From contig CAJNDT010003502.1 of NCBI GenBank assembly GCA_905221615.1, positions 434,001-498,000 on the forward strand: DNA of 64,000 nucleotides, read 5' to 3'. Below the pieces are notes generated by a model, which worked only from the letters and a program-made list of their open reading frames with translations, was not told the origin of the DNA and did not search any database. Source of the stretch: Symbiodinium sp. CCMP2592. Lineage: Eukaryota; Sar; Dinophyceae; Suessiales; Symbiodiniaceae. Below, in pieces: positions 1 through 64,000 of the stretch. Made by a program: the position numbers and the translations under genes. The stretch's first letter is position 1. The number at the start of each line of letters is the position of its first letter.

Positions 1-1249
1 TCCTGCAGTACCTTAAGGACCCTACACTATGGGAATTGTGGCATATTCCTTATTATGGGTCATGCAGGATTTATACCATCAGCCGTAGCTGAAGCCTCAT
101 TTGAACCTCGAGCTCTAGAGGGCCATGAGTTAGGTCCCACGCTTGTTTTGTGATCTTGAACTGTGAAAGCATCTTTGTGCTAACTGTTCTTATAAGAGTA
201 AAAGAACGGCTCGACAACAAGACAAGCAAAATGTGGTTACAAACTGACAAACCTAAAATATCCTAAACCGTAAACTCCTAAACCTAGGCAAAGGGAAAAG
301 TTCGCAACAGGGCCAACATCTCTAAATCCCCCACTCCGTTCTCCCAAGCCTGACTGCCTTGTGACACTCATCGGAAACTACGCAAGGACTCTTAGACGGA
401 GCTGCAAGTTCTAAACTGAATATTACCCACTCCCTTAGTTCCGGACTGCTTGCTCACTTCCAACTCCGCCGGCGTCATGGCAGAAGCTGCGTAAGCGCGA
501 TCCTGATCCGACCATTCAATTTAAGTTTGGGGTGGTGCGCTTCGTGGTGCTAAATCCAACCCTAAGCCGCACTTCACAGTTTGAGCTTGTTAGTTCAAGT
601 TGGGCTCCGGAGCTCCACGGGGCAGCAGAAACATATCCACGAGTTAGTTGGATAGTTAGGCAGCACGCGGCACCCAACTCCATCCGAGATTTGTAATTTA
701 ATACTAAGGTTCCATAGTGCACTAAACCTAATGCCTAAAGGCCTAGGCCTAATCCCAAACCCTTACCTAAAACCTAAACCCCAATTCCTAACACCCTTTG
801 ATAAGCCCCAAACCCTGCTCCCTGGATCCCTCAAACCCTAAAGCTTGAAATCCCAAGTTTGGCGACTTCATGGCTGATGAGATGCCCCGGATACAACTAC
901 TATAGGGGCCTTCACAATTAGAGTAGAGGTTTTGGGCATTACCAGACTACAACTTTAGTAAGGAATCCTAGGAACATTATCGGTCATTATTTAGGCCCCT
1001 GTACTACACGGATAATGGTACAAGGCATCTTCTACTGCCAGAGCCTAGGGTATAGGGTTCAGGACTTTAGGGTTTAGGGGTTTAGGGGTTGAGTCGGAGG
1101 GGAGGGTTTCGGATTTAGGGGTGTCGGGTTTAGCATTTAGGAGTGTGTAGAGTTCAGGGTCTAGAACTGTCCATATTTTCTTCATACCAGCAAGGAAATC
1201 CGTTTGGGTCGCTCCCCTTCTTCGAGGTACAATGGACACTCAATGTACA

Positions 1250-1342
1250 CCCTAAACCCTAAACCCCTAAACCCTAAACCCCTAAACCCTAAACCCCTAA
1301 ACCCCTAACCCTAAACCCTAAAACCCCTAAACCCCTAAACCA
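1250..1342. repeat. Degenerate telomere-type array
   Basis: CCCTAAACCC/CCCCTAAACC units in mixed 7- and 8-nt spacing. Confidence 0.85.
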
Positions 1343-1440
1343 CATAAGTCCCAAGAAAGTCCCAAGATCTCCAAAACCCTCTGAAGCTTTAGACTCCTGG
1401 CCCCCGCACCTGGAATCCGAAAATGGCGATCCTCAACTAA

Positions 1441-1597
1441 CCCTAAGGGTCCATGTACTCATAGAGTGAAGGGTCCTTTAAGGGTACCATAAGGGATCCT
1501 TTAAGGGATCTATAAGGGTTCGATGAGGGTTTAGGGTATAAGGGTCCATGTACATTGGGGCCCATGTATCTCTATATGAGTACATGGACCCTTAGGG
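1441..1597. mobile_element. Family A composite element
   Basis: CCCTAAGGGTCCATGTACTC and its inverse bound 157 bp. The interior includes GAAGGGTCCTTTAAGGGTAC, the inverse of the 8551-8646 segment, and a TTTAGGG unit. Confidence 0.75.
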
Positions 1598-1608
1598 TGA
1601 ACTAACCG

Positions 1609-1744
1609 CAGAATCGGAACCATCAGGCTCTCATACTGAAAGCTTGCGGACCAGAAGAACTTGGACTGCTCGGGCTGTGTTGAGCCGAAGGGGACGTTTT
1701 TCGCACATGAAGTAGCAATCTTAACGCTACAAATTCGCATGGTC
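1609..1744 (-). CDS. Exon-like open stretch, unknown gene
   Basis: Open after TTGAG|GACCATG (phase 1): KNVPFGSTQPEQSKFFWSAS, then FQYESLMVPIL. A composite family A element (1441-1597) follows within about 15 bp of the 3' end. Confidence 0.3.
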
Positions 1745-1817
1745 CTCAAGCTGAGGTCACCATCCAGAAAAGGGAGGCTTCGTAAGGCCTAGGTAGCGGC
1801 CAATATGCGGGCCTTAC

Positions 1818-1894
1818 TTGTTTGAAGTGTTTGTTGTTTTTGGAGGTGAATGCCGCAAGGGCTTGGGTCATGGGTCTGAAATCCCAAGCAAACC
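1818..1894 (-). CDS. Internal exon, unknown gene
   Basis: GAAG|GGTTTG to CAA|GTAAGG, peptide FAWDFRPMTQALAAFTSKNN, then KHFKQ. The donor is a consensus-like GTAAGG. The plus strand is also open here. Confidence 0.35.
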
Positions 1895-2025
1895 CTTCAA
1901 CCGAAGTTCTACATGGTTCAGCAACCTGCAACTTAACTCCTACATCGAGAAAGCTCAGCGCCCAAAACCCAGTTTAGGCCCTAAACCTAAACCCCTAAAC
2001 CCTCTGTAAACCCGAAACTGTAGCC

Positions 2026-2092
2026 CTAGGAGAGCTAGCACAGCCTTCGGACGAACAAAGGTCGCGATCACATCACCGAAGCGCCGAAGATC
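2026..2092 (-). CDS. Internal exon, unknown gene
   Basis: Starts GCCAG|GATCTT: DLRRFGDVIATFVRPK, then possibly AVLALLG. The donor may be GC at 2044 (16 codons) or just after 2026. With the latter it joins in phase to the exon at 1894. Confidence 0.4.
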
Positions 2093-2790
2093 CTGGCGAA
2101 GCGACTTGAAACCAAAGGCTTCAACATCTCAATTATACATGGTTAGTAAACTAATATTTTTTTAAGGAACTGGAGCCCTGGGGAAGCCAGGGTTTATGGC
2201 TCAGGGTCTTTGTTCCTCGCTGCTCCGTGTGCGCAACAATCTTCCCTTGTCACTGCAGGAGCTCCACGGGAAAAAATCAGGAATTCGGCGCTCCCACAGA
2301 ACCCCGCCTTCATGTTAGACAGAGGCCTTGACAACCAAAACATGAATAGGGGCTCGGGGTGAATTGTAGTAAAAGTGCACATGGACGTAGGAGAAAACAT
2401 ACTGATTCATCGAGCTCTGTATCCTAAATCCTAACTATAGTGGGTGCGGGCAAAGGACACACCCACAAGCTGGCTTTGGCCTATACATGGGGGATATTTG
2501 CAAAAATAGGCTAGTTCGTAACGCCTAAAACGGAGACATTCACCCTACATCTAGGCTTGTGTAGGTCATCTTGGGGGGCCTGGGTAGTCGCAACAGGGTT
2601 TTAGGGTATAAAGCATGATGATTATAATGAAGAGCCCTTTAAGGAGCCGCAGGGACTCTCAGGGAGGACGAACTTCCAAGGGTCCAGAGTTTCAGGGTTT
2701 AGGGATCAGGATTCAGCTGTTAACATTAGGGCTTTCGAATTCAGAGTTTTGAGTTTAGGGTTTAGTTTTGGGCCAATGCAGCCAGCCATC

Positions 2791-2847
2791 CTTCACGTCG
2801 ATGGCCCCAGCGGCAGAAGCTGGTATCTGCGCGAAGAGGTCACTACC
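2791..2847 (-). CDS. Internal exon, unknown gene
   Basis: GAAG|GGTAGT to AAG|GATGGC, 19 codons, GSDLFAQIPASAAGAIDVK. The GA donor and frame 0 match the next island at 2092. Confidence 0.4.
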
Positions 2848-3081
2848 CTTCACGCTGAACTAGGAGGTTCGGAAAGTGTGCAAACCTAAACTTGTTCAGG
2901 CAATTGCTGTGCAGGATTCACGTGGGTACTTCCTTGGGGCTCCAAAACGCTCCATCACCTCTCATACGCAGAATGAGACCTAAACGCTTGTGCTAATTGG
3001 TGCCTATGTCCATGCCCTAACCTCCAAGAGCCTGAATGAGTACGCTAGGGTCTTTGGGGTATACGATGGTGCAATTGATCA

Positions 3082-3186
3082 TACCTATAGTCTCCATGGT
3101 AGTTCCTTTTTTTGGTTTAACCAATCCGAATTTTAGGGATCCTAAAAGGGAACCCCAAAAAGGAGCTGCAACGGAGACTATAGGTA
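3082..3186. mobile_element. Family E copy
   Basis: ACCTATAGTCTCCATGGTAG and CAACGGAGACTATAGGT arms. Confidence 0.8.
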
Positions 3187-4074
3187 TAAAGAAGCCTGAG
3201 GAATAGACTTGGCTTATGGTACATGCTTTGCCCTAGCGTACCTGGTAATCGGAGCCCCAGTAGACATCTAATCGAACCCTTCCAGAACTACCAGGAAGGG
3301 ACCCCGAAAGTAGCAGAGCCCATGGGCTTCGTGTTCGCAACAAAGCAGCTCTTTATCTGACGATCCAGGAACGACAGGTTAATCTTTTTGGTTATGATTA
3401 TAGGGATTATGTAGGGGCTACACTACCCAGAAAAGCTTAGAGGTCACCTACTGTACTACTAGGTAAGTGTCAGGAGTTCCGAAGGTTAAGGTTGGTGCTT
3501 ACCTTTCGGATGTATGCGCTAGGCTTTAGGTTTCGGGGTTTGGGTTTAAGGGTTTTGGGGTGAACCCAACAACATAGCAGGGAACGGACCCTGCACGTAA
3601 CAGAAGCCTTGTACAAATAGGTTACCAGACAATGACTCTAATTGATCCCTAAAATCCTTCAATCAGTAAGTAATATAGAGGTCAGCACGAATGGTGGTGG
3701 TAGCCCCGCAGCTAAGGCATTATCCTATCCCCCATCGATTCACCATCGCCTTCTTCTTATAAGAGATCTCCCTGCTGAAACCCCTATGCAACCCGTTGTC
3801 AAACACAACCCCCCTAAACCCTAAACCCTAACAGCCTTAACATGTAGCACTTGCTTTGGTCTTCTGAGCTGAGCTTCTCATGACGGCATCCTCACCCGAC
3901 GAGGAAGCCACGCTTTTCTTTTCGGCGCACCCTCTTCAGCCCTAAACCCCCAACCCTATGCATGCTAAACCCTGAACCCTAAACCCCCAAATCCTAAAGA
4001 ACTAACCCCTAAACCCTAAACCCTACACCCCAAACCCTAAACCCCCAAACCCTAACCCCTACACCGTCTTCGGC

Positions 4075-4125
4075 CTCGATCACGGAGGCGTTGGGCAAGT
4101 CTTTGACGGTGGAGTTCGGCCCATC
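4075..4125 (-). CDS. Internal exon, unknown gene
   Basis: CCAG|GATGGG to GAG|GCCGAAG, 17 codons, DGPNSTVKDLPNASVIE. GC donor. A family A element starts about 25 bp beyond the acceptor. Confidence 0.4.
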
Positions 4126-4149
4126 CTGGCATCGTCTGAGTCATAGAAC

Positions 4150-4293
4150 CCCTAAGGGTCCATGTACCCATATAGAGATACATGGGCCCCAATCTACCTA
4201 TATAGAGACTACATTAAGGCCAATGTATATAAATATATATATATATATAATATATATATATATATATACTATATGAGTACATGGACCCTTAGG
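4150..4293. mobile_element. Family A copy with a TA-expanded loop
   Basis: Standard arms, but the centre has grown by a run of (TA)n of about 40 bp (4215-4268). Confidence 0.8.
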
Positions 4294-4685
4294 GGAATAT
4301 AGGTTCCTTGATAGGTTCCTCGAAAGGGGATCCTGAAAAGGGGTCTACACAGGATCTACAAGGGGTCTGTCGTACAATAACACTCTGCTCTGTGACGGTT
4401 ACTGTTTAAGGGTTCTGAGAGGCTTCGGGTTTGGAGTTACGGGGTTTAGGGGTTCGGGCTTTTAGGGCGTTTGGATGTCTGTTATTACTACTACCGTTCT
4501 ACGACTAGGATTCTATCATTATCATTATTACTACTACTATTTATTTAAGTACTACTGTTAGTACCAGTAGTAGCTAGTAGTGTTGCTGTGGTGGATGTCA
4601 GGCTTGGGTCTCCACGAGCTCTAGACCTCCTCTGTGCCATAAAGCTCTCCCAAGCAAGTGACTTGAAGGAGATCGGAACCCGCCT

Positions 4686-4790
4686 GGAAGTTTCCGAAAA
4701 TAACCGGGGACCCTCATATAATACCTCAAATAGTAGGATCCTTATTATAAGGACCCCAAAATAAGGTACCCCTAATTGTTGGAAACTCCC
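4686..4790. mobile_element. Family B copy next to an exon end
   Basis: Ends GGAAGTTTCCGAAAATAACC and GTTGGAAACTCCC. It starts within about 20-30 bp of the 3' end of the open exon at 4805-5091. Confidence 0.75.
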
Positions 4791-4804
4791 ACATGAGAAC
4801 CCCT

Positions 4805-5091
4805 TCACATAAAACATGACCCATGCATGCAGGTCAAACTCAAGCCGAATGTCTCTAGGCGCACGCAGAAAGCGGACGCGATCGTGCTCGTCGGCGTCCC
4901 ACCACGTGTCTTCATCATCAGTGCCTTCGCCCTCATCAATCCGGTACAGGTAGCCGTCATCACTCACAGCGATGAGGCACGACGTCTTGTACAAGCCGAC
5001 GCAGAGCTTCGTGGACTCGAGCGTTTCCACGCACCACAGCCATGGCCATGGCCGCAACCACCGACCGCCCCAACAGGCTCGCGTGTGCACC
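4805..5091 (-). CDS. Long exon of an unknown gene
   Basis: Open from ACCAG|GGTGCACACG (phase 1). The peptide runs through LESTKLCVGLYKTSCLIAVS, DDGYLYRIDEGEGTDDEDTW and DEHDRVRFLRAPRDIRLEFD to HAWVMFYVKG. A family B element (4686-4790) begins just past the 3' end, as in fumarase intron 3. The exact donor is uncertain (4805-4820). Two other minus frames are open over its 5' third. Confidence 0.45.
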
Positions 5092-5649
5092 CTGGTTCCG
5101 GCACGTCGGGGCCAACAAGATATACCCCATGGTAAGGTCGAGTCTCCACGACTCCTTTTGCGAAGTTTTCATAGGCATGGGTCCATGCAAAGCCAGACAT
5201 ACTGCGAATGTTGAGACTGCCAAGCCATGGCGGACTACACACAACCTCCAGCTTCCCCATCCAAAGTACATGGTTAAAACCAAGCTACAAAGCCGGAAAC
5301 CATAAAATAGTGAACCTCTACAGGCCTAATCCCCCAAAGCGAAACGGAAAGCACAAGAAGGCCGGAAACCCTAAACCCGATATTTGGAAGCCCTGAACTA
5401 AGACCTTCAAGATCTTGACTGCAACGCTTGCAGCCGGGACCCTTACATTGCGAAAAGATACCCCTAAACCCTACTCAAGTTCTCAAGGCCCCTATAATCA
5501 ACCTACCCCTAGACCCTAGTTCTTAAGGCCCGTGAAAGCCCTAAACCCTAATTCTTACGGCCATGAACTCTAGTTCTTACGGGCCCTAAATTCAGCCCAC
5601 GCGTCCTGTGGAAGGGTCCGGAGTTCCAAGGCATTGCCGGTTTCGTTCC

Positions 5650-6000
5650 CCAGCAACGCCTGAGGGTTTAGGGGTTTAGGATTTACGGTTTTTAGAGTTG
5701 AGGGTTTAGGGCCTAACGGTTTAGGGGGTGAGGGGTTTAGGGTTTTTAGAGTTTAGAGTTTAGGGCCCGACGGTTTAAGGGTTCAGGATTTAGGGTGCTG
5801 AGTTTAGGGTTTAAGGCCTCACGTTTAGGGTTTACGATTTAGGGTTTAGGGCTTAGGGTGGTTTTGAAGTCACTGGCCAGGTGTTCGGGTTTCGGGTTGA
5901 GGGTTTAGGCCTGAGGGTTTTGGGATTTAGGGCAGAGGGTTTCGGCTTGAGGCCTTTGGGGTTTGGGGTTATGGTTTCAGGCGAGCGTCTAGTACTTAGG
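5650..6000. repeat. Degenerate TTTAGGG tract
   Basis: About 350 bp of GGTTTAGGGTT-like units with many substitutions, on the plus strand. Confidence 0.75.
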
Positions 6001-6006
6001 GTTGCC

Positions 6007-6113
6007 CAGAGCTCCAAAACCCCTTAATTAAGGAATTTACCTTAAAATCATATTAGGGATCCTATTATAATTTAAGGTATATTCCTTAATTAAGGGGTTT
6101 TGGAGGCTCTGGG
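6007..6113. mobile_element. Family F copy
   Basis: CCCAGAGCTCCAAAACCCCT and GGGGTTTTGGAGGCTCTGGG arms; inner CTTAATTAAGGAAT. Confidence 0.8.
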
Positions 6114-7533
6114 TGAGGACTCAGATTAAGGACTCATCGGGATTTTCAAATGCTGAGGGCTTCGCGAGGTGTTTACAGTGGCCGAAGAGGTCTGGGATAG
6201 TGAGCATCTAATGGCAGCTTTCCGGAGGGGGTGGTTGGACATCCGTGCTTCTGGCCCATGGCACTACAAATTCTTGGTGACTTCCTAAACCATTAACCCA
6301 ATCCAGAGTTTAAGCATCGCAAGAAACGAGGAAGTCGCAGAAAACCAAAGCTTACGGGTACACAGTGTGCGACATATGATTAGGGTTTATGGCTTTAGGG
6401 TTCTATGTGGGTGAGGGTTTAGGGCTTGGAGAGCTTACCCTGCTTGCAAAACTTAAGGTGGCCTGGTGACATGCATGACACCTTGACTATATATGTACTA
6501 CCTGTTTTACTCTATCCTCCACTGTGCTTCCATCATTGTGGTTACCTTCTTCATTATATTATATACTCACAAAGGGGCAGGCACTTGAAATTAAGCTCCG
6601 GACACGGACACAAAGCTCGGCATGGCGTGCAGACTGAGGCATCATAGATGACAGAGTCAGCTGGCCGCTGTCCTGGCAAGATCGTTCACTCTATGCCGAA
6701 GAGTACGGTTTAGGATTTAGGTCTAGCAATCCAAAGAACAGGATGCTGGGTACAGAGAGGACCCACGACCTTTCGGTTCATCGTAATGGTTGGGTCTGTA
6801 GGGAATCGAGTAATTATCCGGACTACTCAAACATCCCGAGCAATGCTGTGGGCATGGGCGCATACTAACAACTGGGAAAAACCTGGAAGTCAGGTTAGAG
6901 TTCATACCCCCAGCTGCAATAAGGGACCGCCACTATAGACCCTGAGCCAGACTCTCAATTCCGGGATCCCGAAACAGGAGACGAAGCTCAAAGGTTTTCC
7001 AGTCAAACATACACAGATCCAACACTTAAGTACCCTGATACAGAGTCTTCAAGCCTTGCACAACCCTTTCAATTTTTGCAATTGTTCAGACAGTGTCCCC
7101 TCAGAAATTCTGAAAACGTGCTATAACATCTGTGAAACCAGAACCGTCTTGCAAACCTTCCCACTTCGACGAGGGGCTGCCAACCGTTAACCCTGAACCG
7201 TCGGGTCGGCTTAGGGCCTACTTGGAGGGTCGGGGGACTTAGTAACTGGTTATTTGAGGGACTTATAAGCAGCATAACCCCAATTAGGGTCCCTTTTGGG
7301 GTACTTATAAGTCTACTTACTACCTACTTACTAAAACCGCCGACCCTCCAAGTATAGGGTCCAATTGTCAGGGCTACCTGCCCGCTGAAAATTTAAAACC
7401 TGCCGACACAACAGGAGTGTGGCGTAGGGTTTGGCTCTACATGTATAAGGGGTTATTAAGAACTATGTTGTAGGGTCTTTAGAGGCGACTACTACGAACA
7501 AAAAGAGCTGAAGAAATGTTTGCGTGTGCAGGC

Positions 7534-10500
7534 CTCAAGCGTGAAGACGGCGTCGCTGGAGATTCGCCGCAGCAAAACCAGCAGCTCCTGAACAAGGAAG
7601 CAAAGCTTCAACATTTTAGGGTTGTAGGGTCTCTGTCGGATAGGCCAAAATGCGAAGTTCGCAGCCAAAGTATAGGATAACAATGACAGTCAGATCCAGG
7701 ACTGGCTCAGATGAAACTTGCGATGTGCTGAGCACACTTTCTTCAGGACTCATCTTCTTTGCCGACCAAGACTAGCCCGAAAACTGGGATGCAGCCGTTC
7801 AGCTGCAGGTATGGCCTTCACCCGCCTTGGCTTGCATATTTTTCGTTCGGAGCCCCCAAGACATGACCAAAGCATTAAAACCTAAACCCCCCAAAGTAGG
7901 TAAAATAATGGCCCCATACACATAAAACGACTATTATTCTACATACTTAGGGGGTCCAGGAAAGAAAGCATCTTCGGTCGCGAGGACCGATCAGAATCAT
8001 GTACTTGCTTGCCTTGCTGCTCGGGACAGGGTTCTAAGAAGAGATTGCCCGGAAAATCGTAGCACTTAACCCTACCCATAGGCCCCAAAGTAGTTTTTTT
8101 TTGGGATTACCTAATAGGATTCTAAATATGAACCCCAAAAAGGAACTACTTTAGGGCCTTAGGGTAAAGCCTATATACTGTACAGCCTGGAGGCAGGTAA
8201 TTGTGAAGAATCAAGAAGCCTCGGCCGCCCCTGGCGAATTCTCACTAAAACCCCAAACGGCTCACTTACCTGTCGTTCCAAATGCTAGAAAGTAGTAGGA
8301 TGCAGCCCCTTACGTAGAGGGAAAGACCCTTAAGACAGCATGTAGTTCCAAATCCTAAAGAATAGTAGGGTACAAACCATTACAGTAATTATCCAGAAAA
8401 ACAGTGAGACAGTAGGGTGTCTTATCAGCATCCACAGGTAGTATTCCCTAAGGGTCCATGTGCCTTTTAGAGATACATGGGCCCCAATGTACTTATATAG
8501 GGACTACATTAAGGCCAATGTATATACTATATGAGTACATGGACCCTTATACCCTAAACCCTCATCGAACCCCTATAGATCCCTTAAAGGATCCCTTATG
8601 GTACCCTTAAAGGACCCTTCACTCTATGAGCACATGGACCCTTAGGGATGTATGAGTCCGAAGATTTGGGTCTCTCCTCGTTGTTCTCGCGCAGTGCCTT
8701 CACTTCCTGCGGATAGCAAACAGGGGGACCGTCGAAATGCTAATTTCAGTTGGCCTTAAGGGTCTAGTAGCGTTCAGGGTTTAGGGTCACGATAGTACTT
8801 AAATTTTGAAAAATGTTCAGGGCAGAGGGTTGTTTGGTCAGTATGAGTTTGACAATTTATCGCAGCATTCTCGGCCATATGGGATATCCCTAATGTGCCG
8901 TCTTGGGGGACCCTATTCACGGTATCCAGTTCTCCACCTCAAGCTGCAATGCACAGTACGTGGCGGGCGCCCACTGAACAACTCCTGAAGGGTGGCCGCC
9001 GGCTCGTCTCAGCAGTCTGTTCTGTAGCATGGCAACACCCTGAGGCCCTAAAGTAGTTCCTTTTTGAGGTTCAGATTAAGAATCCTATTCGGTAACCCCC
9101 AAAATGGGGCCTATGCGCAACTTGAACCCTCAACCTGGTGCGATCTCACGTTGTCCAAACCGACCCCAGCAGTTGCTTGGCCGAAAATCAAGGACGTCAT
9201 GAATCAAAGGGGAAAGGAGGGACCCTTAATGGGGACCACTGGGCTATATAATGGGTATATAATAGCTATATTGAGGGTATGTACCTAGGGTTTCTTATTA
9301 AGGGTCCCCCCTTTTACCCTTGGAATGAAGCTCACGAGCCATTTCCGGAAGGCAGGCAGGGGCAACCTCCAAACCCTTTATAATTCGCAAAGCCCTCATA
9401 GAACCTTCACGAGACCCTCACGGCACTCAAACCCCCAAAAAAGGCAATCTCAACCCCCAAACCCCGTACCCTAAACCCCCATACCCCAAACCCTAAACCC
9501 CTACACCCCAAACCCGAAACCCCATATCCCAAACCCCCATACCCCAAACCCGAACCCGTACACCGCAAATCCTAAACCCCCTCCATACCCCAAACCCTAA
9601 CCCCTACACCCCAAATCCCAAAGCCCTACACTCCATATCCCACACCCCGTGCCCTAAACCCCTACACCCCTGATCCTAAACCCCCATACCCCAAACCCCT
9701 ACACCCCAAACCCTAAACCCCTACGCCCCGCACCCTAAACCCCTCCGTGTCCTAAACCCCCATACCCCAAACCCTAGGCCCTAGACCCCTACACCCCATA
9801 CCCTAACCCCATGCCCTAAACCGCCATACCCCAAACACCTAAGGCCAGGCTCCTCACGGTTGAGCTGCAAAGTCCGGGGCCCAGTAGGCTCCATCTCGAT
9901 TCGCGCTTCCTCTGCCTTCGTGGGCTTTGGGCTTTCGGTTCACGGCTCTTTTGTTTTCGGTTTAGGGTCTTTTGGGTTTGTAGGGTCTTTTTTTTTGGGG
10001 GGGGGGCGGGTTTGTAGGGTCTAGGGTCTTAGGGTTTAGAGGGCTCAGGGTTCACACGTAAGATTTTAAAGGTGGGTTCGGGATCGGGGCTCAGGGTTGC
10101 AATGTAACTTTTGGGTGTAGGGCTATGGGCTTCGCAATGTTTTTGTTCATGAGCTTGTCGCTTAGGGTTTAGGGGTTCGGGTGTAGGGTGCATTCCGTGA
10201 ATGGGGTGCAGGGCGCAAGGGGTTTACGGGCTTTACAAGAAGTCTTCGGGGTTGGAGACCTGGGTTCAAAAAACGGGCTTCAGAAGGATTTAGGGGCTTT
10301 TTGTTAACCTACATTGGCGGCCTTTTCTTAGGGCCTGTAGAGGTGAAACGCCTTATAGACCACCCATAACGCTCATGGATTCAGGGTTTAGGGTTTCAGA
10401 AGGATTCCGTAGTCTTGGATCTAGGGTTTAGGGTTTAGGGATTTGTGGGCCCTGTGCCGAAAGTGGCAAGAACACACTCAGACCAAAATACCCCTGACTT

Positions 10501-13500
10501 AGGACAAACAGTATGGTGTGTGGTACAAACCTCTCGTGCATATTATTCTCTCCCAGCCTCCCGGCCGTGATCCCAGGCGTTCAGACCACTGTACTTCTTA
10601 CTTCTACTGCTTCTCAGACGACTACCAATAATACCCCTCGTCCTTTGGGATGCCTAAAAGCACAATCTTAGTCTTGACTCAGTACCCGAGTAAAGGCATT
10701 AATTAAAGTTCCTAGTATGCATAAGCTTTATTTGTCTATCTTTTTGTTTAGTTTATTACTAACTACTAACTACTTACTTCATTACTAACTACTAGTCGAT
10801 ATCACTTTCTCCTCGTCAGTTCAAGATATGTCCCTGAATTATGGGATGAGGAAATCAGGCTCTCTAGACAACTCCATGGCACCTCAGCTTCCTCTTGCGC
10901 TTTCCGCATATTCTCACGGCGCTGAGCTTCTTGCGCCGCTGCCTCGAACAACACGAGGCTTTCTGAAGATTAGGGATCATCAGATTCTTTGGCTTCGGAT
11001 CGTAGTAATATGGATGAGTTGTTGAAAACTGTTATGAGTGGCGCTTGGCCCCTTAATTAGGGTTTCTTGGGCTTCATATTAAACTGATTCTACCGTTTAT
11101 GCTTCACACTTCGGGTCTTCTGATTTTGTGTAATTAAACCGCCTCTCCCCCACTTAGTAGGCGCAGAGGGCTAACTCGGGCTCCGGCGTCCTTAGGGCTT
11201 GTACTGTAACACAGCGGCCTCAACAATTAGGATAGGGTTTTGGGGCATAGTATACTATATATACTTATTAGAAGGAACCCTACGAATATTGCTTTTCTCG
11301 GCGAAAAAAATTGTAGTCTTAGGGTTCCTTATGCTAATTAGAGTATAAGAATAATGTAATGTTGGAAATTATCTAGGCCCCTATATCACGGATCTTCAGA
11401 CTTGCGGTCTAAACCGCGTAGCCCTCTGGGCCGGCTCTGCAGACCCAAAGCCAATCCGAAATCTGTTACTTTATGAACCTAAACTCCCCCTAAAACGGTC
11501 ATATGAACCCTACGAAAGCGCACCACTTTCCAGGTCCGAATAAATGTTGAGAACGTCGGCCGAACTGAAACATGAACATACCTCAAGACCATATTATGTA
11601 GTTTCGTGGCTAGGGTCGCTATACTGACACCCCCGAAGCCCTGTTGGGGCTTTCCTCAGAACCCCGGAACTTCGGAAAACCCCGGGACTTCGGAAGCGTG
11701 TAGGGTTTGGGATATATCTGAAGTGGTGGTGGCAGCAGCCAACCATGGTAAGGGGCTCTAACCCAGAAGGTTCAAGTACTCCCTATTTTAGCCCTTAGGG
11801 CCTTTTTAGGTATCAAAAACCATAATAAGGACTACTTGGACCCTTAGGGTAACAGTCTAGGGTTTCATGGCTTAAACCCTACCGGGGGCTCCTACCAGGT
11901 AACCCGTGTAAGCCTTAAGGTAAAAGCCAGAAAGTTGGAATATGATGATCCTAACCCTTCTATGGTAAACTATAGGGTATCCCACCATGAAACCATATTC
12001 CAACTTTCTGGAGTTCCCTGTAATGGCATAGGAAGAAAACTCTCTCGTTTTTGCTCTAGTTCAGAGAGCGAAGCTCAGGTTTCTAGGGCTCAGGTCCAGT
12101 GTTTCAGGTTGAAGTGGATAGGGCAAGTGTATATGAAGGAAATTGAGTATGTCTGTCTGTATGCATGTAGACGTGTGTACATATATATATATAGATATAT
12201 GCATGTATGTAACTCTGTATGCACGTACGTGCGTATGTGCGTGTGTATGTATATGTATATGTATATGTATATATATATACACACACACTTTATGAATGTG
12301 TGGATATATGTATACATACATGCATACATACATACATCCGTTGCCTTACATTACGGTACATGCCTTTGCATTACACTAAATTACCCTGCCTATATGTACA
12401 AATATTTCTATATCTGAGCTCATACACGTATATATGCATTCGATGGAAAATGGCACTGACGGTCTTGGCGAGCCTTTGCTGCACAACGCTACAGCAGCAC
12501 GTCCGGCTTCAGGGCCAGCTTAGACGGATCTTATTGCATGAGCAGTGCAACAAAGACGGCTGTAAGGCAGTGTAGGCTTTGAGCATGTAGGGTTCAGGCT
12601 TGACGAACTCGGCCGTTATGGGTCTTGGGGTTGGGCTCAGGGCTAAAAGTTGATCCCGTTCGGTTCGAGGGTCTAATGGGATTGAAAAAATTGAGGCTTC
12701 GGAAAATCTGGAGTCTCCGGCCCGAGAAAAGCCTAGAATCCTAGAATCTACTGCCGCCCTCAACACACGAAACCCTTTGCTGCCTTGGCAGCAATGTCCT
12801 GCTGCTCCTCCTCGAAGCCTTTTTGAGGTTCCGTTGTCTCTGGCAGCAAGTCCTGACTCTGGATGTGTTTACGGTTTAGGGGTTTAGGGTCCTGATCATC
12901 AGGATCGCTGAAGCCAGTCTTCAGGTGCAAAACGGGCGCAGCATCGGAGGGGATAACAGTTCGGGGCTTAGCTTAAGGTTTAGGGTACCTCAGCGCATGA
13001 ACCATTCAACCTTTGTGTACTTCAAGCGTCGAGAAGGCTTAGGGAATCGTAATGTACCGACGTGAATAATTCCTCAAAACAGGGCTCTGAGTTCTGGGGT
13101 GCGCTTCTCTACAAATATGAGTGTGAACGCTAATGCAACATGTAATTGTATTCAGACTCCGCCATTACCTCTCGTTTTGGAATTACAAGTCAGACTCTCG
13201 TGGTCACTAGGCTTGATGAAGTCACAGACAGACTCAGCCGCCCTCACGAAAGCAAACCCTAAGCCCTAAAACCTAGGACCAACACCAACACCACACAGCC
13301 TACACTATCCTGAATCCGCAGCCCGAAACCCCAAAACCCTCAACCTCCAAAACCCCCAAAGCCTCAAACACGAAAACCAATAAACAACTCCTGAACACAC
13401 AGCCGTATAGGGCTCTCTACAGTAGATAGCGAAAGTTGGAATGTACATCCTCAGCTTCTGCCTCCGCTGCCGCAGGCACCTGATGCACCGCTTTAATGTC

Positions 13501-14364
13501 TTGGGCCTTTGAGTATTGGGGTAAAGGTCTTAGATGATTTAGGGTTTAGAGATAGGGTTCCGGGCTAAGGGATCATAGATTACGGTTCAACGCTGACGGT
13601 CTTGGCTTAGGGTCTAGAGTTCAAGGGCACTCCGAGCGAGACCGGTTTACCCAGCACTGTCAACACACAAGACGCGGACGAAACCTGAACCCTAGCATTG
13701 CAAACCGGGACCCCGAAGGTGCTGAACAACAATACTCAGCCACAAAGGCCCGCATACAAACAAAATGAGGTATCGGTATAAGACCAAACCTTGCAAAAGT
13801 TTGCAAATGTAAGTAACCCTTAGCTACAACAGGGCCCATCTTCATACAAAAAGAAATTAAATTAGTGTTACGGCATGCGTAATTCAGTCACCAAACAATA
13901 CACCCTCCCTTACATAAACCGAGTGAATATTGAAGCCTGAACCCCAACCCCCCAACAAACCATCGCCCGAAAGCACCCCTGCCAATGACGATCCTCCTAC
14001 TGTTTAGGGTTTACATAACGCTGCAGTTTAAGGGACCCTACGGAACGTAATTACGGCATTTTCAATTATTTGCAGTGGATTCACAGAGTAACTTGTTCTC
14101 AACCAAGTTTATGAAAAAGTCGTCTCTAATGCAGCCCTTTGCTCAATACACCTCGGTTCTGCAAGGGACACATATGCCTCCAGGAAGACACGGAAACTGA
14201 AAGCCGTGTGCATCCAGGTCTTCAGGAGTGAAGGTGTCGGCTTTTAGGCGCACTATTTTCCCCTAAACCCTAAACCCACGTCCCACCTCGGTGTTGGGTA
14301 CATGATCTTCTTCGGCGGTCGGCTCCGGCCCGTCAGTCAGTCCAAAACCCCGCCAAAAGTCTTC
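7534..14364 (-). CDS. Acidic coiled-coil protein gene (partial model)
   Basis: Best-supported chain, minus: 12784-12852 (DLLPETTEPQKGF ... EEEQQDIAAK), 10889-10942 (AAAQEAQRRENMRKAQEE), 9853-9915 (AEEARIEMEPTGPRTLQLNR, E), 8659-8706 (EVKALRENNEERPKSS), 7534-7587 (ELLVLLRRISSDAVFTLE). All are in frame 0 with AG|G acceptors; donors are GC, GC, GA, GA, and each matches the next exon's first bases. The joined peptide has the heptad-like, Glu/Gln/Arg-rich look of a coiled coil. Probable upstream exons: about 12885-12955 (VIPSDAAPVLHLKTGFSDPD), 13447-13506 (AQDIKAVHQVPAAAEAEAED) and 14287-14364 (EDFWRGFGLTDGPEPTAEED). Start and stop not found. Intermediate exons are probably missing and the family is unknown. 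Confidence 0.5.
8446..8646. mobile_element. Family A composite with right extension
   Basis: An A copy ends at 8550. A second segment (CATCGAACCCCTATAGATCC ... AAAGGACCCTTCACTCTATG) runs to another GGACCCTTAGGG at 8646. Confidence 0.75.
9430..9840. repeat. Degenerate CCCTAAA/CCCCATACC tract
   Basis: About 410 bp of CCCCATACCCCAAACCC and CCCTACACCCC units: a higher-order variant in which telomere units alternate with CCATACCCC. It separates two coiled-coil gene exons. Confidence 0.8.
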
Positions 14365-14399
14365 CTGAGCAGAGCGGCTCAATCTTCTGCCTAAGGGTT

Positions 14400-17300
14400 G
14401 CGTCAAGATAGTGTTTTGTGTCAAGGTCAACATTGCCTAAATCTCCAACTCCGAACGCGTGGAATCCGACCGACTTTTGTTTTGTTGGGACATCGACCAA
14501 TACATCTGAAATTGCTACAAGGCCCCTTCGAACCGGAACGAGGCAGATGGCCTGAGAGACTCAAAACTGAAGAACATCAGTTCAAAGGAAACCCAAAACG
14601 AAACCGCTTGCTGTTTCAATCAAAGACTGCCAACTACGGAAACCACACACCACCAAACTGCTTGAAGTCTCAAGGCATGTCTCCACTAAACTCCGTATGA
14701 CGCGGTGCGACTGCTGCTTGCAAACAAAACGGTCTGATCATGAACTTGGTCGAAGCATGGTTTGGGGACGTTTTGCTGTTGGAATTATCTTACATTACGG
14801 CTGTTGACACACGAAATTGTTTTCCAAATCCATGTCAGGGAGCTGGCTTCTCGTCGGCCACATCCTGATGGCAAGTGGACGTATTTCGGATGTCTGTGTC
14901 ATGCTATTATTCTGTCTTTCGCACTGTTTCAACCCCTGTTTGTGTATCGCTGTATCAATTCAGCTGCTCTGTCCCCTCGGTAAGCTTGTCTTTGTTATCA
15001 TTGCTTCTGCCTCTGTCTCGATGTCTCCGAGTACTTTGGCTCTCCTTGCATTTTCTGTTCTCTATGTGAACACCTCTCCGTCTGTCTTCTTCACCAAGAT
15101 CTCAGCCTACTTTGAGGCGTGGAAAATTTCATTCGAATGTCGTCGGCATACTTCCTGTCAGCAGCTGCCGTTCAGCATCTGCGCGAAGACACAACTTCGA
15201 CCCGAATTCATCTGAGCCACGCAGGAAGCTCATGACTGTACAGTCGGGCTCCTCTGGAAGCCTTCGCGAACAACATAAGCCAAACGACTGGAAATCGTGA
15301 AAGGTATGGAACGGCGAGACCGGCAACAACCGCGTCCTGACAGCCGTCACTCATACGGCATTGGCATTTAGCACCATCAGCTACATGAGAACCCCGTTGA
15401 ATCACGCATGGCCATAACAAAAAAGCCGATTTCACGATATCCAGCATCCTCGTCATCACAACTTCATCAGCTTCATCACCACTACGAAAAGCATCAAGAC
15501 ATGTTCACCACCATCATCATCATCAACATCATCCTTTTCACCACGAGAACCAGGCCAAACCATGCCATCGTTTGCTATGAACAACATCCTTATCATCTCT
15601 GGTTCTGATCAAGCAACGTTTACACCCCGGGCTTTAGTGAGTGTATCGTGTACGCGTTCGGATTTGTTGACCGTCATGGGCTTTATTCTGGGGAGATCAG
15701 TAAACTTTCGAGATGAGTGTTGCTGAGGGCTCGACATCCGGCTGCGTGGTCTTTCGCAACTGTGCGACTGAAAGGGGTCCCTCACCGAGATTGCGCTAAT
15801 GCAAGGAGAGGCCAGCCCAAGTCTAGATCTGGGAAAACATATACGTTGTGACCCCTCTCGCCCCTTTCCTGACTCCACCCCGGGACCCACCCACTATGCC
15901 AGAGCTGCAGTTTTCCATGAACAAATTTTCAACATACAGTGCGCAATTCAAAATGTCCCAAGTATAAACCGAACTCAAGGACTCTGTGGCATGGGGCGTG
16001 CTGCAAGATTCTGCCACCAATGCCGCGTGGGGGTCCGTTGCTGGAGATAAGACTATATAAGACCTATTCGTCTGAAGATCTCACTTAACCCGACTTGGCA
16101 TTGGGAAGGAGATCACGGAATCAACCCACGTACTGGCGCAGCACAAGGTCAACAGCTCCTACTTCAGATCCTTTACATGATGGTCAATGGCGCCGGCGGC
16201 AAGCGGTTTCCGTGTTGCTGTCGATCAGTACACTAGCGGCGCGAGCTCGTTACTGGTCGTGGATCATAACTGTCATAGCCTGTCTAACATTGTCTAACTC
16301 TATTCTATGCCCACTCTTCTCGACAATGTGCGGCTGACTTGCTTGAACTTGATCGCATGTTCCTGCCGAACGCCTACCTCCAGGGTTTCAATCAGTATGT
16401 AGCATGTTCGAAGGAAACAGCAGAAGCAAACATTTGTCGTTAGTCATTTGGTCAAGCTGGCACCATCATGAACGCGGGTAAGTAGGGCAACCGCTGTTCA
16501 CATGAAACATAACACACGCTTGATTCGGGTAACACAGAATGGGCGTGAAGCTCAACAACTTGCTATGTCCGCCGTTGGACTGGTAAACAGATGTTGCTGT
16601 ATGAACATAGTAACAACTTCATACTCCAAGCCGCTGCTTTGGGTCGGTTGCGAATACAATTGGGTACCTTTTGTCAGCTACATTGCCGGTCACCAACATC
16701 GTGGAAAAATGCCAACGTCTATCTGCTACCCGTGTATAACTTGCGATGCTTTCCACGAACCGATTGTAAAGATTACCGACTCTTTGTAACCAGGCTTCCC
16801 ATCAGCATCGTGCGACATAACTCGATTTCATGCCTTCAGGTAGTTTTTTCGACATTATGCGGGGAACCGCTCACTAGCAGATCTATGACATAAGCTAGCA
16901 TCCCGAAGGTCATGTCGAAACAACCACTTCGGCATGGTCCTGGATACACCTGGTGACATAGTTGGCATTGGGTGGGTACACAGATGCCGTGACAACGTCT
17001 CAAGTCCCAGTGCTGCGATGTCAATTTATCGCGTGCGTGCGCAACGAGACCGGCATTACGTATGCCTGCAAGGATTTGCTCGGAAAGCGGTTTTGGGACT
17101 AGCTCAGCATCATTAATTGTTTTTCCTGTGGTTCTGGCGCCTGTCTACCTATTCAAGCGCAACCCCTTGATGATTAATCCCGTGCTGCTATAATCGCGGG
17201 CTTGAACAATTCCATGATATCGCATTAATACGCGATCAAAGCACGAAAGCCAATTCCAAGTCTGCCTTATTGAACCTTTCCAGCCGCAAGTTTGCACTCG

Positions 17301-17800
17301 TTGGAAGCCCAAACGAAGATGTGAAATCTCGATATTGCAAACATCCCCACCCGCTTCCGGCCTCGAACTCGTGCCTCTCCTCACTCTTGCTGGAGTTCTG
17401 TGGCTCTTCCGCTGCCTGCAAAACCATTTGCGTTAATCAGATCCGTCTTGTTGCCAAGAACTTTCTATTTGCACAAAGCTGCCCTTACTCGGGAACCACA
17501 CATCAAGCCAAGCTATCAACGAAACTTTATCGAGCTTGCAGTGCTATCTACGTCTCACAAGATCAGTCGTGGAAGCTCGGGTTGCCATTTGCTGGTGCAT
17601 TTAGTCTGCGAAGAAATTACGCTGCTTTTAACATGTGCACCTCTTCAGCGGGACATTGTGGTGCAGCTCAAGGTTGAGTTTGCGTGTTTTCACAGTGTTC
17701 GATGTGAGAGATTTACACTAACCCTGACACATGCAAACATAACCAATGATACTTCTCCGAGTCTTTCAGGGCATACTGCGTCTGGGCTGACGGCAGGATT
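14400..17800. other. Repeat-poor stretch without a supported gene
   Basis: No A-J elements, almost no CCCTAAA/TTTAGGG, mixed composition. Several open frames of 60-138 codons exist on both strands (for example 14817-15215 plus, 16591-16893 plus, 17400-17816 plus), but they overlap one another and show no recognisable domain. It may be the 5' intergenic space of the coiled-coil gene. Confidence 0.6.
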
Positions 17801-17821
17801 AGATGGACTTAGTTAGCTTTC

Positions 17822-19080
17822 CTGTTGTTCTGTGTTCTAAGCGCGAGGTCTGCGCTGATCTTAACCCAGATCTTGAAAGGGATGCTGAAGCCAAAAGTTG
17901 ACCACAGCTGACTCAGCTTTCCTGCCCAGCAGTGTTCGAAGCGCGAGGTCTGCACTGAGATTCACACATGTAAAAGATTCTGCTCCAGCTCTTTTTCGTT
18001 TGCGTGTCTTGCTCTGCTCCAAACAGAGTCTGCACTGATCTTAACACATGTAGAGATATTTCTCCAGATCTTGCAAGGGATGCTCTCCCGCCCCGCTATG
18101 TTCGAAGCGCGAGGTCTGCACAGATCTTAACTCATGTAAAGATGATTCTCCAGATCTTGCTGGGCTGCGGTGGAAGCGCGAGGTCTGCACTGATCTTCAC
18201 ACATGTAAAGATACTTCTCCAGCTCTTGTGGGGATGCTGTGGTGAAGCTAGCTATTTGCTTCGCATGCGTGTCTTGCTGTGCTCCAAGCACGGGTCGTCT
18301 GCACTGAACTTAACACATGTAAAGATGCTTCTCCAGATCTTTCACAGGTTATTTTCCTGTCCAACAGTGCTCGAAGCGCGAGGTCTGCGCTGATCTTGAC
18401 ACATGTAAAGATACTTCTCCAGATCTTTCAAGGGATACTCGCCTGTCCCACTGTGTTCGAAACGTGAGGTCTGCACTGATCTTAACAGATTCAAAGATAC
18501 TTCTCCACATCTCGCAAGGGATGCTGCAGCGAACAGTTGACGACAAATGACTTAGTTTTCCTGTCATGCTGCGTTCGAAGCGCGAGGTCTGCACTGATCT
18601 TTTCACATGTAAAGATATTTTGTTGGGGCATATTGGGGATGCTGCGGTGACGCTAGCAATTCACTTCGCTTGCTCGCCCCGCTGTGCGCCAAACACGAGG
18701 TATGCACTGATCTTAACACATGTAAAGATACTTCTCCAGATCTTTCACGGGATATTTTCCTGTCCAACAGTGCTCGAAACGCCAGGTCTGCCCTGATCTT
18801 GTAAAGATACTTCTCCAGATCTTTCAAGCGATACTTTCTTTTGCTGCTGTGTTCGAAACGTGCGGTCTGCCCAGATCTTAACACTTGTAAAGATACTTCT
18901 TCAAGTCTTTGACCGGGTACTTTCCTGAACTCCTGTGTTCGAAGCGCGAGCTCTACTCTGATCCTAACACACCTGAAGTCTTTCGTGGAAGATGCGGTAA
19001 AATGGCGAGGTTGACTCAACGTTCATGTGCTGCTGCATTCGGCACACGAGGTCTGCAGTGAATTTCGCACATGCGTTGAT
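17822..19080. repeat. Degenerate tandem array, about 14 units of 75-125 bp
   Basis: Each unit contains TTCGAAGCGCGAGGTCTGCA, then CTGATCTTAACACATGTAAA, then GATACTTCTCCAGATCTTT and a CTTTCCTGTCC-like end. Units begin near 17844, 17941, 18027, 18110, 18180, 18291, 18378, 18463, 18582, 18695, 18780, 18860, 18945 and 19047. Open frames here are by-products of the repeat. Confidence 0.85.
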
Positions 19081-19099
19081 GTTTCTCCTGATCTTGGCA

Positions 19100-20420
19100 A
19101 AAATTCAGAGGTTAGCAGCAGCTCTTTTGAGGATGATGCGCCCAGGTTGGCATTTATCGTCGCAGGAGTCTTGAGTCGTGAAGCAAAGTTTGGGCATCCA
19201 GCTGCTTGTGAATGTTACAAGGTTCGCCTTGACCTTATCGCATGCAAAGTTTCTTCGCCATAGTGTTCATAGTGAAGATTGGTGAAACTCAGTTCTAAAT
19301 TCGCTTCTTCCTATGCTGCAACAGAAACTTCGTTCCAATAAGCCTTGACGAGCAGCTACTCAACATTTTGACTCACACGAGAAATTCAGACAACAAACAA
19401 GACTCTAGTGCTGTCCCGCTAGTTGGTGCTGCGCACGCTCGCCGAACGGGAGTGCCCCAGGTGGAGTTCCAGCCGAATTTCGAAAAGACAAGTGCAGTCG
19501 TGGCATTGGTACGTTGGTAAGAAAAGCAGACTTAATGACTTAAGCCCAAAGAAAAGTCTGGAACAGACCGTGTCCCCGGCATGGGCTTCATCCAAAGCTC
19601 GAAACCATGAACCCTAACTCCGCCCATGCTAAGTCTGCAGTGTATGCCTAGCTGCGAATCGTGGTTGTCCACTCGCTCCTGCTACCATTCTCCTCCACTC
19701 ACAATTATGAAGTAACGGCTGGAAGCTATCGCTTGAAGAGAACTTGAGACCCCTTTTAAGCCCAAGCATGTACCGACCCCCTCTCTTCACGAAGACTCTC
19801 ATGGCGAGTGCGGACACTACATTGATTTAGAGCAGAGGCTTATGAAGCGGAGCGGTGCATCATAGCTCCTCAAACCCTGAACAACAGCCCCATCCCTCAA
19901 TCCCTCACGAGCCTCACGACAAACCGTCTGCTTCAAACATCACCAACGGGTAAACCCAAAGCCCGAATCCCAAACCTAGATGCCAAACAACCCTACCCCA
20001 AACCCAAACCACTAACCGTCTACACACAAAAATCCGAAGAACATCACTGTAAACACGAATGTTTTCAGAAACCAAATCTAGAAGTCGGTTAAGCTACATT
20101 TCGGACTTTGTACCAAACCAATATCGCAAATTCAAAACTCGTCCAACATTGGTACCGAGTTCTAGCCCCCCTCGAGAAACCCAAAACCCTAATCCCGAAA
20201 CCGTAGCCCTCAACCCTCAACCCCAAACCCTCTCAACGAACTGCGTAGAGGAAACCCGGTAGGAATCCCTTTCAGGAACCCTCAAAGGAACCCTTGAAGG
20301 AGCCCGTATAGAAACCCCTTAAAGGAACTCCTTATACGAACCCTGATAGGAGCGTTTACAGGAACCCCTTAACAGAACCGTGTAGCGCCCGTTATAGGAA
20401 CCCCTCAGAGGAGCTCCTTG
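19100..20420. other. Gene-free stretch
   Basis: No exon supported. CCCTAAA-type sequence reappears at about 19860, marking the end of the repeat-poor domain. Confidence 0.5.
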
Positions 20421-20421
20421 T

Positions 20422-20557
20422 CCCCAAGGGTCCAAGTACCTAATTCTCATATACTCTCCCTAAACCCTAAACCCTAAACCCTAAACCCTAAACCCTAAAC
20501 CCTAAACCCTAAACCCTAACCGAGTACCTAATTATTGGAACCTCTGGACCCTTAGGG
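20422..20557. repeat. Perfect telomere-type array inside an inverted-repeat element
   Basis: Eight full CCCTAAA units plus CCCTAA (20458-20518) lie between direct repeats AGTACCTAATT (20435-20445 and 20523-20533). Outside these are inverted repeats CCCCAAGGGTCC (20422-20433) and GGACCCTTAGGG (20546-20557). It is the longest perfect array seen in the window. Confidence 0.8.
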
Positions 20558-20586
20558 TATAGGAACCCTGAACGTAGAAGTGGGGC

Positions 20587-20664
20587 CTCATCCGCTTCTT
20601 TGAGGGGCTCCTTGGACTTCTTTGAGCTCTTCTTGTCATCCTTCTTCTCCTCAGGGGTTGGGGC
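20587..20664 (-). CDS. Lys/Glu-rich exon fragment
   Basis: 26 codons, GAAG|GCCCCA to GAT GAG|GCCCCA: APTPEEKKDDKKSSKKSKEP followed by LKEADE. GCCCC is repeated at both junctions, as in the fumarase introns. Confidence 0.4.
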
Positions 20665-20890
20665 CTTCGGGCTTTTGGGGTTTAGGGTTTGGGGGTTTCG
20701 GGTTTAGGGTTTAGGGGGTTTAGGGTTTGGGGGTTTAGGGGTTTAGGGACTTATTTCGGATTTCCCGATGAGGGGCAGAAATGACCTTAGGGCTTTGGGT
20801 TGAGGCGTTAAGGTTGCATTTGGAGAGTCTTATAAGGTCATAGGCATCATCTTAGGGTTGGGGGTGTAGAGCTGGAGGTTTCTGTACTAC

Positions 20891-20985
20891 AGTAGAAGCC
20901 AGAAAGTTGGAATATCATTATCGCAACCCCTTTAAGGTAAACTATAGGGGATCCTACCATTAATCCATATTCCAACTTTCTGGAG
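20891..20985. mobile_element. Family G element, reference copy
   Basis: AGTAGAAGCCAGAAAGTTGG and ATTCCAACTTTCTGG arms; other copies at 11925-12010, 23065-23165 and 44592-44702, the last with full TATAGCAGATGCCAGAAAG and CTTTCTGGCTTCTACTATA arms. Confidence 0.8.
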
Positions 20986-21114
20986 TTCCCTTTACAGGCT
21001 TGGGGATTCACCTTAAACCTCAGGGTCAAAGGATCCTTCTTCGACGGTTTTTGCATGTTTGTCATGCCTTAGAGGGTTCCTATCTTGCACACTTTGGGGC
21101 CACCACAGTATAAT

Positions 21115-21212
21115 ATAGGGGCCTTAATAATTAGAATAGGGTTTTGGGGCACATTATACTAAACTAGAATAAGGAACCCCCCAAAACAGACGAGGTAATT
21201 ATCAAGGCCCGT
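21115..21212. mobile_element. Family C element, reference copy
   Basis: Ends ATAGGGGCCTTAATAATTAG and TAATTATCAAGGCCC. Inner arms GGGTTTTGGGGC and CCCCCCAAAACAG. Other copies (separately noted or partial): 901-1004, 11208-11393 (expanded), 37983-38095, 49761-49848. Confidence 0.8.
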
Positions 21213-21779
21213 AGATTATGCCACACTGAGACTTCGTCTTGCCTGATATGTGGTTCTGGGTTTAGGGTTCAGGGTTTAGGTCCTAAGCCATTTTTGTTCC
21301 TGGGGGCTTGTCCGAGATTAGAAGGGGTGAGGGTCTATGCATTGTGAAGTGCTCCTTTGGTCTTCAAGCTGTTGGGCAAGGGCTTAGTGAGGCTTAGTGT
21401 CTCTGTCCATAAGTGTGACGGAACCCCTAAATCCCAAACCCCTAAACCCTGAACCCTCAACCCCTGAACACTGAACCCCGAAAACCCTAAACTCCTAAAC
21501 CCTAAAGTCCTAACCTAAACCCCTAAACCTCAAATGAACCTCAAACTCCTAAACCCTAAACCGCTCATAGCAGGCCGAGCTCGGAAGAACGAAAAAAAAG
21601 CCCTCCGCCACAGCTGCACCAAAGCGCTCTCAGCACATAACCCTTAGCCCCAAATGTTAAACCAGAAGCTGCAAAATCGTAAAACCCTTAAAGACCAAAC
21701 AAGGACTGATAATCATAAACCCTCAACTCTACACCCTCAACCCCGAAACCCTAACAGCCCTGACCCTACAGCGGCGAAC

Positions 21780-21825
21780 CTTCGGCTTCTTCTCCTTGAC
21801 CTTCCCATTCTTGGCCACCGGAAGC
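21780..21825 (-). CDS. Lys-rich exon fragment
   Basis: 46 nt, GAG|GCTTCC to AAG|GTTCGCC, encoding LPVAKNGKVKEKKPK in phase 1. Composition resembles the Lys-rich gene at 25.6-32.7 kb. It is either a continuation (if the 25610 stop is bypassed by splicing) or part of a neighbour. Confidence 0.35.
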
Positions 21826-23194
21826 CTCATTTGAGCTCCTTACCTTAAACTTACGAACCCTAACGAAAAAGCCCTAAATCCTAAACCCTAAACCTTAAAC
21901 CCTAAAGCCGAAACTCTAAACCCTAAAATCTGCGACTGCTGGAGAGATGTGGTATTTCTTTGATGGTTTAGGGTACTTCTCGGCGGGCTTAAGGCTTCTT
22001 TAAGGCTGTGGTTTAGGGTTAAGTTTTAGCGCTTCTCATGCTTAGAGGCATATTGGTGTTTATGGGGCGTATGAAGCTTGTGAGGCTGACAGGTTTTACG
22101 GTGTAGGCTTTGTCGAAGATGTCCGTATTTTTTTAGCTTCTACCAGGGCCCTGCGTGGTCCTGTACTAGGATACCCAGTAACCTAAGAATAAAAAGGCCT
22201 CTCTTTTTGGTATTGGGTAACTTTATAAGGAACCTAGGACTACAAAAAGGGAATAAGGGTACTACTGGGCATCCTAGTGTAATTATAGTAAAACAGATCT
22301 CAAATTACACGGTCTGTAGTGTGCAGGTCTTAGGGGCGTAGGTTGTAGGGTTGATAAAAGCGACTTGCGAGACTTGGTCATCGTGGATCAGGGCTACACT
22401 GACGTAGCGGTTTGGGCAGTGTCCAACAGTACTAAGCGAGCACGACTATAGCGGCGCTTCAAAACGTGTGAGCAGCAGTTGCCTTGCTCAAACCATCAAC
22501 AAACTCACCCCAACTAGGGTTTAGGGTTTAGGGTTTAGGGCCCTACACAGTATGATGCCCAGGTAGGGCTCCATCAATGTCAAAAGCTGAACGTATACCC
22601 AGCTCCCTTCCATATGCAACCGTGTACCATCCCCGAGAAGCTGAACCCTAGACCCTAAAGCCCTACATATGCCTACCCAGGACCTTTAACTCCAAACCCT
22701 AAACCCGACATTCCCGACATAAACGCAAGCAGTCGTTCACACTTACACTGCGCGTCCCACCCAATCCCGAAACTAGCTTATTTATGGTTGCTCATTTCAG
22801 GACCTGGAGGGAATCCAAAGTAGGAAATAACTCGGAGGGTCTGGACAGATTCCTCTCCAACACACTCAACCCCAAACGTGGGAAACTACAACCCCAACCC
22901 CAAATCCCGAAACTCAGAAGCCTAGAAACCCTCAGCCCCTAACTCCTAGCCGCTACAAACCCTAAATTCAAAACCCTCAAACCGGAACCCTCAACCCCTA
23001 GCCCCAAACCCCTAAGCCCGAACCCAACCCCGAATCCCAAACCCAATCTCGAACCCCCGGAAGCCCTACAGTAGAAGCCCAAAAGTTGGAAACCCCATAG
23101 CCTCAATCCTCAAAAGTAATGTAAAGGGAATCCCAGCACTATTTGGCCTTCACCTGGTTTCCAACTTTATAGGGTTTACAGTAAATTCGAAGCC

Positions 23195-23300
23195 TACCTA
23201 TAGTCTCCATTGTAGTTCCTTTTTTTGTTTTAACCAAGGTTATATTAAGGATCCTAAAAGGCAACCCCTAAAAGGAACTACAATGGAGACTATAGGTAGA
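23195..23300. mobile_element. Family E copy
   Basis: TACCTATAGTCTCCATTGTA and TACAATGGAGACTATAGGTA arms. It directly follows a family G copy. Confidence 0.8.
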
Positions 23301-23357
23301 CCCCAAACCCCTCTGTTGAGGCCGAAGCTGCGGAGGCTCTGCTTTAACCTCTCATAC

Positions 23358-23460
23358 GGGAGTTTCCGAAAATAAGGGTACCTTTATTTGGGGGTCCTTA
23401 TAATAAGGATCCTACTATTTAGGGTACTATATTAGGGTCCCCCGTGTTCGGAAACTCTCA
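23358..23460. mobile_element. Family B copy
   Basis: Ends GGGAGTTTCCGAAAATAAGG and GTTCGGAAACTCTC; the centre is in the opposite orientation to 51449-51550. Confidence 0.75.
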
Positions 23461-23932
23461 TGCAATGGAAGAGCCCCTAGATGCCAGTTTTACGGTTCAG
23501 CATTTAGGGTAGGGTTCAGGATTTAGGGCTCATGGTTCGGGATTTAGGCCTGGGTTCATCATTTATGGCAAGGTCCAGGATCTAGGGTGCGGTTTAGGTA
23601 CCCCTGAGCCCGAAGGGTCCATGTACCCAAATAGTTCATGCTTTGGCCTTGAAGTAGTCCCTGTGTAGGTACTTTGAAGAGCTCTAAAAAGGTTCCTTTA
23701 AGAGTTCCTTTCAGGGTACTTCAAGAGCTCCATAAAGGGTTCTATAAGGGCTCCTTTCAGGATACTTTCAAGAGCTCTATAAAGGGTTCTAGAAGGGTTT
23801 AAGGTTAAAGGACAAGGGACCCTTTGGGGTACTATACTTCTAAGAATGACCGTGATGAATGCAGGCAGGCGCAGGCAGCTCTTCTTCAAACAAGGGGTGT
23901 TAGGGTGTGGGTTGCACACTTGACCTTACTAT

Positions 23933-24035
23933 GAGGGGCCTTAAGAATTAGAATAAAGAGGGTTTCGGGACCCAGTATACTATAATCATGACAAGGAACC
24001 CCAAAACAGTAATGGTAGTTATTTAGGCCCCTATT
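23933..24035. mobile_element. Family C copy
   Basis: GAGGGGCCTTAAGAATTAG and GTTATTTAGGCCCCTA bound it. Confidence 0.75.
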
Positions 24036-24427
24036 TTGCCAGCCCTTTCGGGGGTGTTGTTGTGTCTTGTCTTCTATTCTTTTTTGGAAAAAGGGCCGTT
24101 TAGGTTTAGGTGCTTCGAGTTTCAACGCGGCCCTGAAGCCCCAAAACCCCTCACAGCGCCGACCGAACCAAACCCTCGAATCCCAAACCTCAACAGTCCT
24201 AAGCTTTATACCCTAAACCCTGAATTCGAAGCCCAAGAATCTTTAAACTACCCTAAACCCTAAACCCTGAATTCTAAGCCCTAAACTTTAAACTACCCTA
24301 AACTCTAAACCCTGAATCCTGAACTCTGAACCTAAATCCCTCAAGCCTCAGACGCCTTCGGAGGAACCAACGCTTGCGGCCTGCACATCGCACATCCAGA
24401 AGCCGAAGAGTCGCTGTTGAGGGGTTG

Positions 24428-24600
24428 GGTACTTAAAGGATCCCACTCTTAGTAACTAGGGTTCCTTAAAGGGCTCCTTTTAAGGGATCTATAGAGGCTC
24501 TATTATAAGAGCTTAAAGGATCCCACTCTTAGTAACTAGGGTTCCTTAAAGGGCTCCTCTTAAGGGATCTATAGGGGCTCTGTTATAAGAGGGGGTTTAG
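24428..24600. repeat. Tandem duplication related to family D
   Basis: CTTAAAGGATCCCACTCTTA and the following 75-80 bp are repeated twice almost exactly, then a full family D copy follows (24600-24716). Confidence 0.7.
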
Positions 24601-25609
24601 GATCTACTTAAAGGCTCATGGGAGTTAGTAACTAGGGTAACCGTACTCATAACCCCAATTAGGGTACTTATAACCTTATGCTGATACTTATATACTAAGT
24701 CCGATGATCCTCCAAGCAAGATGGTTTAGGGCTGAACCCTGAATGCTAGCCCTAAACCCTGAACCCTTTAACCCCGAAGGTCTAAACCCTAATTTGAACG
24801 CTTGAGCTCTAAACCCGAGGGTTTAGGTTTTAGAGCTTATAGGGTTCAGGACAGATTTTATAGCTTAGGGTTTAGGTTTGTCAGTGACGGTGTAGTTTTA
24901 GGGCTTCGGGTTCAGTTCAGGTCTGAGAGTTTAGGGTTTACAGGGCTAGAGTTTAAATGCGGAGCTCCTTCTGAGTGTCTCAGGGCCTTGGCGTTGAGAG
25001 TATCAGGCTTTTAAAGCAGCTAGAGTCACTAGAATGCGGTGTAAGGCTCAAGTCTTGGGATGAAATCCAGCTTCGTATTGTCCAGCTGGGGTCCAGTTGC
25101 TGTTGGTGGCCTTTGCCAGTGCTGGTCGTGCTAGCAGAAGTTACTAGTTGTAGTGGTGCTACCAGGAGGAACTGTCGGCAGACTAGCAGAACTAGTAGCA
25201 CTACTGAAACCTTCGTAACAGCAATTGTAATCCGGGCAACAAGCTTGTCCGGGATTCAGGGTTTTTCTCTCGCGGTGTATGGGCTCTCCCAATCTCGAAG
25301 CTCCATCAGCTGGGTATTCCCGAAATGCCATTCGAATCATTAATTTCAGGCCCCTGTATTACGCCATAGGTCAAGTTTGGGTTCGGTCTCCCACAGGAGG
25401 ATTACAGAGGGAGCCGATTAATTACGGTTTATAGGCCCAAAGGCTCCCATGTACTGTTATGGGGGATACTTCCCTGGATTCTACTAGTAATTCCTAACAT
25501 AGACACCATACATTCTACTATACAGGTACATAGGACCCTTTGGGAGGGTTTAGGGGACCAAGCTCACTCAGCGCTCAGCCACATGCCGACGGTCTTTAGA
25601 TCTGAAGAT

Positions 25610-28600
25610 TCAGATCTGGTACTGGCAACACATCAGTAGGATGTCACCGGGTGGACTCTGCTCCCACTTCGCCCAGTGCCGCCTCTCCAACACCAAGGTA
25701 GGCGGAATCCAAGAGCGGCTTTTACTCCGAGTGAGCAGCTTCTGCCCGTGTTCATGCATCGGTTTGGACTCCAACCAGAGCCGGACCTCTGAGCTTGGTT
25801 TGCAAAGAGTTCTCTGCAGGCCCGCCACGAGCAGAAAGGCAACCGAAGTCGTTGTTCCCGGTGTCCAGTCGGGCTCCTCGTACACCTTCGCGAATACCCC
25901 GAAGGTTTAGGGCTTCGGGTTTAGGGTATACAGAGGGCGATCTACCAACCACACACGGCAATAGGGTTTAGTTTACAGGGTTAAGTTCACGGTTTGGAAG
26001 CTATATAATAATCATCTACCACCCCCAAACCCAGCAGCCCTCCCGAGCCAGCACGGAATAGCTTGTGCTCGTGGCAGCCGTTATACTATACCAGTCTGCC
26101 TACAGAGCCTACATGAACTAGCTGCTGCAACTACAATCAAGATAGCATTTCTTGAGGCCCTATATTAGTTTTGCTCCGTGTGAAACCGCTGCCGGTGGTT
26201 GCGCTCGCCTCCTCTGCCGCCGCGGGGTGGCATTAACCCCAAGAGCCGCCCGGAGGCGCTGGGCCACAAGCTCTGCCCAGAGAACCCAATTTCCCCTTGC
26301 AGAGGCTCTGTAAAATCATACTTGTCATGGAGCTATGATTATGGTTAGGTAAAGTCCTCAAATCTCAATTATACACATCTGAGTCATCTGAAACCCCAAA
26401 CTTAAACCTAATCCCCCGTTTTCAAACAAAACAACCTCGTAATGCCAGTGCCCTAAAACTAAAACCACCAGATGCTAAATCCCAACCCTGTAGTGCCAAC
26501 CCTAAAACCTCGCAGAACTCCGCACAGGAACCCCCTGGATGAACTCTCAAAGGAACCCTTAAGGAATCCTTGCAAGAACTTAAAAGGGACCCCTAGATAA
26601 ACTCTGAAACGAACCCTTAAGGAATCCTTGCCAGAACGTTGGAGTACCTAGGGCCCCAGCGCGGAGACCGGGCCGGGCTTCTCGTCAGCAAAAAGGTCGA
26701 TCTCGGCTTTGCCCTTTTTCTCCTCTTTTTAAAGGTTTAGGGTTTGGGGTTTAGGGATTTTGGGGGCTTGCTCAACTCAAAGGATCGTGGGAGTTAGTAA
26801 CTAGGGTTATTATAAAAGATAACTACTTATAACCCCAATTAGGGTACTTATAACCTTACTTACTAGAAGGGAAAGATAATGATACTGTGAGGACTCTTTC
26901 AGGAATCTAGAGGGGTTAAGGGCTTAAGGTTTAGGGTTTGGGGCTTTAGGGTGTCGGGCTTCCGAGGTTAGGGCATTAGTTCCTGGGCGTCTAGAGGGCT
27001 AAAGGGCGTCGAGGTTTGGGCGGTGTCGTAGCATTCACGGGTTTAGGGGCTTTACTATAGTAATGTAGCTTAAAGCATTGTAGATACAGAAACCAGTGCT
27101 TGAGTGTCCAGGAAGTAATTACAATCCGGGTTAGCCTTCCGAGTTGCTTCGTTGCTTCTGAATTCTGAATTCAGAGTTAGTATAAAAGGTTCTACGTTCC
27201 ATGATTCGAAACGTTTCGAAACGTATTCCTAATTCTAAACACAGTACAATGTGCCCCAAAACCCACTATTATTCATATGGCCCCTCCCTAAACCTTAATT
27301 CGATGTGGGAAGTTCCGAATGTAGGGGACCCTAAAATAGTGCCCGAATAGTAGGATCCTAATAAGGACCCCCAAGTAAGGTACCCCTAACTTTCGGTAGC
27401 TCCCATATAGAGCCTGTGGTCTCCTTCCTCCCCATCTGAATTCCTGGCTGCGCAGAACCCGCCTAAACCCTAAACTCCTAACATACGGTTGATGATATAA
27501 ATCCTGCATGACCCATAATAAGGAATATACCATAATTCCCATTGTTTAGAATCCTTAAGGTAATGCAGAATTTATATCATCCGTAGGGGCCTTCAGAACT
27601 AGAATCAGGTTGTCAGGGCAAACTGACGAACCAGATACGGTAAAGCCATACGTTTGCAAGTTCAGACAGAACTTGCTCACAATGAATACACCCAATTGCT
27701 CCAGAAACTGGGAGAGTGTTTCGCCTACACACAGACATATGCCATGGCTTGGGGGCCCCAGCAACAGGTCGCCTGTTTGAGCTCTACCTTAACCTACCAA
27801 AAACTACTTTTTTTGTAGGGCCCCTATAAATTCCATGGTAGCGTTTATAATAAGAACCTACAAAAAGTAGGGTTTGGGGGTCTAAGGTAGGCCTCAGAGT
27901 GGCTGAAAGCAAAAGCCCCTCTTCGTGTTTCGGGCTCCGGAGTATGACATGCCATTCTACAAAAAGCCCATAACACCTAGCCTGTCAAGGTGATGTAAAA
28001 GGCAAGCATAGTGAGCAATCCCAAACATGCCGGTTTTCTAGGGCTGACGCAGCGTATGATCTCTGTTACTTCTCTTACTGGATCTTGATATGGGATGTGG
28101 GGTCCTTGCATCCCAATCCTAAGCCTACCTTGCAAACCCTTAACACAGGGTTCAGTTCAGAGTCCGCTGAATTTCAAAAAAAAACTCACACACCCCTCCG
28201 AAGGCTTGCTCTCAGGGTGTTAGGGCCCAAGACGTATCTATACAGACTCTGCACTCACGACGTGAAAAAACCTTCCGCCCAGAGACTCCAAAAACCCTTA
28301 ATTAAGCAATATGCCTTCTATTATATTAAGCTCCCTAATATGACTCACGGTATCCTCCTTAATTAAGTGATATTGCAGTCGGGTGGAAGAAATCCATACC
28401 GTTGTGACTACATCTGGTTCAGTCTAGGGTCGATACTGCTTAGGACTTACAGTATATACGACTTCAGATTCTTCTCGTTCTCATCTTACTTATACTACGA
28501 ACCCCGAGCGTCATACTCCCTGAGCTCCTTCTTCTCCTTCTTCTCTTTCTTCTCCTTCTCCTTCTTACCTAGTTCGTTGTGGGGATAGGTTTAAAAACCT

Positions 28601-31600
28601 ATTAAGTACCCATAAAAATGTAAGATGTAAAAATGTTACCCAACTATGACAAAGTTACTCTTCTTGTCGTCCGGCTTTTCTTCCGGCACTGCACTGGCCG
28701 TTGGCGGCGTGGCCTCGCTTGGCACCTGCTGCACCTGAGCCTTTGGAGGATCCTCGGTCTTCCCGATGTAGGGTTTTGGGTTTAGGGTTTTTTGTTTTTG
28801 TTTTTTTTTATGGGCCCTTTTTTCGTCTGCACTCCACGTTCAGAAAGCCCCATTGGGCGGGCAAAAAACCCTGGCACTCAGCTTGGTGGAAAACCGACAC
28901 TGGTAATAGACGACGAGGTGCTTCGAACTACTTCTCACCATCACCGCAGGATGCATCATCACGTGGATCACTCTCTCGTACAGCCAGTACATCCGAGTCC
29001 CCCGTGTCCCTATCAACCTGTGTTCCCTGTAAGGTACCCGCCGTCCCTGGTCTCCCGGAAGTAGACAAACTGCAAGACCCTGCGGACCCCGACTCCAATC
29101 TCGCTTTCTTGACGGCCACCAAGGTGTCCTCCTGCTCTTCGGCCTCCAAGTCCCGCTGCCCTTCAAAGAGATCAAGCCACTGGGCCCCATGCATTTGTCG
29201 GACTTCCTCGTCAGAAAGCTGTCCCACCTTCCACTGCCTATATGCAACATCCAAGGCCGGCACACGTCCTGACTCCTCCACCTGCAGGGTCTCTTCACTT
29301 GAGCCTCCAGCTCCCCCAGCAGGGCCCTCTTCCTCCGCTGGCAAGGAACCGGCAGTTCTTCCGGAGTCCGTCAAGTCCACCACCCTGTCAGCCATTTCGT
29401 AGTGGAAGTCGAGACCCACTCGGACTGGTCCACCTGAAGACGAGAGGGGGACCATGAGCTCCTGAGTTGAAGACAGGGCACCCCCAGTCAAGGCAGACCC
29501 TCCAGGCGATCCAGAACTCGTTACTGACACCACCATGCGCAGACGAGGGCCAGACGGTGGCGTGTTGAGGACCGTCCACGCTTCCCAGTCCCTGTACTGG
29601 GCCCCCACATGGAAGTTCCAGCGATCCAAATCAGCCTCATTTTCCCTGGCCTCCTCTTCAGCCCTCTGGTCTTCCTCGGCTCGCTCTCTGGCTTCATCTT
29701 CGGACGGCTGCTCACTCTCGTCCAGGACATGGACCCCCTGATTCTGCGACGACCCTTCAGGTGGCCATTGACCAGGGCACGCCCTGAGCATATGGACACT
29801 GTCCATAACCCAGCTGTCATGGGCCCCCGTAGTGCATACATTCCCCGGCTCACTTCCGGCGGCCGAAAGTACCGCGCTGAGAAGTTGATACTGGGCCGTG
29901 GGGATCGTGTTCACCACCGGCTGGATTATGCCTCGAAGTCGCCGTGCCCGCTCAACCTTGTCGCTTCTTCCATCCCGTTAAGTCCAGAGTTGATAAACTC
30001 GATAGCATCGGTCCAAGCATTCCTCGCCCTCAGGTAGGTTTGCATGTGCAAACTCTCCTCATAGTCAGGGTCCCCTTCCTCATTGTCCTCGTCCTCCACC
30101 TGGACCACCACATGTTCTCCAGACAAGTGTCGGTTACACTGCAGGAGCTGACAGGTTTCGATCAGCAACATCGCCCTGACACGCATCAGTCCCAACTGCA
30201 TCATCGTGATCTCGTGAACACCCATTCCGGCCATCATCTGCTTTCTGTCTGCGGCAGACTCAGCCCGGAGGACCGTGCCATTCGGAATGATGTCGTCCGG
30301 TCCCCTGATGCCCAACATCTGCAGCCACATGGCGACAGCATCATCAACTGTCATGTGGGTAGATCTGGAGGCCGCCGGTCTATCCCTCCGTGCACACGAG
30401 TCCGCTCCTCTGCTATGTCCAGCACGAGCCTCAGGTAGCAACCATCGGGGATTCACCGGTGTTTTAGTTGATCTCCATGGGGCTGCCGCCTCTCTCCCAA
30501 CCCTTGATACGTAGTTTTCCGAGGTCACCCTACCCGATGTCCGGCGAGGTGTGTCTGTCCCTCTCCTCCGTCGACGATCCCCTGACCTTTCACGAGGCGG
30601 GTCGCGGTCCTCCTGCCACTGCGCGGGGGTGATCGCAATCTCTTCGGCTTGCCTTTGTCCATGAAGGAAGAGGAATCACCCGTTGTGGGCGCCATGGCCC
30701 CCCTTGGAGCATGCATTCTCCACCGCATCCGTGTTCGCTGCAGCATGCCCCTAGCATTGATGTAGCGAAGGCTGTCCTCCCCCAACGTTCGACGGAGGTC
30801 AGCCACCCTGGTTTCCCACAGCTCCGCCTCGATCCACACTGCCATCTCGTCCATCTCAAGGTCCCCTAGACATCCCGGACTCGCTCGATGTGTCACCGTC
30901 CTGGTAAATCTCGCCCAAAACGTGCCACAGTTCCCAGGGAAGGGGTCATCCCCTCGGTTGGCGGCCAAATGGGTGATCGCCTGACCAAGTTCTTCCCATC
31001 TTTCCACCGGAACTTGCCAGGTCAGGTAGGCGTGCAAGGCCGTCTCGAAGTTACCCGGAGTATCGAGGTAGTCAGTGGCGACTGCCACTCCTGAGGACGA
31101 AGAACTCGCCCCTCCGCTCGAGCAAGCCAATGGGGCCGACACTCGCCGACGTTTGACTGCATTTTCCTCGCCTCGTCGCCAAGCCATGCGCATGTCCGAC
31201 TCCATCACCGGGGCCGCCCTCATTTCTTGAACTGTGTCACTCTCCCATCCTGTGGCTTCCTCCACATCATCCGTTCTTTCCACCCACAGCTCAGACTCAA
31301 GCCACCATGCGAGGAGGTACTGATGGTCCGTCTCGTCGGGTTTAGGATTTAGGGTTTAGGGTTTTGGGTTTAGGGTTTAGGGTTTAGTGTTTAGGGTTCA
31401 GGGTTTTGGGTTTAGGGGCCAGAGACTCCAACATCCTTTAATTAAGGAATATTCCTCAAATTATAGTAGGATCCCTAATATGATTTGAGGAATATTCCTT
31501 AATTGAGGGATATTGGAGTCTCTGGGTAAGGTTTCGGCTTTAGGATGCATTTGGGGCTGAGGGTTTAGGATATGTTTAGGGCTTATAGGGTTTAGGGTTT

Positions 31601-32700
31601 AGGATGTGTTTAGGGATTAGGTTTTAAGGTCTTGCACATTATAGGGTTTAGCTTTGAGGGTTTGGAAGTTGTGGTTTTGGAGTAGGGGCTGATAAGCATG
31701 AGGGTTTGAGGGTGATAGGGTTCGCTGCCTTCTGCTTTCCTTCCTTTTTCTCTTTCTTGTCCTTCTTTTCCTTCTTCTCCTGGGTTTTATGGTTTAGGGT
31801 TTAAGCTTCTGGCGTTTAGGGGTCTCAGACCCACAAAAAGGGGAAAAGGGCCCACTGTGAGTCGTCCTATAGCCCTAAGGACCGGGAAGGTACCGTAAAG
31901 GTATGAAGGCTGTCCCTAAGGCTCCATGTACCTATATAGTATATACTTAGGCCTTAAAGTACCTATATCGGGACCCCTTTAAGGCCTAAGTATCTACTAT
32001 AAAGGTACATGGAGCCTTTGGGTGTATGAAAGGCTTAGGGTTTAAGCAGGGCTTAGCCTCGAGGCTTTCCCATTCCTAAGGCTCCATCTTCCAATACAGC
32101 ACATATACTTAGACCTTAAAGGGTTCCTATACTATACCCCTGTTTGGTGTTCCAATATTACAAACCCTAAGGGTCCATGTACCCAAGTAATATATACTTT
32201 GGCCCCAAAGTACCTATGTACGGACTACTTTGAGGCCAAAGTATAAAGTACTTCGGCACAAGGACTCTTAGGGATATACGTGCATGGAGCCTTACCCTAG
32301 GCATCCAAGAACTCATATATTAAGGCTTTTGGCGCCCAAAGACCATATCATATAAGGCTTTTGGGCTATGTTGATGCCCAGGGTTAGGGGCATGCTAGGA
32401 TGCAAGCTCAATGTAGACACAGGTTAAGGTACAACGTGCAAGGCGCAGCGTAGCAGCACAAGGGCAAACTCCTCACATATAAAACATTATAACACCGGCT
32501 GTATAATCTCGCCAAGATTGCAAAAACAAGCCTGTAAACCATCAACAAAATCGACAAAAACCCGTAAACACCCAAACTATGGATCCCGCAAATCTAAAGC
32601 ACCGAAGACCTTAACTTCCAACGCCCCACGTGTTCAGGCAAGTGCCTGGTCCCCTTTCTCTTTCTTTTCCTTCTTCTCTTTCTTGGCTTTCACGGTCTTC
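25610..32700 (-). CDS. Lys/Glu-rich spliced gene (partial model, 6 exons)
   Basis: Exons: 32652-32700, 31729-31779, 28659-28740, 28528(or 28513)-28568, 26669-26722, 25610-25885. All acceptors are AG|G; donors in order are GA, GC, GT, GA, GT; phases agree across all five introns. The protein moves from basic KKEKKEKKEKG repeats, through a Pro/Ala linker (VPSEATPPTASAVPEEKPDD), to another KKEKEKKEKKEKK stretch, then AEIDLFADEKPGP and a 91-residue ordinary domain (VYEEPDWTPGTTTSVAFLLV ... EVRLWLESKPMHEHG) ending in TGA at 25610. An open island at 26.16-26.29 kb could be an alternative exon. The start is not found; 33002-33049 may be further 5'. Family not recognised. Confidence 0.5.
27304..27411. 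mobile_element. Family B copy
   Basis: Diverged ends GTGGGAAGTTCCGAATGTAG and CTTTCGGTAGCTCCC. Confidence 0.65.
27488..27581. mobile_element. Family H copy
   Basis: GGTTGATGATATAAATCCTG and the diverged arm GCAGAATTTATATCATCC. Confidence 0.75.
28569..28658 (-). mobile_element. 90-bp short intron related to fumarase introns 6 and 7
   Basis: GT-AG intron between two Lys-rich exons. Its central part (ACATTTTTATGGGTACTTAATAGG, split here as ACATTTTTATGGG and TACTTAATAGG) resembles the body of fumarase intron 7 (TTATTGGGCTCTTAATAGG). It ends AACTAG before GTAAG. Confidence 0.45.
28928..31330 (-). other. 2.4-kb open-frame block nested in an intron (unknown; possible retroelement or decayed gene)
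   Basis: The block lies in sense orientation inside the intron 28741-31728. Three consecutive frames are open: about 31330-30525 (over 250 codons), 30528-29926 (200) and about 29985-28928 (329 plus upstream codons). Adjacent frames overlap, by 4 nt at 30525-30528 and by about 60 nt near 29926-29985, so a single ancestral frame broken by two frameshifts, or programmed frameshifting, is possible. The DNA lacks CCCTAAA repeats and A-J elements, while both edges abut TTTAGGG-rich DNA. The peptides are Arg/Glu-rich with no Cys-His knuckle, protease or polymerase motif that I can see. No ATG at the 5' edge. Function not recognised. Confidence 0.5.
31421..31525. mobile_element. Family F element, reference copy
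   Basis: CCAGAGACTCCAACATCCTT and its inverse (TATTGGAGTCTCTGG) bound AT-rich inner arms (TTAATTAAGGAATATTCCTC). Other copies: 6007-6113 and a diverged one at 28287-28372. Confidence 0.8.
31914..32021. mobile_element. Family J element (relative of A)
   Basis: 108 bp; CCCTAAGGCTCCATGTACC and GGTACATGGAGCCTTTGGG arms; inner ATACTTAGGCCTTAAAGTAC. A mixed A/J cluster follows at 32079-32300. Confidence 0.75.
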
Positions 32701-33001
32701 CTAGGGCAAGAGGGCTTTACTGGCAAGTACTATCAGCACCCTGATAATTTTGTTGAAAATTAATACATTGGTTCGAACAATTTGTAACTCGCCAGGCTTC
32801 TATACTAACCCAATGCTCGACTCTCGGCATTGTTGAGATTCACCAGGGTTGAGCTTAGTTTAAGGCTTTGTGGTGCGCAGAGTCAGCCAAGATATATGCC
32901 TAAACTACTAGAGAGCTTAGTACCAAGACCTTTTGGGGTACGTGTCGTGGTTACACCCAAATCCCGAACCCTCACTATACAGCACTTGAAGGGAAGACGT
33001 C

Positions 33002-33049
33002 GACGATCTTGCCACCGAACGTCTCGGTCGCGTCTGGAGCAGGTGACTC
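33002..33049 (-). CDS. Candidate exon upstream of the Lys-rich gene
   Basis: GCAG|GAGTCA to GTC|GACGTC, 16 codons, ESPAPDATETFGGKIV. Its phase does not join directly to the exon at 32700, so at least one exon would lie between. Confidence 0.35.
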
Positions 33050-35082
33050 CTGCAGCTTCCCGTAGCTTCACGGGTTAGGGGGTTTGGGTTGGGTTTAAGG
33101 GTTCAACCCCTCAACAAGAAGGGTGCACGTTTTCTTGCGGTTTTGTCTCAAGTCGAAACTCTTTGGAGGCCTACAGATGGGGCTTTCTAGGGCCTTGGTT
33201 GGTTGATCCTGACAGGGCTTGTGCAGTTGGATTTAGACGCGGCGTTTATGGGGTTTTGTAGGGCTTCGCGGTTGTAACTTAAGTACGGGGTGCACATGCT
33301 TGCACAGAAGGTCAGGGACAGATTCCGCGTATTCCTGTATTTTGCTTTGTAGCTAACTTAAGCTCTAGGATACCGTGGGTGAAAGACGAAACACAACGGA
33401 AGACAAGCGAACTAGAAGCTGCTCGACTCGCCAGATGCAGAATGTCGCGTTGAGTTTTCGGGTTTAAGGTGCAGGGTGTAGATGAAGGGCGCAGGCTTTA
33501 GGGTCAAGGCTTTCACCATAGCTGTAGACGCTCGACCTCAAAACAGAAGCTCTTTGTAATAAAGCAAGACGACAATGCACAGGAAAACAACAGGTCAGCA
33601 TGACAACCGGTGTAACATCAATGAGAGAATAGAAGCAGCATGCACGGATCTGGTTGCCCCAGTACGTACTGGAAAATGACGGTGCTCAACCTTTCAGCAA
33701 CATCTCACAGTTTTCGGCTGCATTGAGAATCTAAAACCGCGTGCAACCTGGTAGTAGTAACAACAGTAGCGAAAGCTGTGCGACAAACCAATAAAAAATA
33801 GTCACAGTAGAACAACACTAAAGACAACAATCGTGGGTCAATCGCACAACGCCCTAAACCCTGGACCCTGAACCCCAAAATCGAGCAATCCTGCTGCAGT
33901 GCCCTTATTGGAATGCTCTTCAGAAACCCTTGCCTCAACCAAAGCCTTGAGGGAACCCTGCGGTAAAGAAAAGCAGAACCCTTTGCGACTCTGTGCAACT
34001 GCAGGTTGCCTCTGTTGCAGCTCCATCTGCCTCATGCGGCTTGAAAACCCGGTTAAACCTTAAACCCTGAACCCCTAAACCCGGTCCTTGGGTCGTAGGT
34101 CTTGCTTCAGGGATCCGTTAAGGGTTCCTTTAAAGAGTTCTACAGGGGTTACAGCGGGTGGAGTTTAGGCTTTGAGAGTTCGGGTTTTAGGATCTATCAC
34201 AAAAATGGGTGTGGGAGCTGCTTAAAGCGGCAGGAGTTCGGAAACTGGGGTGCAAGGCTGAGGCTTGTAATTATAAGGTTTCAGGATTAAAGACTTCGAG
34301 ATTTTTGAAGGCTCAAGGCAGTCTGCACTTCTCCAGGAGGCTATAATAAAGGTGGAGATGATCTTGCCGCCGCGACTTGGCCCGGGTACAATCTTTGGCT
34401 CAACGTATGTAGGGGAAACCTATAAGGCCTAAGTGCGAACTCTTTGGAAGTTCTTAAAGAACAATTAATGTGTACCTGAGATAGCTCCCATACTCTTCTA
34501 AGCCGCTTCCCGAATTTGTAGGGACCCTTCCCAAAACAGTACTAGTAAGGTAGTTAAACGCAGGTACTACAAACAGAATTCACAACAGCACGCCAGCAAC
34601 GCAATGGATACCCGATGCAACTCCTGCTGAACGCCTGAACCTCTCCCGATGCGCCTTTCGCTTGGGCATGAGTCCGCAGGCTCACTCCAGCATGGTCGTG
34701 GTAGGCGGAAGCCGCTAACCCTAAACCCTAGGGTGCATCTTGCAGGTTGTGCAAGAATGCTTGGGTGTCGTTGTTTGTTAAGCTCTGAATAGTCAGGGCT
34801 GGGCTGAGGGCGGTTTGGCGTCTTAAGTTAAAGCAACCAATTTGCCCAAAGCTTTCCACCGATCTTTGCAAGGTAGCTTTGGGGGGATTCTTTCGAGAGG
34901 TGGACTATTAAGGCTCCGCACGGCTTTTTGCGATGTACTCTGAAGGATTGCAGGGTGTAGGGTAAGTTTATTATAGGCTTATAGGGCGGGGTTTCACGCG
35001 GTAGAGCTTTGGATATGTGACGCAATAGCGAGTTCAGGTGAAGGTTGAACGGCCGGCGCTACAGGTTTAGGGTTTATAGGGT

Positions 35083-35324
35083 TTACTCTCTGTGCAGCCT
35101 GCAGAGTTTGGTCCTTGCGCTGAAGCATGTTTCGTGGTACTGGTCTAAAGGAGCTTTGAACAAAACATGGTCATAGGTGTTTGTCCTGTCGTTTGTAAGC
35201 TCCGTAGGGGCAACAGCTACAGCAAAGCATTCAAGAGTTTCAGAACATGCAATGCCAGCCACAAAGCTTGAAGTCCTCTGCCTTACGCTCAGGGCTGCAC
35301 ACCCTTGCCCGAAAGAATGTAAAC
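35083..35324 (-). CDS. Terminal exon of an unknown gene
   Basis: A 242-nt open stretch starts after GAAG|GTTTAC (phase 2) and runs to a TGA at 35083. The peptide (FVAGIACSETLECFAVAVAP, then TELTNDRTNTYDHVLFKAPL) has ordinary protein composition, unlike the flanking repeat DNA. It may be the 3' exon of a gene whose upstream exons are at 36.6, 38.4 and 41.3 kb. Function unknown. Confidence 0.45.
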
Positions 35325-35909
35325 CTTCTAGCCAAGACGGAGGCGCGTATATGCCCAACAAAAAGATGATACCCGACCCTCGAAGCTAAATACCGAAACC
35401 CCAAACCCTAAACAGAAAGCCCTCAGCCCTAAGCCCTAAACCCGCAACCCTAAACCGTACGCTTCAGGTATTTTCGGGTACTGCCTGGGTGGGGGCGGGC
35501 ACAGTGGAGGCTCCCTCCACTTTGAGTTCTGCCAAAGACTACAAGAAATATTACGCATAGGGGCCTTGAGAATGAAACTTGAGAGCTAAACTAGGGCTTG
35601 GGGGGAATATTTGTCATGGTATAAATACAAGGGGAGTATCATCACTAACGGTTCCGCGGCCGAACCCTTTTACACGGAACTCGGGTTCGGACAATGATGC
35701 TGTTGAGTGCCGTGAAGTGTCTGTCGCTTCAAAGTGCTAGACAGCTAACAGTCGGTCACGTTTGCGACTTTCACCTTACTTCTGCTATACTCCCGGCGTG
35801 CAGTACGAGCACCATGAACACCAAAATCAGAACACCGAACTCCATGAAGCTTAATAGCCTGAAGCCATAAAGAAAAACCCTGAACGCCATGTCAAGCCAT
35901 GAAGACATA

Positions 35910-36021
35910 CCCTAAGGGTCCATGTACTCATATAGTATATACATTGGCCTTAATGTAGTCCCTATATAATTAGTTACATTGGGGCCCATGTACCTCTATA
36001 TGGGTACATGGACCCTTAGGG
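35910..36021. mobile_element. Family A copy
   Basis: 112 bp, centre CCCTATATAATTAGTTACAT. Lies between the terminal exon at 35.1-35.3 kb and the exon at 36.6 kb. Confidence 0.85.
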
Positions 36022-36260
36022 ATACAGCCCGAGGCCGAATCGTGAAGAGGCCTAGCAGTCTCTTGTCGATCCACGCTTCATCGTTTGGGCTCCGGGTTTG
36101 AGGGTTTAGGGTGTACCTCAGCCCTGAAGAACCTACCTTTTTGAGGACTTATATAAGGAAATCATAATAGGGAACCCTAAAAAGGTAGTTTATTCAGGGT
36201 TAAGGTAGGGCTTAGGGAACCCTGAACCGTAAACGCTAAAACCGAAACCCTTGCAAACTA

Positions 36261-36362
36261 TAGGGGCCTTGACTAAACAGTGTAGGATTCTGGGGCCTAC
36301 TATACTATAGTTATAGTCAGGAACCCCCAAACAGTGTTAGTAATCATTATTCAGGCCCCTAT
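36261..36362. mobile_element. Family C copy
   Basis: TAGGGGCCTTGACTAAACAG and ATTATTCAGGCCCCTATA; lies just 5' on the plus strand of the 36.6-kb exon. Confidence 0.75.
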
Positions 36363-36581
36363 ATCAACGTGTAAGGTCCCAACTGGCACATGCCTTGTGG
36401 CATGTGTGGAACCGACTCTACCGTGGCATGTAACATTTCGCACAAGACTAAAGCCGAAACTCTGAAGCAAAAGCCCAGGCCCTATAGCTCCCTAGACTTT
36501 TATCGCCATCTTGATGCCGCCAGCGGCGGCTGCCACCACTTGGGCAAGTGGAGCTGGGTGAGCTCGCCAGGTTTATCGCAC

Positions 36582-36704
36582 GAAGGGCCATGCTTTCCCA
36601 TCCCCTGCTTCCGGTGTTATGTGGCTAAAGTGTACTTGCCGCCCCGATTCCATATATGCCATCACAGAATATACCCTCCCAAACCATGTCACAATCATGA
36701 AGGC
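36582..36704 (-). CDS. Internal exon, unknown gene
   Basis: 41 codons between AAAG|GCC and donor TTC|GTGCGA; the peptide begins AFMIVTWFGRVYSVMAYMES and ends EAGDGKAWPF. The plus strand is also open here with its own AG|G acceptor (36571-36702). I prefer minus on composition and because every other supported gene runs minus. Confidence 0.4.
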
Positions 36705-37725
36705 CTTTGGATAGGGAGTTTAGGTTCGGAGCTCAGGATTGGGGCGATTAGGGTTGGGGGTTGATTGGGGAATTACCGGGGAGTTTTTGTAGGGAGTTTA
36801 GGAAGTAGGGTTTACGGAGAAATCTGTCGACTGTATTTGCCGGGTTACGCAGGGACAAATGGCCAGCGACTTGCGCCGCTTCTGCACAGCAGCGAAGCGA
36901 TGCAAATCAGCAGTGGTGGTCTCCGTCCAAGGAGTAGGCGATTACATATATCTGGGCTTTGTCTTCTGGGAGTTCGACAAACGGCTGAAGTAATCTGACA
37001 CTGGCCGCGGCTCTGGATCAATTGGAACCAGACGGAATGATAGTACTACTTATACTATACCCTCCAGCGTCGTTCCTGTTCTGGTCAGCATCTCTTCCTG
37101 TTGGTCTGGATTTTCGGATAGGAGCAATGCCGTAAGCTATGGACGTGACCTTAACATTAGAGCAGGGTATCGATCAACCTGTTACACACAAATAATGTAG
37201 GGGCAGCTAGTAATTATTCATTCAAACCCCACAACCCCCCAAACTGCGAAACCCTAAACCCGGAAAACCTAAACAAATAAAACGAAACCCTAAACCCTAA
37301 ATCCTTCAGGAACCCTAATAGCAACCCCAAACCTTTAACGAACCCTTATCAACCCATAACCCTTGGGCACCCGGAGCCTGAGGGAATGAGCCCCCCATAT
37401 GCCTAAAAGGCCCAAAGAGTTCCTAAACAAGAACCACCAAACCCTCAGGGGTTTGGGGTTTTTAGGGTTTGAGGAGTTCAAGGTTTTAGAGTTTAGGGTT
37501 TAGGGTTTGAGGGGTTTAGGGTGTAGGGCTTTGAGGTTTTAGGGTTTTGGGGCCTTTAAGGTTTAGGGGGTTCTAGGGCTTTAGGGTGTAAATAGGGCCT
37601 TTAGGGTTTAAGGGTTACCGGTCCGAGTTGTCCTTGTTTGTACTTGGACCCTTAGGGAGGGGGGGGGGGTCACAGTTTTTCGCTAGGCTTTGAGAAGTCT
37701 TGGGCTTCAGGGTGGAGCCTTACCA

Positions 37726-37848
37726 GATACTTAAAGGATCATGGGACTTAGTAACTAGGGTTATAATTATAATTAGGGTAACTGTACTTATAGCCCCAAT
37801 TGAGGTACTTATCACCTTACTTACTAAGTCCCATGACCCTCCAAGTAC
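37726..37848. mobile_element. Family D element, reference copy
   Basis: TACTTAAAGGATCATGGGAC and its inverse GTCCCATGACCCTCCAAGTA; inner arms TTAGTAACTAGGGTTATAAT and CTTACTTACTAAG. Related copies at 7205-7345, 24600-24716, 26775-26885 and 39985-40140. Confidence 0.75.
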
Positions 37849-38417
37849 ACAAAGGCCTTTGCTATATGATCAGAAAACTTCTACCTAACGGAACCCCGAG
37901 GAACGGTATATTAAACCCCAAGCCCTAATTTCAAAACCGAAGCCGCGAATCCTACATTTGATCACTAACTTTGTCCCACAGGTAAGGGTAATAATTAGAA
38001 TAGGGTTTTGGGGGGCCCATTATACTCGAATCATAATAAGGAACCCCCTCTTGATAATAGTATAGGTAACTATTTAGGCCCCTGTATTACGGTGTTTCGC
38101 TGTTTCAAGGGCCGTCTCCTTGGAAACTTGCTGTCCAGCTCCGAGGCGTTTTGCCGAAAGCTGGTGAACGGCGTCCGAAGGAGGGGTATTCAGAAAACTA
38201 GGGATGCGGTTTAGGATTTAGGGTTTAAGGGTTACCTAAAGCGTGGGAAGGCTTTCAAGGGTTGTAAGGCCCCGAATATTTGGAACAGGCTTTTGGGAGA
38301 ATGTTTTCTGACAGGTATACAGGGCAATATAAGGGGACATATTCTTAACAAGCGGGGTCATGCTTTAGCTGTCTGTTTGAAGCGTCCCTGAGTTTTCTGG
38401 CTTTCCCAGATCTCAGC

Positions 38418-38451
38418 GGAAGTTGTACTTGATGGGAGGGAGGTCGGCGTC
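38418..38451 (-). CDS. Small internal exon, unknown gene
   Basis: 34 nt, ACAG|GACGCC to TTC C|GCTGAG, encoding DADLPPIKYNF. The overlapping plus frame (38443-38532) is a competing reading. Confidence 0.33.
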
Positions 38452-39456
38452 CTGTCCACTTGGCATTGGATCGGCGACTCGGTGGCTACTCCCCTCCCCA
38501 CCCACCTCATCCCCCCGCCGCCCTCAACTCTCGAACCCAAAAACCTAAACGCCTAAACCCTGCACCCTAAACCCTGAGCTACCCAAACCTTACTTAAACC
38601 CCAGCCTTAACCCTCGAGGCGGCTTTCATGTATGTGTTCAATCACTCGTATTTCCAGATTGCAGACTATTCTGCTCTCAAAACCAAAGGAGCCTAAATGA
38701 GATTGGGTGGCGGATCGGGAACGATACTTCCTTAAATAGGTCTTGGAAACCCCTTATCAGGTCCCTATAGAAACTAAGGCCCCCCTAACCCCTTTCACTT
38801 GTCCGGCGGGTCCGTAGGTTGTAGGGCACGGGTATGTGCCACATAAGTACCGACAGAAATAGGGGCTGGGTGCACTCAGATTGTGTTGACCAGCGCACGG
38901 CTTCAGATTGGAGACAGTTTTAGCAGTTACACATGCTCCCGCGCCACGTGTTTGCCCACGGCACACTCTATGCATCACCATGCTGTGTTACCAACTCTAC
39001 ACTCACTGCAGCATTGCTCGCAGGCTGCAAGACTCTGTCCATAGGAATGAGCGGACGCTTCTGCGGTATAGGCTCCTAAACCCTAAACCCCTAAACCCCT
39101 AAACCCTAACCCTCTAAACCCTGCACAGCCTTCGTTCCCAACACCGGTAGTTACAAACTAACACCGAAAGACGCGGCGACCCTAAGACCCCAGACCCTAC
39201 CTCTATAAGGGTCATGATATTGTAAGATAGGTGCCCTAGAAAAGGGGTAGGATATGACCGCTATAACTAAGTAACAGATAAGACCCTAAAGGTAAGTAAC
39301 AGGATCCCCCTAAACCCTTAACCCCCAAAAAACCCAAACCCTATACACCCCATAGCTAAGCTACAAGATCCACCTACTATAAGTTCCAGAGTCTCAGCTC
39401 GTCCTCGCCGGTTGGCGTGACCAAGTCGGCCTCCGTGTCTTGCTTGTCTTCGATTT

Positions 39457-39560
39457 GGTAATTTCCGAAAATATAGGGGACCCCAATACAGTACCCCAAA
39501 TAGTAGGATCCTTATGATCAGGACCCCCAAATAAGCTACCCCTAATTATCGGAAACTCCC
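39457..39560. mobile_element. Family B copy
   Basis: Ends GTAATTTCCGAAAATATAGG and TATCGGAAACTCCC. Confidence 0.8.
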
Positions 39561-39744
39561 ATTTAAGCTGTGGAAAATGACTAGTATTGGTAGTACTCAT
39601 GCTATCAACCAATTAGTATCATCATCCGGGATGGGCTTGGAGCTTAGATCCTTTTCCTACCCGAAAAGCGCATCGGTTTGGGGTTTCTACTATATACGGT
39701 TTAGGGTACTTTATGGTTTTAGCGTCGAACATTATGTTTACGGG

Positions 39745-39841
39745 CGGCCTGAATAATTAGAATAAGGTCTTGCGCCCATTATACTATAGTTATAATCAGA
39801 CAACCCCGAAACAGTACTGGTATTTGTTTGGGGCCCCTATA
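39745..39841. mobile_element. Family C copy
   Basis: GGGCGGCCTGAATAATTAG and TTTGGGGCCCCTATAG. Confidence 0.7.
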
Positions 39842-40265
39842 GTATGGTCAGTATTAGGGTTCCTCTCTTCTTCAACAACCGGGCCCCAAAAAGTTCAAAC
39901 TTCCTAAGCTAATATATAAGGACAGAAAGTTTAAAGTTCCCCCGTTCGCTGTCTAATGTTCGGGAGCTTCCGGTGTCTTGGGGTTGTAAGTATGGTTACC
40001 CTTATAATAACCCTAGTTACTACGTCCCATGATCCTTTAAGTAGATCCTAAAACCTATCTTATAATAGAGCCCCTATAGATCCCTGAAAATGAGCCCTTT
40101 AAGGAACCCTAGTTACTAAGTCACATGATCCTTTAAGTATGGTCAGTATTAGAGTTCGGGAGCTTCCAGTTGCCGGGGTTTCCGGCTTTAGGTCAATGTT
40201 GGTGCGGAGTGGAGGCCGACAGGGCGAGCCATCACCTCTGCGTGGTTTTCAGAGCATGAATCAAT

Positions 40266-40376
40266 TGGGAGTTTCCCAAAATAGGGGACCTGCATATGGT
40301 ACCCTAAATAGTAGGATCCTTGCATTATAAGGGCCCCCCAAAGTAAGGTATCCCTAATTTATTTTCGGACACCCCC
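40266..40376. mobile_element. Family B copy
   Basis: Ends GGGAGTTTCCCAAAATAGGG and TTTTCGGACACCCCC; slightly expanded centre. Confidence 0.75.
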
Positions 40377-41263
40377 AAATAGAAGTACATGACCCCACAA
40401 ATGACAACTGAGGTTTCGATCGCTGAACCAGGAATAGTGCACCCCAAGATCTCAACTGCGACGGAGTATGAGTATGGGCAATGCCAAAACTCTCCAGGAA
40501 CAACTCCCGGCCCATGACCGTACACCACACACCCTCCACAGCTAACACGCAAACCACTCAACGGTCCTGATTACCAACAAGTATTGTAGAGTCTATGAAT
40601 GTTGTGCACTTCCACCATGTGCAGGTAGTCCTACATAGTCGAACGAACCCTAAACCCTGAGCCCCAAACCGTTCTAGACCCTGAACCCTAAACCATCCCG
40701 AACCCTTTCCCCCTAAACCCTAAACCCTCGACCGCCCTAATCCCTAAACCCTAAACCCCCATCCCCAAACCCTGAACCGCCCTAATCCCTAAACCCTAAT
40801 CATAATCCCTAATCCCTAAACCCCCTACCCACGGTGGGCCTGGAGGGCGAGGTAACTCCTGAGGCTTCGAGGAGAGGGCTGAGGGATGTTTTTGTCGATT
40901 CGGCTAGGGTTTAGGGTTTAGGGTGAAGAGTTCGGAGTTTGGGGTTTACCTGGAGCTCGAAACCCTACGAAATATCAAGAGACGACCGTCCAGTTATAGA
41001 GTAGAACACTGAAAACAATAGGGTATTGGATTCTCAGCTAGAGTTTGGGGTCTCGTTGTGGATCAGGGCTTCATCTCTCTTTGGGTTACAGGGGCCGCTT
41101 GCTGGTTGTTGCAGGTCTTGTAGCGTTTATTGTATGGAAGCGGCAAGTTTCCAGGTTTAGGCTTCAAGCTTCCTTGGGTTTAACGTGTCAGCTCTGATGA
41201 GCCAGCACAGAAACGATGCCACACATTGAAGTTTTGTCCAAAGCACATGCGAAGCGCTTGATC

Positions 41264-41319
41264 CTGAGGACATGCATTTCATTCTGCCGGATGGCTGCGA
41301 CGAAGCCGTGTCTGGGCAC
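41264..41319 (-). CDS. Internal exon, unknown gene
   Basis: 56 nt, GTTAG|GTGCCC to CTC AG|GATCAAG, encoding VPRHGFVAAIRQNEMHVL. The plus strand has a longer open frame over the same DNA (from 41269: DMHFILPDGCDEAVSGHL), so the strand is unresolved. Confidence 0.3.
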
Positions 41320-42084
41320 CTAACGTCTGATCCGGATGCCTGTGTTGCAACAGTCCTTTCAGGAATCGACAAGCACCTTGCCGAAATTGTCGTGGCTACA
41401 ACACCCCTCTTGCCTGGACCCTACAGAACCCACCGTTATGGCATCGGTTTCTGTGGCTGTAGGGTGCAGATACGATATTTGGCCCCGTCAAACCATGACT
41501 ACTTGGTCCAGGCACCTGGTGACCAAGTTACACAATCTTGTATCCTGATAATCATACCGTATAAGTTGATCATACTATATGTATACACCTACAAACACAT
41601 ATACTCCCCGCAACATCAACCCACATCACGCACTGCTGTAATCCGACGACTAAAATATCGAAGCAATTATATAGGATACTCTGGAGCCTCTGGGAAGGGT
41701 TTAGGGTTTATGGTTCAGGGACGGGTTAGGGGCGAGATCTAAAAGCAAGCAGCTGCATGAGTGAGAACAAGACCGCGAGAGGCGAACAGCTAAATCCATC
41801 TGTCAATCGAGACAAACCAACTTAGTGCCAAACGTGAAAGTACCACTCGCAATCGTTTCCTCAACTGCGCCTTAAACCCTAAACCCGAATCCTAAGACCT
41901 GCATTGCCCCGGGTCCTTTTTGCCAGCACGGCATCAAAGTACTGCTGCTTTTCGGACTCTTCCTTGCCAAGCAGAAAAGCCGAAGCGCTTGGTTTTGGGG
42001 CAGCAGTACTGTCGGTTGAGTACATGATTGCTAGGTACTCGGGCAGTAAGTGCACTGTCGCCTTCGTAGCCGTCGCCGGAAATG

Positions 42085-42185
42085 GCAGTTTCTGAAAATA
42101 GGGGACCCGAATATAATACCCTAACTAGTAGCATCCTTGTTATAAGGACCCCACAATAAGGTACCCTAATTGTCGGAAACTCCCA
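42085..42185. mobile_element. Family B copy
   Basis: Ends GCAGTTTCTGAAAATAGGGG and TGTCGGAAACTCCC. Confidence 0.8.
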
Positions 42186-42641
42186 AATGGCAAATTGCAA
42201 ACTGCCAGGCCAGTACTCGACAGGATCATTGTCAGGGCCACAGAACCAGACCCCAAACCCACTCAGACTCCTCTACTTACCTTTAGTTCGTGGGGAATGG
42301 AAGAATGGTAGTAATAGTAGCTATAATTGTACCCCATTCCTTCATTCCCTTCTCACCCAGCGTTTAGGGCTTCTCGGACTGGCGCAGGATGCCATTTTAT
42401 GGTTTGGCTTCTATGGCCCAGGGGAGGGAGTAGTGGGCTCGGGGCCTTTGGGTGCGGAGTTCATATTTACAGGAGTCGTCCCTATGGAACTACTTTAGCG
42501 CCCAAGTAAAGTAAAGTACCCACAGGCTCCGTTGTAGTTCCTTTTGGGTACTACCTTATAGGCTCCTAAATATGAACCACAGAAAGGAACCACTATGGAG
42601 CCTCTAGGTATATACTAGTTGAGTACATGTGCCCTTGTGGA

Positions 42642-45395
42642 CTAAGCGTTCTGGGCAAGACCTTGCCTGGCTTTGTAGCGGGGCACCCGCAGAGTGTACA
42701 CCTTGCCAGTATGCCCTGGAGAAACTGCACCGGGCCCCTCTCCGGGCCTCTCCTTCCGGCCTAAGCAACTATAAAGCCTAAACCCCGAACCCGAATATAA
42801 CCTGGACCGTGCTGGGTTGCATATTGAAAACAATATTTCAGGCTGCGTTTTCGTAATAGTCCAAAGGACCCAGACGTTCAATGCTCGCGCTGAGAATCGT
42901 AGTAGTGGAGTTTTGCTTTCGGGAGAGTACATGGCTGGTGGGCACTTAGACACTTGGTGACCTAAACCGCACTCCCCGCATGCCCGCCTAAGCCCCGAGA
43001 CCCCAAATCCCTACTGTAACCCCGAAGCTTGTCTTCAAGAACACGAAACACACAACGCTAAACTCAACGCCGTCCCCGCCGACCCTAAACCCTAAACCCT
43101 AATACCCTAAACCCTAAACCCAGAATGCAGCCCGGGGCCAAGGCATCTGACGGCCTGGCTACTTTGACATAGGCCTAGCGCAGAATGTCCAAGGGTAAAA
43201 GGAGGGACCCTTAATAAGGGACCCCATATACCCTTAATATAGCTATTATATACCCATTTATATGTGCCCGCGCTCCGCGTTCTCGACCCCCCCCCCCCCC
43301 CCCAATGGTATCCCCCCCCCCCGAGCCCGGCGACCACACAACAAGAACAAGAACAAGAACAAGAACAAGAAGAAGAACAGCAGCAACAACAAAGCAGCAG
43401 CAACCACGCGGAGGAACCACAGGAACCACAGGGGGGGAGGGGGGAGACAGGAACCAGAAGAACCACAAAAGGGAGGGGGAAAACCAAGAGGAACCACAGG
43501 GGGGGGGGGGAACCACAGGAACCACAGGGGGGGGGGGGAAGGGGATTACCATGGGGGGGGGGGAGGGGGGGGGGTCGGCGGATGCTGGCACATATATAGC
43601 CCATTATAGGGTAGGGGTCCCAATTAAGGGTCCCTCCTTTTCCCCTTTGAGAATTGGGCCGCAGGATGGCCACATGGCCGGTGTGCTCCTACGTACGTAT
43701 GTATAATAGCTGTATGTACGTAGAGGCTCCATGGTAGTTCCTTGTTGTGGTTCATATTTAGGAACCTATAAGGTAGTCCCAGAAGGGGAACCACTATGGA
43801 GCCTATGGGTATGTATGTATCCATGTATAGGTGCATACATGCGTAGAATTGCGCGATAATGTATACACTTGTTCGGAGTGAACTGACCGTTGGAGCTGAA
43901 GATGTTCCGTTGAGAAGTATGTTTGGCTTTCGGGTTTGGGCCGAAGGCTCTGTATTGACAGGCAGAAGGGGACTCTTGTGAGACCTATAGCAATGCTTGG
44001 CATGATCAAACACGGCCAACGACAGCAGAACAGCCGCATCAGCTAGCAGATGTCACTGGCCATCATGTCCTCACACCTTAGCCGCTGCAGTCGGCTGCCC
44101 CTGAACCCTGAAACCCGAAGCCCCAAATCGTAAACCCTAAACCCTAAACCCACCAGAAGCCGGCGGTGCCTCACTGACCTTGCTCTGGCACTGATTTGCG
44201 AAGCCATCCTTCACAGCCTGGAGATTTAGCGTTTTGTGCCTTAGCTTTAAATGAAGGGTACCACAGGGTTCCATAATAGGGTCCTCTTTATTAAGGGTAC
44301 TATAGGGTTCAAAAGTCAAGTCCCCCTTTAAGGGTGCCATGGGCCACAGGGTTCTAGAATGGGGTCCCCTTTGCCGGGTACTTCTGGGCTCGATAATACG
44401 GCCCCAATATTTAAAGGGTACCATAGTCTTCTAGAATAGGGTTCCCTGTGATGGCTCGGAACTCCAAGCAAAGGGATCATACAGGGGCCACAGGGGTTCA
44501 GCATGCTCGGAGTTGTGTAGGGTTTGGAGTTCAAGGGTTTAGGAATTCTTGAAGGGTTAGGGTTTAGGGTTTAGGGTTTGGGCTTAATTATAGCAGATGC
44601 CAGAAAGTTGGAACATCATTATCCCCATGCCCTTAAGGTAAAGTATAAGGGATCCTAGCACTAATCCTCCTACAGCCATGTTCCAACTTTCTGGCTTCTA
44701 CTATAAACTCTAAACCCGAAACCTAAACCCTAACCCCTAAACCCTAATCCCTAAACCCCAAGGGTTAGGGTTTAGGGTTTAAATGAGGCCAGGAAACTCT
44801 TTCTTGGCAGAGCCGTCCGAGTCTCCGGCTTAACTACTTTGGCCCCCAAATAGGGTTCCTTGAAGGGTACCAGGAGGAGTTCCTTTAAGGGATCCATAAG
44901 GGTTCTATAAGGGTTTAGGGTATAAGGGTCCATGTACTCATATAGCTATATACATTGGCCTTAATGTAGTCCCTATATAGGTACATTGGGGCGCATGTAT
45001 CTCTACATATATAGGTACATGGACGCTTAGGGTAAGTTTGAGAGTTAAGGGATGGCAATTTGGCTTGGCTTTGGGTTGAACGTGTGCCGTCTGCGGTTTC
45101 GGGCGAGGGGGATCCTAATCTCGCGGCTACTGTACCTTTTTGCTACGGCTCCAGGCACTGCAAGTGCAAGTCATACCTCTGATTCCGATCCCTAAGATTC
45201 TACACCGAAGATACCCTAGATCTGAGCCGTTATTTCGCATAAACCCCGGCACCCTGAATTCCTAATCCACAAACCCGAATACCTTCAAGCCCTGTGTCAC
45301 AAGGCCTGTAACAAGAAGCTCGGAAAGCCTGCTACCCTTCATTACGATTTGCAGCGCCTGAAGGGACTTTGCGGCGGCCAGCACCTGCAGAAACA

Positions 45396-45437
<42 letters not shown>

Positions 45438-47653
45438 CTATCTTCCTCTCTTGCTCTGGTGTTTTTCTGAGAGTCCATGTGGCAGGTTTAGGCCCAGGGG
45501 TTTTGATTTTGCAGAAAAATATGTTTTTTTGGAGGGGTGCATAAAGAACGACTTGCCTAGATACAAGGTGCCGTTTCCTACCCTAAACCAAGACGAACCC
45601 GGAGATGCCCCAGATTATGCAGCCTCCCCTACACCCTCAACCCTAATTCTTAAACCCCTCTGAAGCCATAAGCCCAAGCCGAAATTAGCAAAAGCCGCCT
45701 GTAGAAGCGTTTAGGGTTCAAGGTTAAAGGTTTTGGAGGGTTTCGGGTGCAAGGTTTCGGGCTTTGGGTTCGGTCATTCTTGTAGTGGCTGCCATCCGGA
45801 CTTCTGTCTGCTCGGAGCATAAGGACACGACTAGGCTACCCGCTTCGGTTTTGGGGTTAAGGGCCCTGCAATGTACATTGCATGCACAAGCCGTGAACTG
45901 TCTTCCACGGCAGTTCTGAATGGTCCGGAAAATGTGAACCCCATTTTAACTGCTGAAATCCCAAGCCTAAACCCAAGTGCACAACTCATATATCACCAAA
46001 AGCTGCAGTCCGAAGGAGAACCCTGCGTAGCCTAAGTATATCGCATTTAACCACATGGACCCTTAGAGCCAAGGAGAAAGCCCAAGGACGCCAAACCAAA
46101 AACCCTAAGTCCTAAACTCGAAGCCTGAAACCCCTAGACCCTTAGACCACAGAACCCCTAAACCCCTAAACCCTTGCACTGAACTGTAAACTCCCTGAAC
46201 CCCTGAACCCTAAACCTGTAAATTCTAAACCCCCCAAAGCCCCTAAACCCCGACTCCAGATCCCTAAACCCCTAGACCCTAAACGGGGGGCCTATCCTAA
46301 ACCTTACACCCTAAACCCTAAACCTTATACAGCCTAAACCCTAAAGCCAAGAACCCAGGTAGAGCCCAACGGGGGCCTGATTCTTACACCCTAAACCTTA
46401 CACCCTAAACCCTAAACCCTAAACCCTAAACCTTACACCCTAAACCCTAAACCCTAAACCTTACACCCTAAACCCTAAACCCTAAAGCCAAGAAGTCGGA
46501 GCCCAGGGGCCTGATTCTCGAAGTTCTTCTTTGCCGGGCCCTCGGGCACGCGACCCAGCATTTGGACCTTCGTTCGGGGGGCTCGGGTTCTGGCTCTGCC
46601 CTGAGGGTTTAGGGTTTAGGGTACTGGGGTTTAGGGTACTGGGGTTTAGGGTTTAGGGTACTGGGGTTTAGGGTACTGGGGTTTTGGGGGCCATTATACC
46701 GTAATTTTGATGAGGAACTCCCCAAAATAGTATTCCCTAAGGGTCCATGTACTCATATAGAGATGCATGGGCCCCAATGTACCTATATAGGGACTACATG
46801 AAGGCCAATGTATATACTATATGAGTACATGGACCCTTAGGGATAAGCTCCATTGCAGCTCCTTTTTGGGACTACCTTATAGGTTCCTAAATACGAACCA
46901 CAAAAACGAACTACTATGGAGCCTCTAGGTAGGGAGCTTCCTCCAACCTGCTCCTTATACGGTTGAAGAAGCGTGGCTTGCCTTACATTACTCAGTTATA
47001 AGGAGTTGTGGTAAATTAAACTGCTTCCTTCTCATGGTAAACCGGTTCAAGATCGTACCCTAAGGGTCCAAGTACGTATATAGTACCTCAGAACATGGTA
47101 AGCTGGTTCAAGTTTAAACGCCATGTCCGTATCAAGAACCCAACCATCTCAGGGACGCACAGCCATCTTCAGCTGGGGCCATTTGGAGTAAACTGCATCC
47201 GGCTCAATGACGGCCTGGTTGAGGACCGTAAGCCCTATCCTCTAAGCCCTAAACCCCGAAGCCCTACAAGCCTACTTTAAATCCCAAACCCTGAATGCCG
47301 AATCCTATGTACAGAAAATGCTGAACGCTTGAATTGAAGCCTGCACAGAAAAGGGCTCGGATCTACAGAGCGGGGGTTCAAGTCCTGTTGCCACTAAAGA
47401 CATGCCCCAGCCCCTTAGCCGCTTACGGTCTTTGGAGATTTTAGCAGATTATACGGCTCTGTTGTTGGGACTAGGATTCAGGATTTTGCGGTTGAGGGTT
47501 TCAGAGTTTAGCATTTCTGGTTTTCAGCCTAGGGTTTGGGGATACGTCTTGGAGCTCCCTCTGACTTTTGTGTCACAGTGGCGGAGCGATATGCGCATCC
47601 TGGTCACAAGGCCATTCTTCGATTACAGATTTGTTACAAATCACGATCCTGGC
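42642..47653 (-). CDS. Unknown spliced gene directly downstream of fumarase (partial model)
   Basis: Chained minus exons: 47597-47653 (ARIVICNKSVIEEWPCDQD), 47161-47214 (AVIEPDAVYSKWPQLKMA), 46511-46567 (VQMLGRVPEGPAKKNFENQ), 44179-44217 (AVKDGFANQCQSK), and a terminal exon 42642-42760 ending SPGHTGKVYTLRVPRY and stop TAG. The first four are in phase with AG|G acceptors, and consecutive donors (GC, GT, GC) match the first bases of the next exon. A further open island at 45.33-45.39 kb (VLAAAKSLQALQIVMKGS) may belong. The link from 44179 to the terminal exon is out of phase as written, so an exon is missing. No family recognised. The 47.2 and 47.6 kb islands also read open on the plus strand. 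Confidence 0.45.
43190..43650. mobile_element. Family I element with a homopurine/G-run insert
   Basis: Arms AAAAGGAGGGACCCTTAATA (from 43198) and TTAAGGGTCCCTCCTTTTCC (to about 43646), with inner CCATATACCC/ATAGCCCATTATAGGG. Instead of a short loop they enclose about 330 bp (43262-43590) of poly-C/poly-G runs and AACAAG/GGAACCACA repeats. A short copy without the insert is at 9205-9325. Confidence 0.7.
44592..44704. mobile_element. Family G copy
   Basis: Complete arms as listed for 20891-20985; flanked by telomere-type repeats on both sides. Confidence 0.8.
44850..45032. mobile_element. Family A composite with left extension
   Basis: A family A hairpin (from about 44921) is preceded by about 70 bp of the type TTTAAGGGATCCATAAGGGT. 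The same extension is found at 1441-1597 and, inverted, at 8551-8646. Confidence 0.7.
45392..45434. repeat. (CT)n microsatellite
   Basis: About 20 CT units beside an exon-like island. Confidence 0.9.
46100..46490. repeat. CCCTAAA tract with higher-order unit
   Basis: From about 46380, units of the type CCTTACACCCTAAACCC followed by CTAAACCC recur at least three times. Confidence 0.8.
46735..46842. mobile_element. Family A copy fused to a family C half
   Basis: 108 bp. The left flank (46674-46734) is half of a family C element (GGGGGCCATTATACCGTAAT), apparently interrupted by it. A family E element follows at 46847. Confidence 0.8.
46847..46930. mobile_element. Family E-like short copy
   Basis: TAAGCTCCATTGCAGCTCCT and AACTACTATGGAGCCTCTAG arms. 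Similar copies at 42516-42610, 43719-43806 and 56840-56935, a subfamily with GGCTCC instead of GTCTCC. Confidence 0.7.
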
Positions 47654-48136
47654 CTGTGCAAAACAAAAGCAAACTGTACGCAACTCAAAAGTTCTACGAG
47701 CCTCCACTTTCTGGCTCAACAAAATTGATTTAACCAGGACCCCCCGAATGCCCTTGAATAGATCCCTTATGGTCCTAAATAGGGGGTGCTTCGGGTGTAA
47801 TTAATGGAGGGTAGCTGGGGGTCCATAGGAACAGGAACTTGATCACCAAAACGTCGTCGAGTACATCTCGCACAGGCATCTATGCCGAGCCTGGCCATCG
47901 AGCGGGACTCTGCTCAAATATCTGTACGGAAAACAAAAGCGGCACCCTCGCAACAAGTAGAGTTGCAAAGGCGTCATGCAGCTTCAGTGCTCAGACACAC
48001 AAGAGCCTACAGGTCCATGAGAGAAACAACAACCTCTAAGCGGTCCTCATTTTTGCGAAGAGGGCCTCTGCATTCGGAGCTACGAGTATGGCTTTGCAAC
48101 CAACACCCGAAAATCCTTCAGGAAAGAAAGCAATGC

Positions 48137-51100
48137 TCACTTCTTGTACTCGGATGGCCCTATCATCTGATCAGGGCGGACCCATTTGTCGAAGTCCTCT
48201 CCGATGCGCTGTGATGCAAAGGGTCCATGTACATATAGTGTATATCTTAAGCCTTATAAGGGTTGTTACGTGCGTACTCTATGGCCAGAATATGTGCTAA
48301 ACGGGCACATTGCCGCATATGTAGGCCCTTAGGGCAATGCTTGTATGGTTGTTTTAAACGCACGTGAGAATAGGGCTGCTGGAAGGAATCCTACTATCTC
48401 GGGGCTCTGACATCTAGGATGCTCTCACTGTAGGGGGTCTTGGTCCCGGGCCCAAACCTGGTTGAAATAAGAGCTATTTCAGGGTTCAGGGCTGCTGTTA
48501 CACCCTGCAGCTGCAGACGGGTCCTACCGAGAATCGGACCAGCTCGCCAGCTAGGGCAAAACAAAATTGAAGTCTCAGGCACAAAGAGTTGTTTTAACGG
48601 CTATTTCTGGTCGTGACGATAAGTGTTGCCGAGGATGTAGGCACTTGGCCATAAAGGCCACCACATCCCTGAAAGTACAACCGTAAACCAGAGCTGTCGT
48701 ACAGAGTTCCCTCATGCGGTGCCACTAACCACAGTACGTCCCTGGAAGAGGACTTCAAACAAGGTGCAGGCCTTTCATCCATGCGCCACCTTGAAACCTT
48801 CAAGGGTCCCGAGCGTATGCCGAGAATCCGTTCTATGAACTCAAGACATCCCTCATCACTGCAGCCCATTCGCAACAAACTGCTTTCAACCCTGTCTGTC
48901 AGTTGTGAGTCGCGGCCCCTGAGCTCACAACCATGCACTCAACCCTCAACACATCTTTTAATAGTCCGAGTAGCTAGAAAACATGTGCGCGCCCAAATGT
49001 CAAATTAACCTGCATTACAACGACCCTGACACAAGTGCCTATTGGGTCCTGTAGCTGCTAGCGCCCCAAGCCCGGAAGCATTAACCCTATATCCTAAACC
49101 CCACATAAACTCTCAAACCTAAACCCTTATGAACCCTCAGCCTCAACGTTAAATCCTCGACTCTAAACCCGAGGCCCCTAAGCCTCAGCCCTCAACCATC
49201 CTAACCCTCATACCCTAAACCCTAAACCCCTAACCCTCATACCCTAAACCCCTCACCCTAAACCCTAAACCCCTAACCCTAAGGCCCTACACCCCCAAAC
49301 CCTAAACCCCTAACCCTAAGGCCCTAAACCCCTAAACGCTAAACCCCTAACCCCTCGGCCGTAAACCCGTCCTCGGAGCTGAGCAACTGCAGGGCCATGG
49401 CGGCCTCCTTCAGCGAGGTGCCCTCCTTGTGAGCCTCGCTGAGAGCTGTAACGCAGGGGGCCTTAAAAGAATAGAATACTTACAGGATCATGGGACTTAG
49501 TAACTTAGAGGGTTCCTTAAAGGATTCCTTAAAAGGATCTACAAGGGATCCTTGGGGGGGTGGGGGGGGGGGCGGGGGGTCAGGGTTCAAGGATCATGGG
49601 ACTTAATAAATAAAGTTTTTGCTCGGGTGACTATACTTATAGCCCCAATTAAGGTATTTATAACCTTACCTACTAAGTCCCATGATCCTCCAAGTAGGGT
49701 TCCTTTGTAGAGGGGACGATAAGGGTTACTATAAGAGATCTATAAGGGTACTATAAGGTAGGGGCCTTCATAACTAGAATAGAGTTTTGTACTCCTTTAT
49801 AGTAAAACTATAATAGGCAACCCCAAGAATATCATTGATGGTTATTTGACTTCTTGATTAGGGCTTTAGGGCTTCAGAGTTTAGGGTTTCGGTTAAGGGT
49901 TTAAGACTTAGGCTTTAAGGCTCTGAAGCTTCTTGTTAGGGCTTTCGGGCCTTAGGGGTCGGGGCTTTTTGAAGGGGTCTGGGGCTTTAGGCCTGAAGGT
50001 ATAATTTATGAGGTTTTCAGGCTTTGGGGGCTTGATTCCATAGGGTTTAGGGCTTCAGGCTTTAGGCTGTCAGGCTTTCGTTTTTGGTGCGTTGAGGCTT
50101 GAGAGCTTAAGCGTTCTAGTGTTTTGGGATGTTGGGGGTTAGGGGGTGTTAGCCAGGAGCTTTGGGGTAGCGTCTTTGGGTTTTGGGGTTGAGCACCTCT
50201 CGACATGGAGGGGTGGGGAGAAGTTTGCGAGCTTGTTGAGACCAAGGAAATATGTTAGGTCTTCCGGGTCTTTAGGGCTTGCCGGCTTGGGGAAAAACCC
50301 TTGGCAGAACACTAAGCGCTTTTGCCAATGGTTCAATGCTGTCGGCAGTGTAAATAAGAAACATCATCGATGTTCTTTTCATCGTGTGCTAAACAATAAA
50401 CCCTCTAGCCCCGAACACTCCACCCCAAAGATTCCATGTACCCTTTCAGTCTATGTTGCGCGCATATATAGTCTGTGGTACTGAGGTACCTATATAGGAC
50501 CCCCCCCCCCTTGCCGGCCTGAGTATAGTCTCTAAGAGGCACATGGACACGTAGAGTAGAGCATTTTAGAACACAAATTGCTTTGTTGTTTTAGGGTTCA
50601 GGGTTTACGAACTGTGCGTCTCTTGTCTGCTTTTCGTGATACCGTTCAGTCGCGTTCCAATTCAGAGCAGAAGATTAGCCCTGACCCCAAGCCCCAAAAC
50701 CCTACAAGCCCAACGACCCAAACCCTGGCTACTGTAGCAGCCTGAGCAATTAACAATATGTCCGCAGGGTTCTTCTTTAGTGTGTGTCAATTATAGTAGG
50801 TACTTAGTAGGTATTTGGGCCCCAAAACTATATACTGTACCATTACTGGGAAACTTTTTGCTATACTATACCCCAAAGCCGCGATTCTAATTGTTAACGC
50901 CCCCTAAAACCTGAACCCCAAACCCTGAACACTCAACCCTAAACCCCAATTTGTTCGATGCGGGCAAGGCCTTCTTGGCTGCTGCCGCTGCGTTGTCGTA
51001 GCCGATGTAAGGATTGAGAGCTGTCACCTGGAAGACCCAAAAACGTCAACCGGGGATTATAATCATATGCCTCGGACTATCGGGGGTCTTACGCAAGAGT

Positions 51101-54100
51101 GTCTATGACCTCTGAATCAAATTCCACCCGCCTAGTTTGTAGATTTTCGGCTCTCTGAGGACGGGATGCAGAAAATGCCTGCCAAGCTCATGGGGTTCGA
51201 CTACGAATCTCTGATCTGACCTATGCGCATGCAGCAACACCTCCACCAACCCAAAGTGTCCAAGCAATAGTACAGTATACAATTACTTTTGGGGCCCAAA
51301 TACCTACTAAGCACCTACTAGAATGCTACTACAGTAGGACCCTTTGGGCAAAAGTGCAACACTCCCGTCCTCCACCGGAACCTGTAGGCTTCCACAGTTA
51401 ACAGAACTCTAACGAAATCCGGTTAGTTACTGTAGATCCCCACTATATGGGAGTTTCCGAAAATAGGGGACCCTAATATAGTGCCCTCAATAGTAGGATC
51501 ATGAATATAAGGACCCCCAAGTAAGGTACCCCTAATTTTAGGAAACTCCCCTATGGCAACATAACATAGTTTTCTTAACAAGAACCCCGCAAACGCTGCA
51601 ACCAAGGCACAAGCATCAGGCTCTCGTTCATCAGCTTGGAGATGCCTCTGCTCATTAGGGAGGTGAACCACAAAAGCAGTCTAAGCCCTTAACGCACACC
51701 CTTCCCCTGAGGGTCCATGTACTCATATAGTATATACATTGGCCTTAATGTAGTCCCTATATAGGTACATTGGGGCCCATGTATCTCTATGTGGGCACAT
51801 GGACCCTTAGGGTTCAGCAAAATCATGAACCCCAACCCTACACCGCAACCCTAGACCCCAAAGCATGAATCCCATGAACCCTTCTTCGAATTCAGCTGCA
51901 GCATTGACCTCGGGCCGTCCGTAGGGCCATAGGGTTTCAGTTCGAGGTTCAGGTCAGGGGTTAGTTGGGCATCCTTGTTGAGATTTGTGTATGGTTTCGG
52001 GCCCCTAAACCCCACACCGTAGCACCCCCAGTCAGGGTCAGGGCAACGAGTGTTCAGTACATTGTTAACCACAAGGGTCCATGTGCCTTTAAAGGGTGCC
52101 TTTCGGGGTTCCTGAGGCCTCTAGAAGGGCTTCAGTGTTTGGCGTTTAAGGGCCCATGTGCCCAAACAATATATAATTTGGCCCTAAGTGGCCCTGCATA
52201 GGTACTTTGAGGCCACAGGATATAGTAATAGATTTGGGTAACCTATAAGCCCTAATACACCATAAACCCAAAACCCCGAAAACAGACGAGCTGCGATCGC
52301 GGTTGGGCTCAAGGCCCTCCATGCAGTTTTTGGAGAAGGAGGCAGCCTTACTGATTACTGTTCCAGCTACCCTTAACCCTAAACCAAAACCTCTAAGTCC
52401 TTGAGCCCCTAAAATCCTAAACCCCTAAGCCCCTAAACCCCCAAAATCCTAAACCCTTAACCCCCAAACCCCTGTTGGCCGAAGAGTCTGGGGGCAACCT
52501 GACATGCGGTTTGACAGTACTATACATGCAATACTAGAGCTTGCGGCTTAGGTCTTCCCCATAGTCTCCATTGTAGTTCCTGTTTGGGGTTACCTTTTAG
52601 GATCCTTCATATAAGGTCGGTTAAACCAACAAAAGGAACTACAATGGAGACTATAGGTAGAGTCTTAGAGGCTTGATCTGGCCTCAGAAAATATGTGGAT
52701 AATGTTCTCTACAGCCGAAGCTGGCCCGAACGCCCTTCTAAAGCAGAATGCCCGAAGCCTCGCAGTGGCAGTTGAGCCCTTACACCAGATCCATACCGCT
52801 GGAGCGTTTAGGGTTTTCCAGTAAGTCCATGGTCGAAGTAGCGGCGTCCCCGAGGATGTTGGCAGACTGCAGGAACGCGTTGATGATGCTGGGCTTGAAG
52901 ACGTTGAGCTCGAAGTGGCCGTTTGAGCCGCCGACCGTAATGGCAACATGATTCCTGAAGGTTCGGTTGATGATATAAATCCTGCATGACCCAACATAAG
53001 GAATATACCATAGTTTAGGGTCCTTAACGTAATGCAGGATTTATATCATCAACAGTTTCTCCAGATTGTTATAAGGCTTGTCGGGCACCTGAAGAGGTAG
53101 TTGCGATTCTACTGGAGAAGGCTCCGGGAAGGTATAGTTCTGAGGCGCTTAGTTTAAGCCATCCTCAGGACAGCATGCTCCTTACTATAGATACCCCGCA
53201 TATACGTACTCGAAAAAAGCTCCTTGGCAAGAGCCGTAAGGGCAGCATGCTCCTTACTATAGATGCCCTAAACCCTCGACCCAAAACCCCAAACCGCAAA
53301 CCCCAAACCCTAAACCCAAAGCCCAAAACCCTAAATCGCTTTCAAAAAAGCTCCTTAACAAGAGACCAGGAGTCCCCATGACCTGAGAACAGACCATGGT
53401 CAAGGCCTCGCACTGCGTGGGGTTCACTTTCCCTGGCATGATGGAAGAACCCGGCTCGTTCTCTGGGAGAAGCAGCTCACCCAAGCCACACCTTGCTTTG
53501 ATATATCTGTATATAAATAAAAATATAAGTATAAATATATATACATATATATATATATATACATACTGATATTGATAGGTGGATAGAGGGCTTAGCACGC
53601 TGGGCGTAGAGTGTCGGGTTTGGGGTCTCAGGGGTGGGGTAAATGTCGAGGCTCTCGGTCTTCATCGAAGGCTTGAGAATTCGGTTTACGGCTCGTACTG
53701 GGCTGGCCTTTTGGGCCTTGGGCAGTTGCACAGAGGCTATAACCCTAAGGGTCCATGTACTCATATAGTATATACATTGGCCTTAATGTAGTCCCTATAC
53801 AGGTACATCAGGGCCCATGTATCTCTATATGGGTACATGGACCCTTAGGGTAAGGGATTCCAGGAAACCCGGAACCGCAATCAGCAACACCAAAGCCCCT
53901 TTCCGAGAACTTCAAAACTAAGCAGTATGCAATGACTGAATCATCGAAGATCAGCCTACCACTGCTGCTGCTAGTCCTGCTCCTGTTCCTGCTCCTGCTC
54001 CTCCGCCTCCAAATCGTCTCCCCTCTTACTCTACCACAACCACTAGTACCGCCAATACCACCACCACCACCACCACCGCCATCACCACCATCACAACTTC

Positions 54101-57100
54101 ACGAACAGTGGCTTTCCTATTGGAAAATCCTACAGACTACACTCCAACCCTAAACCCTCACGCAGGAATAACTCAGAACAACGAAAAACAAATTGCCGTA
54201 CTAAAAGCCCATACTGTACCCGCGGCGTCAAAAAGCTCACATAACGCCCAAAGCCAGTGATTCAAGGCCCAAGTCACAAGAACCGATAGAAACGAGGTAT
54301 GATCATAATCGCCTTCATACATAGCCGGACCTATCCTACACCTTAACTCCTTAAACCTTGAACTCCGCAAGCCCAGTAGCCCCAAGCTACATACCAAATA
54401 CAGACACCCACCAGTGCTCAAGAACGGCCCTATACACACTCACCAAGTCCAAAGTGTAAGACCCTAAACCCTAAACCCAATTGAGGCAAGATACCTGGGA
54501 CCCGATCCCAAAAGTCGCACATCGTTGGCGATTTTCATCAGAGAGCACGCCACAGTGTTCAAAGCCCCAGATGCCTCTACCACGGCCTTGAAGATTGAAC
54601 ATGGCACTTTCAGAAACCCTAAGCCCAGGTCCCTGTTTAGGGATCAACATCTTGAGGATCCTAGCATTTCGGCTCCTTTAGCAGGCTATCTTCTTCGGGA
54701 ACTCTCAGATTTGTTCAGGGTTCCGTGGACCAAAGTGGCGTGCAGTAGGGCCTCGGGATGGTACCGCCCTGATGGGGTTAAGTTCACCATGTAGCGATGT
54801 GGAGTAGTGGTCCCAGACGGGAGCCTTGATACATAAGCCTGGATACCTAATTTGTATGTGGTTTCGGGGTATACTATGACATACTTGCACCGGAACAGAA
54901 AGGAGATGCTATTTTCAAAAGTAGTATATACTCACTATTCCGACGTCTACATTCACCAAATCCCGGGAGCTCAACTGCTGAGCGGCATCATGAGCAGCCA
55001 AGGCCTCGAACTTGTTGGGGGCCGACACGAACCTAAGTTGGCCCTTTGGAGCCTCTGAAAAATCTTCGCAAATACACGGTTAGGGTTTAGGGTTTAGGGT
55101 TTAGGGTCCTATTAAGAGCCCAATAAGGGAAAATATAAAATGTCCCAAAGGCCTAGGAACTCCTCACCGGTGATCCGGCCGACCTCCTCGGCAACACGCT
55201 CGGCAAAGCCAATGTAGGTGTTGAGGCCCGTGCCCACAGCCTAGGTGGGGCTTTTAAGGCCTTTGAAAAAATACTAGTAAATAAGATCCTCTTAAGCCCA
55301 ATAAGGGAAAATATAAAATGTCCCAAAGCCCTACCTAGCAGCAGTGCCACCCAGAGCAAGCTGGCGGAGGCGTGGCAAAGCGGACTCCACTCGAGCAATG
55401 CTGTACTCCACTTGCGTTGCATAGCCACTGAATTCCTGGCCCAAGGTCAGAGGTGTTGCGTCCTGAGTGTGGGTGCGTCCAATCTTGATGATGTCGTCAT
55501 ACTCCTTCGCTTGGCGCTCCAAAGTTTTATGCAGGCGGCGCAGTCCAGGCAGTGTGCGCTTCTGCAGTGCGAGCACCGCGGCAATGTGCATGGCTGTTGG
55601 AAAGGTGTCGTTGGACGATTGACTGCGGTTGACATGGTCGTTGGGATGCACCGGTGACTTGCTACCCAGCTCCCCGCCCAAAATCTCGATGGCACGGTTG
55701 CTGATAACTTCGTTGGTGTTCATGTTTGTCTGTGTACCACTTCCCGTCTGCCACACGACGAGAGGGAAATGGTCGTGCAGCTTGCCCGTGCGAACCTCGT
55801 CTGCAGCCTGGTGTCGTCTCCAACTCAAACTCTCGAATCAGTTTTGGGGTATACTTTACGTCTAAGCCTACAAAGGGACTACAAAGGAATCCTAAACCCT
55901 AAACCCTGAACCCTAAACCTATCGATAGTTAGCCCGACCCAAGAAAAGCACGAAGGAGTGCAAAGGCTGGAGATCGTCGGAGCCTTCATTCTAACCCCCA
56001 CATCGACAGTAATATCGGGGCCTTTTGCTTTCTGTTTTTAGAATATGTAGGGTTTCAGCGCCCATTATATATACTATATTTATTTTTCGGAATCCCCAAA
56101 AGAGTATAGGTCATTACTAAGGCCCCTGAAGTAGACCAGTAGAGCGGCTACAGCTGCGAGATCCATCCGATTGAGATTCGAATTTTGTTCGGCCCATCTT
56201 CCCAAAGAAAGGGCTTCTGCTAGGTTTAGCGTTCATCTTCCCAAAGCAAGGGGGTCTGTAAACCAGGATCCAACGGAGTACTACACTGCAGACCCAGGCT
56301 CCATGAAGACATCACCCATTCAATGGGATCCCGAACATAAGCCATCAAACACCAACAGTTGTCACGGCACACAACGTATCCCAACCCAAAGCCCAAACAC
56401 TAAGGGTCCATGTACTCATACAGTATATACATTGGCCTTAATGTAATTAGTCCCCATATAGGCACATTGGGGCCCATGTATCTCTATATGGGTACATGGA
56501 CCCTTAGGGAAACAGCCCATGAACCCTTGACCACGGCCCTGACCCAACGAAGCGCGAATCCTGAACTCGCAACTCGGTATCCCTAAACCCCTAAACCCTG
56601 TAAACCCCTAAACCTCTAAACCCTAAACCATAAACCCCGAAACCCTAAACCCCTAAACCCTGTAAACCCCTAAACCCCACACCCCAAACACCGAAACCCA
56701 GTCCTGGATGATAGCATCAGCAACATCGATTGGAAGCCCATAGTCTTTGTTGACCTCTACGTTGCGGAGGTTCATTAGGGTTTCAGGGTTAGGTAGGGTA
56801 TAAGGTTAGTTATAAAGGAGGTTCTTGGGTACCCAGAGGCTCCATGGTGGTTCCTTGTTGTAAAATCATATAAGAACTCGATAAGGTAATCCCGAAAAGG
56901 AACTACTATAGTTATAAGTAGCCCTAAAGGTTCAACTAGTCCTTATTCATGTGTTTTCATACCTAAACAGGCCCTGAGGTCCTATGATAAGGAGTGCTTG
57001 GACCCTCTGGGTAGGGCTGTAAGTCCGCTAATAAGGTTTGTAGGTATAATTATCCCCACTTAGAACTAAGTATGTGCGGAGGCTCTCCACGCGTGGTTTT

Positions 57101-59031
57101 TGGTCTAAAGTGCAAGGTGTTTGCTTAGGGCCTAGGCTTGAGGTTAGGGTCTTGGGTTAAGGGTTTCAATATCTATGCAGATGCAAGGTTCGTGGTTCGG
57201 GATTTGTAACTTTTACGGTTCGCGTTCGACTGACACGGAAGCCCCAAGTAGCCCTGATGCGACAAGACGGTGTAGTCAAAGACAGAACGTCAGGGCTTAC
57301 GGTCTACAGGGCTTCAACTTTAGGGATTCGGGTTTATGGCTTAGGGTTGCATATTTCGGCACCACACACTGAGATTCTGAAGAACCCCTAAACCCTAAAC
57401 CCGATACACTCCTAAACCTTACTCTCCTCTAAACCCTAAAACCTTAAACCCTACATTCCTAACCCTAAGGGTCCATGTACTCATATAGTATATACATTGG
57501 CCTTAATGTAGTCCCTATATAGGTACATTGGGGCCCATGTATCTCTATATGGGTACATGGACCCTTAGGGCCATGTAAAAGGGACCCTAATATAATACCC
57601 TAAATAGTAGGATCCTTATTATAAGGACCCCAATGTACCCTTAGGGTAAGACTTCTGACGCCTTAAGCGCGGGACCTGGGCAGCAGCCTGCTTGAGAGCA
57701 GCCATTGCCTCGATCACTTGTGGAGGCATCCTCCGCAATTTAGGGTTTGGGGCTTTGGGGTTTAGGGGCTTAGGATTTTTAGGGCTTAGGGTGTAGGGTT
57801 GCAGTGCAGTTTAGGGTTTGGGGCTTTGGGGTTTAGGGGTTTAGGATTTTGAGGGTTTAGTATTTAGGGTTTAGGGGTTTAGGGCCTTTAGGGGTTTAGG
57901 GCTTTCAGGGTTTAGGGTTTGGGGCTTCAACCAAAAAACAAACGTCTGCGCCGCAAACTCTAAACCCTGAACTCAAATGTGAAAAACCATCAGACCGAAA
58001 AGCTAACCCACCACCAAAAAACAAACACAAGACTTCGAAGGGTAATAAGGATCCTAAATACGATCTAGGATACTATATACTTATTATTTAGGATACTATA
58101 TACTATTTAGGATCCTTTATACTATCTAGGATCCTACATACTATCTAGGGTACTATATGTAGGGGTCCCCTGTTTTCGGAAACCGTCCTCTCGCGGTCTC
58201 CGCCGATTTCGAAGTTCTGGAGCGATCGCTGAGTTTGGGCACCCCAGTACTTCTCTGCTGGCACATCGATGTCGCCAAAGGTGTCTTTCTCTCTTCGCAC
58301 CTCCGTTTCGAGTTTAGAAATAGTTCGAGGTTCCTTCGAATTCAGAAATATTTCGGGCTTCTCTCTCCTCACGTTCGCCAGAATCCTACATACGAGAAGG
58401 TTACATGCTGTCCAGACCAACCCCTACTATGCAAGTGTAGAATGGTACCTGATAATATTCTTCTGCAAGCAACCTTCGTTTGCTGATGGTCGGTATATGT
58501 CAGAAAGCGTCCCTTCGTATTGATACACGGACAGCATCCCCTCAGGCCATAAGGATCCAGTGAATCGTACTGCTTGCTGTCGCCAACTCCCCAATAGCCC
58601 CAAAGATAGGCGTAGGATAATGTAAACTTTTTCCTTATATAAGCTCGGGTCTCGATTCTGAGCCCGTTGCATTGCTAACGTTGCATGAGCCATCACCAGT
58701 GCGCAGCAGGACAAGGCTTCATCAAGGAATCTACCTCTATTTTCCGACTACCACTCGCAAGCCGCCAACGGTGGTGCAAACACCTTCCGTGGTGTTGGTG
58801 CTTTTTCAAGGATTGCTCTGAAAGTGTGTTTCTGTGCTTGTTTAACGGTTGTTCTCGTTTTTTGAACGAACTTCAGACACAGGCACGGCCTTAAATGTAA
58901 CTCGAATTCCTTGGTCCGGCCTTCGGAGTGCCAGAGCTAAACCCAGCGGTCGGAAATACGCGAAGCCCTGGGCAAAGCACAGCTGCGGGAGGCAAGCCCC
59001 GAAAGGCCAAACGGCGTCCACCAGACAACAT
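48137..59031 (-). CDS. FH: Mitochondrial class II fumarate hydratase (fumarase), 16 exons
   Basis: Fumarase hydrates fumarate to L-malate in the TCA cycle. Exons, 5' to 3' on the minus strand: 58910-59031, 58373-58385, 58188-58300, 57676-57730, 56704-56754, 55343-55807, 55161-55240, 54987-55032, 54495-54586, 53375-53491, 52843-52954, 52295-52346, 51611-51645, 50971-51027, 49372-49434, 48137-48196. They sum to 1533 nt: 510 codons plus TGA, in frame throughout, a usual mitochondrial fumarase length. Motifs seen: [66 protein letters not shown], the signature loop [17 protein letters not shown] (exon 10), [15 protein letters not shown], and C-terminal [18 protein letters not shown]. The start ATG (59031) opens an Arg-rich, acid-poor leader ([20 protein letters not shown]) typical of a mitochondrial presequence. 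No catalytic motif is missing. Exons 3-16 are fixed by family alignment. Exons 1-2 and intron 2 are less certain, because that region is not conserved and intron 2 (72 nt) is also open. Confidence 0.93.
48594..48938 (-). other. 345-nt open frame inside fumarase intron 15
   Basis: Sense-strand open frame containing [20 protein letters not shown]. It lies between the last two fumarase exons, where the family needs no extra residues. It lacks the usual repeats. It could be a cassette exon, a nested gene fragment or chance. Confidence 0.25.
49195..49350. repeat. CCCTAAA/AACCCCTAACC tract in fumarase intron 15
   Basis: Mixed CCCTAAACCCC and CCCTCATACC units; one inner segment (CCCTAAACCCCTAACCCTAA plus GGCCCTA) is tandemly duplicated. 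Confidence 0.75.
49480..49695. mobile_element. Family D, two nested or tandem copies with a G-run (fumarase intron 14)
   Basis: One left arm (ACAGGATCATGGGACTTAGT) at 49492 is followed by a G-rich run (49552-49580) and a second left arm at 49592. A single right arm (GTCCCATGATCCTCCAAGTA) ends the element near 49695. Confidence 0.65.
51449..51550. mobile_element. Family B element, reference copy (fumarase intron 13)
   Basis: About 102 bp, ends GGGAGTTTCCGAAAATAGGG and ATTTTAGGAAACTCCC. Inner arms GTAGGATC and ATAAGGACCCCC. MITE-like hairpin. Confidence 0.8.
51705..51812. mobile_element. Family A copy in fumarase intron 12
   Basis: 108 bp, with a mismatch in the left arm (CCCTGAGGG). Confidence 0.85.
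52557..52662. mobile_element. Family E element, reference copy (fumarase intron 11)
   Basis: CATAGTCTCCATTGTAGTTCC and its inverse GGAACTACAATGGAGACTAT bound about 105 bp; the centre holds a GGATCC palindrome. Confidence 0.8.
52965..53053. mobile_element. Family H element (fumarase intron 10)
   Basis: GTTGATGATATAAATCCTGC and GCAGGATTTATATCATCAAC arms, 10 bp from the intron acceptor. A second copy is at 27488-27581 and a third is cut by the window start (about 1-86). Confidence 0.8.
53170..53362. repeat. Direct duplication in fumarase intron 10
   Basis: CAGCATGCTCCTTACTATAG occurs at 53172 and 53248, and AAAAAAGCTCCTT(G/A)(G/A)CAAGAG at 53214 and 53344. The second copy is split by a CCCTAAA/CCCCAAAC insertion (53268-53335). 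Confidence 0.75.
53743..53850. mobile_element. Family A element (108 bp), reference copy
   Basis: Terminal inverted repeat CCCTAAGGGTCCATGTAC at both ends. The inner arms ATACATTGGCCTTAATGTAG and AGGTACATCAGGGCCCATGT continue the fold, so almost the whole element can form one hairpin. In fumarase intron 9. No coding capacity; MITE-like. Confidence 0.85.
55033..55160 (-). mobile_element. Fumarase intron 7: 128-bp introner-like element with telomere-like insert (GT-AG)
   Basis: It starts GTTC CTAGG CCTTTGGGACATTTT and continues with the same body as intron 6. It ends GGCCAACTTAG before GTTCGTG, so GTTC is duplicated at both junctions. Just over three telomere-type units (TTTAGGG on the plus strand, 55080-55108) lie in its middle. 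Confidence 0.75.
55241..55342 (-). mobile_element. Fumarase intron 6: 102-bp introner-like element (GC-AG)
   Basis: The intron is the element. Its 5' end reads GCTG then CTAGGTAGGGCTTT. Its 3' end is AAAAGCCCCACCTAG, the inverse of CTAGGTGGGGCTTTT. The terminal CTAG supplies the acceptor AG, and the 4-nt GCTG at the intron start recurs at the start of the next exon, as a target duplication would. The body (TTTGGGACATTTTATATT, then TTTTCCCTTATTGGGC) is shared almost unchanged with intron 7. Confidence 0.8.
55343..55807 (-). other. Fumarase exon 6: 155-codon core exon
   Basis: This is the only long fumarase exon. It runs from QAADEV (CAG|GCTGCA junction) to LALGGT and holds the [14 protein letters not shown] and [11 protein letters not shown] active-site segments. 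Its donor is GC (ACT|GCTGCTAGG). Confidence 0.95.
56013..56127. mobile_element. Family C copy in fumarase intron 5
   Basis: CGGGGCCTTTTGCTTTCTG and ATTACTAAGGCCCCTG; centre TATATATACTATATTTAT. Confidence 0.65.
56400..56509. mobile_element. Family A copy in fumarase intron 5
   Basis: Intact arms; the centre has a 4-bp ATTA insertion (GTAATTAGTCCCC) relative to other copies. Confidence 0.85.
57463..57570. mobile_element. Family A copy in fumarase intron 4, with adjacent family B fragment
   Basis: A 108-bp copy nearly identical to 53743-53850. It is followed at 57577-57640 by half a family B element (GGGACCCTAATATAATACCC ... AAGGACCCC), then by another CCCTTAGGG, so a B fragment sits inside a second A arm. 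Confidence 0.85.
57731..58187 (-). mobile_element. Fumarase intron 3 with family B end at the donor
   Basis: GA-AG intron. Four bases after the exon it reads GTTTCCGAAAACAGGGGACC, the family B terminal repeat. It continues as a run of related units (TAGGATCCTA-type, 58020-58165). The acceptor side is a TTTAGGG/TTTGGGG-rich tract (57735-57930, plus strand) containing a direct duplication of about 80 bp. Confidence 0.65.
58373..58385 (-). other. Fumarase exon 2: candidate 13-nt microexon
   Basis: The sequence G ATT CTG GCG AAC lies between an acceptor TAG|G and a donor GTGAGG. It keeps phase between exon 1 (ends with two codon bases) and exon 3 (starts in frame). The alternative is that the 72-nt intron 2 is not removed, which would add 24 codons (VRREKPEIF and onwards) and make one larger exon 58188-58385. 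Confidence 0.5.
58910..59031 (-). other. Fumarase exon 1: start codon and mitochondrial presequence
   Basis: The exon runs from ATG to CCA AG, followed by a GA donor (GAATTCG). It encodes about 40 residues rich in Arg, Gly, Ala and Leu, with no Asp or Glu, and ends near [11 protein letters not shown]; a cleaved presequence is likely. A TAG sits 8 nt upstream of the ATG (CATTGTAG then TTGACGCC). It could serve as a spliced-leader trans-splice acceptor, since dinoflagellate mRNAs receive a spliced leader; that is inference. Confidence 0.6.
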
Positions 59032-59269
59032 GGCGTCAACTACAATGGGTGAGATGCGCAGGACTCTGCGGAAGCAGCAATCACGTGCAGCCCTGAACCC
59101 TAAACCTAATCCTTAAAGCTTGGATACTAACACTGGGAAGCTAAAGAGCTGTACGACGACTGTGATCGTGGCAAAATGGCTTCACAGGCGACAGCGATCT
59201 CAATGTTGCAATGCACACTTCATCATGACGCCTACTGCTGCTATTCCTCTACCTGCTGCTGCTGCTGCT

Positions 59270-59471
59270 CATGCTACTGCTGATGAGTAGTTGTAGCACT
59301 GGTAGTCGTAGTCGTAGTAGTAGTAGCAGCAGCAGCAGTAGCAGCAGCAGCCGTAGCAGTAGCAGTAGTCGCAGTAGTGGCGGCAGCAGGAATTCGTGGT
59401 AGCTGTCGTAGTAGTCGTCGTCGTCGTAGTCGTAGTAGCAGTAGTAGGTCGTCGCGGTAGTGAAAGCAGTC

Positions 59472-59505
<34 letters not shown>

Positions 59506-59905
59506 CAGTAGTAGTACCGGTAGTAGCAATAATAGCAGTAGTGGCAGTAGAAGTCGAAGTAGTAGCGGCATTAATAACAATAGTATTCGTCGTCGTCGTC
59601 GTAGTAGTAGTAGCAGTAGCAGTAGCAGTAGCAGTAGCAGTAGTAGCAGTAGTAGTAGTAGTAGTAGTAGTAGCAGTAGTACCGGTAGTAGCAATAATAG
59701 CAGTAGTGGCAGTAGAAGTCGAAGTAGAAGTAGTAGCGGCATAAATAACAATAGTATTCGTCGTCGTCGTAGTAGTAGTAGCAGTAGTAGTAGTAGTAGC
59801 AGCAGTAGTAGTAGCAGTAGCAGTAGCAGTAGCAGTAGCAGTAGCAGTAGCAGTAGCAGTAGCAGTAGCAGTAGCAGTAGCAGTAGCAGTAGCAGTAGCA
59901 GTAGC

Positions 59906-59970
<65 letters not shown>

Positions 59971-59990
59971 AGCAGAGTACGAAGTGGCAA
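59270..59990. repeat. AGT/AGC trinucleotide tract, about 0.7 kb
   Basis: GTA/GCA triplets, ending in (AGTAGC)n from about 59800 and (AGT)n to 59970. A block of about 120 bp (GTACCGGTAGTAGCAATAAT ... TAGTATTCGTCGTCG) occurs twice, at about 59510-59600 and 59675-59770. It lies 5' of fumarase. The poly-Ser/Leu/Val frames over it are artefacts of the triplets. Confidence 0.9.
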
Positions 59991-60019
59991 GTAGTAGCAG
60001 TAGTAGTCTTCGTCGTGGT

Positions 60020-61480
60020 AGTAAAAGCACGAAACCTTGTAACCTGCGCCCGCCAATGATCCTAATTCCTACTGCTGTAGGGTGGTTAAGGCTTCTTGCT
60101 ATAGGATTAAGGCTTACAGGTGCAGGGATAAGGGCTTCTGCATCGGGAACTTCTCAGTCATTCAGCCTTTGAAGTGTTTGCTGGGTGTGGAGTGGATGGA
60201 GGGTCGGAAACGTCAGAGAATCTAAACAGTAGAGCCTTGATAGAAGGATCCTGCATCTACATAGAGGCTGCTGGACGAGAGCCCTGATTTGTGCGGAACG
60301 CGAGACGTTCGTTTGTTGTGTTGTCCAGCCCTGCAGTAATCGGTCCGTAGAAGCATATGCTCGATTTCGCGTCCATGGTTCTGGGTTTAAGCGCGAAGCC
60401 ACAATGGCTCGACCGAGACCCAATCAGACATACTCTAGGGGTCGGAATACATAGCAATGTGATTTGTAAAGGGCTCCCTGGACACACAAAACATATACCT
60501 CGACACTCCAGTCCAATTACTGAGGGTTTAGGGTTTAGGGAGGCCCCTAGATAAAACCTTGCGCCGGACGCCCGCCTGGCCCCCAGCAATTTCAATCTTC
60601 CAGTTCAGCATCTGGGCCTGCAGTAAAGGGCCGAAAAGACAGAATCTCTTGAATTAGCGTTCAGTGTTTGGCGGTTTGGCGGTAATTGGGTGTCCCTGTA
60701 GTGAAGATCCAACTAGAAGATTCTGTTGGGTGTCCCTTTGTTATAGGCCAGGTAGGGATGGAGGCCCTGATTGAGGTTTGGACTGTTTTGATTCGGGTCT
60801 TACTAGCTTTCATGCAAGGTTTACAGAATCATGTCCTGAGTTAGTAATACTTTCGCCTACAATAAGGCGGCTCCTGTACGTGTACTTCGAACCACCTTGG
60901 TATATACCATAATAACACATGGGGCCTGCGGGCTAAAACACGACCTCTGAAGCCCCACAACCTTGTAATCCAAACACCGGAAAACCAAGGTCTGCATGAG
61001 GTAAATGATGCAAGCCCGCACGTTTAGCATGGATTTCGGCAGCGCTTGTATAGCAATTAAGAACGGTCTTGAACTCCAAATCAGTCCAAACCGAGTCCAA
61101 ACCCCAAAACCTTTGGACCCAGCACCGCAAACGCTGAACCCTCGGATTTTGAATCTTGGACCTTGAACCAAACTAACAAGCGAAGCCCCAAAACTTCTCG
61201 TTGTACAGTCCTGGGATCTGTCGTAGAGAGCAACCTGAAGCAGGATCCCACTGATAGGGGGGCTGGGCTCAGTGCTCTTCACACGAAGCCCGAAACCTTG
61301 CACACTCCAGACTCCAGACCCTAAGCTTTGAAACTGAATTACCCACGAAACACGGTCCATACGGAATCTTTGTTCGGCCCTGTTGTTGCTTGTTGTTTGG
61401 AGCGTTTGGTGGATTTCGTGCCTGACAAAAGGCTAACAGTTGACACTTAAAGCCAACACAGTGTTTGATCCACAGCGATC
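60020..61480. other. Unassigned stretch 5' of fumarase
   Basis: Non-repetitive; open frames on the minus strand (60154-60423, 60257-60595, 60857-61360) have no AG|G-bounded, phase-consistent exon that I could support. Confidence 0.4.
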
Positions 61481-61527
61481 CCCTATGTTAAGATGAATAT
61501 GTCTGCGTGCTTGTGCGTATGTATACT

Positions 61528-61560
<33 letters not shown>

Positions 61561-62319
61561 ATGCCTATACCTATACATGTACATCAAGATAAAGATATAC
61601 ATATACAGATGCACAGACACATTTACATACACATAGGAGCAAAACGGTATAGATATACAGGTAATGAGTTTTTGGTTTTGATAAAGATAAACATACAGAT
61701 GCATACACAAATTTATATGTATATATATATACTCATATTACATGCATATACTCAATTATACAGTATACACATGCACATACACATAGGCAGTATGTATATG
61801 TACATATGCATAGACGTAGACTTAAACATACACATACATAACGTGTACATGCTAATCTACATGTACATATACATACATGCATACGCATACATATACTTAT
61901 ACCTCTGCCTCTACCCTTGACCGCGACCTCGACCTCAACCTAAGCATTTACAATTATTCGCTTCCCATTATTATTTAACCCCCTAATGTAAAACACTCCC
62001 GGGCCCCAGAATATCACGGCTTCGGGCCCACAATTGAAAGTTGATTAAAAAACATTACGGAGGGGGGGGGGGGGGGCTAGGATTGTATGAGTCTTAATAG
62101 AGCCGAAGATTACAGCTGTACTCCTCCAACCGAAGAGACCAGGGCTTTAGGGTTGAAGGGTTTAGGGCTCAAAGTTTACGGCTCCGGGCTTCAGGGTCTA
62201 GGGCTCGAGGTTCAGGGCTTCGAATTACTGTCAACCCGACTCATACGTGGATGCACCGAACCCCCCCCAATATTAAAACAAAGTCCCGGAAATCAGTTTT
62301 TAAACTAGGGGGAAACGAT

Positions 62320-62900
62320 TACATATACATATACATGTACATGCGCATATACATATACACACAAACATATACAAGAACATATACATGTTCATACATGAAC
62401 ATATACATGTGCATGAGCACAAGCACACAATCATACACATAAACATACACGTGCATAATATACATATGCACATGCATGCACAAATACATACACATACACA
62501 TACGCATACACATGCACGTACACCATATATATGTGCATACATACATACATGTACATATACATATACATATACATGTACATGCACACATACATATACATGT
62601 ACATATACATATACATTTACATACACATTTATATATACATGTACATGTACATGTACTTATATATATATATATATACATACATGTACATATCCGTATACTT
62701 ACACATATCCATATGCATATACATATCCGTATCCACTTACACATAAACATATACACACATACAGATATATATACACACACATACATACACAAGAACATAT
62801 ACATACACATATCTATATGCACATACACATACATATACATGTACATATACATATATACGTGCAAGTACATATACATGTACTGGATATATCATATACGTAA
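62320..62900. repeat. ACATAT-type purine/pyrimidine alternating tract
   Basis: About 580 bp of ATACATATACATGTACAT-like sequence. A second tract is at 61500-61905 and a short one at 12160-12340. No coding sequence inferred. Confidence 0.85.
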
Positions 62901-62913
62901 AACCATACACACC

Positions 62914-63282
62914 CTATTGCCACGCATCTTGGCATGCACACGCACCTATGTATGCATGGTTCGGCTGAACATCGTCGTACAAATGCAAAAAACAAAAAGG
63001 AGTCGGTTTCATGCCGTAACTTTTGAGCTTTGTGACTATAGCACAACCGGATGCAACACATGAAGACTGTCTGTTTTCGCGCTTGGAGCACGGACACGTG
63101 CCCAGATCTTCCGGAGGATCCACATATTTGATCTCTTCACAGTGCCACAGTAACCTGCTGTGTAGAGGGGGGCGGTCCAATGCGTTTATATTCAAAAAAT
63201 GCTGCTGCGGAAAAGACACTACGAGCAAAATCTGCAACACCCGAGACCACTGCATGAAATACATGCTCGGACCCCAAGACAT
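62914..63282 (-). CDS. Cys-rich open frame, uncertain
   Basis: 122 codons ending at a stop at 62914, including IKYVDPPEDLGTCPCSKREN. No AG|G acceptor was found, and a Cys-rich plus-strand frame overlaps it. Possibly a terminal exon, possibly chance. Confidence 0.2.
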   Translation of the reverse strand: MSWGPSMYFMQWSRVLQILLVVSFPQQHFLNINALDRPPLHSRLLWHCEEIKYVDPPEDLGTCPCSKRENRQSSCVASGCAIVTKLKSYGMKPTPFCFLHLYDDVQPNHAYIGACACQDAWQ

Positions 63283-63729
63283 GTATTGCGGCTGTACAAG
63301 TAACCCTAAACCCTAAACCCTAAAGTAATTATAGGGCTTGCCATGAGCTTGATGAGTCCCTGGGCGGGGGTTTGGATCACGGCTCGGGGCCTAAAGTGGC
63401 AAAGCTCTGGCCCAGGCATTGTGCAGATTTATGCACAATTGGAATGGGTTGGTGACACCGTAAGGGCTTGCCAGTTAGTGGAGTTTGGTAGCACGTGAAA
63501 TGGATCTTCCAACGGTCAGATCAATTCAACAACCTCTGAAAACCACACATGTATATTCCTTGCCCCTATGCCCGACACAACACATTCAAAGCTATCCTAC
63601 CCCATCCCTAAATTTCCGCGTCCTGCCCCGCAAACCGAACAAGGAATATATGCACACAACAAAGGAACCTGCTGGGTGGTTTAGGGTTTAGGGCTCAAGA
63701 TTTGCAACCCCAAAACCCTTGCATAGAGC

Positions 63730-63801
63730 CTTGTCGTTGCCTGCTGGATGCAGCCGCCGAAGCTCACCGCCAAGTTTTGCCTCGAGGTGCTTCACCAACT
63801 C
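63730..63801 (-). CDS. Exon of the gene upstream of fumarase
   Basis: 24 codons, GTCAG|GAGTTG to AAG|GCTCTATG: ELVKHLEAKLGGELRRLHPA then GNDK. Amphipathic helix-like. GC donor. Confidence 0.42.
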
Positions 63802-63841
63802 CTGACAACATTCTACGGCTTACCTTTATGGGTGTTGCGAG

Positions 63842-63898
63842 CCTTAACGCTTGCCATTTCGGAGATTTCGCTCATCAGCTCTGCAGCCCATGTGAAGC
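63842..63898 (-). CDS. Exon of the gene upstream of fumarase
   Basis: Starts GGAG|GCTTCA (phase 2), peptide FTWAAELMSEISEMASVK; several GA donors would join it in frame to 63801. The 3' boundary is approximate. Confidence 0.38.
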
Positions 63899-64000
63899 CT
63901 CCAACCCTCGGATGCCCCGTAGACTCGAAGCCCACAACTATGAAGACCTGAAGCCAGGACGACCTACCAATATATAGACGTCATAAGAAGAAAAATATGT

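Follow-up and report, generated by a model that had tools for sequence, protein, structure and literature searches.

How do two introns lying only 80 nt apart in a gene for a conserved enzyme come to share sequence? The question arises at a fumarase gene within the 64,000-nt stretch analysed here (the window), which belongs to contig C3502 of a Symbiodinium assembly. A preliminary description of this DNA took the two introns for copies of a single element and gave intron gain from a MITE-like element as the simplest reading. The lengths it reported (102 and 128 nt), the intervening exon and the 4-bp duplications GCTG and GTTC all stand. Its numbering does not: counting the exons we recognise, the pair would be the fourth and fifth of at least 13 introns, and we retain 6 and 7 as labels. 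The sequence common to the two introns exceeds what had been described, comprising an uninterrupted 33-mer inside a longer, slightly imperfect repeat; the 33-mer occurs twice in the window and in none of 100 shuffles.

The identity of the host gene is clear. Searching with E. coli FumC by tblastn located 13 exons, two of them weakly (E 0.8 and E 3.1), and a further exon was placed by eye (Table 1). The joined central exons match Pfam Lyase_1 at 3.2e-67 and PDB fumarases at E ~1e-96. Once both introns are taken out, 202 fumarase residues can be aligned with solved fumarases, and the three alignments examined are free of gaps. At intron 6, a GC-AG boundary restores the fumarase alignment, while moving the donor 3 nt onward would insert an extra alanine; at intron 7, a GT-AG boundary can be read straight from the sequence. 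The predicted spliced junctions are GGCACT^GCTGTGGGC for intron 6 and GAGGA^GTTCGTG for intron 7.

Table 1. Features of the fumarase locus and repeats of the window (positions in the window; slashes mark intron positions)
Feature	Position	Strand	Basis
Fumarase gene, class II, FumC type, 14 exons recognised	48158..58300	-	tblastn and by eye
Intron 6 (number of the preliminary description), 102 nt, GC-AG, upstream GCTG copy plus 98-bp element	55241..55342	-	Ungapped fumarase across GGTA/VGTG once removed
Subfamily A element, 98 bp, terminal inverted repeats CTAGGTAGGGCTTT / CTAGGTGGGGCTTT	55241..55338	-	95/97 aligned sites as in A consensus; A at 9/9 diagnostic sites
Intron 6 upstream target-site copy GCTG; GC is the proposed 5' splice site	55339..55342	-	
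Intron 6 downstream target-site copy GCTG, opening the next exon (AG/G)	55237..55240	-	
80-nt fumarase exon separating the two insertions	55161..55240	-	
Intron 7 (number of the preliminary description), 128 nt, GT-AG, upstream GTTC copy plus 124-bp element	55033..55160	-	Ungapped fumarase across GEEF/VSAP once removed
Subfamily B element, 124 bp, with telomere-like insertion and 4-bp deletion near left end	55033..55156	-	B at 9/9 diagnostic sites; 87/93 aligned sites as in B consensus
Telomere-like tract within intron 7 element (exact repeat from scan)	55081..55101	-	
Intron 7 upstream target-site copy GTTC; GT is the proposed 5' splice site	55157..55160	-	
Intron 7 downstream target-site copy GTTC, opening the next exon	55029..55032	-	
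MITE-like family of ~110 bp, approximate starts	4150, 8446, 31914, 32165, 35910, 44923, 46735, 51705, 53743, 56400, 57463		
Repeat family of ~105 bp, seven copies, approximate starts	4685, 23350, 27308, 39456, 40266, 42083, 51448		
Telomere-like tracts, examples	20458-20513, 46403-46486, 55081-55101		

Both introns have the anatomy of an inserted element. The element of intron 6 starts with CTAGGTAGGGCTTT and finishes with AAAGCCCCACCTAG, and the second GCTG follows directly. That of intron 7 starts with CTAGGCC and finishes with GGGCCAACTTAG, followed directly by the second GTTC. The inverted repeats of intron 6 had been described as reaching both splice sites, which holds for the acceptor, provided by the terminal CTAG, but not for the donor, whose GC sits in the duplication outside the repeat. 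Beyond what had been noticed, intron 7 has terminal repeats too, in degenerate form; its CCCTAAA repeats start at the element's own CCCTA, and the missing 4 bp lie near its left end. In RNA folding, a hairpin joining the two ends was supported for intron 6 (z -2.25) but not for intron 7 (z 0.54).

We searched the assembly (1,098,105,373 bases in 5383 contigs) for further copies. As a marker of dinoflagellate origin we used the dinoflagellate spliced-leader 21-mer; it has 429 exact occurrences in the genome, and its reversed control has 0, which marks the host as a dinoflagellate. A 391-base query returned 2184 first-look candidates, 40 of which were scored; the 39 besides the window's own were 94-98% identical over ~97 bp, and eight additional matches were short, seven of them covering the telomere-like part alone. 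A 34-base core of the element has 419 exact genome copies (control 0) and was not found in viral and prokaryote collections. Perfect flanking duplications of 4 or 5 bp accompany 36 of 41 near-full copies, those in fumarase included. The top matches to the 391-base query were nevertheless left out of our target-site statistics, because that query carried flanking exon letters and so favoured GCTG-like duplications. We instead used a sample independent of the flanks, namely the first 100 listed of the 419 exact-core places, counted as 99 since two of them (L121 and L122) share an identical context. In this sample, the element ends are flanked by an exact 4-bp duplication in 76/99 copies, compared with 21/1961 mismatched flank pairs. 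A slightly looser rule, accepting 4 or 5 bp, finds duplications in 78/99 copies, the element being 97 bp long in 64 of the 78. The family's ends are fixed (CTAGGTAGG..CCTAG). Terminal inverted repeats, a target duplication of fixed length, short size and high copy number identify it as a MITE. It also resembles an introner in that similarity runs to both intron boundaries, exactly at the two fumarase introns and in frame at 5/6 other loci with a coding-scoring left flank.

With the family, its duplications and the exact restoration of the fumarase alignment all in support, we are highly confident that both fumarase introns arose by MITE insertion, as the introner reading holds. The inserted unit would have been a non-autonomous DNA transposon of small size, a ~97-bp MITE whose terminal inverted repeats are CTAG-ended, and its entry into a fumarase exon would have duplicated 4 bp of target. 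The 5' splice site would then come from the upstream copy of the duplication and the 3' splice site from the terminal TAG of the element, such that excising the element with one target copy would restore the reading frame exactly. To judge from the open frame recovered at each junction, introns 6 and 7 are presumably spliced in the cell. Movement of the element was probably powered by a transposase acting in trans, and the change at fumarase was presumably a gain, and a recent one.

The two elements belong to different branches of the family. The 99 aligned copies fall into subfamily A (82 copies) and subfamily B (17 copies), which nine diagnostic columns tell apart. At 9/9 of these sites, intron 6 carries the A state and intron 7 the B state; they are therefore separate insertions, and neither intron was copied onto its neighbour. 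Contrary to the preliminary description, they are not copies of each other, and the local conversion that it had named as a challenge to its own reading becomes unlikely. We note that the sense strand of the A consensus contains TACTAAT ~32 nt before its end. This resembles the yeast branch-point motif and is a candidate only.

The spacing of only 80 nt and a common stretch of 39 nt at 97% identity could instead suggest that the element landed in two pre-existing introns, or that local duplication or conversion copied one intron onto its neighbour. We regard this as very unlikely. At both fumarase introns the exon ends coincide exactly with the 4-bp duplications, and removing the element plus one duplication leaves no remainder of an older intron. 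Local copying between introns 6 and 7 was rejected given the subfamily split. Under the preferred reading, the two fumarase insertions would be independent events drawn from the two subfamilies.

If insertion creates introns, the duplicated bases should matter where the surrounding sequence is coding. We scored the joined flanks of each copy in the element's sense direction with a codon model built from fumarase exons only, with the threshold set so that 5% of random window positions pass. "Coding-like" below refers to this score rather than to annotation, and copies within existing introns fall outside the measure. Among the 78 copies with a duplication, 10 have coding-like flanks, where ~4 are expected by chance; the flanks of the remaining 68 are not coding-like. 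The duplication starts with GT, GC or GA in 9/10 coding-like copies versus 11/68 others (Fisher p 7.9e-6), and the same comparison on the reverse strand was not significant (p 0.25). An earlier codon model, partly trained on the tested loci, gave 8/10 versus 12/68. The one coding-like copy whose duplication is not donor-like (L009) has TTTG.

Comparing duplications of equal G/C content gave a mixed picture. With two G/C letters, the median score was +3.4 for donor-like duplications (n=8) versus -19.6 for others (n=8), and with three it was -3.5 (n=5) versus -20.2 (n=1). With one G/C letter, contrary to expectation, the donor-like median of -24.4 (n=6) fell below that of the others (-16.6, n=26). 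We also asked whether the reading frame is kept across the element, taking from 129 copies those whose left flank alone scores coding and whose right flank is not negative. The same frame was preferred on the left and right in 5/6 sense cases (p 0.018) and in 0/2 reverse cases; the sole sense exception was L045, with duplication CCTG. A test based on open-frame length did not discriminate, as long frames occur at random positions too. Donor-like duplications are thus linked to coding-like flanks in small numbers of copies, a pattern that fits a filter acting on the 5' splice site.

The same counts bear on how the element spreads. Excision and insertion points coincide in the coding copies, as they would if the element moved as an intron, by reverse splicing of its excised RNA followed by reverse transcription, a reading given for fungal introners (PMC9860276). 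The terminal inverted repeats and 4-bp duplications point instead to DNA transposition, as do the 58/78 duplications that are unusable as GT, GC or GA donors (for example TTTA and ATAA); reverse splicing therefore seems to us exceedingly improbable.

A further concern is that the fumarase locus might be a pseudogene or an assembly product, its insertions being unspliced MITEs that break the gene. Read through, intron 6 does contain stops, and splicing at this locus is a deduction of ours. Against this, the fumarase exons as recognised are open and conserved, and donor-like duplications go with coding-like flanks across the genome. Moreover, the 202-residue query has only one other match in the genome, and that match is a distant, bacterial-looking gene. 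We consider a broken or artefactual locus highly improbable. The match in question (L145, C5051:1384356-1384958) is a second fumarase frame, 503 residues long and intronless, that represents either gene transfer or contamination. At 52% identity and with a bacterial look, in our judgement, it was rejected as an intron-free control for the fumarase gene.

We then considered copies of the element elsewhere. The preliminary description had proposed searching the genome for copies that begin and end at splice sites of unrelated genes. The element does recur throughout the genome, its ends constant and flanked by 4-bp duplications, and some copies lie in frame within coding-like sequence of other genes. 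Most sampled copies are without coding-like flanks, however, which makes this a general MITE family in which a minority of members appear to act as introns. Pfam searches of ten joined proteins placed the fumarase and an ankyrin protein above the cut-off and an S1 domain just below it, and gave no credible match for the remaining seven; neither the ankyrin nor the S1 stretch spans its element junction.

One locus, in a gene unrelated to fumarase, offers a site for comparison. The joined protein of L043 (duplication GCTA), searched against its own genome, has 11 other matches that span the insertion residue free of stops. One of these, L148 on contig C41, is 44% identical and runs gap-free across residue 150, the L043 insertion point, where MLASSYC/YHHRGEEYG aligns with MLAAGYCYHNRGDDF (the slash marking the insertion). 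Insertion after gene duplication is the simpler reading, because the L043 element shares ~95% identity with the fumarase copy, the similarity between the paralogues being far lower. L148 thus shows the site without the element, in keeping with an intron created by insertion, although so distant a paralogue could be a retroposed or intron-loss copy. Separately, L042 (C335:535105-542744) carries three copies within ~2.3 kb in a single orientation, two of them near-full and the third diverged (78%); the duplications of the full copies, GCTG and GTGA, are donor-like. It is possibly another gene with several introners.

Other repeats are common in the window. A second MITE-like family of ~110 bp, nearly palindromic and ending in CCCTAAGGGTCCATGTAC, has at least 11 copies there, four of them between fumarase exons, and a ~105-bp family is also present (Table 1). 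Telomere-like tracts (TTTAGGG/CCCTAAA, at least 2 units) number 43 in the 64 kb, with 0 in 20 single-base shuffles. The right ends of two sampled element copies, L080 and L101, run into CCCTAAACCC. The telomere-like repeats in these copies and in the intron 7 element could mark repair at broken elements. In a scan of the fumarase gene, further introns fit GT/GC/GA..AG/G with direct boundary repeats of ~3-6 bp. This is a hint only, from a scan run without a chance control in which exon ends were mis-set at its introns 3 and 5 and ambiguous at 12, and part of the repetition is expected from the AG/G consensus.

How do these elements compare with known introners? The DNA-transposon introners of Micromonas and Aureococcus (Huff et al. 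2016) reportedly create introns by MITE-like insertion, with one splice site coming from the duplication. The fumarase elements are alike in MITE-like intron creation and differ in host, a comparison made at the level of mechanism. An identical architecture has been reported from Symbiodinium microadriaticum. The introners of that species, as presented in the Fig. 2B legend of Gozashti et al. 2022 (PMC9860276), share the dinoflagellate host, 4-bp target duplications and terminal inverted repeats; there too, according to parts of that paper, the element carries the 3' splice site and the duplication gives the 5' splice site. On architecture alone, the two may be the same family. A passage of the same paper reports introners enriched in genes in 161/175 genomes, whereas 68/78 of the duplication-bearing copies here lie outside coding-like flanks, a measure of flank score and not of gene location overall.

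The introners of Amoebophrya A25 and A120 (Farhat et al. 2021, PMC7789003) are alike, in the sections describing them, in having inverted repeats at intron ends, direct repeats of 3-5 nt over the exon-intron boundary and hairpin potential, which intron 6 shares by folding end to end. Their splice sites are described as highly variable, and an inverted repeat specific to a family was not found there, whereas the fumarase elements have the ends of one fixed family (CTAGG..CCTAG) and inferred boundaries of GC-AG and GT-AG. The recently active dinoflagellate introner families of Roy et al. 2023, which created many introns according to the summary in PMC11453091, are alike in kind, as judged by description and not by sequence. 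Part of that review also puts GC/GA-AG boundaries at 25-74% in Symbiodiniaceae, and introner elements are reported for Suessiales and Prorocentrum in PMC10522408 and PMC10666404. The route by which these introns were made is already known, and the fumarase elements are a clear case of it, not a new kind of system.

The new points are evidence from the subfamilies that a conserved enzyme was hit twice, independently, 80 nt apart, a comparison of target duplications inside one genome, and a single paralogous site that lacks the element. More tentatively, and with less than even confidence, we suggest that this is an ordinary genome-wide MITE and not an introner that seeks out genes. The four duplicated bases would then decide whether a copy becomes an intron, the acceptance of GT, GC and GA donors by dinoflagellates would widen the range of spliceable 4-mers, and many dinoflagellate introns with short boundary repeats, other fumarase introns included, may be relics of such insertions. 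An element family with intact ends and target duplications, the fumarase pair drawn from its two subfamilies and the element-free paralogous site together provide a clean worked example of intron birth, and the contrast between coding-like and other copies makes a selective filter on the duplicated 4-mer measurable inside a single genome.
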